Positions 1 to 64,000 of a stretch of 64,000 nucleotides of DNA are shown in pieces. The notes beneath the pieces are model-generated. The model saw only the letters and a list, made by a program, of their open reading frames with translations, made no database searches and was not told the DNA's origin. Each line of letters begins with the position of its first letter. The stretch's first letter is position 1. The stretch covers positions 1,113,071 to 1,177,070 of the forward strand of contig NZ_LR732328.1 of NCBI RefSeq assembly GCF_902506325.1, read 5' to 3'. Source of the stretch: Limnobacter sp. 130. GTDB lineage: Bacteria; Pseudomonadota; Gammaproteobacteria; Burkholderiales; Burkholderiaceae_B. Both the position numbers and the translations under genes were made by a program.

Positions 1-128
1 TGATTACAGAGCAGGCTGACGGTCTTCAAATTTTTGGTGCTCCATCTTTCATTGTTCATGATCAACTTTTTTGGGGGGACGATCGACTGGAAGATGCGAT
101 CGAATTCTATTTAAGAGGAGAAATTTGA
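1..128 (+). CDS. C-terminal fragment of a 2-hydroxychromene-2-carboxylate isomerase-like protein
   Basis: The open frame from base 3 ends at TGA 126-128 and begins outside the window. The 41 visible residues include FGAPSFIV and LFWGDDRL. This is the usual C-terminal cis-Pro and FWG signature of the HCCA isomerase branch of the DsbA/thioredoxin fold. These are glutathione-dependent isomerases, often found in aromatic-degradation clusters. The stop overlaps the start of the next gene (TGATG), so the two are probably translated from one message. Function beyond the fold cannot be judged from the tail alone. Confidence 0.75.
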   Translation, partial: ITEQADGLQIFGAPSFIVHDQLFWGDDRLEDAIEFYLRGEI

Positions 129-541
129 TGGGGAATGTAGCGGAAAACTCTGTGGTGCTTAGCGAGGATCTTAGCCCGGTTGTAAAGCTGTTTTCACCCA
201 TTCAAAAAAGTAGCCGAGATGGCAAGGACTATTATGAATTACTCGTGACCGAACAGCACTTAAACAAGGCAGGCACCTTTCATGGTGGCTTTTATTGCAC
301 CGTGTTTGACATTGCGATGGGCAGCACCGCCACTGATTCAATCGACACTATCAAAAAAATTGCCACTGTCAACCTCAACGTCTCATTAATTCGAGCGGCT
401 TTCTTGGGAGACACGCTAAGCATTCGTGTCAGCCTGCTTAGAAAAACAGAAAGACTGATTTACCTGTCGGCCGAGATGTTCTCAAAAGAATCACTACTGG
501 CGAATGCCACATCCACTATTTATTACGTGGCCAATCATTGA
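128..541 (+). CDS. PaaI-family hotdog thioesterase
   Basis: The protein is 137 residues, a normal length for a single hotdog-fold acyl-CoA thioesterase of the PaaI/DUF4442 type. The segment NKAGTFHGGF (about residues 46-55) matches the family motif N-x-x-G-x-x-HGG, and the Asp of VFDIAMG follows it. These enzymes hydrolyse acyl- or aryl-CoA thioesters in the cytoplasm. The start at 128 is chosen because AGAGGAG lies just upstream and the ATG overlaps the stop of the isomerase gene. A longer in-frame reading from base 71 would overlap that gene fully and is unlikely. The pairing with an HCCA isomerase-like gene suggests a small aromatic or fatty-acid side pathway; the substrate is unknown. Confidence 0.85.
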   Translation: MGNVAENSVVLSEDLSPVVKLFSPIQKSSRDGKDYYELLVTEQHLNKAGTFHGGFYCTVFDIAMGSTATDSIDTIKKIATVNLNVSLIRAAFLGDTLSIRVSLLRKTERLIYLSAEMFSKESLLANATSTIYYVANH

Positions 542-553
542 ATTGCGGGAGCG

Positions 554-1456
554 TCATGATGCCTGCGCAACAAGCCAGTCATACAAGCGCCTTACTTGGG
601 TTTGTTCTAATGCGTGAGGAGAAGAACAAATGAAGATGCTTCGACCAGTTCTTAACTCATAGTTGATTGGCGAGATAAGCTTGCGATCATGAATTTTGTG
701 CTCAACAAAGGCCTTGGGCAAAAGGGCTATTCCTTGTGACAACTCGCAAGCCTGAAGCATCAGATTGACATCGCTATAAAAGGGACCTCGTTGTGGTTCA
801 TCACACTCGAGGCCCTGGGCTGAAAACCACTCTTTCCAGCTAAAAATACTTTGCCGAAGTAGTGTCGCTTTCAACATACTCTCTGGACAAACAATCCAAG
901 GATTCGCTTTCAAATAGGCGGGGCTGCACACTGAAACCAAGTCAATTTGAAATAATCTAGATTTCACGAGGCTTGGCCAATCATCATCACTCCCCCTGCG
1001 CACACCAATATCCGCTTCCCCACCCTTCAAATTGGCGAAGGTCGCGGAAATGGTAATTTCAAGATCGATATCCGGATTATCGCGCTGAAAAGCGGTCAAA
1101 TAGTGACTGACCAGATGTGAACCAACCAGTGGTGGCAGACTCAGACGAACCCGTTTGACAGCTTTTGCTTGTAGCACCGAGATCGCATTTTCCAGTGCTG
1201 ACAGGATCTCTTGAACTTTTGGCAAGAACACCTCGCCTGCCTCGGTCAGTTCCGTTTGTGATGTTTGTCGGTGAAAAAGCGTAGTACCAAGCCTTGCCTC
1301 AAGCTGTTGAATTCGATGACTGATTGCACTTTGAGTAACCGAAAGTTCATCGGCTGCTTTGGAAAAATTCTTATGCCTGGCGATTGCCTCAAAGGCAATC
1401 AGCTCTGGGACACTTGGAACCTGACTCGCCGAATACTTGGGTGTACGTGCGTTCAT
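554..1456 (-). CDS. LysR-family transcriptional regulator
   Basis: The protein is 300 residues with the standard LysR layout. An N-terminal winged helix-turn-helix (about 15-75) carries FSKAADELSVTQSAISHRI and a linker helix, and a periplasmic-binding-protein-like effector domain (about 90-295) follows. The style resembles the GcvA/AmpR branch (VPELIAFEAIARHKNFSKAA). The start is placed at ATG 1456; an upstream in-frame TTG at 1462 adds two residues. It converges on the thioesterase gene with 12 bp between them. It lies downstream of the two cupin genes on the same strand, so it may control them, but no divergent target promoter is evident. Confidence 0.9.
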   Translation of the reverse strand: MNARTPKYSASQVPSVPELIAFEAIARHKNFSKAADELSVTQSAISHRIQQLEARLGTTLFHRQTSQTELTEAGEVFLPKVQEILSALENAISVLQAKAVKRVRLSLPPLVGSHLVSHYLTAFQRDNPDIDLEITISATFANLKGGEADIGVRRGSDDDWPSLVKSRLFQIDLVSVCSPAYLKANPWIVCPESMLKATLLRQSIFSWKEWFSAQGLECDEPQRGPFYSDVNLMLQACELSQGIALLPKAFVEHKIHDRKLISPINYELRTGRSIFICSSPHALEQTQVRRLYDWLVAQAS

Positions 1457-1491
1457 CCACAACTCTCTGTCTATTCGTCACGAAAGGCAAT

Positions 1492-1968
1492 CTATAAAGG
1501 AGTGCCGTCTTTTCTGGTAAAGACCCAGCTGCCACTGACAAATTTGGCACACAAATCATCATCAGGATAGGTCACATTATCGTGCTCCGTTCGGTCACCT
1601 ACCTCCAGATAGACTACATCCTCTTCGCTTTCGTTGATCAAAGAGTGCGCGTTGCCGGTACCAGCCTTAAAACCTGCACACATTCCTGGCGATAACAGCG
1701 ATCGCCCTTCATCGGTGTATAAGCTGGGATACCCCTGAAGAATATAGATGAATTCATCTTGTTTCGAATGCGCATGGCGAAATGAGGATGCCGCGCCGGG
1801 CGGCAGTCGAGTCAAATTTACGCCGAAATTGGATAAGCCAAACAGATCACCCAAAGGACGCTTTTCTCGACCTTTAACCCGCGCTTGCAGCTCAGACGGA
1901 TACGCTGAAGGTTTGGCACGCAGAGGAGCTTCGGCTGCTCGAATAGCGATCAAAGGGTTAGTGCTCAT
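1492..1968 (-). CDS. Cupin-domain protein (metal-binding)
   Basis: The protein is 158 residues. Cupin motif 1 is complete: H65-x-H67-x4-E72-x6-G79 in HAHSKQDEFIYILQG. Motif 2 gives GNAH108 and N112. All metal ligands are therefore present, so an enzyme or a metal-dependent sensor is possible. The C-terminus carries a short extra segment with SGSWVFTRKDG. The ATG at 1968 is preferred over an in-frame TTG six bases upstream. It is followed by lysR and preceded by a second cupin gene on the same strand. The reaction cannot be assigned from sequence. Confidence 0.8.
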   Translation of the reverse strand: MSTNPLIAIRAAEAPLRAKPSAYPSELQARVKGREKRPLGDLFGLSNFGVNLTRLPPGAASSFRHAHSKQDEFIYILQGYPSLYTDEGRSLLSPGMCAGFKAGTGNAHSLINESEEDVVYLEVGDRTEHDNVTYPDDDLCAKFVSGSWVFTRKDGTPL

Positions 1969-2072
1969 ACTCAATAGAAGCTGCTATTGTTCACAACGAA
2001 AAGTGTAAGGCCGAAGATCTCTGTAGAGACTTAAAAGGCTATGAATTTGATTAATCTATGAATCGATTTAAT

Positions 2073-2420
2073 TCATGGAAGATCGGCTTCTCCACCCATC
2101 GGCCCCCAAAATACAACCCAGGTTTTGAAATCTTCTGAGAATTTAAAGAAGTGATGCGCCTGTCCGGCCTTAACAAAGAATGCATCGCCTGGTGCACACT
2201 CAAACTCAGAGTCCTCAATCAATAACAGGGATGATCCCTCAATGATGAAATACAGCTCGTCTTGATCGTGAGGCTTCTGAGGGTCCTCATTTTGTGGGGC
2301 ATATAGCTCAACGCTCATGCTTCCGTGATTGAGGCCCCTTGCAAAACGCTCTCCCATGGGCCAGTTTTCAGTGATAGCCCCAGGAATCTGTTGGAGTAAT
2401 TTGTTTGCGCTGATTTTCAT
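2073..2420 (-). CDS. Small single-domain cupin protein
   Basis: The protein is 115 residues and consists of one cupin beta-barrel. Motif 1 reads PHDQDELYFIIEG, so the first His (51) and Glu (55) are kept but the second His is Gln. Motif 2 reads GQAHHFFKF with the late His. The altered ligand set suggests different metal binding from the neighbouring 158-residue cupin, or none. The ATG follows an A/T-rich leader. About 100 bp separate it from each neighbour. No specific function can be assigned. Confidence 0.75.
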   Translation of the reverse strand: MKISANKLLQQIPGAITENWPMGERFARGLNHGSMSVELYAPQNEDPQKPHDQDELYFIIEGSSLLLIEDSEFECAPGDAFFVKAGQAHHFFKFSEDFKTWVVFWGPMGGEADLP

Positions 2421-2525
2421 TTTCGAACCCAGTCAAAATTTAAATTCTAATCGACAGTTCCAACGAAGCGCATGACGTGGAATTTGAGTTACCAAAGGGG
2501 TACTCCTAGCGAGAGTGACCAGTGT

Positions 2526-3350
2526 CTAGCAATTTCGGAGCGATTCAATTTTTCTGTCACTAACACTAGAACATTGATCTGTGAAATTCAATTTGATGAA
2601 CTTCAATAGAGACGCTGCTCTAAGCCGAAGCAGAACGATCGTAGTAGCGAGCAGGATTGCATAAATCACCTCGCCATGTAGTAAGTCAAGGAATCCGTAC
2701 TGATAACTTGCAGCAGGAATGTTGATCAAGGCGTGAATCAATATGGCCGCCATAAGCCAGGCAAGCTGCCTTCTCGGGATGGCTAAAGCACCCAGCACAG
2801 TCAAACCAACTTGCACTACGATGGCAAAACTGCGTTCAACCAATAAAAACAAGGCGGTCCACTCACTCAAGCCTGCCACTTGCTTCTTGATAACAATCTG
2901 CGCGGAGGAATCAAGCTCCAGTGTCTGAAGTACGTCCGGACTGGTGTAAAAATAAAGCAGCTGAGCATGGCTGATCACCCCCAGAAGCACTGCCTCACAC
3001 AGAGCATAGCCAACAGCGAACTTGGCCAACCACAGAAGGTCCAAATGGCCACTCACGCTTTTAGCTTTTAGACAGATATATTTTCCGGTTTCATCAAAAA
3101 GCCCCGCAGTGAGACAAGCCATGATTAGTCCCAATACCGCCACCTTGATACTTGCGGACTGCCCGGGTAAAGCAAACCCTGCAAAACCGAGAAAAACAGG
3201 CTCCAATACCCTGGCAAACAAAACAAAGGCCATTGCACCAAACCAATAGGGTTTGGATCCGGACGGCGACCGACGATTGAGCTGAGCAAGCAAATAAAGA
3301 CCGACTGCACACAGTGCCAACATCGCTAATAAATTGAGAACGATCACCAT
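2526..3350 (-). CDS. YhfC-family integral membrane protein (putative intramembrane metalloprotease)
   Basis: The protein is 274 residues with about seven to eight hydrophobic segments. It resembles the YhfC/DUF2324 family, a putative membrane peptidase group related in pattern to CPBP proteases. Candidate active-site residues lie in membrane segments: E87 in FDETGKY, E119 in GYALCEAVLLG, E172 in LVERSF and H206 in ILIHALIN. The start codon overlaps the stop of the upstream winged-helix gene (TAATG), so the two are translationally coupled. The membrane protein may be the regulator's sensor, partner or target. The last 30 residues are polar and unusual. The peptidase activity is a family-level prediction only. 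Confidence 0.7.
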   Translation of the reverse strand: MVIVLNLLAMLALCAVGLYLLAQLNRRSPSGSKPYWFGAMAFVLFARVLEPVFLGFAGFALPGQSASIKVAVLGLIMACLTAGLFDETGKYICLKAKSVSGHLDLLWLAKFAVGYALCEAVLLGVISHAQLLYFYTSPDVLQTLELDSSAQIVIKKQVAGLSEWTALFLLVERSFAIVVQVGLTVLGALAIPRRQLAWLMAAILIHALINIPAASYQYGFLDLLHGEVIYAILLATTIVLLRLRAASLLKFIKLNFTDQCSSVSDRKIESLRNC

Positions 3351-3856
3351 TATTCCTCAACCACCGGTAGCAAAATTGTGGACAGCTCATAAGCCATTTG
3401 TTGTGTCTCTCCTGACGGCTTCAGAAGTGGCTTAATGGCCTCCAGCACCTTTTTCTGAAATTCATCCAGTTGATTTGGGGTGGCGTAGAAAATCGCTTTG
3501 CTGAACCCATGTCGATAACTCTCCTTTTCCCGGTTCGAATCTAGAAACCTGTCAAAGCTGTTCAAGACCCCAGCCAGGTAAACATTGAAAAGCTTTTTGA
3601 GTTCGTCCGGAGAGGGTTCCGGTTGAGAAGTTGCACGAGATAAACGGTACGTCACCTCGATGGCACCACGCTTCTGATTTTCCTGTTCTACTTCAATCAA
3701 ACCGGCGTCCAACAATGCTTTGATATGCCGATACAAGGTAGCCGGCGCAATTTCGGGTAAGTCCTTGTGGATTTGCTGAGGGGTCGAAGGCTCTGAGAAC
3801 AGATACGAGAGGATTTTCATCCGCACAGGATGCAGCGCCACTTCCAAATTTGCCAT
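3350..3856 (-). CDS. ArsR/HTH_20-type winged-helix regulator
   Basis: The protein is 168 residues. The N-terminal 75 form a winged helix: HPVRMKILSYL, then a recognition-helix region PATLYRHIKALLDAGLIE, then a wing with VTYRL. The C-terminal half is a helical effector or dimerisation region. No Cys or His cluster typical of metal-sensing ArsR proteins is visible, so the signal is probably not a simple metal. It is coupled to the YhfC-like gene by a TAATG overlap. A 24-bp imperfect palindrome lies just upstream (3877-3900) and is a plausible autoregulatory operator. Confidence 0.8.
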   Translation of the reverse strand: MANLEVALHPVRMKILSYLFSEPSTPQQIHKDLPEIAPATLYRHIKALLDAGLIEVEQENQKRGAIEVTYRLSRATSQPEPSPDELKKLFNVYLAGVLNSFDRFLDSNREKESYRHGFSKAIFYATPNQLDEFQKKVLEAIKPLLKPSGETQQMAYELSTILLPVVEE

Positions 3857-3876
3857 TGATTTACTTGTAGGGTTAA

Positions 3877-3900
3877 ATTATTATCAATAATGATAACAAT
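3877..3900. promoter_or_regulatory. Imperfect palindrome in divergent promoter region
   Basis: Arms TTATCA (3881-3886) and TGATAA (3891-3896) flank ATAA, and the symmetry extends outward to 3877 and 3900 with one mismatch. It lies between the winged-helix gene and the first acetyltransferase, which are divergent. It could be the operator of the winged-helix regulator. Its A/T pattern also recalls a Fur box (ATAATGATAA core), so a Fur site is an alternative. Confidence 0.4.
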
Positions 3901-3986
3901 CTGGAATGTTTTCTGCAATCCTCGGAAAACGAACTGGTCACGAACGCTCAGAGACTGACAGTCAAACCTATCATTGTGAGAAGAGC

Positions 3987-4469
3987 ATGGAGAAAATTGT
4001 CATTGCAGACCTTGATGATCCGCTTCACGCCGAAGCGATCATCTCCCTTTTGAATGCCTATGCAAAGGATGAGATGGGCGGAGGCCAGGAACTGTCGGAC
4101 TACACCAAACTCAATTTGGTGAGTGAACTCAAGAAACGCGCCTACGCGTTCGCAGTCCTCGCTTTTTGCGAAGAATCGCCTGCGGGCCTCGCGATATGCA
4201 TAGAAGGCTTTTCGAGCTTTGCCTGCAAACCGCTGCTGAATATTCATGACATGGTAGTTCTCCCCCAATTTCGGGGTCAAAAATACTCACAAAAACTACT
4301 TGCTAAAGCCGAAGAAGTTGCGAAACAACGCAATTGTTGCAAACTGACGTTGGAGGTTCTGGAGGGAAACATGGTTGCCCGGAATGCCTATCGATCATTC
4401 GGCTTTGAGGGATACGAGCTGGATCCACAAATGGGCAAGGCTCTTTTCTGGCAGAAGAAACTTGTGTGA
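3987..4469 (+). CDS. GNAT-family N-acetyltransferase (first of four)
   Basis: The protein is 160 residues. The acetyl-CoA-binding motif A region is DMVVLPQFRGQKYSQKLL (near residues 88-105), followed by the motif B segment NMVARNAYRSFGFEGYE. The ATG at 3987 is chosen because GAGAAGAG sits right before it; an in-frame ATG at 3906 lacks a site. It transfers an acetyl group from acetyl-CoA to an unknown amine. It is the first of four consecutive GNAT genes and may share a message with the next one, only 12 bp downstream. Confidence 0.85.
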   Translation: MEKIVIADLDDPLHAEAIISLLNAYAKDEMGGGQELSDYTKLNLVSELKKRAYAFAVLAFCEESPAGLAICIEGFSSFACKPLLNIHDMVVLPQFRGQKYSQKLLAKAEEVAKQRNCCKLTLEVLEGNMVARNAYRSFGFEGYELDPQMGKALFWQKKLV

Positions 4470-4481
4470 ATAAACCAACGT

Positions 4482-4979
4482 ATGAATGTTATGAAAATAC
4501 GTGAAGCGACCCGTAATGATTTTGACAAAATTTGGCCCATATTTAGCGAAATAGCGGCTGCCGGGGAAACCTACGCCTTGTCGCGAGACATCACCAAGGC
4601 TGAGGCTCAGGTAATTTGGCTTGATAGCCCAAGGAAGACCTTTGTGCTTGAGGAAAACGGCGAGATATTGGGCACCTACTACATCAAAACAAATCAGGCG
4701 GGCCCAGGCTCGCATGTGTGTAATTGCGGTTACATGGTCTCATCTGCAGCAAGAGGTCGTGGTGTCGCTACTCTCTTGTGTGAGCACTCTCAGGAAATAG
4801 CCATGCAGCTAGGATACAAAGCAATGCAATTCAACTTCGTTGCTTCAAGCAATGAGGGCGCAGTGCGACTGTGGCATAAGCTCGGCTTCTCTACGGTTGG
4901 CAGATTACCCAAAGCTTTTGATCATCCGGAGAAAGGCTACTTGGACGCCTTGGTGATGTACAAATGGTTAGGCGATTGA
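4482..4979 (+). CDS. GNAT-family N-acetyltransferase (second of four)
   Basis: The protein is 165 residues and reads as a single GNAT domain. Motif A is YMVSSAARGRGVATLL (about residues 84-99) and the C-terminal NEGAVRLWHKLGFSTVGRL is the usual closing motif. It resembles acetyltransferases annotated as acting on amino acids or antibiotics, but no substrate-defining residue is evident. The start may be at 4482 or at the in-frame ATG 4491; both lack a strong ribosome site. It follows the first GNAT gene after 12 bp. Confidence 0.85.
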   Translation: MNVMKIREATRNDFDKIWPIFSEIAAAGETYALSRDITKAEAQVIWLDSPRKTFVLEENGEILGTYYIKTNQAGPGSHVCNCGYMVSSAARGRGVATLLCEHSQEIAMQLGYKAMQFNFVASSNEGAVRLWHKLGFSTVGRLPKAFDHPEKGYLDALVMYKWLGD

Positions 4980-5041
4980 GACAGTCTGGCCGAATCAGCT
5001 ACTGATCCGTACACCTTTTTGAGCACAACTTATTCGTATCC

Positions 5042-5626
5042 ATGATAATTGCTGACAAACAATCAAATCTGATTATCCGCCCTCTACGACGAGATGACCG
5101 GGATCGGCTATTCTGCGCAGTTTCCGAATCTAAAAATGACATTAGTCCATGGATGAGTTGGTGTCATGACAACTATTCCATTCAGGATGCAGACGAATGG
5201 ATCAGTTGTTGCCAAGAAAACTGGGCGCTCGAAAAAGGTGACCGTGAATTTGCAGTTTTCGACATGACGGATTTCGGGTTAGTTGGTTGCGTAGGAATCA
5301 ATCAAATCAACCATGTCAATCGATTCGCCAACCTTGGTTATTGGGTAAGATCCACTCGAAAAAACGCAGGTTTAGCATCTGCGATGGCCCGATTGGCTGC
5401 CCGATTCGCCATTGAGAACTTAGAACTTGTTAGGCTAGAAATTGTTGTTCGTCAGGAAAACCTTGCTAGCCGGCGTGTGGCAGAAAAAATTGGAGCACAG
5501 TTTGAATGTAACGCCCGCAATCGATTGATATATAAAGGCAAGCCATATGACGCGGCATTGTACTCGCTCCTGCCAGATAACTTGGTTAACGACAGAGTAG
5601 CCTATCCGATAGACAAAGATGATTGA
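5042..5626 (+). CDS. RimJ/RimL-type GNAT acetyltransferase (third of four)
   Basis: The protein is 194 residues with the RimJ/RimL style: LIIRPLRRDDRDRLF at the N-terminus, GCVGINQINHVNRFANLGYW in the core, and an acetyl-CoA loop RKNAGLASAMARL. The segment ENLASRRVAEKIGAQFE closes the fold. Family members acetylate ribosomal protein N-termini or small amines. It overlaps the next gene by 8 bp, so the two are translationally coupled. Confidence 0.85.
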   Translation: MIIADKQSNLIIRPLRRDDRDRLFCAVSESKNDISPWMSWCHDNYSIQDADEWISCCQENWALEKGDREFAVFDMTDFGLVGCVGINQINHVNRFANLGYWVRSTRKNAGLASAMARLAARFAIENLELVRLEIVVRQENLASRRVAEKIGAQFECNARNRLIYKGKPYDAALYSLLPDNLVNDRVAYPIDKDD

Positions 5627-6035
5627 AATACGCCGATCTATTGCAAATTCAAAGCTTCAAGAAATGTATAAGGCATTCTTAAATGAGCTGAAACTGGAAA
5701 GTACCAAGACACTTTCTGAGGATAGTAAAGATGAAGAATTATGGATTGCAATAGACGACCTTGATGAGATACTTGGGTTCGTCTCTTACTACCCACCCGA
5801 TAACTTTTTACATCATTTTTACGTGCGACCCGATTCGAGACTCAATAAAGTCGGCACTCGATTTTTAAAATATTTACAGGGAGAATACGGTCCCTCTATG
5901 AAACTCAAGTGCCTTGTTTCCAATCATGGCGCTTTGGCCTTTTACAAAAGAATAGGCTTCGAAACTTGTGACGCTGGACAAAGCAATGACGGTAGTTACC
6001 TGCTTTTAGCCATAGATATCCCAATTTCTGGCTAA
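5619..6035 (+). CDS. Short GNAT-family acetyltransferase (fourth of four)
   Basis: The protein is 138 residues, short for a GNAT. The core DLDEILGFVSYYPPDNFLHHFYVRPDSR leads into a degenerate motif A (LNKVGTRFLKYLQ), and the end LVSNHGALAFYKRIGFET is a clear motif B. The R/Q-x-x-G-x-G/A loop reads RLNKVG, so acetyl-CoA binding is plausible but weaker than in its neighbours. It overlaps the third GNAT gene by 8 bp. The long non-coding stretch begins right after its stop. Confidence 0.75.
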   Translation: MIEIRRSIANSKLQEMYKAFLNELKLESTKTLSEDSKDEELWIAIDDLDEILGFVSYYPPDNFLHHFYVRPDSRLNKVGTRFLKYLQGEYGPSMKLKCLVSNHGALAFYKRIGFETCDAGQSNDGSYLLLAIDIPISG

Positions 6036-6821
6036 CTGAAATCGAGACCCACCTCCCTGGTGATCTGCCCGGTAACCGTCCCGCTTTCCTGAGAAATTCT
6101 TTATGCTCACAAAACAGGTCGACGTTATCCGTGTGGGAGCTTTTATGACGCATCGACGTTGAATCAAAGCTCACTAACTCGCCAACCGGACCAATGGAGT
6201 TGAAAATTCAGAACTTTTTATGGATTCCGATGAACTGACTCACCGTTGGCTACTGTTAACTACCGTAGCGAATTACTGCTAACAAATCCGCCACAATCCC
6301 TTGACCAACTAAAGCGTCGAAGTAATCCGCCGGACGCACTCCACCAAGGGCATCATTTGGACGGAAAGCCCACTCGCTCTAACAGAGTGGATTTATAAAC
6401 AGACTTGAGATAACTGGAAAAGCCAACGGTTTGAATCGACGGTTCGAGCAACAGTGACTCCATAAGATGAGTATACGCTCGATCCAATTTATCTGATTTG
6501 GATGAAAAAAACAGCCCCAAAAACGTGGCCTGAAAAAGTCGAGCAAATATAGGCAAATGTTCACCCCAGAATTGCAGAAATTCATTGGTGATGATGCAGT
6601 GGATTTTCAGAGCCTGAAGGTCAACCCAATCGCATAGGAATTACTAAGCCATAGAAATTGAGTGCGTGTGCCCAAGGGTGCACTTCAACGCGATAGATCT
6701 AAAGCGATTTAAAGGGGCACCCCTGAGAATTACTGGAAAGCCAGCACTGGCCGAGCGAACGCCCCAATTAATCCCGCTACTTATCGAGTTTCACCGCTTA
6801 TGATCGCTAAACGAGAAAATA
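6036..6821. other. Long non-coding stretch, probably decayed accessory DNA
   Basis: No convincing gene is seen. Two overlapping minus-strand frames near 6353-6585 are short, in competing frames and without a ribosome site or known motif. One TGTGCCCAA at 6667-6675 matches the phased repeats on the other side of the tRNA fragment. CTGAAGGTCA near 6613 recurs, inverted or direct, at about 6989, 7094 and 7156. The stretch looks like a relic at the end of an integrated element. Confidence 0.5.
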
Positions 6822-6862
6822 CTCATAACCGGTCGTAGGTTCAAATCCTGCCCCCGCAACCA
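6822..6862 (+). pseudogene. 3' fragment of initiator tRNA-fMet (CAT); putative attachment-site core
   Basis: The 41 bases run from an anticodon loop CTCATAA through an intact T-arm (GTAGG-TTCAAAT-CCTGC) to CCCCCGCAACCA. This matches the 3' part of bacterial initiator tRNA, but about four bases are missing between anticodon stem and variable loop, and no 5' half is present. Such 3' tRNA copies ending at CCA are the normal residue of tyrosine-recombinase integration into a tRNA gene. The matching intact tRNA is not in the window. Confidence 0.8.
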
Positions 6863-6878
6863 AATTTTTATCATTAAA

Positions 6879-6908
6879 ACCAATCACTTAGCGGTGGTTG
6901 GTTTTTTT
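6879..6908 (+). terminator. Rho-independent terminator after the tRNA-fMet fragment
   Basis: Stem ACCAATCAC (6879-6887) pairs with GTGGTTGGT (6894-6902) with one G-T pair, around a 6-base loop. A run of seven T follows. It would terminate transcription through a tRNA-fMet gene, so it was probably acquired or kept together with the tRNA 3' end. Confidence 0.75.
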
Positions 6909-6930
6909 GTTTTCTGGGCCACCCACAGCG

Positions 6931-6961
6931 TGTGCCCAAAATGTGCCCAACTGGTGCCCAA
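6931..6961 (+). repeat. Three direct TGTGCCCAA repeats with 11-bp period
   Basis: TGTGCCCAA starts at 6931 and 6942, and GGTGCCCAA at 6953. The units lie one helical turn apart, 70 bp from the tRNA fragment. Short helically phased repeats beside a tRNA core fit arm-type binding sites of a tyrosine integrase. No integrase gene is present, so this is an inference. Confidence 0.6.
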
Positions 6962-7093
6962 CCCCGATTTAGCCCGTCTTCCCATTTATGACCTTCAGTC
7001 AAATCCAATAACGGTCAACAGGGCACATCTGTAAAAATTTCTCGAATTTTCTGGTTCACATTTTTGTGTCCAATGACCGTTTGGGAAATCAAC

Positions 7094-7165
7094 CTGAAGG
7101 TCGTGGATTTTCGAGTTTGTGAAGTGAATTTTTGTGCGAGATTTTCGAAAATCCGTGACCTTCAG
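7094..7165. repeat. 21-bp inverted repeat with 30-bp spacer
   Basis: The left arm 7094-7114 (CTGAAGGTCG...TTTTCGA) and right arm 7145-7165 (TCGAAAATCC...CCTTCAG) are reverse complements except for two central positions. Parts of the arm recur at about 6613 and 6989. It could be a protein-binding site of a mobile element, a transcript hairpin, or an end of a small non-autonomous element. Confidence 0.6.
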
Positions 7166-7189
7166 GACGGATTTTGACTATTACTAGGA

Positions 7190-7220
7190 TGTGCCTAAGT
7201 TGTGCCCTGGTTGTGCCTAT
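7190..7220 (+). repeat. Second triplet of TGTGCC repeats with 11-bp period
   Basis: TGTGCCTAA, TGTGCCCTG and TGTGCCTAT begin at 7190, 7201 and 7212, again exactly 11 bp apart. The unit is close to the one at 6931-6961. The two triplets lie on the same side of the tRNA fragment. They are most simply read as a second set of integrase arm-type sites. Confidence 0.55.
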
Positions 7221-7283
7221 GGGGATGATGAGATGTAAGCCCCCAGCAAACCCATCTTGAAATGACTGGTTCTGAACGGCGAC

Positions 7284-7318
7284 CATAGTGTCCACTCCAT
7301 TTCTTGGTGGACACCATG
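7284..7318. repeat. 12-bp-arm palindrome, possibly an insertion-sequence end
   Basis: Arms 7284-7295 (CATAGTGTCCAC) and 7307-7318 (GTGGACACCATG) match with one mismatch across an 11-base spacer. The right arm contains an ATG (7316) opening a short frame beginning MSALQTTPKRPVR. The pattern recalls the leader of some IS3-family elements, with orfA starting just inside the end, but the frame breaks near 7360. A plain hairpin is the alternative. Confidence 0.35.
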
Positions 7319-7359
7319 AGTGCACTTCAAACTACCCCGAAACGTCCCGTTCGTGTGTA

Positions 7360-7416
7360 TCCTTCGGTGGTGGTGGCGGCGGTTTTGGAGGCGGTGGTGC
7401 CTCGGGAAGGTGGTAA
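7360..7416 (+). pseudogene. Amputated C-terminal tail of a YgcG/TPM-type protein
   Basis: The frame ending at TAA 7414-7416 reads SFGGGGGGFGGGGASGRW. This Gly-rich tail ending in GASGRW is characteristic of YgcG-family TPM-domain membrane proteins. Upstream of about 7360 the frame no longer resembles that family and has no start codon. In many proteobacteria the order is lemA, ygcG, then a second TPM gene, and an intact TPM gene does follow here. The body of ygcG has evidently been lost at this junction. Confidence 0.75.
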
Positions 7417-7418
7417 GC

Positions 7419-7919
7419 ATGGGCATTCAACGCATTCTGAAACACCTGATGACAGCCGAGCGCCATGTGCGGCAAATTTTCTCGCCCATGCACCTGGAGC
7501 GCATTGCACAAACCATCAAGGCCAGTGAAACGCGGCACTCTGGGGAAATTCGATTTGCAGTGGAAAGTTCGATAGAACTTCAACCACTGTTACAAGGGCA
7601 AACACCTCGCCAACGCGCAATCGAGGTGTTCAGTGAATTGCACGTGTGGGATACGGAACTCAACAACGGCGTACTGATATACGTGTTGCTGGCGGACCAT
7701 GCCATTGAAATTGTGGCGGACCGGGGTATTCATACCCAAGTGGGTACCCAGTACTGGGAAGAATTGTGCCGCGCGATTCAATCTGAATTCGCCCAAGGGC
7801 ATTACGCGGAAGGCGCACTGCGCGGCATTCAAGCCGTGAGCGAGAAATTGATTGAACACTTTCCACACGAAGGGGGTGGCAAGAACGAGCTTCCCGACAC
7901 CCCGGTGGTAATTGGCTAA
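7419..7919 (+). CDS. TPM-domain protein
   Basis: The protein is 166 residues with one TPM (TLP18.3/Psb32/MOLO-1) domain. Recognisable parts are IAQTIKASETRHSGEIRFAVE, a segment LHVWDTELNNGVLIYVLLADHAIEIVADRGI, and the closing ALRGIQAVSEKLIEHFP. The start ATG 7419 follows GGGAAGGTGG inside the ygcG remnant, so it was once translated behind ygcG. There is no signal peptide or membrane segment, unlike the long TPM proteins. The molecular role of bacterial TPM proteins is poorly known; membrane-protein quality control has been proposed. Loss of its upstream partners may leave it poorly expressed. Confidence 0.85.
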   Translation: MGIQRILKHLMTAERHVRQIFSPMHLERIAQTIKASETRHSGEIRFAVESSIELQPLLQGQTPRQRAIEVFSELHVWDTELNNGVLIYVLLADHAIEIVADRGIHTQVGTQYWEELCRAIQSEFAQGHYAEGALRGIQAVSEKLIEHFPHEGGGKNELPDTPVVIG

Positions 7920-7931
7920 TACAACACCCGA

Positions 7932-9011
7932 TTACATGGGCTGTATGGGGCAACTCTTGGGCACGGTGTAGCCCTCAGGCAAACTGCATTCCGAGGCCTT
8001 GCCATCCAGTGCGCAACGCACTTTTTTGAGCAAACGCAAGGCGCATCCATCGTACACGCCGTCTTTGCTCAAGCTGATGCGGGCTTCGCGCATCATGGTG
8101 GTGTATTCCAGCTTGTCGGCATCCGTCATTTTCAACCAGGCTTTGTCAGGAATCTGCCGATCGATTTTTTTAACAGCATTCAATGCCTTGGGCATTTCCT
8201 GGGCCACAAAGGCACGTAACTTTTGGCCTGAACCCGGCTGAAACTTGGACTTACGCAAAATGATTTGGTAAGTCACCATGGCCACGGGCAACTGAATGAT
8301 TGCACCCTTCTTGCCCAGGCCTTTGTACAGCTCCAAGGGGGAATAGGCAATGGAAGGCGCCACGATAATGTCCACGGCACCGTTGTTGAACATCGACCCA
8401 TAATTGGATACATCCGCAGCAATGGGCTGCGCGCCCACCTGCTCTATTAGCCGGCGTTGCGATTCGTCATGCGACAAAGCCGCCACACGCTTGCCTGCCG
8501 CTTTGGCCAATGAATTAATTTCACGGTCGCGCACAAACACATACGCCGTACCAAAGGGCAATACCCCGCCCACTTCAAAATCACTTTGCTGCATTACGGG
8601 TTGCAACTGTGGGCTACCCATCGACTTTAAGGCCAACAGCACGGCATCATAATTTGGCAAACCACCCACGGCATCCAGGCTACCTGTGAAGCTGTTGTAT
8701 TTGCGCGTGCGAATTCCGGTTGCTACCAAGCCATCGCACACACCAATTTCAAAATCTTTCGTTGCAATCGACTCATTCGTGTACACCACGGGCTTGAAGC
8801 CGTAGCCGTTTTTTCGGCCTTCCAGTGCATATTCTTGCGCCAAATTAAATATGGGTCCTTTGGCACCCAACAGATCAAATACGCAAATGCTGGGTTCGTG
8901 GCCACTTACTGTTTGCGCGCGCGCAGTGGTTTGAAAGCCCAAAAAAACCAGCATCATCAAACTGAAAACGGCCGCAATGCGCAGACCGTTCTTAAAACAT
9001 GGATTCATCAT
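7932..9011 (-). CDS. Putative periplasmic solute-binding protein (DUF6091-type)
   Basis: The protein is 359 residues from ATG 9011, with a clear signal peptide (hydrophobic core AAVFSLMMLVFLGF, then ARAQ). The mature part has the look of TRAP-type or extracytoplasmic solute receptors: CVFDLLGAKGPIFNLAQEY at the start and FEIGVCDGLVATGIRTRKYN in the middle. It keeps several Cys, including a C-terminal set that may form disulfides. The start is placed at 9011, where ATGA overlaps the stop of the upstream SRPBCC gene. No transporter membrane subunit is adjacent, so the ligand and partner are unknown. Confidence 0.65.
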   Translation of the reverse strand: MMNPCFKNGLRIAAVFSLMMLVFLGFQTTARAQTVSGHEPSICVFDLLGAKGPIFNLAQEYALEGRKNGYGFKPVVYTNESIATKDFEIGVCDGLVATGIRTRKYNSFTGSLDAVGGLPNYDAVLLALKSMGSPQLQPVMQQSDFEVGGVLPFGTAYVFVRDREINSLAKAAGKRVAALSHDESQRRLIEQVGAQPIAADVSNYGSMFNNGAVDIIVAPSIAYSPLELYKGLGKKGAIIQLPVAMVTYQIILRKSKFQPGSGQKLRAFVAQEMPKALNAVKKIDRQIPDKAWLKMTDADKLEYTTMMREARISLSKDGVYDGCALRLLKKVRCALDGKASECSLPEGYTVPKSCPIQPM

Positions 9012-9526
9012 TTTTTTCCTGCCTGCAAGGTGCGAAGCGTAATGATTTGCGTCAGATTGATCAGTGTTTTGCTCATCATCCGGTGCCAAATCAAGTCGAC
9101 TATCACTGCCTTGAATACGAGTCGCTTGGGCCCAATGCCCAAGCCGGGTTTTAAATAAAACAGATAGCGCCAGGTCACCAGGGTGCCGTCGCCGTCCTTC
9201 TCAAATTCAAATGAGCCTTTTGCATGGTCGAGCCAGTTCAGCAAAGGCTGGCTAAAACCGGTTCCTTTGTAAACAAACTGCCGATTCGGAACAAAGGCCA
9301 ACACTTCTTCGTCAATCACAGCGCCACCCTTGAAGGTAATTCGCTGAATATCACCCACTTCATTGAACGATTTGCCCAGAATCATTTCTATTCGGGTAAT
9401 GGGCGCAATTAATGCGTCACTGTGAATATATTCATCCGCTTTCAAACGGGTGTACAAAGCAAAACAGTCCGCCAAAGGCACAGGGATTCGGCATGAACGC
9501 TGGATCATCAAGGGTGCTTGGGTCAC
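9008..9526 (-). CDS. SRPBCC/polyketide-cyclase-like protein
   Basis: The protein is 172 residues and starts at GTG 9526 behind GAGGAAA. The fold pattern is that of the START/SRPBCC superfamily: an N-terminal strand RSCRIPVPLADCFALY, a central FKGGAVIDEEVLAF, a strand TLVTWRYLFYLKP, and a long C-terminal helix. Such proteins bind hydrophobic ligands in a deep cavity. It is translationally coupled to the putative solute-binding protein gene, which suggests that both handle the same hydrophobic compound. The ligand is not known. Confidence 0.7.
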   Translation of the reverse strand: MTQAPLMIQRSCRIPVPLADCFALYTRLKADEYIHSDALIAPITRIEMILGKSFNEVGDIQRITFKGGAVIDEEVLAFVPNRQFVYKGTGFSQPLLNWLDHAKGSFEFEKDGDGTLVTWRYLFYLKPGLGIGPKRLVFKAVIVDLIWHRMMSKTLINLTQIITLRTLQAGKK

Positions 9527-9558
9527 AATGTTTCCTCTTTTATAGTTGAGTGCTGTGT

Positions 9559-10020
9559 ATGTTTTTTACTCGTTTTTTTCCAGTTCTTACCAAGCTCAAA
9601 GCGCTTAAGACCCATAGCCGCATGTTGTGGCATGCTTTTCGGCATGCCGACACGCCCAAATGGATCAAGGGTTTCATGCTGGCTGTGGTGGTATACCTGT
9701 TCAGTCCAATCGACATGATTCCCGATTTTCTGGTGCTCTTTGGCATCACCGACGATTTGATCGTGATTAGCGCAGCCATGTGGTTTTTAGGCAAAGTGGT
9801 CCCGGAAAAGGTCAAAAACAGCATGCCTGTAGAACAAAGCAAGACGCAGCCTACGCAACAAAACACCGCGAAAGCATCCACTAATTTGCCTGCGACACCC
9901 GCTAAAACAAGCCCACTGAAGCCTTTCGGAATTATTCTGCTGCTGGGTTTACTCATTGCCGCTTTGGCCAGCCACCCTTGGGTACATGCGCAGCTTGGAA
10001 GCATTGGAGCATTTTTTTGA
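9559..10020 (+). CDS. YkvA-family (DUF1232) membrane protein
   Basis: The protein is 153 residues. The DUF1232 signature YLFSPIDMIPDFLVLFGITDD is present at about residues 52-72, with two hydrophobic stretches on either side and a third near the C-terminus. Between them lies a Gln/Thr/Ala-rich linker. ATG 9559 is preferred to an in-frame GTG at 9550. It is divergent from the SRPBCC gene with about 30 bp between them. The function of DUF1232 proteins is not established. Confidence 0.8.
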   Translation: MFFTRFFPVLTKLKALKTHSRMLWHAFRHADTPKWIKGFMLAVVVYLFSPIDMIPDFLVLFGITDDLIVISAAMWFLGKVVPEKVKNSMPVEQSKTQPTQQNTAKASTNLPATPAKTSPLKPFGIILLLGLLIAALASHPWVHAQLGSIGAFF

Positions 10021-10055
10021 GAGTGGAAGTAACAGTTTTACTCTAGAACAATAAA

Positions 10056-10083
10056 AAAGCCCGGTGATTTCTCACCGGGCTTT
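10056..10083 (-). terminator. Strong terminator of the sodium:solute symporter operon
   Basis: A perfect 12-bp stem, AAAGCCCGGTGA (10056-10067) with TCACCGGGCTTT (10072-10083), closes a TTTC loop. On the minus strand it is followed by a T-rich run, so it ends the symporter transcript. It may also serve the convergent YkvA gene. Confidence 0.85.
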
Positions 10084-10139
10084 CAAGCTTCTCAAGCCCT
10101 GCCTTTCAATGAAGGCAGTGATTATTGTTGAACAGTCAA

Positions 10140-11945
10140 TCAGTGACCAGTTGCAACGCCTGCACCACGCGGGGTACGTACGTCTTCAACCAAGTGCTGA
10201 ATGTGCTCTGGGGGTGGTGCTGTTACCTTGCTGACCAGGTAGGCCACGATAAAGTTAACAATCGCGCCCACGGTACCGAAGGCTTCAGGCGTAATGCCGA
10301 AGAAGCCGTTGGCGCCGCCCACCAAGTGCAGGTACTCAGTACCGTTGACAAACAAAATACCCTTGTGTGCAAACACGTAGAACAGGGTTACCGCCAAGCC
10401 ACTCAACATACCCACGATTGCGCCCGCGGAGTTCATGGTCTTGGAGAAAATACCCATCATGATCACAGGGAACAAGCTTGATGCTGCAATACCGAAGGCC
10501 AAAGCCACAGTACCCGCCGCGAAGCCCGGTGGGTTCAAGCCCAAATAACCGGCCAGAACAATCGCGAAGGCCATGGAAATTTTACCGGCCAGCAATTCGT
10601 TCTTTTCAGAAATACTTGGATTGAACACGCCCTTGATCAAGTCGTGAGACACAGCAGACGCAATCGCCAGCAACAAACCAGCAGCAGTCGACAACGCAGC
10701 AGCCAAACCACCGGCAGCCACCAAGGCGATCACCCAGTTGGGCAACAGTGCAATTTCAGGGTTGGCCAACACCATAATGTCGGCGTTCACTGTCATTTCA
10801 CTGCCTTTCCAACCCGCAGCTTCTGCTTTGGCCAGGAATGCTTCGTTTTTGGACTTGTCGTTGTAGTACTGAACTCGACCATCACCGTTTTTGTCTTCGA
10901 ACTTCAACAAGCCAGTGGTTTCCCAACGGCCCATCCAGGCTGGTTTCTTGTCGTTTTCCAAAGCTGCTTCAGGTGCAAACAAGTCGCCGCCTGTTGCCAC
11001 ATTGGCGTTGACCGTTGCATGCAAGTTGTAACGGGCCATTGCGCCAACAGCAGGTGCAGTGGTGTACAAAATTGCGATGAACACCAATGCCCAACCAGCA
11101 GATGAACGCGCATCGGCCACTGTAGGTACAGTGAAGAAGCGAATGATCACGTGGGGCAGACCCGCGGTACCAATCATCAAGCTGACTGTGTAGAAGAACG
11201 TGTTCAGGTAGCTGCCGCCTGCGGGTGTTGTGGTGTACTGGTTAAACCCAAGGTCAGTCACTACTTTGTCCAGGGTGGCCAGCATGGGTTGACCATTTGC
11301 CAACATGTCAGAACCCAGACCCAGTTGAGGCAATGGATTGCCTGTCAGGTTCAAGGAAATGAAGATGGCGGGAATGGTGTAGGCCATGATCAACACGCAA
11401 TACTGTGCGATCTGCGTGTAGGTAATGCCCTTCATGCCGCCAAACACAGCGTACATGAACACAATACCCATACCTACATAAATACCCACTTCAGCGGATA
11501 CACCCAGGAATCGGGAGAAAGCCACACCCACACCGGTCATCTGTCCAATTACGTATGTAATGGAAGCAACCAGCAAACAGATCACAGCCACTGTGCGTGC
11601 TGTGTTGGAGTAGTAACGATCACCGATGAACTGAGGCACCGTGAACTTGCCGAACTTGCGCAGGTACGGAGCCAGCAACATCGCCAGCAACACATAACCA
11701 CCGGTCCAGCCCATCAGGAATACGGAACCACCGTAACCCATGTTGGCAATCAAACCGGCCATGGAAATGAACGAAGCAGCTGACATCCAGTCCGCTGCAG
11801 TCGCCATACCGTTGGCTACGGGGTGTACACCACCACCGGCCACATAAAATTCACCCGTGCTGCCAGCACGGGCCCAAAACGCAATACCGAGGTACAGCGC
11901 AAAACTCAAACCCACGATCACGTAGGTGATTGTTTGCAAATCCAT
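10140..11945 (-). CDS. Sodium:solute symporter, large subunit (VC_2705-type, acetate-permease-like)
   Basis: The protein is 601 residues with about 13 membrane segments, of the SSS family. Features include the early GSTGEFYVAGGGVHPVANGMATAADWMSAASF region (residues about 30-60) and a soluble insert near 310-385 with KNGDGRVQYYNDKS. The insert is typical of the VC_2705 subfamily rather than classical ActP. ATG 11945 is chosen with AAGGAG upstream. It lies 11 bp behind the DUF4212 gene, the conserved small partner. The likely substrates are acetate or other short monocarboxylates, driven by sodium; the exact substrate is inferred. Confidence 0.88.
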   Translation of the reverse strand: MDLQTITYVIVGLSFALYLGIAFWARAGSTGEFYVAGGGVHPVANGMATAADWMSAASFISMAGLIANMGYGGSVFLMGWTGGYVLLAMLLAPYLRKFGKFTVPQFIGDRYYSNTARTVAVICLLVASITYVIGQMTGVGVAFSRFLGVSAEVGIYVGMGIVFMYAVFGGMKGITYTQIAQYCVLIMAYTIPAIFISLNLTGNPLPQLGLGSDMLANGQPMLATLDKVVTDLGFNQYTTTPAGGSYLNTFFYTVSLMIGTAGLPHVIIRFFTVPTVADARSSAGWALVFIAILYTTAPAVGAMARYNLHATVNANVATGGDLFAPEAALENDKKPAWMGRWETTGLLKFEDKNGDGRVQYYNDKSKNEAFLAKAEAAGWKGSEMTVNADIMVLANPEIALLPNWVIALVAAGGLAAALSTAAGLLLAIASAVSHDLIKGVFNPSISEKNELLAGKISMAFAIVLAGYLGLNPPGFAAGTVALAFGIAASSLFPVIMMGIFSKTMNSAGAIVGMLSGLAVTLFYVFAHKGILFVNGTEYLHLVGGANGFFGITPEAFGTVGAIVNFIVAYLVSKVTAPPPEHIQHLVEDVRTPRGAGVATGH

Positions 11946-11956
11946 TAGCAATCTCC

Positions 11957-12217
11957 TTAGTTTTCGTGAACGTCGTGTTCGCGGTCAATCTGACCCATTT
12001 TCTTCGCGTAGTAGAAAATGAGAATGATGAACGTGTAGATAGAACCTTGTTGTGCAAACCAGAAGCCCAGTGGGTAACCACCAATGCTGAATTGATTGAG
12101 TTGCTCAACAAACAGAATGCCGGCGCCGTAAGAGACCAAAAACCACACGATCATGATTTTGGTCAACAGGCCGATTGTCGCTTTCCAGTAGGCATCACCG
12201 CCCTTTGGGTTGCTCAT
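11957..12217 (-). CDS. DUF4212 small subunit of sodium:solute symporter
   Basis: The protein is 86 residues with two hydrophobic helices, the second within YPLGFWFAQQGSIYTFI. This is the DUF4212 pattern, which almost always sits directly upstream of a VC_2705-type SSS symporter, as here. A good ribosome site AAGGAGA precedes ATG 12217. It probably stabilises or targets the large subunit. Confidence 0.9.
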   Translation of the reverse strand: MSNPKGGDAYWKATIGLLTKIMIVWFLVSYGAGILFVEQLNQFSIGGYPLGFWFAQQGSIYTFIILIFYYAKKMGQIDREHDVHEN

Positions 12218-12522
12218 CGCTTGTCTCCTTTTTAAGGTTGTTGTTAACCGCAGGCACGGAATACGAAGTCACATCCCTCCCGAGCCTAGGCTTGCGAACG
12301 AGTATCAAAGCGAAAACTTACGCCAAACTGAAAGCCTGTCAGATAGGCAATCAAACCCATCCCCCTGCATTACCCCCCTACCCAAATGTGCGATTCACAA
12401 CAGCGGAAAAACTTCAATTGAACTGTGATTACCTGTTTTATCGGGTGATTGACCCAGCCAAGGCCCCACACAATGGTGTTTACCCCAATCGAGCCAACCC
12501 ATTCTGATCAGCAAGGCAAACC
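12218..12522. other. Divergent intergenic region, no gene seen
   Basis: This 305-bp gap separates the symporter pair from the chemoreceptor gene and must hold both promoters. It has C-rich tracts near 12360-12375. No reading frame, convincing inverted repeat or riboswitch-like structure was recognised. Confidence 0.5.
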
Positions 12523-15338
12523 ATGACCCACAATACAGAGCAGACGCACAATCACCGTACTCATCTGTTCAATGCTTTGGCCAAGAGTCAAGCCTGCATT
12601 GAATTCGACCTGGACGGCAATGTTCTGTATGCCAACGAGAACTTTCTGAATGTTTTTGGCTACGCGCAAGAGGATGTACTGGGCAAGCACCACAGCCTGT
12701 TTTGCACTGCCGACACCGCAGAATCGGACGAATACCGACAATTTTGGGATAAATTGCGCGAGGGCGAGTTTCAAAGCGGCGAGTTTTTGCGACTGGATTC
12801 ACAGGGCCAGGAGGTGTATATCCAGGCCAGCTACAACCCGGTACGGGACGACGACGGCAATTTGGTGTCGGTGATCAAGATTGCAAGCAACATTACAGAA
12901 GCCAAGAGCAAGTCACTTGAAAATGAAGGAAAAGTGGCTGCCATCGACAAAACCCAGGCGGTGATCGAATTTGACACCAGCGGCCGCATTCTGGCGGCCA
13001 ACGACAATTTCCTGAACACCATGGGCTATCGCATGCAGGAAATTGTGGGGCAACACCACCGTCAGTTTTGCGAAAAAAATTATGCAGAATCGGAGGAATA
13101 CAGCAATTTCTGGAAAGACCTGGCTGCGGGCGAGTTCAAGTCTGGCGAATTCATGCGCGTAAACCGGCATGGTCGCCCAGTGTGGTTGCAAGCCACCTAC
13201 ACCCCGATTCTGGGTGTGAATGGCAAGCCAGTGAAAGTGGTTAAATTTGCAAGCGATATCACGGCCGCAAAAATCAAGGCCATTGAAGACGATGGCAAAG
13301 TCAGCGCCATGAACCGTTCACAAGGCATTATTGAATTTGACCTGGGTGGCAACATTTTGAATGCCAACGAGAATTTCCTGAGCTTGACCGGCTATTCGCT
13401 AGACGACATTGTGGGGCAACACCACAGCATGTTTGTCGACAAAGAAGAAAGCAGTGGCGGCGCCTACCGCGCTTTTTGGCGCAAGCTGGGGCAAGGCGAA
13501 TTCGATTCGGGAGAATACCTGCGCGTGGGCAACCATGGCAAAAGAATCTGGATTCAAGCCAGCTACAACCCGATTCTTGACCTGGAAGGCAACCCCGTCA
13601 GAATCGTCAAGTTTTGCAGCGACATCACCGAATCCAAATTGCACGCAATTGAAACCCAGGCACGCATGGACTCTGTGTCCAGCACCAGTTGCATTCTTGA
13701 ATTAAATGCCGAAGGGAAAATTCTTAGCAGCAATGAGTTGATGCAGAAATCACTGGGTTACAGCCAAACAGACCTGGCCGACAAGTCGGAAGGCTTTTTG
13801 ATGTTCGATGAAGAGCGCAACGACAGTAGCCACTTCAAGATCTGGAATGACCTGCGGGAAGGCAAGAACCTGGCTGGCGAATTCAGGTACAAGGGCGTGG
13901 GTGGAAAAGAGATTTGGCTTTCAGGTACCCGCAGCCCGGTGATTGGCCTGGACGGGCAATTGATCAAAGTGGTGCTGATGCTCCACGACATCACCGAATC
14001 CAAACTGTCGCGACTGGATGCAGAAGGCAAACTGGGCGCAATTGATCGTTCGCAGGCCGTGATTGAATTCGACATGCAGGGCAAGGTGCTGTCAGCCAAT
14101 GCCAACTTCCTGAATCTGATGGGTTACTCGGCTGAAGAAATCACAGGCCGCCACCACCGCATGTTTGTGGATGCCGCCCATGCAGCCACACCGCAGTACC
14201 AGGCCTTTTGGGAAAGCCTGGGCCGCGGTCAGTTTGAATCGGGAGAATACAAACGTGTGGCCAAGGGTGAGCGTGAGGTGTGGATTCAAGCCACCTACAA
14301 CCCGATTTACGACCCACGCGGCAACCTGGTAAAAGTGGTGAAGTTTGCCAGCGACGTGACCAACAGCAAACTGAAAAACTCGGAATTTGAAGCCAAGGTA
14401 GAAGCGATCAATTTGGGTCAAGCCGTGATTGAATTTGACCTGGACGGCCATGTGCTCAATGCCAACCGCAACTTCCTGAACGCGATGGGCTATACCTCGC
14501 GAGAAATTCAAGGCCAGCACCACAGCATTTTCTGTACGCTGGAATACACACAAAGCGAAGAGTACCGCGACTTCTGGTTGAAACTGAACGAAGGAAAATT
14601 CGTCAGCGGTCGCTTTCACCGCGTGGGCAAGTTCAATCGGGATGTGTGGATTCAAGCCACCTACAACCCCATTCTGGATTTGAATGGCAACGTGGTCAAA
14701 GTAGTGAAGTACGCTTACGACGTAACGAAAGAAGTGATGTTGGAACAGGGTATCAACAAAAAGTCGGGCGAAATGCGGGAACGGGTTTCCAAACTGGTCG
14801 ACAGCATTACCGACATTTCCGGCAACTCGGCCACGGCCACTCAACTGGCACAAAAGGGCCTTGACGCGGCGAACCTGGGCAGCAGGGAATTGAAAAGATC
14901 CATTGCTGCAATCCATGCCATTCAGAACAGCTCCAGCAAGGTTTCAGAAATTGTGCGGGTCATTGGCGACATTGCGAACCAAACCAACTTGCTCGCATTC
15001 AATGCAGCCATTGAAGCGGCACGCGCCGGGCAACACGGCGTTGGGTTTTCAGTGGTGGCCGCCGAAGTGCGCAAGCTGGCTGAAAGCAGCTCAAGCGCTG
15101 CACGCGAAATCGCCACGCTGATTGAAGAATCGGTTGCGCAGGTTGAGGAAGGCGTAGAGGTAAGCCAGAACGCAGCACAAAGCTTTGATGGCATTTTGAG
15201 CAGCGTGACCGAGACCGGTGAAAGCGTGAAGCAAATTACCAGTTCAGCAGAACAGCAACGCGAGTTGGCCATTGCCGTGAACCGGCTGATTGAAGAACTG
15301 ACTGGCGGACTTGAGAAACACACTGGCAGTAAAGCTGC

Positions 15339-15342
<4 letters not shown>
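12523..15342 (+). CDS. Soluble methyl-accepting chemotaxis protein with six PAS domains
   Basis: The protein is 939 residues with no membrane segment. Six PAS+PAC units of about 122 residues start near residues 16, 140, 262, 384, 505 and 627. Each carries a version of Q-A-V-I-E-F-D followed by A-N-x-N-F-L-N and ends in V-K-x-x-x-D-I-T. Unit 4 is the most diverged and lacks the G-Q-H-H motif of the others. A short MCP signalling domain follows (about 740-935), with the conserved tip [18 protein letters not shown] cytoplasmic ligand, redox or energy signal is likely. The stop overlaps the start of the triple-CheW gene (ATGA), so receptor and adaptor are co-translated. Confidence 0.92.
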
Positions 15343-18039
<2,697 letters not shown>

Positions 18040-18149
18040 TTAAATCATTTCAAGCACATGGGTCTGAAAACGACGATTTGAGTGCCGATTCCAGCAATTC
18101 AAGCACTTGTTTGGCACAATGGGGCCATTCGATACAAAAGAAGTACCCC

Positions 18150-18674
18150 ATGCAATCACCTGCAAAACCCGAATTCATTCGCGCCGAGAAACGCGAAGGC
18201 GACGCCGAACTGGACGCGCATCTGTTTCGGCAAGCGCTGGCCCAGTTCGCCACTGGCATCACTATCATCACCACCAAAAATGCCGAAGGCAAATACGTGG
18301 GGGTCACTGCAAATTCTTTCAATTCCGTTTCTTTGCACCCACCTCTGGTGCTGTGGAGTTTGTCCAAAAAGGCCAGCAGCCACGACGCATTTGCTGTGGC
18401 CACGCACTACGGTGTCAGCGTGCTATCGGCAGATCAGGAAGAACTGTCGCATCACTTTTCTACCTTCAAAGGCGATCGCTTTGCCGGGCTTGAAGTGATC
18501 GAGGGGTTGGGTGGCGCACCGCTGATTCCCAATGCATTGGCTCACTTTGAATGCAAGGTACGCAATCGCCATGACGAAGGCGACCATTTCATTATGGTGG
18601 GTGAGGTGTTGCGTTGCGATTTCCGGGAAGGTGAGGCCTTGGTGTATCGGTCGAGGAAGTACTTCCGGAACTGA
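18150..18674 (+). CDS. Flavin reductase family protein (DIM6/NTAB)
   Basis: The protein is 174 residues with the flavin-reductase split-barrel fold: FRQALAQFATGITIITTKN, GVTANSFNSVSLHPPLVLWSLSK and HHFSTFKGDRFAGLEV. It binds FMN and reduces it with NAD(P)H, typically to feed a partner monooxygenase, but none is adjacent. The ATG at 18150 is preferred; an in-frame ATG at 18078 would add 24 residues unlike the family. It diverges from tgt and is followed by the dispersed repeat A. Confidence 0.88.
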   Translation: MQSPAKPEFIRAEKREGDAELDAHLFRQALAQFATGITIITTKNAEGKYVGVTANSFNSVSLHPPLVLWSLSKKASSHDAFAVATHYGVSVLSADQEELSHHFSTFKGDRFAGLEVIEGLGGAPLIPNALAHFECKVRNRHDEGDHFIMVGEVLRCDFREGEALVYRSRKYFRN

Positions 18675-18710
18675 TCAAATTCTTGCTTGCTCGACAGCTG
18701 GTTTATTTAG

Positions 18711-18903
18711 CCCAACCAGCTTGGGTTCCGAGCTCTCGCCTGAAAACCTGTACTTCCCTTTTTGAGATTCACCCTGACTCACCTCGCTCGGCAAAAAGGC
18801 GGGCCGAGTCTCGGTGCCGACCTTTGGCCGACCGTGGCGGGTGAATTCAAACGGGCAGGTTTTCTTGAAGGCGAGGCGATCGAAACACCGCCGCCGATTG
18901 GGC
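18711..18903 (+). repeat. Dispersed palindrome-rich repeat, copy A (193 bp)
   Basis: This 193-bp block is about 94% identical by eye (12 differences, no indels) to 50585-50777. It contains short stems around GGCCGAGTCTCGGTGCC and GGCCGACC and is G+C-rich in the centre. It starts 37 bp after the flavin reductase stop, between convergent genes. No coding frame is conserved between copies, so it is not a gene. Confidence 0.85.
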
Positions 18904-19140
18904 TGTAAATTCAGCCGCCGGTGACGGGGGGCTGAACTTGCAAGTGGTCGCACGATGACCAGTCAGAAAACTTGCCGGCTTGGCGCGCCGAGACAAACGA
19001 TCGCGCCCTGGCGCGAAAGCCAAGACCCGACCGTTACTTTTGGAGGACTTGGCTTAGTGCAGGCTCAAGCAGACAAGCCGATATGCCAAGTTTTCGGGCA
19101 GCGGTGACCCTTCAAGTTCAGATCAAAAGTCGCCATTCAA
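18904..19140. other. Variable middle of the repeat-A locus
   Basis: No gene is recognised. The stretch includes local palindromes such as GGCGCGCC near 18977 and a GCGCCCTGGCGCG hairpin near 19005. It is not shared with the 50.6-51.0 kb locus, which has different sequence between its conserved ends. Confidence 0.5.
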
Positions 19141-19179
19141 GTGCTGCACAAGTAACTCACGCCGAGTTGGCAATAAACC
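19141..19179 (+). repeat. 39-bp terminal repeat of the dispersed element (first copy)
   Basis: The block with CACAAGTAAC and CGAGTTGGCA matches 50992-51030 over 39 bp with roughly eight differences. In both places it abuts the stop of a minus-strand gene. It marks the other end of the repeat-containing segment. Confidence 0.65.
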
Positions 19180-19185
19180 CGCGCT

Positions 19186-20085
19186 TCAGCCGACTACCAC
19201 CTTCTTCCGCCCTGGCACCAAAATCACAGCCATCGCACCAAGAATCAACACCAGCGCAACGAAGTCGGGCCAGTGCGGCACTTCGCCCAAAAAGAAGCTG
19301 CCAGCCATTACACCCACCACCGGAATGATCATGATGGACAAGCTCGACACGATTGGCGGCAATGATTTGGCCAGGCTAAACCAAGCCACTTGGCAAAATG
19401 CGAATACACCAAACGCGTTGTAGAAAATTGGCCACCACTGCGACCAACCCTGCGGCGCGCCCACATCGGTTCCCTCAAACCAAAACCCGGCCAAACCCAT
19501 GGCCACAATGGTGGGAGGCATCATGGCGTGCGTGAAGGTAAGTGCATGCAAACCGGTGGGGTAATGCCGAATCAAGGTGGTACCCAAGCCCCAACTGGCG
19601 GCTGCAATCAACATAAGAACAACGCCCAACGGGCTGCCTGCAATTGCAGCAAATTCAGACGACAACAGCAACATGGCGGCCACCATGGCCAGGCTTAAAC
19701 CGATCCAGCCTCGCCTTCCTACGGGGTGCGCAAACATCAAACCGGTCAACACCACCCACACCGGCATGGTGTAGCCCAAAATGGCAGCGCGCCCCGAGCT
19801 CAGTTCCTTCACGGCCAAAATACAAAACAGGTGCCAACCAATCATATTGGGAATGCACAGCAAGGCCAGCCTGCCCCACATTTCTCGCGGTACCTTCAGC
19901 GACACCTTCATTTGCCGGGCAACAAACCACATGGCCACCATGCCAAACACCATGCACAGGGCACGAAAATGCAAGGGTGGATACTGGGTCACCGCATATT
20001 TCATCACGGGCCAGTTCATTCCCCAAATGGCAGTAATGCCAAGGAGTAACTGGATTTGCGGTAGGGATAGTTTTGCTGCAGGCAC
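19186..20085 (-). CDS. EamA/DMT-family transporter
   Basis: The protein is 299 residues with ten hydrophobic segments arranged as two EamA repeats of five. The first begins LLGITAIWGMNWPVMKYAV and the second PLGVVLMLIAAASWGLGTTLIR, the classic glycine-rich repeat starts. Such proteins export metabolites such as amino acids or nucleosides across the inner membrane; the substrate cannot be read. It stands alone and faces the repeat locus. Confidence 0.88.
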   Translation of the reverse strand: MPAAKLSLPQIQLLLGITAIWGMNWPVMKYAVTQYPPLHFRALCMVFGMVAMWFVARQMKVSLKVPREMWGRLALLCIPNMIGWHLFCILAVKELSSGRAAILGYTMPVWVVLTGLMFAHPVGRRGWIGLSLAMVAAMLLLSSEFAAIAGSPLGVVLMLIAAASWGLGTTLIRHYPTGLHALTFTHAMMPPTIVAMGLAGFWFEGTDVGAPQGWSQWWPIFYNAFGVFAFCQVAWFSLAKSLPPIVSSLSIMIIPVVGVMAGSFFLGEVPHWPDFVALVLILGAMAVILVPGRKKVVVG

Positions 20086-20202
20086 GAAAGTGAACGATCA
20101 TTCAGTAAGGTGCCCCAGTGTAGTGCATCAGCCCTTGCTTGCCCCTAGGGGCTTGCCCTGATCCTGTACAATGGTGACATCTTTCAACTGTACACATGCG
20201 CA

Positions 20203-21063
20203 ATGGCCAGCAATCGTTTTTCCGAGTTCAACACCTTTCCAGAACGCCTTGCGCACAGTTGGCAGCACAGCAATTCAATGTTGTGCGTGGGCCTTGACCC
20301 CGACATAACCCGCATGCCTCAGGGCTACGGCACAAGCCCTTCTGAAATCGAGCGCTTTTGCATGGAAATTGTGAAGGCCACGGCTGAATTTGCCTGCGCG
20401 TTCAAACCCCAAATTGCTTACTTTGCGGCCAACCGCGCCGAAGTAGCGCTGGAAAACATTCTGGCCTACGCCAATGAAGTTGCACCGCACGCCACCACCA
20501 TTCTGGACGCCAAACGCGGCGACATTGGGGCCACCGCCAAGCAATACGCCATTGAGGCGTTCGAGCGCTACAAAGCCGACAGCGTAACCCTGAGCCCCTA
20601 CATGGGCAGCGATTCAGTTGAGCCTTACCATGCCTATGCTGATCGCGGTCTTTTCCTGCTGTGCCGCACATCCAACCCCGGTGGCAACGACCTGCAATTT
20701 TTAAACACGGAACACAGCGAACCGCTTTATCAAACCGTTGCCAAACTGGCGACCACCACCTGGAACCCGCACCAACAAGTGGGCCTGGTTGTGGGCGCCA
20801 CCTACCCTGAAGAAATTAAAACCGTGCGCGGCATTGTGGGCGACGCACCACTGCTGGTGCCTGGCATTGGCGCACAGGGCGGCGACTTGCTGAACACCGT
20901 GAAAAACGGTTTGTGCAGCCAAGGCTGGGGCTTGTTGATCAATTCCTCTCGCGCCATCTTGTACGCCAGTCAAAAGACCGATTTCGCCAGTGCCGCTGCA
21001 CTTGAAGCCCGAAACACCCGTGACGCCATACAAGCCGCGAAAGCTGCGGCACTTTCAGGCTAA
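20203..21063 (+). CDS. pyrF: Orotidine 5'-phosphate decarboxylase, long form
   Basis: The protein is 286 residues, the long (type 2) PyrF found in many betaproteobacteria. It decarboxylates OMP to UMP in pyrimidine synthesis. The catalytic stretch TILDAKRGDIGATAKQYA is at about residues 103-120, with the Lys and Asp of DAKRGDI. The N-terminal LCVGLDPDI and the phosphate-loop region PGIGAQGGDL are also present. No other pyr gene is near. Confidence 0.95.
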   Translation: MASNRFSEFNTFPERLAHSWQHSNSMLCVGLDPDITRMPQGYGTSPSEIERFCMEIVKATAEFACAFKPQIAYFAANRAEVALENILAYANEVAPHATTILDAKRGDIGATAKQYAIEAFERYKADSVTLSPYMGSDSVEPYHAYADRGLFLLCRTSNPGGNDLQFLNTEHSEPLYQTVAKLATTTWNPHQQVGLVVGATYPEEIKTVRGIVGDAPLLVPGIGAQGGDLLNTVKNGLCSQGWGLLINSSRAILYASQKTDFASAAALEARNTRDAIQAAKAAALSG

Positions 21064-21137
21064 AATCAACACAACACACACCATTCGAGTTCAGGTAAAA
21101 AGAGCCACACTGGCCGGCCTGCACTGAGGAGACAGGG

Positions 21138-21842
21138 ATGAAAATACTTCTGGCCGAAGACGACAGCTTGTTGTCTGAAGGTTTGTCGCAATCGTTGCGT
21201 CAGGCAGGTTATGCCGTGGATTGCATGTTCAAAGGCAGCGACGCCGACACGGCGCTAACCACCATGAACTACGACATTTTGATACTCGATTTGGGCTTGC
21301 CCAAGATGAGTGGTCTTGAAGTGTTGCGCCGCCTGCGGGCACGCAGCAACAACATGCCAGTACTGATACTGACAGCTGCCGATAGCGTGGAGCAACGCGT
21401 GCAAGGCCTCGATGCCGGTGCCGACGATTACATGGCCAAACCTTTCGACCTGAAAGAACTTGAAGCCCGTGTGCGAGCCCTGGCACGCCGTGGCACCGGT
21501 GGCGGAGCCAGCATTTGGAAACATGGCCCTTTGACCTTCGATCAGGTGGGGCGCATTGCCTACATCAACGACGACATGCTCGACTTGTCAGCGCGTGAGG
21601 TGGGCCTGCTCGAAGTTCTGCTTCAGCGGGTAGGCCGCCTGGTCAGCAAAGAACAATTCGTCGACCACCTGTGTGAATGGGGCGAAGAAGTCAGCAACAA
21701 CGCCATTGAGGTTTACATTCACCGTCTTCGCAAAAAAATTGAAGTCAACGGTGTGCGAATTGCCACCGTGCGCGGCTTGGGTTACTGCCTTGAAAAATAC
21801 ACCGAGAAAGAAGCAGCACCGAATGCCGATGCCAATACATAA
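21138..21842 (+). CDS. OmpR-family response regulator (TctD/QseB-like)
   Basis: The protein is 234 residues: receiver domain (1-120) with the acidic pair EDD near the start, the phosphoacceptor Asp in LILDLGLPKMSG, and Lys in AKPFDLKEL; then a winged-helix DNA-binding domain (about 130-225) with VYIHRLRKKI and VRGLGY. AGGAGACAGGG precedes ATG 21138. It pairs with the TctE-like kinase 13 bp downstream. TctD-type regulators control uptake of tricarboxylates, but no tct transporter is in the window, so the target is open. Confidence 0.92.
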   Translation: MKILLAEDDSLLSEGLSQSLRQAGYAVDCMFKGSDADTALTTMNYDILILDLGLPKMSGLEVLRRLRARSNNMPVLILTAADSVEQRVQGLDAGADDYMAKPFDLKELEARVRALARRGTGGGASIWKHGPLTFDQVGRIAYINDDMLDLSAREVGLLEVLLQRVGRLVSKEQFVDHLCEWGEEVSNNAIEVYIHRLRKKIEVNGVRIATVRGLGYCLEKYTEKEAAPNADANT

Positions 21843-21855
21843 AGCAGGTGCCTGA

Positions 21856-23313
21856 TTGGCCTGGTACAAACGCAATCCGCTGGCCTCGGGTCAACAGCAA
21901 CGGCGCTCACTGTTCGGTGAAATTCTGGACTGGATGCTGGCCCCGCTGTTGATTTTGTGGCCAATGAGCATTGGGGTCACCTACCTTGTGGCCAAATCCA
22001 TCGCCAACGATCCCTTCGATCACATTCTCGACGACAAAATAACAGCCTTGGCCCAAGAGGTGGCCGCTCAGGCACCAAGCAACCAATTCAGTATTCCCAA
22101 AGAGGCCATGGAAATTTTACTGGCCGATGGTACCGACCAACTGCGTGCACAAGTATTGGGAAAAACTGGCGAGTTTTTGCTGGGCGATGAGCGCACCTTG
22201 CCAATACCACAGCGCGAAGCCCGACAAATTGGCGTGGTTAATTTTCGGGACATTGTGGTCAATGGCGAAGACTTCCGCGCAGGCCACCTTTGGATTGAAC
22301 TGCCCACCGTGGGCGAAAACCGTTTCATGCTGATTCAGGTTGCGGAAACGCTGGGCAAACGCGACGGCTTGGCCAACGAAATCATCAAGGGCGTGATTCT
22401 GCCGCAGTTTGTCATTCTGCCCCTGGCCGTGTTGCTGGTGTGGTTTGGTCTGTCGCGCGGAATTGCACCATTGAACAGCTTGCTGGATATTATTCGCGCC
22501 CGCAAACCTGATGACCTGAGTGCGCTGCAAACCAAAGACACACCCGAGGAATTGTTGCCTGTTATTACTGCGTTGAACGAACAACTGGAGCGATTGGAAC
22601 AAACCATCGACACGCAAAAACGCTTTGTGGCCGATGCCGCCCACCAGTTGAAAACACCCCTGGCTGGCTTGCGAATGCAAGTGGAATTGCTGAGCGATGA
22701 AACTGACGAGGCAGCCCGGCTGCGCAGCCTGCGCAGGCTGAAGGTGGGTACTGAACGGTCCACCCGCCTGGTGAACCAGTTGCTGGCACTGGCCCGCACT
22801 GAAGCACCATCGGTGCTGCAATTTGAAAAACTTGATTTAACTCACATTGCGCGTACGGTGACCAGGGACTTTGTGCCCGAAGCCATGAACAAGCACATCG
22901 ACCTGGGTGTGGAAGTACCCGATCACCCCGTGTACGTGAACGGCCAAACCCTGATGCTGACCGAGATGATGAAAAACCTGGTGGAAAACGCCTTGCGTTA
23001 CACCCCCGAAGAAGGTTGCGTCACTGTGCGTGTCGATGACAGCCCACAGCGCGAAGCGATCGTGCTCGAGGTGGAGGACGACGGCCCCGGCATTCCTGAA
23101 AGTGAACGCAACCTGGTGTTTGACCGTTTCTACCGCGTGCTGGGCACCAGCGAGGACGGCTCAGGCCTTGGGCTGGCCATTGTGCAGGAAACCGCATTCC
23201 AGCACGACGCCAATGTAACCATTCATGACAATCCAAAATCAAACCACCCAGATCGATCGGGCACCGTAATGCGTGTCAGTTTCCCGCCGCGCTACCGGCA
23301 AATGGAAGATTGA
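21856..23313 (+). CDS. Sensor histidine kinase (TctE-like)
   Basis: The protein is 485 residues. A first membrane segment (about 27-47, LAPLLILWPMSIGVTYLVA) and a second (about 180-202) enclose a periplasmic sensor region. HisKA follows with the phospho-His in ADAAHQLKTPLAGL, and HATPase_c with NLVENALRYTP, DDGPGIP and GSGLGLAIV. The segment LFGEILDWMLAPLL strongly recalls TctE. The first codon after the previous stop is TTG 21856, taken as start with AGCAGGTG upstream. It forms an operon with the response regulator. Confidence 0.9.
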   Translation: MAWYKRNPLASGQQQRRSLFGEILDWMLAPLLILWPMSIGVTYLVAKSIANDPFDHILDDKITALAQEVAAQAPSNQFSIPKEAMEILLADGTDQLRAQVLGKTGEFLLGDERTLPIPQREARQIGVVNFRDIVVNGEDFRAGHLWIELPTVGENRFMLIQVAETLGKRDGLANEIIKGVILPQFVILPLAVLLVWFGLSRGIAPLNSLLDIIRARKPDDLSALQTKDTPEELLPVITALNEQLERLEQTIDTQKRFVADAAHQLKTPLAGLRMQVELLSDETDEAARLRSLRRLKVGTERSTRLVNQLLALARTEAPSVLQFEKLDLTHIARTVTRDFVPEAMNKHIDLGVEVPDHPVYVNGQTLMLTEMMKNLVENALRYTPEEGCVTVRVDDSPQREAIVLEVEDDGPGIPESERNLVFDRFYRVLGTSEDGSGLGLAIVQETAFQHDANVTIHDNPKSNHPDRSGTVMRVSFPPRYRQMED

Positions 23314-23352
23314 TTGCTTAAAATACAAATTCAACTTTTTTAGAAGCACCCG

Positions 23353-24369
23353 ATGAGAGCAAAAGGCAGTGAATGGCACGCCCCTGAAGACGACAACCAC
23401 AAACTGGCCAATCTGTGTGGCCCCGTGGATGCCAACCTTCGTCAAATTGAGGCCGCATTGAACGTAAAAATTGCGCGCCGCAACGGCACCTTGAATGTGG
23501 CAGGCGACAAAGAAAATGCCAAACAGGCTTTTATTCTGATCAATCACTTTTTTGAGAAAAGTGACAAGCCAGTGACCGCCGATGAAATTCAATTGGCATT
23601 GGTCGAACTGAAGAACACCAACGCCGTGGCCAGCGCCAAAAAAGAAATTCCGCTGATTGCCGGTGAAGACGAACCCGTGATCCTTAAAACCAAGAAGGGT
23701 GACCTGCAACCCCGCACCGCCCGCCAGAAGGATTATTTAAAGGCCGTGCTTGAACACGACCTGACCTTTGGCATTGGCCCTGCCGGTACCGGCAAAACTT
23801 ATTTGGCTGTGGCCTGCGCAGTGGATGCACTTGAGCGCGACAGCGTGAAACGAATCATTTTGACCCGCCCAGCGGTGGAGGCTGGCGAACGGCTGGGCTT
23901 TTTGCCAGGTGACCTGAACCAGAAAGTAGACCCCTACCTGCGCCCCTTGTACGATGCGCTGTACGACTTGGCGGGCTTTGACCGCGTGCAAAAATGGTTT
24001 GAACGCAATGTGATTGAAATTGCACCGCTGGCCTACATGCGTGGCCGCACTTTAAGCCATGCTTTCGTGATTCTGGACGAAGCCCAAAACACCACGCCCG
24101 AGCAAATGAAAATGTTTTTGACCCGAATCGGTTTTGGGAGCAAGGCAGTGATTACTGGCGACGTGACCCAAATTGACCTGCCACGCGGCCAACAAAGTGG
24201 CCTGGTTCAAACCCAGCACGTGCTGCGCAACGTCAAAGGCATTGCAATGACCTACTTCACCAGCGCGGATGTGGTGCGCCACCCACTGGTGGCCCGCATT
24301 GTTGAGGCCTACGAACGTTTCCACAACCCCGAACGAACCAACCCAACTGACGAAATCAATGACGAGTAA
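23353..24369 (+). CDS. ybeZ: PhoH-family ATPase (YbeZ type)
   Basis: The protein is 338 residues. An N-terminal nucleic-acid-binding (KH-like) part precedes the P-loop GPAGTGKTYLAV and Walker B FVILDEAQNT. The downstream GDVTQIDLP motif is also typical. YbeZ acts with the endonuclease YbeY in rRNA processing and ribosome quality control; ATPase or helicase activity is reported for the family. It overlaps ybeY by 11 bp, the standard arrangement. Confidence 0.94.
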   Translation: MRAKGSEWHAPEDDNHKLANLCGPVDANLRQIEAALNVKIARRNGTLNVAGDKENAKQAFILINHFFEKSDKPVTADEIQLALVELKNTNAVASAKKEIPLIAGEDEPVILKTKKGDLQPRTARQKDYLKAVLEHDLTFGIGPAGTGKTYLAVACAVDALERDSVKRIILTRPAVEAGERLGFLPGDLNQKVDPYLRPLYDALYDLAGFDRVQKWFERNVIEIAPLAYMRGRTLSHAFVILDEAQNTTPEQMKMFLTRIGFGSKAVITGDVTQIDLPRGQQSGLVQTQHVLRNVKGIAMTYFTSADVVRHPLVARIVEAYERFHNPERTNPTDEINDE

Positions 24370-24856
24370 AACCACCACACCGGTTGGCGTAGCCATTCAA
24401 TGGGCTGTACATGCAGACCACCCACCATTTTCAGACTTGGACAACAGCCGCATTCGCCGCTGGGCGAAAGCCTGCTTCATGGACAGGGCTGAAATCACCA
24501 TTCGCCTGGTGGGCGAAGAAGAAGGTCGACAACTGAACCACGATTTTCGCGGCAAAGACTACGCCACCAATGTGCTGACCTTTCCCATGGACATGCCCGA
24601 CCTGGGCCCGGATTCGGGCCTGCCCGTGTTCATGGCAGACATTGTGATATGCCCTGCCGTGGTAGAACGCGAGGCGGCTGAACAGGGTAAAAACCCAATT
24701 GATCACTTGGCCCATTTGATTGTTCACGGCTGCCTGCATGCCCAAGGCTATGTGCATGAAAGCGATAATCAGGCTGAGTTGATGGAAAACCGCGAAATCG
24801 AAATTCTAAAACGTTTCAAGATTTCAAACCCTTACGTGATATCAGGCAAAAAATAG
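24359..24856 (+). CDS. ybeY: Endoribonuclease YbeY
   Basis: The protein is 165 residues. The zinc site HLIVHGCLHAQGYVH supplies the H-x3-H-x5-H ligands, and DYATNVLTFP is the other family signature. YbeY matures 16S rRNA ends and takes part in late 70S quality control. The start at 24359 overlaps phoH by 11 bp; a longer in-frame reading from 24269 lies wholly within phoH and is rejected. The usual following gene (corC) is missing; tRNA-Lys comes next. Confidence 0.95.
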   Translation: MTSKTTTPVGVAIQWAVHADHPPFSDLDNSRIRRWAKACFMDRAEITIRLVGEEEGRQLNHDFRGKDYATNVLTFPMDMPDLGPDSGLPVFMADIVICPAVVEREAAEQGKNPIDHLAHLIVHGCLHAQGYVHESDNQAELMENREIEILKRFKISNPYVISGKK

Positions 24857-24947
24857 TAGCTTTTTGCCGCCATAGGGCTTGACCACTTTTAAAAACTTGG
24901 CCATAATCGCGGTCTTCGGTTGAGGGCCAACGCCCAAAGCGAAATGT

Positions 24948-25023
24948 GGGTCGTTAGCTCAGCTGGTAGAGCAGAGGACTTTTAATCCTTTGGTCGTGAG
25001 TTCGAATCTCGCACGACCCACCA
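24948..25023 (+). tRNA. tRNA-Lys (TTT anticodon), CCA encoded
   Basis: A 76-base cloverleaf. The acceptor GGGTCGT pairs with ACGACCC, the D-arm contains AGCTCAGCTGGTAGAGC, the anticodon loop CTTTTAA carries TTT, and the T-arm is GTGAG-TTCGAAT-CTCGC. The CCA end is encoded. Confidence 0.98.
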
Positions 25024-25031
25024 CAAAATAC

Positions 25032-25063
25032 AAAAAGCCTGAGTGTAAAAACTCAGGCTTTTT
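25032..25063 (+). terminator. Rho-independent terminator after tRNA-Lys
   Basis: A 13-bp stem (25032-25044 with 25051-25063) closes a GTAAAA loop; the right arm ends in a T tract. It terminates the tRNA transcript. Confidence 0.9.
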
Positions 25064-25195
25064 TCATTCCTGTCCCCGTGACCGAAGTGTCGCCCTTTTT
25101 ACATTACTGGCATTCTTCATGCCACAAACACATCTAAAACTTCCGCACCTTCAGTAAGAGTAAATCACCACCAAATTTTGAACGGGGTTTGCCTG

Positions 25196-27406
25196 ATGAA
25201 TGTGAAGTCACTTCTCGCCTTGAGCGCAACAGCAGCACTCCTTTCCGCCTGTCTTTCAAGCGGCGAATCAACCACCACAACCACCAGCGGCGCTAGCCAG
25301 CCGGTCATGCCCAGTGAAACCCCACTGCAGCTGTCTGAATTCTCGGTGGCCAATGGCTGCTTTGGATTGCAATCGGCGTTTAGTCGCCAGTTTGTGCAAC
25401 CCGCCGCAGCCCGCTACGCCGCGGGACCCGCCACAGAAGCGGAAAACTTCACCATGCGGCCCACAGAATTGGGCAAATACCTGATTTACGGTAGCGACCG
25501 TCAAATGGTAACCGTGCAAGGCAACACCTTGGTGGCCAGCGCAGAACCCACCAACGCAGCGGTGTGGCAAGCCAGTTTTGACCGGGCTAAAAGCCAGTTC
25601 AGCTTCACCGATTCAACAGGCCGGTTTTTGGCCTTGGACGAGACTTCCGGCTTGACCCTGGCCAATGCCGCCAGCGAGCGCACCGCCTTCAAGCTGGCAC
25701 CAGCCAGTGATTGTGCCGCCTACCCTGAAATGCCCACCGCCATGGAAGGCACGCCCTACAAAGGTCGCGGCGAAAATCAGCCCATTGTTGGTTTTGCCGA
25801 CACCCACACCCACATGGGCATGTCCAGCGAAATGTCATTGGATGGCAGTGTAGGCCCATCCGCAGGTGGCGTGCTGTACGGCGAAGTGGTGCACCGTTTT
25901 GGCATTCCCCATGCGCTGGGCAGTTGCGAGGGATTCCATGGTCCCAATGGTATTCGGGATGCCAACAACATTCTGGAAACCACGCCGGGCGCACAACACG
26001 ATACGCAAGGCTGGCCAACCTTTGTGGACTGGCCCCGCCGCAATTTCCTGACCCACCAGGTGATGTACCACGCCTGGGTTGAACGTGCATGGCGCGCAGG
26101 CTTGCGCGTGATGGTGAACCACGGCACCAATATTGCGGCACTGTGCCGTATCGGCCAAACTTACTCAGGCAAACCCGAGGCGGATTGCGACGACATGGGC
26201 GTAGCTACAAAACAGGTGGAATACCTGTATGACGTGCAAGACTACATCGACGCCCAGTTTGGAGGGCCAGGCAAAGGCTGGTACCGAATTGTAAAAACAC
26301 CGGCCGAGGCCCGCCAAGTGGCCAACGAAGGCAAACTGGCCGTGGTGCTGGGTGTCGAAGTGGCGCAAGTATTCAACTGTGGCGTTACCATGCTGCCGGG
26401 CGGCACAGAAATCCGGAAGTGCGACCAAACGCAAATTGACGCGGAAATCGAAAAACTGTGGGCACTGGGCGCGCGCCACGTGTACCCCTTCCATGACATT
26501 GACAGTTCGCTGGGCGGCGCTGGTATTTTCAGTGGCGACGTCATCAACTTTCTGAATTTCCTGGACACGGGCGCCTTCTGGAAAACCACCGAATGCCGCG
26601 ACTTCCCCAAGAACGAGCCCTCGGTGCGCGAACCGGGTACCAATATGACTACTGCAGTTCCTGGTACTGGCAGCAATGCACTGACCACTATGCTGCTGGA
26701 GGCAGTGGGCGGTATTACACCGCTATACCCAGACGGCAAACGTTGTAATGCCCGAACGGTAACTGACCTTGGCAAGTATGCACTGACCGCCCTGATGAAT
26801 CGTGGCTTTGTAATCGACATTGACCATGCTGCGTACCACAGCAAAGATGTAATGCTGGATTTGGCAGAAACCATGAATCCGCCCTACCCCATGGCCTCAT
26901 CCCACGACGCCCATGGTGGTTTAACCAGCGACCAGGCAGTGCGCATGCTGAAAAGTGGCGGTGTGATTTACCCCTATAAAGGCAACGGCATCAAGCATGT
27001 GGAGTTTCTGGAAAAGCTGAAATTCTGGCGCAACAAGGCAGGGTTGAATAACACCTTGCTGGGCCTGGGTTATGGCGCAGATGGCAACGGCTTTGGTGGA
27101 CACCCTGGTCCGCGCGGTGGCAACAGTGTGCCCGTTCAATACCCCTTCACCCTGTTCCGTGGTGAAGGTTGGGGCTCACGTTACCAGTCACTGCCTGCCA
27201 TGAAAGTCAATTTGCTGACCATACCTGAGAGTGGCAAGTTCTGGCACATCGACGAAGTGGGCATGGCGCACTACGGCATGGTGGCCGACTTTGTTGAAGA
27301 AGTTCGACTTGAAGGTGGCGGCGAGGCCATCGACGCGCTGTACAACAGCGCCGAGACTTACGTGCGCATGTGGGAAAACGTGTACTACCGCAACAATCCG
27401 AAATGA
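25196..27406 (+). CDS. Large secreted lipoprotein of the amidohydrolase / M19 dipeptidase-like fold
   Basis: The protein is 736 residues. A lipoprotein signal is present (ALLSAC, lipid Cys at about residue 19), followed by a Ser/Thr-rich linker. Residues about 45-175 look like a beta-trefoil domain (LGKYLIYGSDRQMVTV and repeated short strands). From about 190 the catalytic part begins with the metal motif GFADTHTHMGM. Later parts are GVEVAQVFNCG, VIDIDHAAYHSKDVM and SSHDAHGG. This fits a metal-dependent hydrolase related to membrane dipeptidases, anchored to the outer membrane. ATG 25196 is taken as start. The stop overlaps the next gene by ATGA. Confidence 0.75.
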   Translation: MNVKSLLALSATAALLSACLSSGESTTTTTSGASQPVMPSETPLQLSEFSVANGCFGLQSAFSRQFVQPAAARYAAGPATEAENFTMRPTELGKYLIYGSDRQMVTVQGNTLVASAEPTNAAVWQASFDRAKSQFSFTDSTGRFLALDETSGLTLANAASERTAFKLAPASDCAAYPEMPTAMEGTPYKGRGENQPIVGFADTHTHMGMSSEMSLDGSVGPSAGGVLYGEVVHRFGIPHALGSCEGFHGPNGIRDANNILETTPGAQHDTQGWPTFVDWPRRNFLTHQVMYHAWVERAWRAGLRVMVNHGTNIAALCRIGQTYSGKPEADCDDMGVATKQVEYLYDVQDYIDAQFGGPGKGWYRIVKTPAEARQVANEGKLAVVLGVEVAQVFNCGVTMLPGGTEIRKCDQTQIDAEIEKLWALGARHVYPFHDIDSSLGGAGIFSGDVINFLNFLDTGAFWKTTECRDFPKNEPSVREPGTNMTTAVPGTGSNALTTMLLEAVGGITPLYPDGKRCNARTVTDLGKYALTALMNRGFVIDIDHAAYHSKDVMLDLAETMNPPYPMASSHDAHGGLTSDQAVRMLKSGGVIYPYKGNGIKHVEFLEKLKFWRNKAGLNNTLLGLGYGADGNGFGGHPGPRGGNSVPVQYPFTLFRGEGWGSRYQSLPAMKVNLLTIPESGKFWHIDEVGMAHYGMVADFVEEVRLEGGGEAIDALYNSAETYVRMWENVYYRNNPK

Positions 27407-28824
27407 TTGCACGCTGGTTCACTGCGGTGCTGCTGGCAGCACCGGGTAGCGTGTGGGCACATGCATTTGGTGAACCAGTGCAGTTGCCCATGCCCTACGG
27501 GCTTTATATTGCGGGCTCGGTGCTGGCGCTTGTGTTGTCATTTCTGTTACTGGCCCTGGCCGGTCGCTATTCCTCGAACAGGCAATTCAAAGTACAACTG
27601 GCCTTGGTGGCGTGGCCTGCGAAGTGGGTTCACGCTGCGCGGGCAGCGGGTTCACTATTCTGGTTGAGCGCGTTGGCGTTTTGTATCGTGACCGGCCTTG
27701 TGGGCAGCAACGACAGCCACCGCAATATCAACATGACTTTCTTCTGGATCCTGTTTGTGTTGGGTGGTTCCTACGCAGCCCTGTTGATTGGCGACTGGTA
27801 CAAGTACCAACACCCATGGCGTTTTTTGTTGCCCGCCCGCTGGAAAGGTTTTTACAACTATCCAAAATGGCTTGGGCACTGGCCCGCGTTTGTTCAGTTG
27901 GTCACCCTGGTGTCGATCGAATTGTTTTTTCACAGCACGCCACGCAAATTGGCCTTGCTGCTGATCGCATTTGGCGCGTTCAACTATGCAGGCATGCTGT
28001 TGTGGGGAACGCGGCGCTGGCTGCAGCGCGGCGAGTTATTTGCCGTACTGTTTCGCTTGTTCGCCGCCTGTGCACCACTGCGCAGAACACGTGGTACCGA
28101 CGGAAAATACCGCTGGCGATTCACGCTGCCTTTCTCTGACCTTCGCCACGCACGGCTGTGGCACCCCGCGCAATGCCTGTTTGTATTGTTTCTGCTGTCT
28201 TCCACTGCCTACGACGGGCTGCGGGAAACCGCGGTGTACTTCAACCTGTTTTGGCAAGACCCACTGGGGCTGTTGACCGCTGCATTTGGCGATCACCCCA
28301 TGAAAATTTACCCCACAGTGCGCCCGTGGTTTGTGGCCTGGGAAATTATTTTGTTGTTGGTTTCCCCGCTGTTCTACCTGCTGCTGTTCATCGCATTTCT
28401 AGCCTTGGGGCGAGTGTTGACTGGCGGGCAACAACCCATCGGCTTGCTGTTGCGCCGTTACTTGCCCAGCCTGGTACCCATTGCAGTGGTGTACCACTTC
28501 ACGCATTACTACACCCTGCTGTTTAGTCAGGGTTTGAAAATTCGGGGTTTGGTGTCCGATCCATTCGGTTGGGGCTGGAATATTTTCGGCAATGCCATAA
28601 CGGGCCGCCTGCCCTGGTTGCCCGACATGGCCAACATCTGGACCAGCCAGGTGGCGCTGATTCTGGCGGGGCATGTGGCCGCTGTGTGGTTAGCACACCA
28701 GCAGGCGTTGCAACTTGAACGCAGCAACGGGCGCGCCACATTAAGCCAACTGCCCATGCTGGTTTTGATGGTGGTGTTCACCAGCGTGGGGCTTTGGATT
28801 CTGGCGCAGCCGCTGCAGGGTTAG
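27403..28824 (+). CDS. Multi-pass membrane protein (type sometimes annotated fenitrothion hydrolase)
   Basis: The protein is 473 residues with about 11 hydrophobic segments. The N-terminus, a signal-like helix ending VWAHAFGEPVQLPMPYGLYIAG, is typical of a family sometimes labelled fenitrothion hydrolase. The His of AHAFGE and other conserved aromatic/His positions (VVYHFTHYYTLL) may bind a ligand or metal. It starts at ATG 27403, overlapping the stop of the lipoprotein hydrolase gene, so the two form a co-translated pair. Neither an enzyme activity nor a transport role is proven for this family. Confidence 0.6.
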   Translation: MIARWFTAVLLAAPGSVWAHAFGEPVQLPMPYGLYIAGSVLALVLSFLLLALAGRYSSNRQFKVQLALVAWPAKWVHAARAAGSLFWLSALAFCIVTGLVGSNDSHRNINMTFFWILFVLGGSYAALLIGDWYKYQHPWRFLLPARWKGFYNYPKWLGHWPAFVQLVTLVSIELFFHSTPRKLALLLIAFGAFNYAGMLLWGTRRWLQRGELFAVLFRLFAACAPLRRTRGTDGKYRWRFTLPFSDLRHARLWHPAQCLFVLFLLSSTAYDGLRETAVYFNLFWQDPLGLLTAAFGDHPMKIYPTVRPWFVAWEIILLLVSPLFYLLLFIAFLALGRVLTGGQQPIGLLLRRYLPSLVPIAVVYHFTHYYTLLFSQGLKIRGLVSDPFGWGWNIFGNAITGRLPWLPDMANIWTSQVALILAGHVAAVWLAHQQALQLERSNGRATLSQLPMLVLMVVFTSVGLWILAQPLQG

Positions 28825-28825
28825 A

Positions 28826-29482
28826 TCACTGCGCCGGCATTTTCGTGGTGCGCAGGTACGGCAGCTTAATGTCAATTTCGCCAAATTTCTCAGTGGCCTG
28901 CTCGTTGTTCAGCGACAAGGCCACGATCACATCTTGCCCTTGCAGCCAGTTGGCCGGTGTGGCAATTGGCTTGCCATAAGTAGTCTGGAGTGCATCCAGT
29001 GCACGCAACACTTCCGCAAAATTTCGGCCCACCGACATGGGGTAAGTCATGGACAACTGCATTTTCTTGTCTGGGCTGAAAATAAACACCACGCGCACGC
29101 TGGCAGAGTCTGCAGCAGTGCGACCATCGGGCAAATATGCATTGGCAGGCAGCATGTCCAGTGCTTTGGATACTTCAAGCGACTTGTCCGCAATGATCGG
29201 AAATGAAGCTTTTGCGCCAGAAAACTTCTCGATATCACCTTTCCACTGCGTGTGCTCCTCCACGCCATCCACCGAAAGACCGATGACTTTGGTTCCGCGC
29301 TTTTTCCATTCCTCTGCCAACTGGGCCACTGCACCAAATTCTGTAGTGCACACAGGCGTGAAGTCTTTGGGGTGACTAAACAAAATGGTCCAGCTGTCGC
29401 CGATGAAATCGTGCAGCATGAATTTTCCCTGATCTGTTTCCAGGCTTAGGTTAGGCACCACGTCATTGATTCTTAATCCCAT
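28826..29482 (-). CDS. 1-Cys peroxiredoxin (Prx6 type)
   Basis: The protein is 218 residues. The peroxidatic Cys lies in HPKDFTPVCTTE, with the Prx6 features LSVDGVEEHTQW and SVRVVFIFSPDKKMQ. The length and the extended C-terminal arm fit the Prx6 class, which reduces hydrogen and alkyl peroxides. AAGGAGAAAG precedes ATG 29482; an upstream ATG at 29509 is in frame but lies ahead of this site. It is the last gene of the minus-strand glucan run (32 bp gap) and converges on the membrane-protein gene after one base. Confidence 0.93.
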   Translation of the reverse strand: MGLRINDVVPNLSLETDQGKFMLHDFIGDSWTILFSHPKDFTPVCTTEFGAVAQLAEEWKKRGTKVIGLSVDGVEEHTQWKGDIEKFSGAKASFPIIADKSLEVSKALDMLPANAYLPDGRTAADSASVRVVFIFSPDKKMQLSMTYPMSVGRNFAEVLRALDALQTTYGKPIATPANWLQGQDVIVALSLNNEQATEKFGEIDIKLPYLRTTKMPAQ

Positions 29483-29513
29483 TGCTTTCTCCTTGTTGAG
29501 GCATTTCACGAAT

Positions 29514-31196
29514 TCAACTGCCGAAGCCTTTCAGCAAGACGGCAGTCAGCTCATTCAATGTCCCCAAGGGTACTCGTTTCTGAGGCGTCAATCCATTGGT
29601 GAAACCCATCGCCCTGAAACGATCCAGCAAGCGACTGTCTTTCGACACGATAAAAACAGGTACATCCCAGGGCGTGGGCTCTCGGGACACGCTGCCTGTG
29701 GGCTGGTGATCTCCGATCATGACATACACGGTTTCTCTGGGCTCGGGCTGACTGAAGTAACCCGCCAGCCACGTGTTGGTGTAGTTAATCGTGCGCAGGT
29801 AATCCGGCTTCATGTACTCCCAGTTCACGGGCTCGGCTTGCGCGCGTGCAGCTTCGGCGGCATCAAACGGTTGTGGGCCCAGTAATTTTTTCCAGTCGGA
29901 CTGGTAGGGCGGCACTTGGTGAAACGGGAAATGACTGGAAATAGTCGGAAAGAAAGTGAAACGGGGCTTGGCCGATTCATTGCGCGGGTACAGCTGATCA
30001 ACCCGGGCTGCAGCAAACTGGTCAGGAATTTTCCAGAAACCAAATGCAGGGCCTTCGTAGTTCAAGGCTGGGCCATCAATGTATTGATCAAAGCTGTAAA
30101 AGGCGCGCTCAACCCATTCCCACCCCACTGAATGGTACAAACCAAATGTTTCATAACCTTCACGTTCGAACACGTCCAGTAAGGTTGGGCGTTCGGTGGT
30201 CAGAAGTACGTCGTGCTTGCGCGAATCTTTCAGATCGATACCAGACAACACCGACAAATGAGCCAGGTCACTGGCACCGCCAATAGTTGGCGACACATAA
30301 AACGCGGACACCACATTTCGGCCACTGGCCAGTATGGACTTTTCAAGCTGTGCTCGGGTTTGAGCGACTGCGGCCGACGAGTCCTTTTGGTCATACAACA
30401 CGGCGCCATACGTTTCAAGAAATATCATGTGCACATCGCGCTTGTTCAATGCACCCAACACGGGTGCATCTGTTTTGGCCAAGGCCTCGTCAATCACCGT
30501 GCTGGCGGGCAAAAGTTGTGCTGCCCGGGAAGGTATCAAAATATCGCGCAGCTTTAAGGCTTCTTTCCAGTACACGGGCACCACTGCTTTGGAAACAAAT
30601 GTGGGTTCGTCCGGGTTTTCCGAGTAATTGGCGATCACAATGACGCCAGCCAACAACAGCGCACTCCACAGCCACGGGGTTTTTGCCACAGGCTGAACCG
30701 CTTTGCTCACTGTGTTCATCGCCATTACCAACAAACGGTAATAAGCCCACACAACTGCGCAGGTCAACAGCACAACCAAGGCGGTAAGCCACACGGGCAA
30801 ACCTTGAACAGTGACCCAAACAAAACGGGGAAGCTGGGGTACATCCCAGTAAAGGTTGACGGGACGCCCCAACAAATTGGGCACCACGACATCGGCGTAA
30901 TGCCCCACCGCCATCAACAAGTAAATTGCCGAAACAATGCTCAACGCCCGAAGGGTGGGCTTGCCAAACACGGCCACCCATGCCGACAACAGCATGAGCA
31001 AACACACGAACTCGGAAGACACACCAAGGTCGGGCAATACATAGACCGTGGGCCAAATGGCTGAAAAACAAAGCGTGGAATTTAAAAAGACCAGGGCCAG
31101 CAACACCTGACCACTGAAACGCCATTTTGAAACTTCCGCGCTTGTGCCAACGCCCAGGCCCAAGCCACCTCGCAGTGCGGTATCTGTTGAACTCAT
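29514..31196 (-). CDS. LtaS/sulfatase-like membrane transferase
   Basis: The protein is 560 residues. Five hydrophobic segments occupy about 1-190. From 250 onward is a periplasmic alkaline-phosphatase-superfamily domain: HMIFLETYG (metal Glu 261), GGASDLAHLSVLSG (306-319), ISSHFPFHQVPPY and the metal site MIGDHQP. Relatives transfer phosphoglycerol or phosphoethanolamine to periplasmic glucans, lipids or polymers. At the usual Thr nucleophile position (GKTSD in LtaS) this protein appears to read GGASD, with Ser 309 next to Ala 308. It overlaps ndvB by 4 bp, so decoration of the NdvB glucan is the natural guess. Confidence 0.72.
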   Translation of the reverse strand: MSSTDTALRGGLGLGVGTSAEVSKWRFSGQVLLALVFLNSTLCFSAIWPTVYVLPDLGVSSEFVCLLMLLSAWVAVFGKPTLRALSIVSAIYLLMAVGHYADVVVPNLLGRPVNLYWDVPQLPRFVWVTVQGLPVWLTALVVLLTCAVVWAYYRLLVMAMNTVSKAVQPVAKTPWLWSALLLAGVIVIANYSENPDEPTFVSKAVVPVYWKEALKLRDILIPSRAAQLLPASTVIDEALAKTDAPVLGALNKRDVHMIFLETYGAVLYDQKDSSAAVAQTRAQLEKSILASGRNVVSAFYVSPTIGGASDLAHLSVLSGIDLKDSRKHDVLLTTERPTLLDVFEREGYETFGLYHSVGWEWVERAFYSFDQYIDGPALNYEGPAFGFWKIPDQFAAARVDQLYPRNESAKPRFTFFPTISSHFPFHQVPPYQSDWKKLLGPQPFDAAEAARAQAEPVNWEYMKPDYLRTINYTNTWLAGYFSQPEPRETVYVMIGDHQPTGSVSREPTPWDVPVFIVSKDSRLLDRFRAMGFTNGLTPQKRVPLGTLNELTAVLLKGFGS

Positions 31197-33802
31197 GACT
31201 GCTTTACACCAACTTCATTGTGCGCCGCGGCCCGTGTGGGCGCAGCACTGAGTAAGGAAACGACGAACGCCGCTACGAAGGGCAAACTTTGGGACACCAG
31301 AACCAGGCACCAGGCCAGGTTTTCTTTGGAATCGAAACCCAATTGAAAATAAATCACCCCTACCGCACACAACAACACAAACGCCAAAACAGATTCATCG
31401 CGGGCAGCATTCATGGCATAAAGAACGGCCATTCGGTTGGCCATTTTGGGTGTGCGAATGAACGGGATTTTACGGCCAACAAACAAACCCGACAAGGTGG
31501 CCCGCCCAATGGCATAGCTCAAAGACAGCCCGGCCAGGGTGGCTGCAAAGGCTGTTCGGAAACTGGCTTTGACTTGCACCAAATACAAGGTGAACAGTTT
31601 GGTGATTTTGAATAAAAAGAACATGATTGGCACAACACTGATCAGCAGCGGCGGTGCATTGAATGTCAATGGGTCAAAAAGCATTAAACCAGACCACACA
31701 ATCGCCAACAGCGTGAAAACCAGATTGAGACCGTCTGCCACCCAGGGCAGCCAACCTGACACAAAGTGATACCGCTGACCTGCAGTCAGACTGCTGCGCC
31801 GAAAACCCAGAAGCTGGCCTGCGTGTTCACGCAAAATTTGCATGGCACCGTAGGCCCAGCGGTGTCGCTGTTTTTTGTAATCCGTGAATGTGTCGGGAAT
31901 CAGGCCGTGTCCATAACTTTGGTCGATATACACCGCCTCGTGGCCTTGCTCAAAAATTCGCAAACCCAGCTCAGTGTCCTCAGTAATGGTACTCACGCCC
32001 CAGCAGCCAACCTTCTCCAACACAGACCGGCGAACCATGGTCATGGTGCCGTGTTGAATAATGGCATTTCGCTCATTGCGAGTGACCATGCCCAAATGGA
32101 AAAAGCCCTTGTACTCCGCATAACACAACGACTTGAAGGCACTGTCTGCACCGTCGCGGTAATCTTGCGGCGCCTGTACGATCGCAATCTCGGGTTTTTC
32201 GAACTGTGGCGCCAAATCGCTTAACCAGTGTGGCTGCACTTTGTAGTCTGCATCAATCACCGCCACCACTTCTGCATGCGGGCAGGTTCTTTCCAGCGCG
32301 TAATTCAAGGCTCCCGCCTTGTAACCGCTCAAGGGTTTTACGTGAAAGAAACGGAAGCGCTCACCCAACAACTGGCAATGCGCCTGCACAGGGCGCCAGG
32401 TATCATCGTCTTTCGTGTTGTTGTCCACCACGATTACCTCAAAATTCGGGTAATCCAACCTGGTCAAAGCATTCAAGGTGTCGATCAACATCTCAGGTGG
32501 CTCTTCATAAGCCGGCACATGCACAGACACGAATGGCCGGTACTTGGTGACCACTGAACTGTGTGAATCGGTGCGCGTGGGCAAGGTCAGCAATCTGCGT
32601 CGACTGGTGTACCACATGGCCTCAGCCCACTCATGGGCCTCCGACATCACAATGACAAAAACGCCCACCACGCCCAACAACAAAAACACGGAAATGGCCA
32701 CACTGACCCAGGTGTGGTACTGCAGGGTGAAGTCGTAAATGACGTAAATGATCAAGGACGAAATAACGAAGGCATTGAAAATCAAAAATGTGCGCCCACT
32801 GTCTCGCAGGGTTCTGCTGTCAATCAGCAACAGAAAAGTCATCATCAAGGCCACCACAATCGATGCAGCGGCCAACAACTTCCATTGCGGTATCGCAATA
32901 ATCGGGCGGTCTGGCTCAAACTTCGGCTCACGGAATGAATCGAACACCCCCCAGTGCCCACCCACGCTGCCTTCAATGTCAGATTTCCAGGGTTGGTCAA
33001 ACGCCTCCATCACATAAAACACCATGTGCTCTTGCTCGGCACGCGGAATGAAACGACGCAGAAATTTGGCTTGGTTGGCCTGCGATGCATCCGCCTGTTT
33101 GATTGAACGTCCGTTACTGGGCCAACCCACCTCGGTGACCACAATCGGTTTGCCCGGGAAAGCCTCCTGCAAACGTTGGTAGGTATTGATTGAAAAGTCC
33201 ACGGCATTGTCCAGCGCAATGCCTTCCCAGAAGGGCAGCAGGTGAACCGCAAGGTAATCAACATGCTCAGCCAGTTCCGGGTTTTTCAGCCACACATGCC
33301 AGGGCTCAGCCGTGCTCACCGGTATGTCTGTTGCACTGCGCACCTTGTCGAGGTAGGCAATCATTTGAGTCAGGTTCAGGTCCTCACGAAGCAAGGCCTC
33401 GTTGCCTGCGATCAGGCGCACCACATTGTAGGGCGGGCTGTGTGCCACGCTGAGCAAGCGATCCAGCTCTTTTTCATTGGCCTGCAGATCAGGGCTTAAC
33501 CATGCCCCCAAGGCGACATTGATGTTGTGCGTTTTGGCCAGCGCAGGAATTTCGCCAAAAATACCGGCCACTGTGTAGGTTCGAATGGCAAGCGTTTTAC
33601 CGGCCAGCAAGGACAGGTCCCGATTAATGTCCTCAACCTTGGGTTCGATGTTGTCGATGGGGCTTTGCCCAGCCTGGTAAGGCGAAAATGCAAAGCCTGG
33701 GATAACCTGATTCCAGGGCGGTACCTGTTCAGGTTGGTTGATATAGCCATAACCTCCGACAACCAACAACACAAAGGCAAACAGTGCAAAAACGGAGGGC
33801 AT
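31193..33802 (-). CDS. ndvB: NdvB-like beta-glucan synthase (GH17 + GT2 fusion)
   Basis: The protein is 869 residues. After an N-terminal membrane anchor, residues about 32-310 are a GH17 domain. It keeps both catalytic Glu: E135 in AGNEALL and E224 in VVTEVGWPS. Membrane helices follow, then a GT2 processive synthase domain: VHVPAYEEPPEML, VIDADYKVQP, TEDTELGLR and the Q-x-x-R-W motif in KKQRHRW, then further helices. This is the architecture of NdvB-type enzymes that make cyclic beta-1,3(-1,6)-glucans in rhizobia and Pseudomonas. The GH17 part is thought to cyclise or branch the chain. It sits in an operon with a barrel protein, a hydrolase and an LtaS-like transferase. Confidence 0.82.
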   Translation of the reverse strand: MPSVFALFAFVLLVVGGYGYINQPEQVPPWNQVIPGFAFSPYQAGQSPIDNIEPKVEDINRDLSLLAGKTLAIRTYTVAGIFGEIPALAKTHNINVALGAWLSPDLQANEKELDRLLSVAHSPPYNVVRLIAGNEALLREDLNLTQMIAYLDKVRSATDIPVSTAEPWHVWLKNPELAEHVDYLAVHLLPFWEGIALDNAVDFSINTYQRLQEAFPGKPIVVTEVGWPSNGRSIKQADASQANQAKFLRRFIPRAEQEHMVFYVMEAFDQPWKSDIEGSVGGHWGVFDSFREPKFEPDRPIIAIPQWKLLAAASIVVALMMTFLLLIDSRTLRDSGRTFLIFNAFVISSLIIYVIYDFTLQYHTWVSVAISVFLLLGVVGVFVIVMSEAHEWAEAMWYTSRRRLLTLPTRTDSHSSVVTKYRPFVSVHVPAYEEPPEMLIDTLNALTRLDYPNFEVIVVDNNTKDDDTWRPVQAHCQLLGERFRFFHVKPLSGYKAGALNYALERTCPHAEVVAVIDADYKVQPHWLSDLAPQFEKPEIAIVQAPQDYRDGADSAFKSLCYAEYKGFFHLGMVTRNERNAIIQHGTMTMVRRSVLEKVGCWGVSTITEDTELGLRIFEQGHEAVYIDQSYGHGLIPDTFTDYKKQRHRWAYGAMQILREHAGQLLGFRRSSLTAGQRYHFVSGWLPWVADGLNLVFTLLAIVWSGLMLFDPLTFNAPPLLISVVPIMFFLFKITKLFTLYLVQVKASFRTAFAATLAGLSLSYAIGRATLSGLFVGRKIPFIRTPKMANRMAVLYAMNAARDESVLAFVLLCAVGVIYFQLGFDSKENLAWCLVLVSQSLPFVAAFVVSLLSAAPTRAAAHNEVGVKQS

Positions 33803-33825
33803 GGGCGTACTGCTTTAAAATCGAT

Positions 33826-34719
33826 TCAATGAATTCTATCTTGACCACGAAGATGCGCAAGAAGTTCTTTCAACACCGCATCGGGCCGCTCGGCCTGAAG
33901 AAAATGGCCACATTCGGACAGGGTACACGTTCGAACCCCTTTCGGAAAACATTGGGGCTCTACCATGGCAGGCAGCAATGCCGCTTGCATGCAACCATCG
34001 TTTTCACCGGCCATGACCAGGGTTGGCACAGCGAGCGGCTTTCTGGACAAAGCGTAAATTGAACGAGTCGCAGCGCGATGCAAGGTGAACAAGGAACGGT
34101 AGTACCTTGTTGCAGCCCAAGCCACCCCTGAATTCGAAAATGCGTCAAATACCGCTTGAATCTCGGCTTCTGAATACTTCCATCCTGGTGACCAACTGTT
34201 CCACAGTGCGCGAATTCGACCAAACTGGTTGACCAACAATTTGGCTGGCGCATTGCTTGATTGCATTTCAAGCATGTAAGCCGATTGCCTGAGTTGCCGG
34301 GGCATTAAACGCCAGGCTCGCTCCACTTTTTGAAACGGTGGTATGGCCAACAGGCTCAGTGATTTCCAGGCCTGCGCATCGGTGGCAGCGGCGGCCATTG
34401 CGGCCACAGCACCCCAATCGTGCCCGACCAGGTGAACATCACGGCCTTCAAATTTTGCGCGCCACGCCAACAGGTCCAGCCCGGCATTGAACGGATCGTA
34501 AGCCGCATCAGGATTTACCGAGCCCGGCGTGTACCCGCGAAGCCAGGGTCGCACCACTTGGTAGCCTGCCTGCACCAACCCTTCGGCCACGCCGTTCCAG
34601 CTGTGTGGTGTATCAGGAAAACCATGTACAAGCATGGCAACAGCGCCCTGTTCAGGACCGTCAACCAAAGCGCTGAGCAGCAAGTTGTCTCGCTGCAATT
34701 GTAGAACCGAACGGGTCAT
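33826..34719 (-). CDS. Alpha/beta-hydrolase (epoxide-hydrolase-like)
   Basis: The protein is 297 residues. The oxyanion motif HGFPDTPHSW, nucleophile elbow GHDWGA (Asp nucleophile) and the catalytic His in CGHFLQAE are all present. Asp at the elbow points to the epoxide hydrolase / haloalkane dehalogenase branch rather than to esterases. It lies between the barrel protein gene (4-bp overlap) and ndvB (23-bp gap) on the same strand. Its link to glucan production is by context only. Confidence 0.88.
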   Translation of the reverse strand: MTRSVLQLQRDNLLLSALVDGPEQGAVAMLVHGFPDTPHSWNGVAEGLVQAGYQVVRPWLRGYTPGSVNPDAAYDPFNAGLDLLAWRAKFEGRDVHLVGHDWGAVAAMAAAATDAQAWKSLSLLAIPPFQKVERAWRLMPRQLRQSAYMLEMQSSNAPAKLLVNQFGRIRALWNSWSPGWKYSEAEIQAVFDAFSNSGVAWAATRYYRSLFTLHRAATRSIYALSRKPLAVPTLVMAGENDGCMQAALLPAMVEPQCFPKGVRTCTLSECGHFLQAERPDAVLKELLAHLRGQDRIH

Positions 34720-35711
34720 AGGGAGCGGCTGAAGTTGCCCCGGAAGAATGCCTCCAGACGGAAGGTCAAAGCCACATAGGGATCGCGATTGCCTTCGGTT
34801 GGAAAATGAATTTCCGGAATGATGTCCATGAACAAAACATTCTTGTGAATATCTCGGCGGTAGTAAGCCTGCAAAATATAATCCTTAATGGTGTTCTCGC
34901 CACGGTCTTCACCCACAACAATCAGGGCGTAACGCAAGGCAGTGCGTGAATTCAGCACCTTGTTAATTTCTGCGGTTTGAGAAAACACGGTGGAATCACG
35001 CCTTTCCTCGTACTCGGCATAGGTCTGAAAGCGTAGGGTGTTTTTCTCGTCGAGCGGCTTGTTGACATCAAAATTTGTTCGCACCTGCAAGCCGCGCTGA
35101 TTGAACTGGGTCACCCGGCTTGAAGAATTGATTTGCCATTTGCTCTCGCTGAAATTCCACTGCCGCAGGGCGGAATAACGCACATAAGGGTCAAGTGGTG
35201 TACCAAATTTCACGCCCAAACCCAAGCCTTGAACCCATGCTTTGGTTGGGTCCTTTGAAGAACGCTGCTCCAGGCCAACGGCGGAATTGTTGGTGCTGAA
35301 TCGTTCGCCACCGCGCACCTCGCGGACGCCCTGCTCCGAAAGTCGGCTCAGGGGCTCTTCAATGTCACTTTCAATAATCAGGCGCAATCGCTTTTTGGTC
35401 GTGGGCAAGTCCACCCGGAAACGAACGCTGGGATCGATCTTGGACTCCCCGGGCTGAAGCCGGGTGTCCAGCGCAACGCGAAGAAAAGATTGGTTTTCTA
35501 CAAACAGGCTGTCTTCCGTACCAAAAAACTGGTCGATGCCGCGTGCCGTGTCATCAACCATTTCAGTCAAGTCGTAATGCACTGGCTCAAAACGTTCTTG
35601 AAGCCAAACAGGCAAATCACTCTCAGTGTTCGCAGCGTGGGCCACATTGCCCAAAGTAAACACGCACAAACCAACGGCAACAACGGCAACAACGGCGGGG
35701 CCTATTTTCAA
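34716..35711 (-). CDS. Secreted, probable outer-membrane beta-barrel protein
   Basis: The protein is 331 residues with a signal peptide (hydrophobic VVAVVAVGLCVFTL, ending AHAAN). The mature part consists largely of alternating polar/hydrophobic strands (RFRVDLP, RLRLIIESDI, LRFQTYAEYEERRD, YVALTFRLEAFFRG) typical of beta-barrels. I do not recognise a named family. It overlaps the hydrolase gene by 4 bp and heads the run hydrolase-ndvB-ltaS-like-prx. It might be an outer-membrane channel or scaffold for the glucan; that is a guess. Confidence 0.6.
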   Translation of the reverse strand: MKIGPAVVAVVAVGLCVFTLGNVAHAANTESDLPVWLQERFEPVHYDLTEMVDDTARGIDQFFGTEDSLFVENQSFLRVALDTRLQPGESKIDPSVRFRVDLPTTKKRLRLIIESDIEEPLSRLSEQGVREVRGGERFSTNNSAVGLEQRSSKDPTKAWVQGLGLGVKFGTPLDPYVRYSALRQWNFSESKWQINSSSRVTQFNQRGLQVRTNFDVNKPLDEKNTLRFQTYAEYEERRDSTVFSQTAEINKVLNSRTALRYALIVVGEDRGENTIKDYILQAYYRRDIHKNVLFMDIIPEIHFPTEGNRDPYVALTFRLEAFFRGNFSRSL

Positions 35712-35826
35712 AGCCTTCTCCTGATCAAGCTGTACTGCAGGTCAATACACGATACCAATTTACGCCTTTAAACAAGGGGGCGTAAGTACCCGGATCTTGT
35801 GATCAATGCTGCTAAACGGGGCGAAT

Positions 35827-36927
35827 TCAAGCGTTTGAATTGCCGCCAACACCGCTTTTTCTGCGCAGCAGGCTGACCACCAAAGTGATCACCGTAATTG
35901 GCACCACAAAACTGAGCATGGTGTTTGAATACAACTCAAGTGCATCATGGCCCTGCGCATCCAGAATCAGGTAAACCACATAGGCGGTGTAGTAGGCCAA
36001 AAACACGCCACCCTCCCAACGTGCAATTTCCCGCCCGGTCAGGAAAATAGGCAAACAGGCAAACGCCACCGCCAAAAGCACCCACATGTCGAACGCCAAC
36101 AGCGAAGGCGCGACTTGCAAGCCAAGCGGTGCGGCCACCAAACTTGAAATACCCAGACAAGCAAAAATATTGAATGTGCAACTGCCGACCACATTGCCCA
36201 CTGCAATGTCGCGCTCGCCTTTAAGCGCTGCTGCAATTGAGGTGGCGACCTCGGGCATGGAGGTACCGGCAGACACAATGGTCAACGCAATCACCACATC
36301 ACTAACCCCCATGGCCTTCGCAAACACAACAGCGGAACCCACCAACCACTCCGAACCCAACACCAGCAAAACCAGACCCAACGCAATCAGTCCCAACTGC
36401 ACGGGCAATCTGGAATCCCAACTGCCTTGATCAGCCGGGTGTAATTCTTCTTCAAATTCTGCCTGGGCTTCTTTGACCTGAGTTCGCGACTGAATAATGA
36501 GAAACGCGGTGTAAGCCACCATGAGCACGGCGAGAATACCGCCATCACTCCAGGACAGTTGCCCGTCCAGACTTAACAAAAGCAAAAGCACAGAGGCACC
36601 AATCATGATGGGCACCTCTTGGCGAATCAATTGAAGATTAACCACCAAAGGGGTAATCAAGGCGCTTAAGCCCAAAATGAAAAGCACATTGAAAATATTG
36701 CTGCCCACCACGTTTCCGATGGCGATGTCTGTAGTACCTGCGATGACAGCACCAACTGAAACAGCAATTTCAGGCGCGCTTGTACCAAAGGCCACAACAG
36801 TCAACCCCACCACCAATGGTGAAATACCAAACGAGAAAGCCAAATTCGAAGCGCCGCGCACAAGCACATTGGCACCAAGCACCAACAGAACCAAACCGGC
36901 CACAAATAAAAATACATCGACAAGCAT
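35827..36927 (-). CDS. Calcium/sodium antiporter (CaCA family, YrbG-like)
   Basis: The protein is 366 residues with ten to eleven membrane segments in two inverted repeats. Each repeat carries the exchanger alpha motif: GTSAPEIAVS with GNVVGSNIFN, and GTSMPEVATS with GNVVGSCTFN. The conserved Glu of each motif binds the cation. A short acidic loop (FEEELHPADQG) separates the halves. It exports calcium in exchange for sodium or protons across the inner membrane. It is monocistronic. Confidence 0.94.
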   Translation of the reverse strand: MLVDVFLFVAGLVLLVLGANVLVRGASNLAFSFGISPLVVGLTVVAFGTSAPEIAVSVGAVIAGTTDIAIGNVVGSNIFNVLFILGLSALITPLVVNLQLIRQEVPIMIGASVLLLLLSLDGQLSWSDGGILAVLMVAYTAFLIIQSRTQVKEAQAEFEEELHPADQGSWDSRLPVQLGLIALGLVLLVLGSEWLVGSAVVFAKAMGVSDVVIALTIVSAGTSMPEVATSIAAALKGERDIAVGNVVGSCTFNIFACLGISSLVAAPLGLQVAPSLLAFDMWVLLAVAFACLPIFLTGREIARWEGGVFLAYYTAYVVYLILDAQGHDALELYSNTMLSFVVPITVITLVVSLLRRKSGVGGNSNA

Positions 36928-37040
36928 TCAACTTCTCCTGCGCAACAACCCCATTGTGAGGGATGAGAATTCGCTCGATTTCTCACCCCGGAACCATTTC
37001 TCGTACGATACAAATGTTACCGCCTGAATTCTATAAACGC

Positions 37041-37424
37041 ATGAAACCTGTAATTTTCTGCCTCGAAGACTTTGAAATGCACCGTTTTCTTCTGGAAACG
37101 CATTTGACACGTCTACTCGCAGACCGGGTCGAGGTGAAATACTTCAGAAGCCTGTCGCAATTAAAAGCCTCGCACGGCGGTTGCCAGTTGTTGATTTCCG
37201 ACCTGAATGTGAGTGACTCCAAAGCAGAAAACACCGCCCGATTCCTGCTCGATTATTGCGAACACACCCCTGTCATTGTTCAATCCACTGAGGAGGACCT
37301 GCCAGGTCAGCTGGAACAACAATCAGCAGGCCGCATTCAGGCCGCGGAAAAAGGTGGCCAAGGCCACCGGTTTACCGAAGCCATTGAACATTTCATGGCG
37401 CAGTTTGATCAAAAAGTGCTTTAA
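37041..37424 (+). CDS. Single-domain receiver-like protein
   Basis: The protein is 127 residues from ATG 37041 (earlier in-frame ATGs at 36963 and 37017 exist). It resembles a CheY-like receiver: VIFCLEDFEMHRFLLETHL with acidic residues at the start, the likely phosphoacceptor Asp in LLISDLNVSD, and the strand TPVIVQST. The C-terminal third is Gln/Gly-rich and lacks a clear conserved Lys. It may be a degenerate receiver or an adaptor. No kinase or output gene is adjacent. Confidence 0.55.
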   Translation: MKPVIFCLEDFEMHRFLLETHLTRLLADRVEVKYFRSLSQLKASHGGCQLLISDLNVSDSKAENTARFLLDYCEHTPVIVQSTEEDLPGQLEQQSAGRIQAAEKGGQGHRFTEAIEHFMAQFDQKVL

Positions 37425-37438
37425 ATACCGAGCAGGCC

Positions 37439-37786
37439 TTACAGCTTGTCGCGAAAAATAAAATAGGCCGCACCCACCAGGCAGAAACCGGCCCACAGAT
37501 AATCCAGCTTCAACGGTTCTTTCATGTAGAACACAGCAAAAGGCACAAACACGGTCAAGGTGATGATTTCCTGCATCACTTTCAGTTGCCCCACCGACAG
37601 CACGGTGTATCCGATCCGGTTGGCAGGCACCTGGAACAGGTATTCAAACAAAGCAATCCCCCAACTCACCAATGCCGCAATAATCCATGGTTTCTGGCTC
37701 ATGTCTTTCAAATGGGCATACCACGCAAACGTCATGAAAATATTGCTGATCAACAACATGGCAATGGTGACCGGCACGGCGGGCAT
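37439..37786 (-). CDS. DUF486/DMT-family small membrane protein
   Basis: The protein is 115 residues with four hydrophobic helices and the DUF486 pattern: FMTFAWYAHLK, FEYLFQVPANRIGY, LKVMQEIITLTVFVPFAVFYMKE and a final helix ending FRDKL. DUF486 proteins are small relatives of drug/metabolite transporters and may dimerise. The start ATG 37786 matches the family N-terminus. The role is unknown. Confidence 0.85.
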   Translation of the reverse strand: MPAVPVTIAMLLISNIFMTFAWYAHLKDMSQKPWIIAALVSWGIALFEYLFQVPANRIGYTVLSVGQLKVMQEIITLTVFVPFAVFYMKEPLKLDYLWAGFCLVGAAYFIFRDKL

Positions 37787-37893
37787 GGCAACTCCAAATG
37801 AATTGACGAATCTGCGGTAGTGTAACCAAATTGCCGTACCGAGCGAATACGCTAAACACACTCAATTCCAAATAACGGTGCCATTGATTCGCC

Positions 37894-38700
37894 ATGCTTA
37901 AATTTGTTAAAACATTGTTACTGACTTTTGCCCTGTCACTGAGCAGCACCAGCTTTGCCGCCGAGTTTGACCACAACTACTCAGCCTGGAACAACCTGCT
38001 GGCCAAACATGTGAAATGGCTACCTGACAACAAGCAAACTGCCGTTGATTACGCAGGCTTTCAGAAAGACCGGCAGGCCTTGAAAGCGCTATTAAACGAC
38101 TGGTCTGCCGTTGGCCAAACCGAGTTCAACAGCTTTTCGAAAAACCAGCAAATGGCTTTTTTAATCAATGCCTACAACGGTTTTACCATTGAGCTGATTT
38201 TGACCAAATACCCCAAAATCAAATCCATCAAAGACATTGGCGGCGTATTCAGCAGCCCATGGAAACAGGAATTTTTTACGCTGCTGGGTCAAAAGCGCCA
38301 CCTGGACTGGATTGAACACGAACAACTGCGCCCCAAATACAAAGAACCCAGGGTGCATGCAGCGGTAAACTGCGCCAGCCTGGGCTGCCCCGCTTTGCGC
38401 AACGAGGCGTTTACAGCCGCCAAACTGAATGCACAACTTGACGACGGTATGCGCCGCTTTTTGGGTGATCCAAGCCGCAACCGGGTGAAGAACGGTGAAC
38501 TTCAGATCAGCCCTATTTTCAAGTGGTTCGCCGAAGACTTCGAAAAGGGTCACCAGGGGTTCAATGAAGTGAAGGATGTATTTGCAAAATGGGCCAAAGA
38601 GATGTCAGCGGACCCGGAAATAGTGGATAAACTCGCATCCAAATCACTTCCTGTTGCGTATACAGAGTACGACTGGTCGCTTAACGACATCAAACGCTAA
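37894..38700 (+). CDS. DUF547-domain secreted protein
   Basis: The protein is 268 residues with a signal peptide (TLLLTFALSLSSTSFAAE). The DUF547 core is clear: KNQQMAFLINAYNGFTIELIL, LDWIEHEQLRP and HAAVNCASLGCPAL, with a conserved His and two Cys, a pattern reminiscent of papain-like or NlpC-like thiol enzymes. The function is unknown in bacteria. It is followed after 18 bp by an ATP-grasp gene on the same strand. Confidence 0.85.
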   Translation: MLKFVKTLLLTFALSLSSTSFAAEFDHNYSAWNNLLAKHVKWLPDNKQTAVDYAGFQKDRQALKALLNDWSAVGQTEFNSFSKNQQMAFLINAYNGFTIELILTKYPKIKSIKDIGGVFSSPWKQEFFTLLGQKRHLDWIEHEQLRPKYKEPRVHAAVNCASLGCPALRNEAFTAAKLNAQLDDGMRRFLGDPSRNRVKNGELQISPIFKWFAEDFEKGHQGFNEVKDVFAKWAKEMSADPEIVDKLASKSLPVAYTEYDWSLNDIKR

Positions 38701-38717
38701 CCCTACTTGCTATTCAC

Positions 38718-40067
38718 ATGCCTCATCCAAAAACACTGCTGCTGTTCAACTACGACTGGGATGAGCAAGGTGCAAACCGGCTTCGAACCCAGTGGCCCAG
38801 CGTGGTATCTGGTTTCGATTTATTCAGTTTTCCAAGTAATGCGCGCTTGGCCTGGTTTGACACCGAACGATTTGTAGCCAAAGCGGCCGTGTTCGCCAAA
38901 TTGCATGGTGCCAAGGCAGTGGCCTCGAACCATGAGCAGTTTGGCGCGCTTTGTGCAGCCTTACTTGCCGAGAAAATGGGGTGGCCGGGCACACCTGTGA
39001 ACGCCATTCTGGCCTGTCAACACAAGTTATACGCCCGCAAGGTGTTGCAGCAAGTAGCCCCCGAGGCCAACTTGCCATTTGCCAGGCTTGACGCGGCATA
39101 TGGCGGGCCTGTGCCCCAGGGCATTGACTATCCGCAATTTGTAAAACCGGTAAAAGCCGCGTTCTCGGTGCTTTCGCGACAGGTCAAGAATGCCGAGGAA
39201 CTGCACGCCCACACCCGCTTTGGCCCCTGGGAGCTGTGGGTGATCAAGCATTTGGTGGAGCCCTTCGAACGTATTGCAAAAAAGCGACTGCCAGAAGCCG
39301 GAACCGCGCACAGCATGATGCTGGAAGCCCCCATGCGCGGTCGACAATACAACCTGGATGGCTATGTCTGGCAGGGTGATGTTCGCCCGCTTGGCGTGGT
39401 TGACGAGGTGATGTACCCGAACACCGACGCCTTCATGCGTTTTGAATACCCCAGCAGGTTGCAGGCAGACGTGCAGGCGCGAGCAGCCGACGTGGCACGA
39501 CGTTTTCTGAATGCTGTGGGCTTTGATCACGGATTGTTCAACATGGAATTTTTCCATGACGAAGCCACCGACAAAATCACGGTGATCGAGTTCAACCCCC
39601 GCATGGCCTCGCAATTCTCGGATTTGTATTTGCGTGTCGACGGCATCGACCTGCACGAAATTGCATTTGCGCTGGCACACGGTATTGACCCTGCAACACT
39701 GACCCGCGCAGTGCCCACAGCCGGCGCTACAGCCAGCTTTGTTTACCGCTCCTTCAATCCCAAAGCCGCTGTACCATTTCCCGGTTTTGTGCAAAAAGCG
39801 GCCTTCCGCAAAGCATTTCCCGATGCCTTGCTGTTTGAGTACCCCAAAGACACCAAAGAACTGCACCGCGACTTCAAATGGCTGCGCAGCTACCGTTACG
39901 GCATTGTTCACCTGGGTGGAGAAAACCCGCGCGACTTGCGCCAGCGCTGCGAGCAGGCCAGCGCCCTGCTGGGTTGGCCTGCACCATATCTTGAAGATTT
40001 GCGGGAACAAGTCATTGATGCAGACAAATTGCCGACGGAACTGTTTGCAGGCAAACCAGTCAGTTAA
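38718..40067 (+). CDS. ATP-grasp enzyme of unknown substrate
   Basis: The protein is 449 residues with an ATP-grasp fold: an N-terminal segment ending in the lid region YPQFVKPVKAAFSV, the nucleotide-binding WELWVIKHLVEPFER, and the metal-binding ITVIEFNPRMASQFSDLY. The family joins a carboxylate to an amine or thiol nucleophile using ATP. The substrate cannot be told from the sequence. It follows the DUF547 gene closely and probably shares its message; the two may modify and process the same peptide or metabolite. Confidence 0.78.
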   Translation: MPHPKTLLLFNYDWDEQGANRLRTQWPSVVSGFDLFSFPSNARLAWFDTERFVAKAAVFAKLHGAKAVASNHEQFGALCAALLAEKMGWPGTPVNAILACQHKLYARKVLQQVAPEANLPFARLDAAYGGPVPQGIDYPQFVKPVKAAFSVLSRQVKNAEELHAHTRFGPWELWVIKHLVEPFERIAKKRLPEAGTAHSMMLEAPMRGRQYNLDGYVWQGDVRPLGVVDEVMYPNTDAFMRFEYPSRLQADVQARAADVARRFLNAVGFDHGLFNMEFFHDEATDKITVIEFNPRMASQFSDLYLRVDGIDLHEIAFALAHGIDPATLTRAVPTAGATASFVYRSFNPKAAVPFPGFVQKAAFRKAFPDALLFEYPKDTKELHRDFKWLRSYRYGIVHLGGENPRDLRQRCEQASALLGWPAPYLEDLREQVIDADKLPTELFAGKPVS

Positions 40068-40103
40068 AACACCAAATCGATTCAAACAAACAGGAGAAGT
40101 ATT

Positions 40104-40703
40104 TTGACTTTGACACGCACACACAAACTTTTAATTACGGGCAGTTTGTTGTTGGGCTTGAGCGGTTGTACCGCAATGACGGCGCAAAACCCCTCTACCA
40201 AATTGAGCCCGGTGAATGCAGCTGAAGTGGCCGGAGATGACCGCGTCATGCTGTTTGGTGCCGACGTGGTGGCATACATCACTCAAAACGCTTATGTCCA
40301 GGGCAAGCCCGAGTTCAGCAGCACCTACCAGGAAGTGGATTTTCATTTCTCAAGCGCTGATCACAAAGCCTTGTTTGACGCAGAACCCACCAAATACATT
40401 CCCCAGTACGGCGGCTATTGCGCCAACGGGATTATGTTCGGCATCCCATGGGGCGGCAATGCAGCCGACTTCAAAGTGGTCGACGGAAAAACCTACATTT
40501 TCGGTGGATTCGTTTCACAAGCCGCCTTCGAACTTGAGCTTGATAAGAACATCGCTTTGGCCGACGATTACTGGGCCCAGGAAGTCAACGGCAACAACAG
40601 CTTTATCCAACGCGCAAAGCGCTTGGTGATCCGGGTACCCCACTATAAAACCGGGGAAGAACAGGCGGCCGAAGTTCAGGCCGCTGGAAAACTGGGCAGC
40701 TAA
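40104..40703 (+). CDS. YHS-domain lipoprotein
   Basis: The protein is 199 residues. TTG 40104 is the likely start, behind AGGAGAAG. A lipoprotein signal ends LLGLSGC. The YHS domain covers about 50-125: VMLFGADVVAYITQNAY, VDFHFSSADHKALFD and YIPQYGGYCANGI, with a conserved Cys. YHS proteins often accompany metal or heme enzymes. It sits just before the selenium transporter operon but a separate promoter region lies between. Confidence 0.82.
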   Translation: MTLTRTHKLLITGSLLLGLSGCTAMTAQNPSTKLSPVNAAEVAGDDRVMLFGADVVAYITQNAYVQGKPEFSSTYQEVDFHFSSADHKALFDAEPTKYIPQYGGYCANGIMFGIPWGGNAADFKVVDGKTYIFGGFVSQAAFELELDKNIALADDYWAQEVNGNNSFIQRAKRLVIRVPHYKTGEEQAAEVQAAGKLGS

Positions 40704-40810
40704 AAGTTAAAAAAACAACCGTACAAACATTTCACAGTTAAAAACCGAATTGTTTGTGCGATCATCAATTTTCGAGTTTTCTTCCAATCGTTCTATATAA
40801 CGAGGTACTC

Positions 40811-41686
40811 ATGAAAAGTTCAGCAATATCCGTTTCACGTCGTCTATTCTCTGTGGCAGCCATTGCACTGGCCGCTGGCTTTTCCGTCTCCGCACACGCC
40901 GAGCAGACTCTGAAAGTTTCCACCATTCCCGAAGAAGCAGCCACCGAGCAGATTCGTAAATTTGAGCCACTGGCCAATTACCTGTCCAAGGCAATCGGCA
41001 TGAAGGTCGAATTCACACCGGTCAGCGACTACCCTGCTGCTGTTGAAGCACTGGCCAACAAAAAAGTTGACCTGGTTTGGTTGGGCGGCTTTACACACAT
41101 TCAAGCATCACGTCGTTCTGGCGGAAAGGTTATTCCGATCGCCCAGCGTGTTGAAGACACCAAGTTTCAGTCGGTCTTCATTGCCAAAACAGATTCCGGC
41201 ATCAAATCCCTTCAAGACATGAAAGGCAAACAAGTGTCTTTCGGCTCCCAAAGCAGCACCTCGGGCCACTTGATGCCCCGCAATTTCCTGCTCGAAGCCG
41301 GCCTGGAACCTGAAACAGCATTCAAACGGGTTGCCTATTCCGGTGCGCACGATGCAACGATTGCCTCTGTTGTGAGCGGCAAAGTGGATGCTGCGGCACT
41401 CGACATTACAGTATGGAAAAAATTTGTGGACGCCAATAAGGTCGACACCAATGCTGTGAATGTGTTTTACACCACGCCACCGTACTACAACTACAACTGG
41501 ACTGTGCACGCCGACATGCCGGCTGATTTGCGCAATAAAATCCAGAAAGCCTTGTTTGACCTGGATCCAGCCGTACCTGAACATGCTGAAATCCTGAAAT
41601 TGAACCGGGCCACACGTTACATCGACACCAAGCCCGAAAACTACAAAGGCCTCGAGGCTGCAGCGAAAAGCGCAGGCTTGTTATAA
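40811..41686 (+). CDS. ABC substrate-binding protein, putative selenate class (PhnD-like)
   Basis: The protein is 291 residues with a signal peptide ending SVSAHAE. The mature part is PhnD-like: TLKVSTIPEEAATEQIRKFEPL, KVDLVWLGGFTHIQA, FGSQSSTSGHLMPR, RVAYSGAHDATI and YYNYNWTVHADM. These segments closely match the subfamily annotated as putative selenate ABC transporter binding protein, which occurs near selD. True ligand data are lacking, so selenate is a hypothesis; phosphonate or phosphite is the alternative. The start ATG 40811 follows CGAGGT. It heads a four-gene run (binding protein, ATPase, two permeases). Confidence 0.82.
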   Translation: MKSSAISVSRRLFSVAAIALAAGFSVSAHAEQTLKVSTIPEEAATEQIRKFEPLANYLSKAIGMKVEFTPVSDYPAAVEALANKKVDLVWLGGFTHIQASRRSGGKVIPIAQRVEDTKFQSVFIAKTDSGIKSLQDMKGKQVSFGSQSSTSGHLMPRNFLLEAGLEPETAFKRVAYSGAHDATIASVVSGKVDAAALDITVWKKFVDANKVDTNAVNVFYTTPPYYNYNWTVHADMPADLRNKIQKALFDLDPAVPEHAEILKLNRATRYIDTKPENYKGLEAAAKSAGLL

Positions 41687-41699
41687 TTGCAAGGAAGAT

Positions 41700-41720
41700 G
41701 GGAGCCCATGCCGGGCTCCC
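41700..41720 (+). promoter_or_regulatory. Intercistronic hairpin between binding protein and ATPase genes
   Basis: GGGAGCCC (41700-41707) pairs perfectly with GGGCTCCC (41713-41720) around ATGCC. There is no T tract, so it is not a full terminator. Such hairpins downstream of binding-protein genes usually protect the upstream message from 3' decay or attenuate read-through, giving more binding protein than membrane complex. Confidence 0.65.
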
Positions 41721-41745
41721 GCAGTAGGATAGGGAAGGCAACGCA

Positions 41746-42588
41746 GTGAAACTTGAAATTCGGGACATCAATGCCTGCCACCCATCCGCCCCGCCGGGCA
41801 GCGTTCCGGCGATCAAAAAAATGAGTCTCCAAATCGGCAGCGGCGAACAAGTCGCGCTGATTGGCCCCTCTGGCGCTGGTAAAACAACCCTGCTACAGGT
41901 TCTCTCCTGCACACTAAAACCATTGGGTGGCGCAATTGAACTGCAAGGGCAGCAACCTTGGCAACTCAGCAAACGCAAGCTTCAAAAACTTCGCGGTCAA
42001 TTGATCGTGGCACCACAAGTGCCCCCGTTACCACCGCGCCAAAGAGTAATCACCTCAATACTGGCTGGCCGGCTTCCTGCGATGAGTCTGATGCAAAGCA
42101 TCAAGTCGATGTTTTATCCAGTGGATATTCCAGCCGCTCACAGTGCGCTAAGCAAACTGGATTTACCCGAGAAAATTTTTGAACGTGTGGACAGGCTCTC
42201 TGGTGGGGAACGCCAGCGTGTGGGTCTTGCACGCCTGTTCGTGTCACCAGCCCAATTGTGGTTGGTGGATGAACCCTTATCAGCGTTAGACCCCACACGG
42301 GCTCGTCTGGCCATGTCTGCATTGACTGAATCTGCGGCAGAAAAGGGAATTACGCTGGTATGTACCCTGCACCAGGTTGACATGGCACTTGCATTTTTCA
42401 AGCGCATCGTTGGTTTGCGCAACGGGGAAATCGAGTTTGATCTGCCCACAGAACAAGTCACCCCAGCCATGTTGAAAAGTCTGTATTCGCAATATGAACA
42501 CGAGCTGCTCGGTGAAGTGGACCGAGAGTTAATTGAGAAACAGTTCGAGAAAGTGACGCCTGCCGTGGTGGTCAACAATTGTCGATGA
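41746..42588 (+). CDS. ABC transporter ATPase (PhnC-like) of the selenium-locus importer
   Basis: The protein is 280 residues with GTG 41746 as start behind GGGAAGG. Walker A is GPSGAGKTTLL, the ABC signature LSGGERQRVGLARL, and Walker B LWLVDEPLSALDP. The layout matches the PhnC branch. It overlaps the first permease gene by 10 bp. It would power import of the ligand captured by the neighbouring binding protein. Confidence 0.92.
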   Translation: MKLEIRDINACHPSAPPGSVPAIKKMSLQIGSGEQVALIGPSGAGKTTLLQVLSCTLKPLGGAIELQGQQPWQLSKRKLQKLRGQLIVAPQVPPLPPRQRVITSILAGRLPAMSLMQSIKSMFYPVDIPAAHSALSKLDLPEKIFERVDRLSGGERQRVGLARLFVSPAQLWLVDEPLSALDPTRARLAMSALTESAAEKGITLVCTLHQVDMALAFFKRIVGLRNGEIEFDLPTEQVTPAMLKSLYSQYEHELLGEVDRELIEKQFEKVTPAVVVNNCR

Positions 42589-43433
42589 GCAGCTTACCTG
42601 TACACAACCCGCGGTTTGATGTGCCGCTGCGCGACCCTGCGTGGCATCAACGCCTGTTCTGGATGGTTTTTGCCATCGTGTTGATTTGGCCTTTGGCGGT
42701 GGCTACCGAATTCCGTCCCGGGGTGCTGATTGAACCAGAGAACATGCGAATTAGCGCTGAATTCATCGGCAGCTTCTTTCCCCCTGTGCTCGAACCCGAA
42801 TTACTTTGGCGAATAGTTGACGCCACCTGGACCACCGTCGCGATTGCCACCGCTGGCATGGTCATGGCTCTTACCATCGCCTTTCCGCTGACCATTTTGT
42901 CCACACGCGTGCTGTCGGTTTCTGCCATTTCTGGCCGCATGAACACCCTTCCATTTGTTGTTCGACAAGCCATTCGCTGGATGTTGATTTTTCTGCGCAG
43001 CATTCCCGAACTGGTGTGGGCCCTGGTATTTGTTCGCGTGGTGGGTTTGGGCCCAACGGCCGGTGTATTGGCTATTGCGCTGACCTACGGCGGCATGTTG
43101 GGCAAGGTATATGGGGAAATTCTGGAAAGTGGTGAAACCACACCCACCGAAACACTGTTGCGCAACGGCAGTGGGCGTTTGCAAGCATTTTTTTATGGCC
43201 TGTTGCCCCAAAACGTAATGGAACTAACTTCCTACACCGTGTATCGCTGGGAATGTGCGATTCGTTCCTCTGTGGTGCTGGGCTTTGTCGGTGCGGGCGG
43301 GCTGGGCCAGGAACTGGACAACTCCATGAAGATGTTCAATGGTGGCGAGGTCTCCACCATGTTGATCGTATTCATTTTGCTGGTTGCACTGGCTGATGCA
43401 GTTAGCGCGTTCTTCCGCAAGAGGCTGATATGA
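42579..43433 (+). CDS. ABC permease (PhnE-like), first subunit
   Basis: The protein is 284 residues with about six membrane helices and the PhnE-type coupling loop: RSIPELVWALVFVRVVGLGPTAGVLAIALTYGGMLGKVYGE, then YTVYRWECAIRSSVVLGFVGAGGLGQEL. It overlaps both the ATPase gene (10 bp) and the second permease gene (4 bp). Confidence 0.92.
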   Translation: MSMSSLPVHNPRFDVPLRDPAWHQRLFWMVFAIVLIWPLAVATEFRPGVLIEPENMRISAEFIGSFFPPVLEPELLWRIVDATWTTVAIATAGMVMALTIAFPLTILSTRVLSVSAISGRMNTLPFVVRQAIRWMLIFLRSIPELVWALVFVRVVGLGPTAGVLAIALTYGGMLGKVYGEILESGETTPTETLLRNGSGRLQAFFYGLLPQNVMELTSYTVYRWECAIRSSVVLGFVGAGGLGQELDNSMKMFNGGEVSTMLIVFILLVALADAVSAFFRKRLI

Positions 43434-44251
43434 GCGCACGGCTTGATTCCACGCCCTGTCCGAGCAAAGCACCCGCCATCATGAGCGGCGGCACGGGATT
43501 ATTGCTGCTGGCCATGCTATCGCTGATCATCGCTAGCTTCTGGACTTTGGGCCTGAAATGGGGAGACTTCCTTTCGATCGAAGCATTCAAATCCATGGGG
43601 CGTTTCGTTGCTGAGTTTTTCCCCATGGAAACTGATTCAAAATTTCTCGGCAAAGTGGGCTGGGGAACCGTTGAAACCTTGGCCATGTCGCTCATGGGCA
43701 CAGTACTGGCGGCTGTAGCCGGGCTGGCATTGGCCATTCCGGCCAGTAAGTTGCACAGCAGTGACAAAGGCCTGATGCGAACACCAACACGCTGGGTGCT
43801 CAATGCGCTGCGCTCCATTCCCGAATTGGTCTGGGCCGCGCTTTTATTGATTTCAGCGGGCCTGGGGCCATTTGCAGGCACACTGGCGTTGGCATTTCAC
43901 ACCACCGGTGTGTTGGGGCGATTGTTTGCTGAATCCATCGAAAACGCACCACAAGAACCCGCGGACGCCCTGCGTACGCAGGGAATAGGAAACCTGCGCG
44001 TGTTTTATTTCACCACCTTGCCGCAAGTGATCCCCCAGCTAATGAGCTACACCCTGTACCGATGGGAAAACAACATCCGAGCCGCTGCCATTCTAGGCGT
44101 GGTTGGTGCAGGTGGCCTCGGCCAGTTGCTGTCTTTCCACATGGGCTTGTTCCAGATGGGCAAGACTGCAACGATATTGGCTGCCATGCTACTGTTGGTT
44201 GCGATCGTAGACAGCATGAGCTATCACCTTCGCAGTCGAATGACCCGTTAA
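43430..44251 (+). CDS. ABC permease (PhnE-like), second subunit
   Basis: The protein is 273 residues and a paralogue of the preceding permease: RSIPELVWAALLLISAGLGPFAGTLALAFHTTGVLGRL and YTLYRWENNIRAAAILGVVGAGGLGQLL. Two permeases suggest a heterodimeric pore. It ends 13 bp before egtD, so the importer and EgtD are probably on one message. Confidence 0.92.
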   Translation: MSARLDSTPCPSKAPAIMSGGTGLLLLAMLSLIIASFWTLGLKWGDFLSIEAFKSMGRFVAEFFPMETDSKFLGKVGWGTVETLAMSLMGTVLAAVAGLALAIPASKLHSSDKGLMRTPTRWVLNALRSIPELVWAALLLISAGLGPFAGTLALAFHTTGVLGRLFAESIENAPQEPADALRTQGIGNLRVFYFTTLPQVIPQLMSYTLYRWENNIRAAAILGVVGAGGLGQLLSFHMGLFQMGKTATILAAMLLLVAIVDSMSYHLRSRMTR

Positions 44252-44264
44252 TTGATCTGAGCCA

Positions 44265-45236
44265 ATGACACCAACACCACAATTTATCCAGATTTACCAA
44301 GCCCAAGCTGACCACATTCGTGAAGAGTTACTAAGCGGCCTGCGCGCCAGCAAAGCACACACTTCACCCAAGTATCTCTACGACGAATTGGGCTCCAAAC
44401 TGTTCGAGGCGATCACTTGCATACCTGAGTATTACCCCACCCGCACGGAAGCGCTGATTTTCAACAGCCACGGGCATGACATGGCACAGCAAGTGCCCAA
44501 AGGCGCTGCGTTCATTGACCTGGGTGCAGGCAATTGTGAAAAAGCAGCCCGGTTGTTCAATGTATTTCACCCAGACCGCTATGTCGCGGTGGACATTTCC
44601 GTGGACTTCCTGAAAGGCTCACTGGAATGCCTGCAACGCCAGTTTCCAGATCTGGAAATGAGTGGGGTGGGCATGGACTTCTCAACTGAATTGAATTTAC
44701 CAGCTGGCCTGGCTCTGAACCCTGCACAACCCCGGGTCATGTTTTACCCGGGATCCAGCATTGGCAACTTCACCCCCGAGGAAGCACTGCTGTTTCTGAA
44801 ACAGGTAAAAACGGTGTGTGCAGCGGCATCGGATGGCGGCCTGTTGATCGGTGTTGACCTGGTGAAAAGCAAAGCTGTGCTTGAAGCGGCTTACGACGAT
44901 GCCTTGGGCGTAACAGCTGCCTTCAACCGCAATATGTTGCTGCACTTCAACAAACTGGCTGGCACCAATTTCAAGCTGGAAGACTGGAAACACATTGGCC
45001 TGTTCAACACCGAACTCAACCGCATTGAAATGCACCTGGAAGCACTGCGGGATGTTTCGGTGAACTGGGAAGGTGGCGAGCGAGCCTTTGTAGAGGGTGA
45101 ACGCATTCACACCGAGAATTCTTACAAGTGGACACTGACCGGGTTTGAAGACTTGCTCAAGCGCGCAGGTTTTGTCGAGAGCAAGGCTTACACCGACCCG
45201 GAACAAAAATTTGCAGTGTTTTGGGCAAAGGCTTGA
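44265..45236 (+). CDS. egtD: L-histidine N-alpha-methyltransferase (EgtD)
   Basis: The protein is 323 residues, the normal length for EgtD. Motifs include SPKYLYDELGSKLFEAI, PEYYPTRTEALI, the SAM-binding FIDLGAGNCEKA and the catalytic region MFYPGSSIGNFTPEEA, with FNRNMLLHFN later. EgtD trimethylates histidine to hercynine, the precursor of ergothioneine and of selenoneine. No EgtB, EgtC or EgtE lies in the window. Its place 13 bp after a putative selenium importer and near senB/selD points to the selenium branch. Confidence 0.93.
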   Translation: MTPTPQFIQIYQAQADHIREELLSGLRASKAHTSPKYLYDELGSKLFEAITCIPEYYPTRTEALIFNSHGHDMAQQVPKGAAFIDLGAGNCEKAARLFNVFHPDRYVAVDISVDFLKGSLECLQRQFPDLEMSGVGMDFSTELNLPAGLALNPAQPRVMFYPGSSIGNFTPEEALLFLKQVKTVCAAASDGGLLIGVDLVKSKAVLEAAYDDALGVTAAFNRNMLLHFNKLAGTNFKLEDWKHIGLFNTELNRIEMHLEALRDVSVNWEGGERAFVEGERIHTENSYKWTLTGFEDLLKRAGFVESKAYTDPEQKFAVFWAKA

Positions 45237-45242
45237 AAGTCC

Positions 45243-46436
45243 TTAGGCAGCAGCGAGTCGCCACAAGCTGGTGACTTCCTTACAGCGCGCATCAAACAAA
45301 CCATCGGCAGAATCAAATGCCTTGCCGTGTTTCGGCTTGGCATCCATGCGGCTCAACACTTTCAAACCAGCCAGCTCGATCCAGCCCAGCAACTCTTCGC
45401 GTGTGCGCAGTTTCAGGTGTTCGGCCAAGTCGGACAAAATCAACCAGCCCTCACCGCCTGCATTCAAGTGCGCAGCCAAGCCCGCCAAAAACGCTTTCAG
45501 CATGCCGCTGTGTTCATCGTAAATGGCGCGTTCAATCGGCGAGGTGGGCTTGCCCGGCAACCACGGTGGGTTACACACAATCAAATCGGCTTTGTTTTCA
45601 GGAAACAGATCGGCTTGCACCACCTTCACCTGCTTGCCCATGCCCAAATTCTGAATGTTGAATTGCGCACATTCCAGCGCACGCGGATCGTTGTCGGTGG
45701 CCACAATATTGCTCAACCAGCGGTGCGCCAACACAGCGGCCAGCACACCAGTACCAGTGCCCACATCCACCGCCGAGCCATTGACTTCACAGGCTTTGGG
45801 CAATGGGGCTTTCAACACCAAATCCACATACTCGCCACGCACAGGCGAGAAGACACCGTAATACGGATGAATTCGATTATTGGGCGGATCACCAAGCGCA
45901 GACACATCCACGCCTTTTTTGCGCCATTCGTACGCACCCACCACGCCCATCATCTCCCGCAATGAACACACAATCATGGGGCCATCGGCCTGTGGCTCGC
46001 CCCATGCTTCAGTGCAGGCTGCCAACACATCGGGTGCGCGGCGCAGGGAAATGGTGTAATCGGCGTTAAACGGAATCAGGATTGAACCCAAAATACGTGC
46101 GCGCTGGGCTTGTGCCTGGCGGTACAAATGAAATTTTTGTGGGTATTCAACATCGGTCTTGCTCGCTTTGGCGGCTTTGCTTTTTTTGTGCTCTGCGCTT
46201 TTATCGACCCGGCGAACCAAGGCCTGCATCAATTGGCGGGCATTTTGAAAATCACTTTGCCACAGAAATACATTGCCCTCGCAAGCCAGTCGGTAAGCGG
46301 TGTCTGCGGTCAGCGTGTCGTCTGCCAGCATCACTTTGCCCGGCACGGCCAGGTTGCGCTCCGACTGCCAGCGTGCACGAAAGGTTTCTTCGCCCTTGGT
46401 CCATTGAATTACAGGGTTGTCTTGGGCTGGGTGCAT
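45243..46436 (-). CDS. Class I SAM-dependent methyltransferase with NPPW motif
   Basis: The protein is 397 residues from ATG 46436; an in-frame start at 46538 would nearly abut senB. The C-terminal half is a Rossmann methyltransferase: AVDVGTGTGVLAAVLAHR, ATDNDPRALECA and the catalytic IVCNPPWLPG typical of N-methyltransferases acting on Gln/adenine-type amino groups. The N-terminal half has no recognised domain. It lies on the strand opposite to the whole selenium run, between egtD and senB; whether it takes part is unclear. Confidence 0.75.
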   Translation of the reverse strand: MHPAQDNPVIQWTKGEETFRARWQSERNLAVPGKVMLADDTLTADTAYRLACEGNVFLWQSDFQNARQLMQALVRRVDKSAEHKKSKAAKASKTDVEYPQKFHLYRQAQAQRARILGSILIPFNADYTISLRRAPDVLAACTEAWGEPQADGPMIVCSLREMMGVVGAYEWRKKGVDVSALGDPPNNRIHPYYGVFSPVRGEYVDLVLKAPLPKACEVNGSAVDVGTGTGVLAAVLAHRWLSNIVATDNDPRALECAQFNIQNLGMGKQVKVVQADLFPENKADLIVCNPPWLPGKPTSPIERAIYDEHSGMLKAFLAGLAAHLNAGGEGWLILSDLAEHLKLRTREELLGWIELAGLKVLSRMDAKPKHGKAFDSADGLFDARCKEVTSLWRLAAA

Positions 46437-46543
46437 GCGGGTTCTCGCGGTGATTGGCAGGGCATGGATCGTGTAAACTTCTTCAGGGTCGCAGTGTACC
46501 ACTTTGGGTGGTTCGCGCCCCAATTTCCCCCCTGTCAAATTAA

Positions 46544-47608
46544 GTGGCTGTTGTCTTGATTAAACCGTCTGTTGTCATTGTTAGCCCTGCCCTTGCCGAT
46601 TCCAACAACGGCAACTGGCAAACCGCCCGCCGCTGGCAGCTGTTTTTGTCCGAGCACTTCAATGTGCGCATTGTGAAACACTGGGAAAACACGCCTGCCA
46701 CCGTTCACGATGCAGTCATGATTGCGCTACACGCACGCCGGTCTGCTGACTCTATTGCCGCTTGGGCACAAAGCCGTGGCATGACTGAACAAGGCAGCCC
46801 GGGCTTGGTGCTGGCCCTGACCGGGACCGACCTTTACCGCGACATTGAAACCGATGAAACCGCACAAAAGTCGCTGGCACTGGCGCAGCACTTGATCGTG
46901 CTGCAAGAAAAAGGCATCGAGAAACTGAACGAAGCACTGCACCCGAAAACCGCTGTGATCTTTCAGTCCACCTCGTCACGCAAAACACTGCCCAAACCCA
47001 AGCGCCGCTTGAAGGTGATCATGGTGGGCCATTTGCGCGATGAAAAAATGCCGCAAACCCTGATGGAAGCGGCGGTGCTGTTGCGTGGCTATCCGGAAAT
47101 TTTCATTGACCACATTGGTGGCCCCCTGGACCCGGAACTGGCCCAAGCCGCTGAAGAAACCATGCAGGTGTGCCCCAACTACCGCTGGCTTGGCAACCAA
47201 GCCCACGGTGCAACCCGCACCCGTATTCAGCGTGCCCATGTGCTGGTACACGCCAGCAAAATGGAAGGTGGGGCGCATGTCATTATGGAAGCGGTGTGCA
47301 GCGGCACACCCGTGGTGGCCAGTTACATTGATGGCAACATTGGCATGCTGGGTGCAGGCTACCCCGGTTACTTTCCACTGGGCAATTCCCATGCACTGGC
47401 CAACATGCTGACCCAGTTGCTTGAAGACATTGTGAATCCGAAACCCTTGCCACCGGGTAAATCCAGTGTGTACACCAAGCTGAAAAACCAGTGCGCCGAC
47501 CGGGCCAGGTTATTTGCACCTGAAAACGAACAAAACCAGTTAATTCGACTCGTACAACGAGCCAATCAAAACAACAACGAAGTAGAAGTACACCATGCAA
47601 ACATCTGA
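46544..47608 (+). CDS. senB: Selenosugar synthase SenB (glycosyltransferase-like)
   Basis: The protein is 354 residues. The start SVVIVSPALADSNNGNWQTARRW, the segment VMIALHARRSADSIAAW and LVLALTGTDLYRDIETD are the hallmarks of the family once called TIGR04348 and later named SenB. SenB couples selenophosphate to UDP-N-acetylhexosamines to give a selenosugar, the Se donor for selenoneine. The C-terminus has the GT-B pattern HASKMEGGAHVIMEAVCSGTPVVAS. GTG 46544 or TTG 46556 is the start; neither has a strong ribosome site. It overlaps the SelD fusion gene by 14 bp. Confidence 0.88.
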   Translation: MAVVLIKPSVVIVSPALADSNNGNWQTARRWQLFLSEHFNVRIVKHWENTPATVHDAVMIALHARRSADSIAAWAQSRGMTEQGSPGLVLALTGTDLYRDIETDETAQKSLALAQHLIVLQEKGIEKLNEALHPKTAVIFQSTSSRKTLPKPKRRLKVIMVGHLRDEKMPQTLMEAAVLLRGYPEIFIDHIGGPLDPELAQAAEETMQVCPNYRWLGNQAHGATRTRIQRAHVLVHASKMEGGAHVIMEAVCSGTPVVASYIDGNIGMLGAGYPGYFPLGNSHALANMLTQLLEDIVNPKPLPPGKSSVYTKLKNQCADRARLFAPENEQNQLIRLVQRANQNNNEVEVHHANI

Positions 47609-49880
47609 CCAACCCATTCTTCGTGACATCGTGCTGGTAGGCGGCGGCCACAGCCATGTGGGTGTGCTGCGCATGTTTGGCATGAAGCCGTGGCCCGGTG
47701 TGCGGCTTACCCTGATTTGTACCGACATTCACACCCCTTATTCCGGCATGCTGCCTGGCTACATTGCAGGCCATTACAGTTACGACGACGTACACATTGA
47801 CCTGGGCCGACTGTGCGCCTTCGCAGGGGCAAGGCTGTTCAAAGACGAAGTGGTGGGCATAGACCGCGCCAATCAAAAAGTCATTTGCAAAAACCGCCCC
47901 CCGGTTGCTTACGATGCCCTGTCGATCAATATTGGCAGCACACCGCAAGTGCAACTGGTGCCAGGTGCCCTGGAAAACGCAGTGCCGGTCAAGCCGATTG
48001 CGCGTTTCAACCAACGCTGGGTCAATTTGCTTGAACGTGTAAAAACCCATGCTGGCAAAACCACCATTGCTGTGGTCGGTGGCGGTGCAGGCGGTGTAGA
48101 ACTGGCCCTGGCCATGCAGTTTCGCTTGCGCAATGAATTAAGCACCATGGGCCGCAACCCCGACGAACTGGAATTTCACCTGTTCACCGCAGATGCCGAT
48201 GTACTGCCCACCCACAACCCCGGTGTGCGCGCACGGTTCGAAAAAGTATTGAATGAACGTGGCGTGGTGCTGCACCGCGATGCGGAAGTGGTTCAGCTAG
48301 ACGGCCACACCCTGCAAACCAAACAAGGCGAGCATTTACACGCCGACGAAATCATGTGGGTAACGCAAGCCGGTGGCGCTGCATGGCTGAAAAACACCGA
48401 CCTTGAACTGGACGACCGCGGTTTCATCAGTGTGGGCCCTACCCTGCAAACCACGCGCGATCCAAAAATTTTTGCTGCAGGCGACATTGCCAATTTAACC
48501 AGCACACCGCTGGAAAAAGCGGGCGTGTTCGCGGTGCGCATGGGCAAACCATTGACCAAAAACCTGCACCTGTTTGTGCAGGGGATCGAGCTGCTGGAAT
48601 ACCGCCCCCAAAAAACCTGGCTGGCCTTGATCAGCACTGGCGACAAGTACGCGGTGGCATCCAAAGGAAATCTCGGTTTTGCGGGTGCTTGGGTGTGGCA
48701 GTGGAAAGACTGGATTGATCGCCGCTTCATGGCGAAGTTCAGCGAATTTCCCCAGATGGATCCGAATGCAAAACCCGCAGGTGGCAACACGCCCAACCTG
48801 GCACTCACGCAGGAAGAAAACCTTCAGGCCATTTCCGCAATTGCCATGCGCTGCGGTGGTTGCGGTGCCAAAGTGGGTTCCACGGTTTTATCTCGCGCCT
48901 TGGGTAACTTAAAGCCGGTGGATCGCGAAGATGTATTGGTGGGCCTGCACGCGCCCGACGATGCGGCCATTGTGAAAGTACCGCCCGGCAAAGCCATGGT
49001 GCACACAGTTGATTTTTTCCGGGCGTTTGTAGATGACCCCTATATTTTCGGCAAGGTGGCAGCCAACCACGCACTGGGCGACGTTTTTGCCATGGGTGGT
49101 GAAGCGCAATCGGCCACCGCCGTGGTGACCGTGCCACCCGGCCTTGAGTCCAAGGTAGAGGAATTGTTGTTCCAGATGATGAGCGGTGCCGTGGAAGTAT
49201 TAAATGACGCTGGCTGCGCACTGGTGGGTGGACACACTGGCGAAGGCCGTGAACTGGCACTGGGTTTTGCAATCAATGGTTTGGTCGATGAAAACCTGGG
49301 CGGCGTGATGATCAAAGGCGGCATGCGCCCCGGCGATGCGATTTTGCTGACCAAGCCAATTGGAACCGGAACCCTGTTCGCCGCGCTGCCGCAGCTGAAA
49401 ACCAAAGGTCGCTGGATTGATGCTGCACTGGAATCGATGGTGAAAAGTAATCGCGTAGGTGCTCAATGCCTGCGCGAATACGGATCCAAAGCCTGCACGG
49501 ACTTGACTGGTTTTGGGCTGCTGGGCCACTTGGTAGAAATGACACGGCCTTCCGAAGTGGATGCTGAACTTGATTTAAGTGCCCTGCCCTTGCTGGACGG
49601 TGCCCTTGAAATGGTCAGTGCGGGCATTGTCAGTTCTCTGCAACCGGCCAATGTGCGTTTGCGCCGAGCCATTCGCAATCAGGCTGATTATGTGAACGAT
49701 CCGCGCTACCCGCTAATTTTTGATCCACAAACCGCAGGTGGTTTGTTGGCGACAGTACCTGGCGAGCAGGCCGAGGCCTGTGTGGCCGCCTTAAAGAAAC
49801 TGGGTTATGAACACACCGCGATTATTGGTCGAATTTTGCCGCAAGGCGATGCGATTGAACCGATTGTATTGAAAGGCTAA
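47595..49880 (+). CDS. selD: FAD/NAD(P) oxidoreductase fused to selenophosphate synthetase (SelD/SenC)
   Basis: The protein is 761 residues. Residues about 8-400 are a pyridine-nucleotide-disulfide-type oxidoreductase: IVLVGGGHSHVGVL, IAVVGGGAGGVELAL and KIFAAGDIA. From about 410 on is SelD: RCGGCGAKVGSTVLSRAL with the catalytic Cys and Lys, HAPDDAAIV, HTVDFFRAFVDDPYIFGKVAANHALGD and GGHTGEGRE. SelD makes selenophosphate from selenide and ATP. The fusion, known from other bacteria, may reduce or deliver selenium to the SelD site. It follows senB with overlap, so it should serve as SenC here. Cys, not Sec, occupies the active site. Confidence 0.93.
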   Translation: MQTSDQPILRDIVLVGGGHSHVGVLRMFGMKPWPGVRLTLICTDIHTPYSGMLPGYIAGHYSYDDVHIDLGRLCAFAGARLFKDEVVGIDRANQKVICKNRPPVAYDALSINIGSTPQVQLVPGALENAVPVKPIARFNQRWVNLLERVKTHAGKTTIAVVGGGAGGVELALAMQFRLRNELSTMGRNPDELEFHLFTADADVLPTHNPGVRARFEKVLNERGVVLHRDAEVVQLDGHTLQTKQGEHLHADEIMWVTQAGGAAWLKNTDLELDDRGFISVGPTLQTTRDPKIFAAGDIANLTSTPLEKAGVFAVRMGKPLTKNLHLFVQGIELLEYRPQKTWLALISTGDKYAVASKGNLGFAGAWVWQWKDWIDRRFMAKFSEFPQMDPNAKPAGGNTPNLALTQEENLQAISAIAMRCGGCGAKVGSTVLSRALGNLKPVDREDVLVGLHAPDDAAIVKVPPGKAMVHTVDFFRAFVDDPYIFGKVAANHALGDVFAMGGEAQSATAVVTVPPGLESKVEELLFQMMSGAVEVLNDAGCALVGGHTGEGRELALGFAINGLVDENLGGVMIKGGMRPGDAILLTKPIGTGTLFAALPQLKTKGRWIDAALESMVKSNRVGAQCLREYGSKACTDLTGFGLLGHLVEMTRPSEVDAELDLSALPLLDGALEMVSAGIVSSLQPANVRLRRAIRNQADYVNDPRYPLIFDPQTAGGLLATVPGEQAEACVAALKKLGYEHTAIIGRILPQGDAIEPIVLKG

Positions 49881-49891
49881 GGAAGCAGCGC

Positions 49892-50581
49892 ATGCCCCAT
49901 ACAGTTCAACAACACTGGAAAAAAACAGCACTGCTGCTTGTCGCAGCTTTGCTGCTGCTGGTGTGGCTGAACACTGATGTGTCCCTGCAAGACATGCTAA
50001 TGGCTCAACGTGAACTGACCATGCACTTCATGGACAACCCCACGCTGGTCACCTTGATTTACTTCGGTGTGTTTGTTCTGCTCACCGCGCTGTGCCTGCC
50101 GGGTGCGGGCGTGCTGATGCTGGTATGCGGTGGCTGCATGGGATTTGGTTTGTGTTTGGTGGTGTCTACTGCGGCGTCTGCCTTCGGCGCTTTGCTCACC
50201 ATGCTGTTTGCGCGCCACTTTTTCCGGTCCTCGGTAGAAAGCAGATTTACCAACAAACTGAATGAGATCAACAAAGGCATTGAAAAGAACGAAGTGACTT
50301 ACCTGCTCAGCCTGCGCTTGGCTCCCATCATCCCATTTGTTGCGTTCAATTTGCTGGCTGGCCTTACGCGGGTAAAACCATGGACCTTTCTGTGGACCAG
50401 TTTCCTGGGTATGTTGCCCGGCACCATGTTGTATGTAAATGCAGGCAGTGAACTGTCCAAGGTCAACAAGCTTGAAGAATTGATCTCGCTGGAAGTGGTG
50501 GTGTCGCTGACTGCACTGGCCTTGGTGCCGTTCCTGATTCAATGGGGAACGCGGCAGTTTCAACTACGCAAAGTTGCTTGA
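49892..50581 (+). CDS. TVP38/TMEM64-family (VTT/DedA-like) membrane protein
   Basis: The protein is 229 residues with five to six membrane segments. The family signature is PGAGVLMLVCGGCMGFGLCLVVSTAASAFGA and later RLAPIIPFVAFNLLAGLTRVKPWTF. It begins 11 bp after the selD fusion, so it is part of the operon. A related DedA-type protein has been linked to selenite entry in Cupriavidus. A role in moving selenite or a selenium metabolite is thus plausible but unproven. Confidence 0.85.
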   Translation: MPHTVQQHWKKTALLLVAALLLLVWLNTDVSLQDMLMAQRELTMHFMDNPTLVTLIYFGVFVLLTALCLPGAGVLMLVCGGCMGFGLCLVVSTAASAFGALLTMLFARHFFRSSVESRFTNKLNEINKGIEKNEVTYLLSLRLAPIIPFVAFNLLAGLTRVKPWTFLWTSFLGMLPGTMLYVNAGSELSKVNKLEELISLEVVVSLTALALVPFLIQWGTRQFQLRKVA

Positions 50582-50584
50582 AAA

Positions 50585-50777
50585 CCCAATCAGCTTGGAT
50601 TTCAATCTCTCGCCTGAAAACCTGTATTTCCCTTTTTGAGATTCACCCTGACTCACCTCGCTCGGCAAAAGGGCGGGCCGAGTCTCGGTGCCGGCCTATG
50701 GCCGACCGCGGCGGGTGAATTCAAATGGGCAGGTTTTCTTGAAGGCGAGGCGATCGAAACTCCGCCGCCGATTGGGC
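50585..50777 (+). repeat. Dispersed palindrome-rich repeat, copy B (193 bp)
   Basis: This is the same 193-bp unit as 18711-18903, about 94% identical with no length change, starting 4 bp after the membrane-protein stop. Changes fall partly inside the small hairpin GCCGGCC-TAT-GGCCGAC. It forms a long inverted pair with copy C. Confidence 0.85.
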
Positions 50778-50861
50778 ATTGAACCTCGGTGAGTTGCGTG
50801 GTGGTGGAGAGACACTGGCGCCGGTTTAAGCCAACTCGGTAGTGGGAGTGCTTGGGGCGCA

Positions 50862-50977
50862 CTTGAAGAAAACCGCCCCGTTTGAATTCAACTGCCACGG
50901 TCGGCCTTAGGCCGACACCGAGACTCGGCCCGCCCTTTTGCCGAGCGAGGTGAGTCAGGGTGAATTTCAAAAAGGGA
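50862..50977 (-). repeat. Dispersed repeat, inverted partial copy C (about 115 bp)
   Basis: Read on the minus strand, this matches the centre of copies A and B (from the CCCTTTTTGA block through GAATTCAAA to GGTTTTC). Its hairpin GTCGGCC-TAA-GGCCGAC is fully paired, unlike those of A and B. With B it can fold into one stem of over 100 bp. Confidence 0.8.
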
Positions 50978-50991
50978 TCAAGCGGTTTTCA

Positions 50992-51030
50992 GTGCGACAC
51001 AAGTAACCCATACCGAGTTGGCAGAAAACC
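50992..51030 (+). repeat. 39-bp terminal repeat of the dispersed element (second copy)
   Basis: This matches 19141-19179 with about eight differences. It ends exactly at the base before the FKBP stop codon, as the first copy ends close to the EamA stop. Confidence 0.65.
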
Positions 51031-51402
51031 TTAGCGGATGTCGAACAACTCCACATCAAACACCAAGTCCGTATTGCCGGGAATTGGACCCGCACCACGT
51101 GCGCCGTATGCCGTGTCTGAAGGACAGAACACGATTGCACGATCACCCACCACCATTTCGCACAAGGCCTGTGTCCAGGCAGGAATCACGCGGTTCAGCG
51201 GAAAGGAGATTTTTTCGTTGCGCTTGATGGAGCTGTCGAACACGCGACCGTCCAGAAAGGTGCCTTCATAGTGCACTTCAACGATGGAGTTTGGTGTAGG
51301 TTTTTGTGTGCCAGTACCGCGCTTTTTAAAAGTCAGCTTCACGCCGGAAGGCAGTACGAGTTCGTCGCCAGCAGCGGCATTGTTTGCAGTTGAATCAGTC
51401 AC
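51031..51402 (-). CDS. FKBP-type peptidyl-prolyl isomerase
   Basis: The protein is 123 residues, a single FKBP domain without signal peptide: VEVHYEGTFLDGRVFDSSIKR, VIPAWTQALCEMVVGD and the closing strand LVFDVELFDI. It catalyses cis-trans isomerisation of Xaa-Pro bonds in the cytoplasm. The active-site aromatic residues (Y, F, W) are present. It follows cynS after 80 bp and may be a separate unit. Confidence 0.94.
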   Translation of the reverse strand: MTDSTANNAAAGDELVLPSGVKLTFKKRGTGTQKPTPNSIVEVHYEGTFLDGRVFDSSIKRNEKISFPLNRVIPAWTQALCEMVVGDRAIVFCPSDTAYGARGAGPIPGNTDLVFDVELFDIR

Positions 51403-51482
51403 GGCTTTACCCCAGGTAAGAATTAAGACAAGCGCTTATTCTAACCCGGGGCGTTTAGCTGGCCTGGAATTCGACCTTGAAA

Positions 51483-51926
51483 TCAATAGGTTTTGTAAGG
51501 CAGGAATTTGCCACTCATGTTGATGCTCACCCGATCACCCATGGGGTTGGGCTCACGCTGCAAGTCCATTTTGAAGTCGATGGCGCTCATGATGCCGTCA
51601 CCAAACTCCTCGTGAATCAACTCCTTGAAGGTGGTGCCGTACACACTGATCAATTCATAGAAGCGATAGATCAACGGGTCGGTGGGCACGGCTGTTGGCA
51701 GTGATCCCTTGTAAGGCACCACTTGCAAACAATCCACTGCCTCGGGTGGCAAGGCCAAGTACTCACCAATTTTTTTAGCCTGTTCTTCAGTCAAGGTCAT
51801 TTGGCCCAGCAGCGCGGCTGTGCTCCATTCCTTGGACTGGCCCAGTACCTTGGCGCAGTCGTCCCAAGTGCATTTTTTCTTGCGCTTGGCCAATACGATC
51901 ATTTCGGTTACATCGGTTCGTTTCAT
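51483..51926 (-). CDS. cynS: Cyanate hydratase (cyanase)
   Basis: The protein is 147 residues. It converts cyanate and bicarbonate to ammonia and carbon dioxide. The catalytic triad is intact: R88 and E91 in IYRFYELISVYG, and S114 in MSAIDFKMD. The N-terminal helical domain includes CTWDDCAKVLGQSKEW. It overlaps the ABC ATPase gene by 4 bp, which ties it to the transporter operon. Confidence 0.97.
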   Translation of the reverse strand: MKRTDVTEMIVLAKRKKKCTWDDCAKVLGQSKEWSTAALLGQMTLTEEQAKKIGEYLALPPEAVDCLQVVPYKGSLPTAVPTDPLIYRFYELISVYGTTFKELIHEEFGDGIMSAIDFKMDLQREPNPMGDRVSINMSGKFLPYKTY

Positions 51927-52903
51927 GGTGCACTCCTTTGAATCAAATTTAGTGGGGGTGTTGTCTCGGTGCTAACTTTCGTGTTGCTCAGGGCTTTCAA
52001 GCCAGGGCGTACCACTGGGGGTTGTTTGTGCAACTCGGCATTCAGCGTGTTGCCATCTGGTTCCGTCGCCGGCGCGGCGCGGTTCACCAAGAAATCAACC
52101 AGGTGATTGCGAATGGCGTAGTACTGCGCATCATGGTGCACGGTGCTTCGGGTGCGTTCACGCGGCATGGTGTTTTCAACAATTTCCGCAATGCGGGCAC
52201 GCGGGCCATGGCTCATCAGCATCACCTTGTCGGCCAGCAAAATGGCTTCATCCACGTCGTGCGTAATCATGAACACTGTTTGACCGGTCGCCTTCACGAT
52301 TTGCAACAACTCGTCTTGAATGGTGCCGCGGGTCAGTGCATCGAGCGCGCCGAATGGTTCATCAAGCAACAGCATTTGCGGCTGAATGGCAAATGCGCGG
52401 GCAATGCCCACACGCTGCTTCATACCACCTGAAAGCTCGTGCGGTTTTTTGTTGGCCGCCTTGTTCAAACCCACCATGTCCAGGTACTTCATGGCGTGTT
52501 CGCTGATTTCCTCTGGCGACTTTTCAGGCCAACGCGACCGTACACCAAACTCCACATTCTTCAGCGCGGTCATCCAGGGCATCAGCGCATGGCTTTGAAA
52601 CACAACGCCACGGTCCAGCGACGGGCCCACCACCTCTTTGCCGTTCATGATCACGTAGCCCTGAGTGGCTTCGTCCAAGCCAGCCAGAATGTTCAAAATG
52701 GTGCTTTTGCCACAGCCCGAGTGGCCGATGATGCAGACAAACTCGCCTTTCTGAATGTCAAAGTTCACTGCCTCAAAAACAGGCGGCACGTTGGTGTCAT
52801 CTGGTGCGTAACTTTTTACCAAACCTTCCACCTGCAGAAAGGCCGCAGCTTTCTCAGTGGGCACCAGGTCTTTGCTGAATATCTTGTGTTCAGTCATTGT
52901 CAT
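51923..52903 (-). CDS. Nitrate/cyanate-type ABC transporter ATPase
   Basis: The protein is 326 residues. It has Walker A GHSGCGKSTIL, signature LSGGMKQRVGIARAF and Walker B LLLDEPFGALD. This is the NrtD/CmpD/CynD branch (also SsuB/TauB-like). The C-terminal 60 residues are a low-complexity Pro/Thr-rich tail. It is coupled to cynS and lies 6 bp from the permease gene. Cyanate import is favoured by the cynS linkage, but nitrate is possible. Confidence 0.88.
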   Translation of the reverse strand: MTMTEHKIFSKDLVPTEKAAAFLQVEGLVKSYAPDDTNVPPVFEAVNFDIQKGEFVCIIGHSGCGKSTILNILAGLDEATQGYVIMNGKEVVGPSLDRGVVFQSHALMPWMTALKNVEFGVRSRWPEKSPEEISEHAMKYLDMVGLNKAANKKPHELSGGMKQRVGIARAFAIQPQMLLLDEPFGALDALTRGTIQDELLQIVKATGQTVFMITHDVDEAILLADKVMLMSHGPRARIAEIVENTMPRERTRSTVHHDAQYYAIRNHLVDFLVNRAAPATEPDGNTLNAELHKQPPVVRPGLKALSNTKVSTETTPPLNLIQRSAP

Positions 52904-52909
52904 TGTTGT

Positions 52910-53758
52910 TTACTCCTTGTAGCTAACCAGCTTGGCCATGCGAGCCAGCAGCGTATCGAGCAACATGCCGATCAAGCCGATGAACAAAATGGCGCTGATG
53001 ATGTTGGCAATCGACAGGTTGTTCCATTCGTTCCATACGAAGTAACCAATGCCTGTGCCGCCCACCAGCATTTCAGCGGCCACAATCACCAACCAGGCAA
53101 TGCCAACAGAAATGCGCATGCCGGTCATGATGGTGGGGGCGGCTGCAGGCAATATCACTTGAAAAGCGGTGCGCAGCGAACTCACCTCCAAAGTTTTGGC
53201 GACGTTTAACCAATCGCGCCGAACCCCGGCCACACCAAAGGCGGTGTTCACCAACATGGGCCAAATCGAGCAAATAAAGATCACGAAAATGGCTGAAGTA
53301 TCACTGTCTTGAATGGTGTACAAGGCCAGCGGCATCCAGGCCAAAGGCGACACTGGTTTCAAAATTTGAATGAAAGGATCAAGCGCCTTGTAAAGCAAAG
53401 GCGACATGCCAATCACAAAGCCCAAGGGAATGGCCACCAAGGCCGCCAAACCAAATCCCACCAACACGCGGAAAATGGAGTAGCCCAGTTGAATGCCAAT
53501 GCCTTTGTCGTTGGTACCGCGATCGTAGAACGGGTCACTGACATGGCCCCACAGCTTTGCACCCACATCACCCGGTGTGGGCAATGGGGTTTCTCCGCCC
53601 GTGGAAGCAGCCTGCCCGACCAGGGCAGCGTACTCGGGGTCTACGATCACTTCGGATTCCTCGGGCATTGTTGCAATGGTCCATATCGCCAGCATCACGA
53701 CCAGGATCAATGCAGACAATGCCGATGGCGCCCATTTCTGATTCTTGAAACTTTTCAT
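52910..53758 (-). CDS. Nitrate/cyanate-type ABC permease
   Basis: The protein is 282 residues with about six membrane helices and the BPD_transp_1 coupling loop (SIWPMLVNTAFGVAGVRRDWLNVAKTL). The segment LKPVSPLAWMPLALYTIQDS is typical of NrtB/CmpB-type permeases. The gap of 5 bp to the binding-protein gene indicates one operon. Confidence 0.9.
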   Translation of the reverse strand: MKSFKNQKWAPSALSALILVVMLAIWTIATMPEESEVIVDPEYAALVGQAASTGGETPLPTPGDVGAKLWGHVSDPFYDRGTNDKGIGIQLGYSIFRVLVGFGLAALVAIPLGFVIGMSPLLYKALDPFIQILKPVSPLAWMPLALYTIQDSDTSAIFVIFICSIWPMLVNTAFGVAGVRRDWLNVAKTLEVSSLRTAFQVILPAAAPTIMTGMRISVGIAWLVIVAAEMLVGGTGIGYFVWNEWNNLSIANIISAILFIGLIGMLLDTLLARMAKLVSYKE

Positions 53759-53763
53759 GCCGC

Positions 53764-55125
53764 TTATCCCTTGGTTCTGGAAATTGCGAAGCTGTTGAGG
53801 TATTCCTCCGGCTTCTTGGGATCGAAAGGTTTGCCCATCACGCTGAATTTTTTATCTAAACTGGGTGGCGCTTGCATGCCCAGCTCTTTCATCAAACGGG
53901 TTGCGTCCGTGGCCAGGAAAACATCTTTCGCAATCTTGTTGTAATCGATGTCGCCCTTGACTTGGCCCCAGCGTTTCATCTGCGTCAAAATCCAGATCGC
54001 AAAGCTTTGATACGGGAAGGGGTCGAAGTCGATACGCTGCGGGTCTTTCTGAATGCCACCCAAGCCATCCGCGTAGGTGCCTGTCAACACCTGCTCCACC
54101 ACAGTCAGCGGCTGGTTGAGGTAATTGGTGGGCGCAATGGCTGCTGCAATTTCCTTTCGGTTCTCTGCTTTTCGAGCGTAGGCCGTGGCATCCAGAACAG
54201 CCTTCAACAGCGCCTTGTAGCTGTTCGGGTTTTGGGTCACAAATTCCTTGCTGGCGGCAAACGCACAGCATGGGTGCCCCGCCCAAATTTCTTTTGACAG
54301 AATGTGAATGAAACCCACACCGTCGTACACGGCACGCTGATTCACAGGGTCGGGCGCCAGGAAGCCGTCAATGTTGTCGGCCCGCATATTGGCCACCATT
54401 TCGGGAGGCGGTACCGAGCGAATTTGTACGTCACGGTCAGGATCCAAACCAGCTTCGGCCAGGTAGTAGCGCAACAGGTAGTTGTGCATGGAATAGTCAA
54501 AAGGCACCGCAAACTTGAAACCTTTCCAATCTTTGGGGTTGCGCTTGTCCTTGTGCTTCATCGCCAATGTAATGGCCTGACCATTGATATTTTCAACAGC
54601 TGGCATGGTCCACGGAATGGCGTTTGAACCCACCCCCATGGAAATGGCCAATGGCATGGGCGAAAGCATGTGTGCTGCGTCGTATTCTTTGGCAAGCGCT
54701 TTGTCGCGCACCACCGCCCAACCCGCAGTTTTCACCACTTCAACATCCAGACCTTGCTTGGCATAAAAGCCCAAGGGCTGCGCCATGATGATGGGTGTTG
54801 CGCAGGTAATCGGAATAAAGCCGACTTTCAGCTTTTGCTTTTCCAAGGGGCCATTGCTTTGTGCAAATGCTTCTTTGGCTGCCGCCAACGGAAACATGCT
54901 GCCGATTGCGGCCATGGCCGTGCCACTGCCCACAGCACGCAGAAAATTGCGGCGCAATTGGTCGTTGGGAAACAGCGCATGCATCACTGCATTCTCAACA
55001 GCACGCTCTTCCATTTGCTGCACTGCCAATTGCTGATCATGCTCAGCCTGGCTGTTGTGTTGCCCACAGGCGCAACGCATGCCGAGACGGGTGTTGGGGT
55101 CAAACGGGTTCTTGAAAAAAGACAT
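53764..55125 (-). CDS. Tat-exported NrtA/CmpA-type substrate-binding protein
   Basis: The protein is 453 residues. The long N-terminal part has a Cys-containing RCACGQH stretch and then a twin-Arg signal (RRNFLRAVGSG, Arg 58-59). The mature part matches NrtA/CmpA: LKVGFIPITCATPIIMAQPLGFYAKQGLDVEVVK, YLAEAGLDPDRDV and GHPCCAF. NrtA-type proteins bind nitrate, bicarbonate or cyanate. Tat export suggests a cofactor or folded binding. The linked cynS makes cyanate the leading ligand. Confidence 0.88.
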   Translation of the reverse strand: MSFFKNPFDPNTRLGMRCACGQHNSQAEHDQQLAVQQMEERAVENAVMHALFPNDQLRRNFLRAVGSGTAMAAIGSMFPLAAAKEAFAQSNGPLEKQKLKVGFIPITCATPIIMAQPLGFYAKQGLDVEVVKTAGWAVVRDKALAKEYDAAHMLSPMPLAISMGVGSNAIPWTMPAVENINGQAITLAMKHKDKRNPKDWKGFKFAVPFDYSMHNYLLRYYLAEAGLDPDRDVQIRSVPPPEMVANMRADNIDGFLAPDPVNQRAVYDGVGFIHILSKEIWAGHPCCAFAASKEFVTQNPNSYKALLKAVLDATAYARKAENRKEIAAAIAPTNYLNQPLTVVEQVLTGTYADGLGGIQKDPQRIDFDPFPYQSFAIWILTQMKRWGQVKGDIDYNKIAKDVFLATDATRLMKELGMQAPPSLDKKFSVMGKPFDPKKPEEYLNSFAISRTKG

Positions 55126-55154
55126 GGTGAACTCCTAAGCGGTTTAAGCAACAA

Positions 55155-55835
55155 TCAGGCTGAAGCGCGGTTCAAAGCGGGGCGAAAGTAATCAATGTCG
55201 TGCTGGTATTGCTGGTAGGCCTTGGTGTACTCCATCACTCGGGCCACCTCAGCGATAAACTCTTCGTCATAACCTGCGCGGCGCAGCAAGTGAAAGCCAA
55301 CTTCCATGCCGCTGGCGATTCCGCCACCGGTCACGATTCGACCTGCATCCACCACACGTGCATGGCTTACCTGGCAAGCGGGTGCAATTTCCGCAAGGCG
55401 GTCGATCGGGGTTTTACCCAAGTGCGACGATTCAAGGCGATCGGGTTCTTTGCGGTTGGTGGCAGCAAGGCCGTCGAGCAACCCCATGCGGGCATAGATC
55501 CACGAACCCGTGCACACACTGGTGAGCAAGCAGTTGTCAGGAAGGGTCCGAATGTAACGGTGCAAATTGCCATTGTTCATTTCTTGACGGGTACCAAAAC
55601 CACCGGGAATCAGGAATGCATCCATGGCCGGTGTGTCAGAAAATGAATAGTTGGGCAGCACGGTAAAGCCCGCTTGCGTTTGCACAGGTCGCATGCTTTC
55701 AGCAACCAGGAACACTTCCAGTTCGGGATCGAAACGCTTGGCCACCGAGAACACACCGTAGGGGGCGGCGTAGTCCACCACCTCGGCCTCCTTGAATACG
55801 TACACACCCAGTCTGAAACTCTGCATTCTGGCCAT
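55155..55835 (-). CDS. DJ-1/PfpI-family protein, isonitrile-hydratase-like
   Basis: The protein is 226 residues. The nucleophile elbow is SVCTGSWIYARMGLLDG with the family Cys, and the N-terminus VYVFKEAEVVDYAAPYGVFSV and FLIPGGFG match the isonitrile hydratase (InhA) branch. Those enzymes hydrate R-NC to formamides. GGAGAAG precedes ATG 55835. It is the first gene of the minus-strand run into the cyanate transporter (29-bp gap), so a C-N compound role would fit. The transcriptional-regulator (AraC-linked GATase) branch is an alternative. Confidence 0.75.
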   Translation of the reverse strand: MARMQSFRLGVYVFKEAEVVDYAAPYGVFSVAKRFDPELEVFLVAESMRPVQTQAGFTVLPNYSFSDTPAMDAFLIPGGFGTRQEMNNGNLHRYIRTLPDNCLLTSVCTGSWIYARMGLLDGLAATNRKEPDRLESSHLGKTPIDRLAEIAPACQVSHARVVDAGRIVTGGGIASGMEVGFHLLRRAGYDEEFIAEVARVMEYTKAYQQYQHDIDYFRPALNRASA

Positions 55836-55947
55836 TCGCGCTTCTCCAGCAACACTGCGTTGAATATGAATTCAGTGTGCCGTGCCAGCTTTGGGCTGGG
55901 TATCACGCCATTTGTGATTGTGTTGTAGTGCTGCCCCTACAAGAAAA

Positions 55948-56571
55948 CTACAGGCCGTGTTGCTTGGTGTAGTTCACAAGATCAACAAGATTTTTCAGTT
56001 CCAGTTTTTCGAACACGCGGGCCCGGTAAGTTGAAACCGTATTGCCCGAAAGGCAAAGCGCCTGTGCAATGTGTTGAACTGTTTCGCCTTGCGCCATCAA
56101 ACGCAGCACCTGCATTTCGCGGTTGGACAATCGTTCATGCGGCGCACGGTCCGTGGGCTTGCGCAAATCATTCGCCATTAAATTGGCCGTAGCAGGGGTT
56201 AGGTACACTTGCCCCGCGCAGGCCATTTGAAGGGCCTGCGTCAACTCGGCGGGTGAGCATCCTTTATTCAGATAAGCATTGGCACCGCTGCGAATAGCCC
56301 GAAGGGCGAATTGGGTTTCTGGGTACACAGACAACATGACAACGCCCAGCTTTGGGAATTCGCTCCGTACACTTTTAAGCACATCAAACCCATCGCGCTC
56401 GCCGAGGGCCACGTCCAGCAGTATTGCGTCGAAATTGCCTTTGCGCAGTTTCTGCATGGCCTCCACGCCATCGGCTGCCTGCTCGCTAATGTACTGCCCA
56501 CCAAACTCATCAAGAATCTGGACCAGTCCGCGGCGAATAATCATGTGGTCATCCACGATCAGAATATTCAT
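55948..56571 (-). CDS. NarL/FixJ-family response regulator
   Basis: The protein is 207 residues from ATG 56571. The receiver has VDDHMIIRRGL and the phosphoacceptor in ILLDVALGERDG; the C-terminal LuxR-type helix-turn-helix has LSNREMQVLRLMAQGETVQHIAQAL and NTVSTYRARVFEKL. It is coupled to the upstream kinase by TAATG. It lies just upstream of the DJ-1/cyanate run on the same strand, a likely but unproven target. Confidence 0.93.
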   Translation of the reverse strand: MNILIVDDHMIIRRGLVQILDEFGGQYISEQAADGVEAMQKLRKGNFDAILLDVALGERDGFDVLKSVRSEFPKLGVVMLSVYPETQFALRAIRSGANAYLNKGCSPAELTQALQMACAGQVYLTPATANLMANDLRKPTDRAPHERLSNREMQVLRLMAQGETVQHIAQALCLSGNTVSTYRARVFEKLELKNLVDLVNYTKQHGL

Positions 56572-57713
56572 TAGGCCAGTACCTCGGGCAAGCGCAGTTT
56601 GATGCAAACACCCTGCCCCAAAATTGAATCAATCGAGCAACGCGCACCAATGTCCCAAGCCCGCTCCTCAATACCCATCAAACCAAACCCGGCATTGAAG
56701 GTACGAACAGCCATGCCTCGACCATTGTCTTTGACCTGAAACACAACGGCACGTCCTTCAGTGTGAACCTGTACATCTACCCGGTTTGCATCGGCATGCT
56801 TACCGACATTGTTCAAGGCTTCTTGCAGAATTCGATACAAGGCCGTTTCCGTCGCTTTGCTCAAGCGGACATGTTCCAGTGCCGGGTCAATGTCGAGCGA
56901 GCTCACCACATTGGTGCGTTGTGCAAACTCGCCCAGCAAATGCTCCACTGCCGCCCACAAACCAAGATGATCAAGAACCCCCGGGCGGAGGTCGGAAAGT
57001 ATTCGGCGCAAACTCTCCATTGCACCCTGTGCAAGGCTCAACATGCTTTCAATTCTCAGGGTTAGTTTTTCGTCGTTTGCGCAACGATAGGAGAGCGCTT
57101 TCAACTCCAGATCAAATGCAGTCAACTTGGCGCCAAGATCGTCGTGCATTTCGCGAGCGATTCGGGTTCGCTCCTCTTCGCGAACAGTGGTCAGGTGTGC
57201 AGAAAGCCTGCGCATTCTGTCGTGTGCTTTTTGCAATTGTGCAGTGCGCTCAAACACGCGACGTTCCAACTCCACCTGTGCCGCCTGTCGAATATTTTGC
57301 GCTTCGACCCGTTCGGTGATGTCGTTGAACGTGACCACAGCGCCCACCACAGTTTGTTCTTCGAAGATTGGATAAGAAGCATACTCGGCGTGAAAGCAAG
57401 TACCGTCTCTGCGCCACAGCACTTCATTGTCCACGCGGCAACCCTTGTTCTCCTGAAAAGCTCTGAAAATATGGCACTCACAAACTGGCATCAAATCATT
57501 GTTGGCATACGAGTGGTGCATCAGGTAGTGCATGTTTCTGCCCAGCACTTCGTCGGCCGAGTAACCCAACATTTCCGCACCTGCTTTGTTGATAAAAACA
57601 CAGCGACCTTTGAGGTCGATGCCGTAAATACCTTCGCCGGTTGAATCGAGTAATAACTCAAGCTGCCTTCGCCAGGCAGCGTGATGGGAAAGTTTGGAAA
57701 GATGCTTGAACAA
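56571..57713 (-). CDS. PAS sensor histidine kinase, NarX/HisKA_3 type
   Basis: The protein is 380 residues without membrane segments. A PAS+PAC domain (about 12-135) carries STGEGIYGIDLKGRCVF and a Cys pair in MPVCECHIF that may bind a metal or heme. A coiled linker leads to HisKA_3 with the phospho-His in AREMHDDLGAKL, and HATPase_c with LQEALNNVGKHA and KDNGRGM. It forms a cytoplasmic two-component pair with the coupled NarL-type regulator. Signal unknown; redox is plausible. Confidence 0.9.
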   Translation of the reverse strand: MFKHLSKLSHHAAWRRQLELLLDSTGEGIYGIDLKGRCVFINKAGAEMLGYSADEVLGRNMHYLMHHSYANNDLMPVCECHIFRAFQENKGCRVDNEVLWRRDGTCFHAEYASYPIFEEQTVVGAVVTFNDITERVEAQNIRQAAQVELERRVFERTAQLQKAHDRMRRLSAHLTTVREEERTRIAREMHDDLGAKLTAFDLELKALSYRCANDEKLTLRIESMLSLAQGAMESLRRILSDLRPGVLDHLGLWAAVEHLLGEFAQRTNVVSSLDIDPALEHVRLSKATETALYRILQEALNNVGKHADANRVDVQVHTEGRAVVFQVKDNGRGMAVRTFNAGFGLMGIEERAWDIGARCSIDSILGQGVCIKLRLPEVLA

Positions 57714-57943
57714 GGTGGTGCACCTGAAGTTAATTCAACATCAAACTAGCAAGAGCGGTGCCAATAAATATCAGAAAAAATTATGAAAATTTGCACACGG
57801 TTGGTGCGAAAAAAAAACGACAAAAGCTATTGAAAAATACACACAAACGGGTTGTTGATCATGTATTGATGAAAAAAGCTTTTCAGTTAATTAAATTTGA
57901 TGTACACATAACTCACCACACCGTTTAAGGAAGGTTACACAAC
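57714..57943. other. A/T-rich divergent intergenic region
   Basis: This 230-bp stretch separates the PAS kinase and histone-like genes and is markedly A/T-rich (runs of A near 57775 and 57810). It probably holds both promoters. A good AAGGAAGG ribosome site precedes the histone-like gene. No other structure was recognised. Confidence 0.5.
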
Positions 57944-58549
57944 ATGGTTACAACAGATCAAAAGCCAGTCGAAGCCGAGGCAAGCAAAACAACCCCAGCT
58001 CCTAAAAAACCAGCAGCAAGAAAACCCGCTGCAAAAAAACCAGCCGCTGCAAAACCTGCCGCAGCTAAAAAACCAGCAGCAGCAAAACCCGCCGCCGCGA
58101 AAAAACCAGCAGCAGCAAAACCCGCTGCAGCGAAAAAGCCAGCAGCGAAACCTGCCGCAGCTAAAAAGCCAGCAGCGAAACCTGCTGCAGCCAAAAAGCC
58201 CGCCGCCGCAAAACCAGCTGCCAAGAAGCCGGCTGCCAAGAAGCCGGCTGCTAAAAAACCTGCAGCGAAACCAGCAGCCAAGAAGCCAGTCACATCCCGC
58301 GCAAAGGCAGCCACTGCCAGCGTAGCGAATGCTGCAGCCAAAGCCAAGAAGACTGTGGCCAAAGCAAAGCCAGCTGCCAAGGCGAAAGCCGCAGCAGCCA
58401 AGTCAGTGTTTAGCGCAACAGACCGCAAGAAATTGTTGAGTGATGTTCAGAAGCAGATCAAGGACCTTGAGAAACAAGTCAAGGGCATGGTCAAGTCAGT
58501 TCAAACTGACGTGATCGCCAAGATCAAAAAGCAACTGGGCATGAAGTAA
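57944..58549 (+). CDS. Histone H1-like Ala/Lys/Pro-rich DNA-binding protein
   Basis: The protein is 201 residues. Residues about 18-125 are tandem KPAAAK/KPAAKK units, the eukaryotic H1-tail-like pattern found in betaproteobacterial and Pseudomonas (AlgP) nucleoid proteins. The C-terminal 55 residues form amphipathic helices (ATDRKKLLSDVQKQIKDLEK and further). It should bind DNA non-specifically and help compact the nucleoid. The repeats are near-identical in DNA as well, so copy number may vary between strains. A hairpin and a terminator follow. Confidence 0.9.
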   Translation: MVTTDQKPVEAEASKTTPAPKKPAARKPAAKKPAAAKPAAAKKPAAAKPAAAKKPAAAKPAAAKKPAAKPAAAKKPAAKPAAAKKPAAAKPAAKKPAAKKPAAKKPAAKPAAKKPVTSRAKAATASVANAAAKAKKTVAKAKPAAKAKAAAAKSVFSATDRKKLLSDVQKQIKDLEKQVKGMVKSVQTDVIAKIKKQLGMK

Positions 58550-58577
58550 TCCAGAAATAGCAAAAATAATAAGACCG

Positions 58578-58611
58578 CTACACGACCTTTCGTATGAAAG
58601 GTCTTCTGTAG
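58578..58611 (+). terminator. Hairpin after the histone-like gene
   Basis: GACCTTTC pairs with GAAAGGTC around GTAT, extended by CTACA/TGTAG. It has only a weak T tail. It may terminate or protect the 3' end of the histone-like mRNA. Confidence 0.5.
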
Positions 58612-58619
58612 ACTTCATT

Positions 58620-58653
58620 AAAACCCGTTGTGCGAAAGCACCGCGGGTTTTTT
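58620..58653 (+). terminator. Terminator with GAAA tetraloop
   Basis: AAAACCCG pairs with CGGGTTTT, with an inner GTGC-GAAA-GCAC stem, followed by T residues. It is a strong intrinsic terminator for the histone-like gene and lies 10 bp from the convergent flavoprotein gene. Confidence 0.85.
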
Positions 58654-58662
58654 ATTGCCTGC

Positions 58663-59364
58663 TTACTTCAATGGATTCATCTGAGGATCGAAATTGTCCA
58701 GACTGGGATACGAGACCCGCGAGCGGGAACCCAATGTATCTACTGCAGTGTCGAGTTGCTCGAGCATTTCGACTCGAGCTTCTGGAGATATGTAAGGCAC
58801 ATGATAAGCAGCAAAGGGCTCAATCACATCGAACCCGGCATAACCCAGGCTGCCTCGCAGTACAGGGCGCAGCATGGTATTCAATTCGCCATGAATCGCC
58901 TCCTCACCAAACATGTGTTCCCGACCGCCCAAGGTAAAAGTCAACCAGGCCTGTTTGCCTTTCATCAAACCGCGGTCGTAGAAATTGCGCCCCCCGTAAA
59001 CCACGCCAGATAAAAATATGCGGTCAATCCAGCCTTTTAAAATGGCGGGCAAGGAAAACCAGTACAACGGAAAATTCAAGACAAGCAGGTCGCAATTTTT
59101 GAGCAGCTGCACTTCTTCCGCGATGTCTGCAGGCAGGGTATTGTTTTTTTCAGCGTGCCGTTGCTCCAGGGCATAGACCAGGTAGTCTGGATTGCCGCGG
59201 TCGGGAAAATCGCTGGCGCTGGCCACCGGGTTGAATTGCTTCGCATACAAGTCCGACACGGTCACGGTGTGGCCTTGTGCCTCGAAACGATCACGCATTC
59301 GTTTCATCATCGCGGTACAAAACGATTGCGGCTCGGGGTGGGCATGCACAATTAGAACATTCAT
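58663..59364 (-). CDS. NAD(P)H dehydrogenase (quinone)-like flavoprotein
   Basis: The protein is 233 residues with a flavodoxin-like fold of the NQO1/MdaB/KefF group: VLIVHAHPEPQSFCTAM (FMN/FAD phosphate loop), LNFPLYWFSLPAILKGWIDRIF and LTFTLGGREHMF. It should reduce quinones or similar acceptors with NAD(P)H. The ATG at 59364 matches the family start; an in-frame ATG at 59451 adds 29 unlikely residues. A terminator separates it from gdhA. Confidence 0.88.
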   Translation of the reverse strand: MNVLIVHAHPEPQSFCTAMMKRMRDRFEAQGHTVTVSDLYAKQFNPVASASDFPDRGNPDYLVYALEQRHAEKNNTLPADIAEEVQLLKNCDLLVLNFPLYWFSLPAILKGWIDRIFLSGVVYGGRNFYDRGLMKGKQAWLTFTLGGREHMFGEEAIHGELNTMLRPVLRGSLGYAGFDVIEPFAAYHVPYISPEARVEMLEQLDTAVDTLGSRSRVSYPSLDNFDPQMNPLK

Positions 59365-59410
59365 GGCGTAGGTATCTTTGTGAAAATTGACCAGCCATCC
59401 TACCAAAATA

Positions 59411-59442
59411 AAAGGGGCAGCCTGGTGACAGGCTCCCCCTTT
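59411..59442 (-). terminator. Terminator of gdhA
   Basis: AAAGGGGCAGCCTG (59411-59424) pairs with CAGGCTCCCCCTTT (59429-59442) with one mismatch around GTGA. On the minus strand it is followed by TTTTATTTT, so it ends the gdhA transcript. Confidence 0.75.
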
Positions 59443-59463
59443 GCGATTCAAACCACTGTGCTT

Positions 59464-60813
59464 TTAAATCACGCCATACGCCAGCATCGCATCAGCCACC
59501 TTCACAAAGCCGCCCACATTCGCGCCTTTCAAATAGTCAATGTGACCATCTTCTTCGGCACCATACTTGACACAACGCATGTGAATATCGCCCATGATGG
59601 CACGCAGGCGTTGGTTCAGTTCATCGCGTGACCACGACAGGCGCATGCTGTTCTGGGTCATCTCCAAACCCGAGACAGCCACCCCACCTGCATTGGCTGC
59701 CTTCGAAGGTGCAAACAAAATTCGCGCTTTCTGGAACACATCAATGGCACCTTTTTCAGACGGCATGTTGGCGCCTTCAGACACACCCATGCAACCATTT
59801 TTAACCAGCAAGTCAGCTTCTTCCGCGTTGATTTCATTCTGGGTAGCGCAGGGGAAAGCCAGATCGCATGGAATATGCCAGGGACGCTTGTCCGCGATAA
59901 ATTCCGCTTGCGGATACTTCTCTAGGTATTCACTGATGCGCGCGCGCTTCACTTCCTTGAGTTCTTTGATATGTGCCAGCTTTTCCAGAGTAATGCCGTC
60001 TTTGTCATGAAGCGTTCCGGAAGAATCCGACATGGTGATCACCTTGCCACCCAGTGTCAGAATTTTTTCAACTGCGTACTGCGCCACATTGCCCGAACCA
60101 CTGACCGAACAAATCTTGCCGTCAAACTTCAGGCCCTTGTGGTTCAACATGTCTTCCATGAAATACACCACGCCATAACCGGTGGCTTCGACTCGAATTT
60201 CGCTGCCCCCAAACGCCAGGCCCTTGCCAGTAAGCACGCCCGTGAATTCATTACGAATTCTTTTGTATTGGCCAAACATGTAAGAAATCTCGCGACCACC
60301 CACACCAATATCACCTGCGGGTACATCGGTGAATGGACCAATGTGACGGGACAGCTCGGTCATGAAAGCCTGGCAAAAACGCATGATCTCGCGATCGCTT
60401 TTCCCTTTAGGATTGAAGTCTGAGCCACCCTTGCCACCACCCATTGGCAAACCGGTCAGGCTGTTCTTGAATGTTTGCTCGAAAGCGAGAAACTTCAGGA
60501 TACTTTGAGTCACGTTGTCGTGAAAACGAATGCCACCTTTGTACGGGCCGATCGCATTGCTGTGCTGCACACGATAACCACGTTGGGTGCGCACATTGCC
60601 ATGGTCATCTTCCCAGCACACGCGAAAACTGACAATGCGGTCAGGCTCGGTCAGCCGCTGCAAAATTTGCGCAGACTCATACTTCGGATTCTTCGCGACA
60701 AAAGGAATAATGTGCTGCGCAACTTCATGCACTGCTTGGTGAAACTCTGGTTCGCCGGGATTTCTGCGAATCAGTCCATTCATGAACTCTTCTAGTTCTG
60801 GCGAGCTGCTCAT
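59464..60813 (-). CDS. gdhA: NADP-type glutamate dehydrogenase
   Basis: The protein is 449 residues, the hexameric short GdhA. It makes glutamate from 2-oxoglutarate, ammonia and NADPH. Signatures include GPYKGGIRFHDNVT, LPMGGGKGGSDFNPKG (catalytic Lys), PAGDIGVGGREISYMFG (catalytic Asp) and SGSGNVAQYAVEK for the nucleotide. It stands alone. It could assimilate ammonia released by the cyanase encoded 8 kb away. Confidence 0.96.
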   Translation of the reverse strand: MSSSPELEEFMNGLIRRNPGEPEFHQAVHEVAQHIIPFVAKNPKYESAQILQRLTEPDRIVSFRVCWEDDHGNVRTQRGYRVQHSNAIGPYKGGIRFHDNVTQSILKFLAFEQTFKNSLTGLPMGGGKGGSDFNPKGKSDREIMRFCQAFMTELSRHIGPFTDVPAGDIGVGGREISYMFGQYKRIRNEFTGVLTGKGLAFGGSEIRVEATGYGVVYFMEDMLNHKGLKFDGKICSVSGSGNVAQYAVEKILTLGGKVITMSDSSGTLHDKDGITLEKLAHIKELKEVKRARISEYLEKYPQAEFIADKRPWHIPCDLAFPCATQNEINAEEADLLVKNGCMGVSEGANMPSEKGAIDVFQKARILFAPSKAANAGGVAVSGLEMTQNSMRLSWSRDELNQRLRAIMGDIHMRCVKYGAEEDGHIDYLKGANVGGFVKVADAMLAYGVI

Positions 60814-60989
60814 CTCTTATTCTCCTGTTAAAGGACGACATTGGACTGCGTGTAAGCAGTTTACCGAATCGATTGAAATTGAGCACTCTGGATTGCTGTG
60901 GATATCCCCAAAAAGTGGGCACAACCTAGGGGATAGCATGTGGACAAGTAGTCCAAGCCCTTCAAAACATGAGGAATTAGATGCCCTGA

Positions 60990-61655
60990 CTAATTATTGT
61001 GCAGACTCGGTTCTGCAGCACTGTGTTTTTGAATCTGGGTATGCCGATAAATGATGGATGCCTCCATCCTGTTCTTGGCTTTGAGTCGCTCCAGGATGTC
61101 CTTCACATGGCCTTTGACAGTTTCTACGCTGATCTTTAAAAGCAGGGCAATTTCCTTGTTGCTGTGCCCGGCCCCAATCAACTCGAGCACTTCAACCTGC
61201 TTGTGGGTCAAGGCCTTGGAAAGCACAGGCATTTGGAGCAATTCAATATTGGCTTGACTCAAGCCCACCCGAATCAAGTCGATCATTTTTGAAAAGGGAG
61301 TGAATTTTGAAAATGCGATGAACCGATCCAGCTGGTGGCGTTTTAAGTGTCCCATCACCTTGTCGTCGTTCGCAGTAATCAATACCGGGATTTCCGGAAA
61401 CAGGGTTTCGAACAAACCAATGAAAGTTTCAGCTTGCACATCGCGCAAATGAAAATCGGTGATGATCAGGGCGGGAAACTCTTCTATTGCATGGCGTGCC
61501 GCTTCTTTCAGCGTGGAGAATTGGCGGATACGGGCATGGGGTGCAATGTCCTTCACCATTTCGACCAAACCGAAACTAATGATCGGGTGATCATCGATCA
61601 CATACACCACTTGCCGCTCCAGACCTTCCAGTTTTTTAACCACCGCGCTTCTCAC
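60990..61655 (-). CDS. Orphan LuxR-type response regulator
   Basis: The protein is 221 residues. The receiver begins VVYVIDDHPIISFGLVEMV, with the phosphoacceptor in LIITDFHLRD and Lys in AFSKFTPFSKM. The C-terminal helix-turn-helix is LTHKQVEVLELIGAGHSNKEIALLLKISVETVKGHVKDIL. No kinase is adjacent. It is divergent from tetR and shares a 150-bp promoter region with it. Confidence 0.9.
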   Translation of the reverse strand: MRSAVVKKLEGLERQVVYVIDDHPIISFGLVEMVKDIAPHARIRQFSTLKEAARHAIEEFPALIITDFHLRDVQAETFIGLFETLFPEIPVLITANDDKVMGHLKRHQLDRFIAFSKFTPFSKMIDLIRVGLSQANIELLQMPVLSKALTHKQVEVLELIGAGHSNKEIALLLKISVETVKGHVKDILERLKAKNRMEASIIYRHTQIQKHSAAEPSLHNN

Positions 61656-61763
61656 AGAAACAATTCACCATGATTTAACTTTAATTGACGAAACGCCCAC
61701 CCCGTGCGGCAAACAAACTTGATAAATCGATTCAAATCAGGGCTTCGAACAGTCGAATCAAAA

Positions 61764-61788
61764 AACCGTTGACACTATGTCAACGGTT
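61764..61788. promoter_or_regulatory. Perfect 11-bp-arm palindrome, probable TetR operator
   Basis: AACCGTTGACA and TGTCAACGGTT flank CTA, a 25-bp operator-like palindrome. It spans the -35 box of the tetR promoter, as expected for autorepression. It lies in the divergent region and may also affect the LuxR-type gene. Confidence 0.8.
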
Positions 61789-61798
61789 AAACTAAGAT
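61769..61798 (+). promoter_or_regulatory. Promoter of the tetR-efflux operon
   Basis: TTGACA (61769-61774) and TAAGAT (61793-61798) are 18 bp apart. The -10 box ends only 7 bp before ATG 61806, so the transcript would begin at or very near the start codon (leaderless). Confidence 0.65.
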
Positions 61799-61805
61799 CC
61801 ATTCC

Positions 61806-62471
61806 ATGAACTATGTGATCGAACGTCGAGAAGAAGAAAAGGAACGCCGCCGGGAAGAAATTCTGGACGCAGCCGAACTTGTTTTCTCTGAAAAGGGCTT
61901 TGACGCAGCCACCATGGACCAGGTTGCGCGCAAGGCGAGAGTGTCTCGCGCACTGGTGTATGTGTACTTCAAAGACAAAGCAGCCTTGCATTTGGCCATT
62001 TGCCTGCGGGGTTTGCGCATACTGCGCGAAATGTTTGAAGCCGTGCGAAAACAGCATGTCACCGGTGAGGAGCAAATCCGCGCCATTGGACATGCCTACA
62101 TGCAGTTTTCTGAAGAATACCCCACACACTTTGCCGCAATGTCCAAGTTTGAAGCGTCTTCGCCCGACATGGCATTTGGCGATCCATGTAACTCTGCGCT
62201 CGAAATGATTCAAGCGGGACAAAAAGTGCATGAAGAAATGGTGCTTGCTTTGGCCACCGGCATGGCCGACAAAACGTTGCGTGCCGACCTTGAAAACCTG
62301 ATGCAAATTTCAATCACCCTGTGGGGTTTCACGCACGGAACCATTCAGTTGGCACAAACCAAAGCCAACTTCATGGCAACCATGGGCATCTCCAAAGAGT
62401 CTTTCATGAATCAAGCTGTAGAGCTGGTCATGCAATCCCTGATCAACCGCAATTGCGGAGGCAAGAAATGA
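61806..62471 (+). CDS. TetR/AcrR-family regulator of an efflux operon
   Basis: The protein is 221 residues. The N-terminal helix-turn-helix is AAELVFSEKGFDAATMDQVARKARVSRALVYVYFKDKAAL. The C-terminal part is all-helical, with a likely ligand pocket. The start ATG 61806 has no ribosome site, and the promoter lies so close that the mRNA is probably leaderless. The stop overlaps the next start (ATGA), so tetR is co-transcribed with the outer-membrane factor and adaptor and likely represses them through the palindrome at 61764-61788. Confidence 0.93.
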   Translation: MNYVIERREEEKERRREEILDAAELVFSEKGFDAATMDQVARKARVSRALVYVYFKDKAALHLAICLRGLRILREMFEAVRKQHVTGEEQIRAIGHAYMQFSEEYPTHFAAMSKFEASSPDMAFGDPCNSALEMIQAGQKVHEEMVLALATGMADKTLRADLENLMQISITLWGFTHGTIQLAQTKANFMATMGISKESFMNQAVELVMQSLINRNCGGKK

Positions 62472-63931
62472 TCGAACATTTTCTCCCAAGCGCCCATCGA
62501 AGGGGCGCTTTTTTTTACACTTTATTTGACAGACGTCTAATGGCTGCATTGCTGTTGATGATCTTTCAAATTCAACAGCCCAGTCAAGCCAACGCCCCCC
62601 TTGATGAGTACTTGAGCCAAGCCATGGCCAATAACCCGGCCTTGGCACAGGCCAGCTTCGAAGTCGAAGCTGAGCGACAGCGGCTTGAAAATTTACGTGC
62701 GCGCTTTTACCCCAGCCTTGCCCTGCAAGCGCGAGCAAGCGTGGCCGAAGGCGGACGCACCATTGATTTTCCAGCAGGCGATTTGCTGAACCCGGTGTAC
62801 GCCACGCTGAACGCACAGGCCATTGCGGCAGGTCAGCCCGCGCGATTCCCCACTGTTGAAAATCAATCCATACCGCTGCTGCGCCCCACAGAACAAGACA
62901 CGCGCCTGATTGTGCGAGGGCCGATTTACGAACCCGTACTGGACCGCCAACTACAAGCGCAAACCCAGGCAGTGGGCGCGCAAGAAGCCGCGCAGTTGCA
63001 GGTCAAAGAAGAATTGGTACGCGACCTGCATACCGCCTACTGGCAGTACGCGCAGGCCAGGGCCCGTATCAACATACTTGAATCGAGCTTGCGCACTTTG
63101 CAAGAGAACGAGCGTATCAACACGGTGCTGTACAAAGCCGGTGAAACCACACTGGACGCACCCAAACGCGCCGAGGCCGAAACACTTGAAATTCAGGTGG
63201 CTTTGCGTCAAGCCCAAACACAGGCTTTGCTGGCCAAGGAATATTTCAACCTGCTGCGCTATGCGCCCAACAACAGTGTTGTTGAACTGCCGCAAGAAGA
63301 CCTCAGCCCCAGTGCCATTGATACATTGCTGAACGAACTCACTCCGAAAACGCTGGGCACTACCCCTGCCCCGGCACTAACCCGACTCGAACGCAGCCTG
63401 GCCGCCCAACGCGCACAGCTGGATGCCAGCCGTGCCACTTACAAACCCACGCTGGGTTATTCAGTTGAAGGCGGCTACCAAGGCCGCGACTACAGCACGG
63501 GTCCGAATACTGGCTTTGCCAGCGCATCGGTGGTTCTGAACTGGACCTTGGCCGATGCGGGCATTCGCAGCAGCGAGGTGGCACGCAGCCAGGCACAGGT
63601 GCAAGCACTCGAAGCGCGTGCGCGACAGGTCAACCGACAATTGCAACTGGCCAAATTGCAGGCCAAAGAAAACCTGTTGGTGTCGCTGGACAGCATTCAA
63701 GCCCGCATGGCCCAACAGGCAGCATCTGAGGAAAGCCTTCGAATCAACGAGCGCAAACGCGATGCAGGTGAAACCACCCAGATTGAATTTTTAAGCGCAG
63801 AACAAAGTGCCACAAGAGCGCGCCTGGGTTTGGTGACTGCGGTTTATCAAGCCCGAATCGATCACGCAATTTGGCAATACAACAACCGAAACATTCCCGA
63901 GCCAAGCCAACAGGAAGGAGCTCAACCATGA
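62468..63931 (+). CDS. TolC-like outer-membrane efflux protein
   Basis: The protein is 487 residues from ATG 62468, with a hydrophobic segment (LMAALLLMIFQIQ) serving as signal. The two OEP repeats are visible as long heptad-rich helices: AQASFEVEAERQRLENLRARFYPSLAL, and SLAAQRAQLDASRATYKPTLGYSVEGG with RDAGETTQIEFLSAEQSATRARLGLVTA near the end. It forms the outer-membrane channel of a tripartite pump. It is coupled to tetR and to the adaptor gene by ATGA overlaps. Confidence 0.9.
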   Translation: MIEHFLPSAHRRGAFFYTLFDRRLMAALLLMIFQIQQPSQANAPLDEYLSQAMANNPALAQASFEVEAERQRLENLRARFYPSLALQARASVAEGGRTIDFPAGDLLNPVYATLNAQAIAAGQPARFPTVENQSIPLLRPTEQDTRLIVRGPIYEPVLDRQLQAQTQAVGAQEAAQLQVKEELVRDLHTAYWQYAQARARINILESSLRTLQENERINTVLYKAGETTLDAPKRAEAETLEIQVALRQAQTQALLAKEYFNLLRYAPNNSVVELPQEDLSPSAIDTLLNELTPKTLGTTPAPALTRLERSLAAQRAQLDASRATYKPTLGYSVEGGYQGRDYSTGPNTGFASASVVLNWTLADAGIRSSEVARSQAQVQALEARARQVNRQLQLAKLQAKENLLVSLDSIQARMAQQAASEESLRINERKRDAGETTQIEFLSAEQSATRARLGLVTAVYQARIDHAIWQYNNRNIPEPSQQEGAQP

Positions 63932-64000
63932 AACCCGTATCCGTCTTTTCAGCCCTCTCCCTTCTCGTTCTGGCCGCCTGTGGCCCGGCAACGCCCGAGG
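63928..64000 (+). CDS. Start of an efflux periplasmic adaptor lipoprotein (truncated by window)
   Basis: ATG 63928 overlaps the TolC-like stop, with AAGGAG upstream. The 24 visible residues are MKPVSVFSALSLLVLAACGP and a short tail, a lipoprotein signal with LAAC. By position this is the membrane-fusion (HlyD/RND adaptor) subunit; the pump gene should follow outside the window. Confidence 0.7.
   Translation, partial: MKPVSVFSALSLLVLAACGPATPE

Follow-up and report, generated by a model that had tools for sequence, protein, structure and literature searches.

We present a family of bipartite palindromic repeats that is specific to the genus Limnobacter and previously undescribed. It was recognized from two copies in the window, the whole stretch of 64,000 nucleotides of Limnobacter sp. 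130 DNA that was analysed. The units of this family change in sequence while keeping their fold, selection acts on the fold of one preferred strand, and each element lies beside the end of at least one gene. We give roughly even chances to the reading that the repeat acts as a single strand, most likely as RNA hairpins at 3′ ends, and that it has been spread by recombination or by an enzyme supplied in trans.

Results

Two copies built from pairs of giant hairpins

The preliminary description of this DNA reported a repeat with about 12 changes and no indels in two distant gaps. Alignment of 18711-18903 with 50585-50777 agrees, giving 93.78 % identity over 193 bases with 12 mismatches and 0 gaps (E about 5e-82). 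A further block described as common to both loci (39 bp) was likewise recovered, at 19140-19179 and 50991-51030 (82.5 % over 40 bases), abutting the stops of two minus-strand genes (ends at 19186 and 51031). Both gaps are convergent as stated, lying between the 3′ ends of genes for a flavin reductase and an EamA transporter at the first locus and for a VTT-domain protein and an FKBP at the second. The middles, reported to differ, are a C hairpin and a B hairpin, respectively.

Three features had been missed. The 193-bp unit, unit A, is itself one long imperfect hairpin from end to end, the minus strand of 18711-18903 folding at -101.7 kcal/mol (z -6.3). Each locus carries a second giant hairpin beside unit A, namely unit C at the first (-92.2 kcal/mol, z -3.6, for the stretch 18915-19135) and unit B at the second (z -8.0). 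Finally, at the second locus the core of unit B repeats unit A in inverted orientation (131-nt arms, 89 %). The full element is bipartite and about 450-500 bp long, with unit A as its left half and C or B as its right half, and unit lengths are 193-215 nt (roughly 190). The features are collected in Table 1. No promoter-like site was found in the two window elements.

Table 1. Positions of the repeat features in the window
Feature	Position	Strand	Basis and remarks
Left outer arm GCTGGTTTATTTAGCC, first element	18697..18712		Pairs with right arm GGCAATAAACC near 19170-19180; read in sequence, common to many copies
Unit A (type A1), giant hairpin	18711..18903	- (preferred fold)	Model core 18732-18875; R1 146.8 bits; z -6.3; strand preference
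Unit C, second giant hairpin, first element	18920..19134	+	Folding energy; further copies elsewhere
Right end, first element	19140..19179		Homologous to right end of unit B; 39-bp block of the preliminary description
6-nt convergent gap, element-free in the window	45237..45242		Element or remnant at same site in seven congeners
Unit A (type A1), second element	50585..50777	-	Model core 50606-50749; R1 146.1 bits
Linker joining the two units of the second element	50778..50829		Assigned by position
Unit B (type B1), giant hairpin, inverted homologue of unit A	50830..51023	+	Model core 50858-51000; R1 143.8 bits; z -8.0
Right end, second element	50991..51030		Abuts stop of FKBP gene

A multicopy family confined to Limnobacter

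The BLASTN search and the covariance model suggested in the preliminary description both extended the family. BLAST returned 51 matching pieces, spread over about 23 places in the 3.28-Mb genome to which the window belongs (G000). The covariance model, R1, detected the unit in 12 of the 16 Limnobacter genomes (G000 and its congeners G001-G015) and in 0 of 84 others from the family and order. The element occurs in dozens of copies per genome; R1 scored up to 32 candidates per genome, which makes counts close to 32 minimum values. Simple segmental duplication of an intergenic region, which the preliminary description would have read from a lack of further copies and of conserved structure, could account for two copies with 94 % identity in one window. 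It is refuted by about 23 places in the genome, by occurrence in many species and by a covarying structure, and we leave it practically no probability.

R1 found no unit in the Limnobacter genomes G002, G011, G014 and G015, of which the G002 and G011 assemblies are incomplete. An exact 32-mer search of GTDB contigs matched Limnobacter and MAGs without a genus name, and phages, plasmids and IMG/VR held no match to the element. Identity at the flanking genes is 70-77 % for G004 and G014 versus mostly 81-89 % for other Limnobacter, so that the distribution would suit spread within the main Limnobacter clade. At gathering score, Rfam 15 matched nothing in the window but a tRNA gene (24948-25020, plus strand), and it gave no credible match at E up to 5 for three element loci. 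Among the first 15 titles of the open literature on Limnobacter and repeats, none described such an element.

A constant bulged core with interchangeable apices

In units of types A and B the bulged 9-bp helix is nearly constant (UUCAA-GAAAACCnn ... nnGGUUUUC-AG, with a 5-nt bulge and CCC/GGG). The apex is interchangeable between types A1, A2 and B and, more distantly, C and D, the last being present in G009 (L188). Type A2 consists of A1 arms with an unrelated apex, the switch lying just inside the GAAAACCTG...CCC / GGG...CAGGTTTTC core, and in G004 three diverged units have the conserved core under a different apex. Outer arms GCTGGTTTnTTTAGCC / GGCAAnAAACC are seen at element ends, and the hairpin feet of A and B read GCCnnnTCGGC, with no conserved tag by eye. 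Some copies carry short tandem repeats of terminal modules, of about 43 bp on the left and about 40 bp on the right (left ends of L010, L019 and L007; L138 5740-5900).

The A1-E subfamily (L202-L213) sets the A1 core in another outer stem, beside hairpin E, a long near-perfect stem of -108.9 kcal/mol. This element stands in opposite orientations in different species between the same flanking genes, and the flanking proteins shared by the subfamily trace to this one orthologous site.

Selection on the fold of one strand

Among 27 diverse cores, 20 of the 42 predicted pairs are changed on both sides and 97.3 % of cells are paired. Since the covariation is strong and none of 500 shuffles reached the observed values, we conclude that the fold is under selection; sliding the partners lowered pairing to 26-47 %. 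The apical helices covary, and the 9-bp helix with its two asymmetric bulges is nearly invariant.

Because folding one strand biases counts of G-U and A-C departures, these were compared with both-strand and strand-symmetric tests. In the polarity of the unit, G-U exceeds A-C by 63 versus 23 pairs (p = 1.9e-5, strand-symmetric set of pairs that are not fully independent). Folding of each sequence separately gave the lower MFE on the preferred strand for 66 of 71 A1, 44 of 45 A2 and 60 of 61 B2 units, and unit C had a folding advantage on its assigned strand in 30 of 37 cases. The G-U excess and the per-sequence folding together identify the selected object as a single strand, RNA or ssDNA, of defined polarity.

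Outward-pointing units at gene ends

Two-unit elements make up 86 of 119 distinct elements, and their units point outward in 86/86. In 56 of the 86 both units are of A or B type, with polarity taken from R1 and folding; the polarity of C units was taken from their folding advantage and position, which makes such elements weaker cases for the outward rule.

The site preference suggested in the preliminary description is real and broader than the convergent gaps it was drawn from. With neighbours called by a home-made gene caller, by which some genes are missed, 93 element sites divided into 54 convergent, 39 tandem and 0 divergent, and 33 clusters of orthologous sites into 17, 16 and 0, versus 81 divergent among 341 background gaps. 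A median of 60 nt separates the stop codon from the hairpin. Single units at tandem sites show no clear sense orientation, a strict count giving 4 sense versus 2 antisense.

The units lack a U-tract, intrinsic terminators beside elements are neither significantly enriched nor depleted, and a few elements lie past a canonical terminator, where upstream mRNA may not reach them. These points speak against a role as simple terminators and, together with the lack of a clear sense orientation, count against the 3′-end RNA reading favored below.

A gene carried by all copies was sought and none was found, the genes between separated units varying by site. At two sites in G001/G010 the units are 1.1-1.5 kb apart with genes between them (L047 1765-2770, L048 530-1302, L189 826-2075). 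One of these sites encloses an NlpC/P60 protein and a small uncharacterised protein, the other a C92 (YaeF/YiiX) peptidase-like protein and a small secreted-looking protein; the presence of NlpC/P60-like cargo at two unrelated sites is curious.

Old sites with exchanged and homogenised modules

Orthologous sites are occupied in many species, with different modules. The 50.6-kb site holds A1+B1 in G000, A1+C in G012, A2+C in G008, A2+B2 in G005, B alone in G001 and G007, and other combinations elsewhere. Orthologous placement confers no extra similarity on A1, A2 and C units: copies from one site in different species match each other no better than copies from different sites (excess identity 0.003-0.010, with 107-188 of 500 permutations as high); B units keep a small site signal (0.023, 2 of 500 permutations). 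Copies inside one genome are more alike, at 0.909 versus 0.848 for A1. This combination of weak site identity and strong within-genome likeness indicates concerted evolution. The main signal is that of long-established sites whose modules are exchanged and homogenised within genomes, rather than of fresh insertions, and direct movement to new sites was not seen in the comparison of congener sites.

An empty site was found at 45.24 kb, where G000 has a 6-nt gap without the element and element-free G014 aligns without extra length. Seven congeners have an element or a remnant there, and G008 and G013 retain about 34 extra bases resembling element ends. With flanks too diverged and ends too variable, a junction, a target duplication or TA at the ends is unreadable at this site. 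In G003 about 11.3 kb lies between the same two genes (G003:C6:103769-115031, L187).

At the 18.7-kb site (window 18674-19186; L153-L160) most congeners have a sulfate-transport operon between the flanking genes, comprising a binding protein, two permeases, an ATPase and a CysB-like regulator (names by sequence resemblance), and in five genomes the operon lies between two elements. In G000, G006 and G001 the site has a single element and no operon, and elsewhere in these genomes there is only a 48 % CysB paralogue. This pattern fits, without proving, loss of the operon via deletion by recombination between elements. As repeats flank an operon that is absent in three species, they may also shape gene content.

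Strong homogenisation within genomes would also be expected if the palindromes were selfish or neutral, owed their regularity solely to templated (quasipalindrome) correction and gene conversion, and had no function in RNA or protein binding, and correction of one arm can yield paired changes without selection. Such correction should, however, erase the two asymmetric bulges by the 9-bp helix, which are kept in A, in B and in the diverged G004 copies. It predicts neither the one-strand excess of G-U over A-C nor outward units in every two-unit element, and we consider this explanation unlikely.

Candidate enzymes

Three enzyme families were compared with the presence of the element, and none of them, RAYT/Y1 (PF01797), reverse transcriptase (PF00078) or integron integrase (TIGR02249), tracks it. 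Integron attC sites fold into imperfect, bulged hairpins that have strand polarity and vary at the apex, and the Limnobacter units share this general plan, which could suggest folded, bulged single strands used as recombination sites for module exchange. The units differ in being dispersed outside cassette arrays and in lacking, by eye, RYYYAAC/GTTRRRY boxes at their feet, and most carriers have no integrase: only G010 and G001 have a copy above the cut-off (genes at G010:C1:2438434-2439375 and G001:C5:189683-190539), with partial copies in G014 and G009. We regard an attC-like nature as very improbable.

A miniature transposon acting at the DNA level deserves more weight, though we hold it doubtful. 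Here the hairpins would be ends read as folded ssDNA by a transposase in trans, in the style of REPIN/RAYT or IS200/IS605, and would have no RNA role. Paired inverted palindromes are known from REPINs (PMC3116915), ssDNA would give a strand preference too, and the element is present or absent by species at 45.24 kb. Yet the matching transposase whose search the preliminary description proposed did not appear: RAYT/Y1 is absent from G000 and from 14 of 15 genomes searched, and G009, the only positive, has no unit near its two Y1 genes. Moreover, most sites are common to several species, and the lack of divergent sites demands an extra target preference. The earlier reading, a non-autonomous mobile element or a structured RNA family, is partly supported: it fits the multiplicity of places and the covarying fold, and no transposase, target duplication or current movement was seen.

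Discussion

The family is a palindromic interspersed repeat of the REPIN/BIME/YPAL-like kind that fails the tested REP-defining features (size, tag and RAYT) and belongs to no known Rfam family. Like REPINs and BIMEs it combines two inverted palindromic units with a spacer, has many extragenic copies in convergent or tandem gaps, contains G-T pairs in its stems and joins units as a mosaic (PMC3116915, PMC3733652), and its gene-context distribution agrees with that reported for REPs (PMC3733652). In contrast, REP palindromes are 20-40 bp long, far below the Limnobacter units, and carry a GTAG/CGTC foot tag and an associated RAYT, neither of which is seen here, although CGTC-type REPs have been reported without RAYT (PMC3733652). 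REPINs and BIMEs also reach hundreds of copies, whereas the Limnobacter repeat occupies about 23 places and sets its apices on a constant bulged core.

YPAL/RU-2 and ERIC/RU-1 are likewise intergenic palindromes that are transcribed as long stem-loops, for which an influence on mRNA stability has been proposed and no transposase is known; they are single palindromic elements of 127-168 bp (PMC2229807). The Limnobacter unit differs in coming in pairs of fixed outward polarity built from mosaic modules, and no sequence relation to these elements was found (no Rfam match). Correia/NEMIS elements are also dispersed miniature elements with inverted repeats and folding transcripts, some of them processed by RNase III, but are terminal-repeat MITEs of 107-155 bp with TA ends and lack covarying multi-helix units of the Limnobacter kind (PMC2229807).

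In the reading that we favor, the units would be recognised as single strands, most likely in the form of RNA hairpins at the 3′ ends of mRNAs, with a protein recognising the bulged helix. Read-through from either side would reach the far unit in that unit's preferred polarity, so that the element may serve as a two-way 3′-end barrier or stabiliser between neighbours. Copies would have spread and become alike through ectopic recombination or gene conversion, or else through the work of a trans-acting enzyme, lost or as yet unnamed. A bolder version, which we think distinctly improbable, has a Limnobacter protein that recognises the bulged 9-bp helix of the folded strand and copies or swaps hairpin units or apices between fixed 3′-end sites. 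If true, such a trans-acting swap system would account for long-lived sites whose contents are freely exchanged and homogenised, with no need of RAYT or integron integrase.

With the Limnobacter repeat, the palindromic repeats of bacteria gain a family of unusually large size, with strong covariation and a strictly bipartite build. The constancy of the core under exchangeable apices leads us to predict a binding partner. A genus nearly without RAYT offers a clean setting for understanding how such repeats persist and homogenise without the usual transposase, and whether paired outward hairpins act as two-way 3′-end structures.
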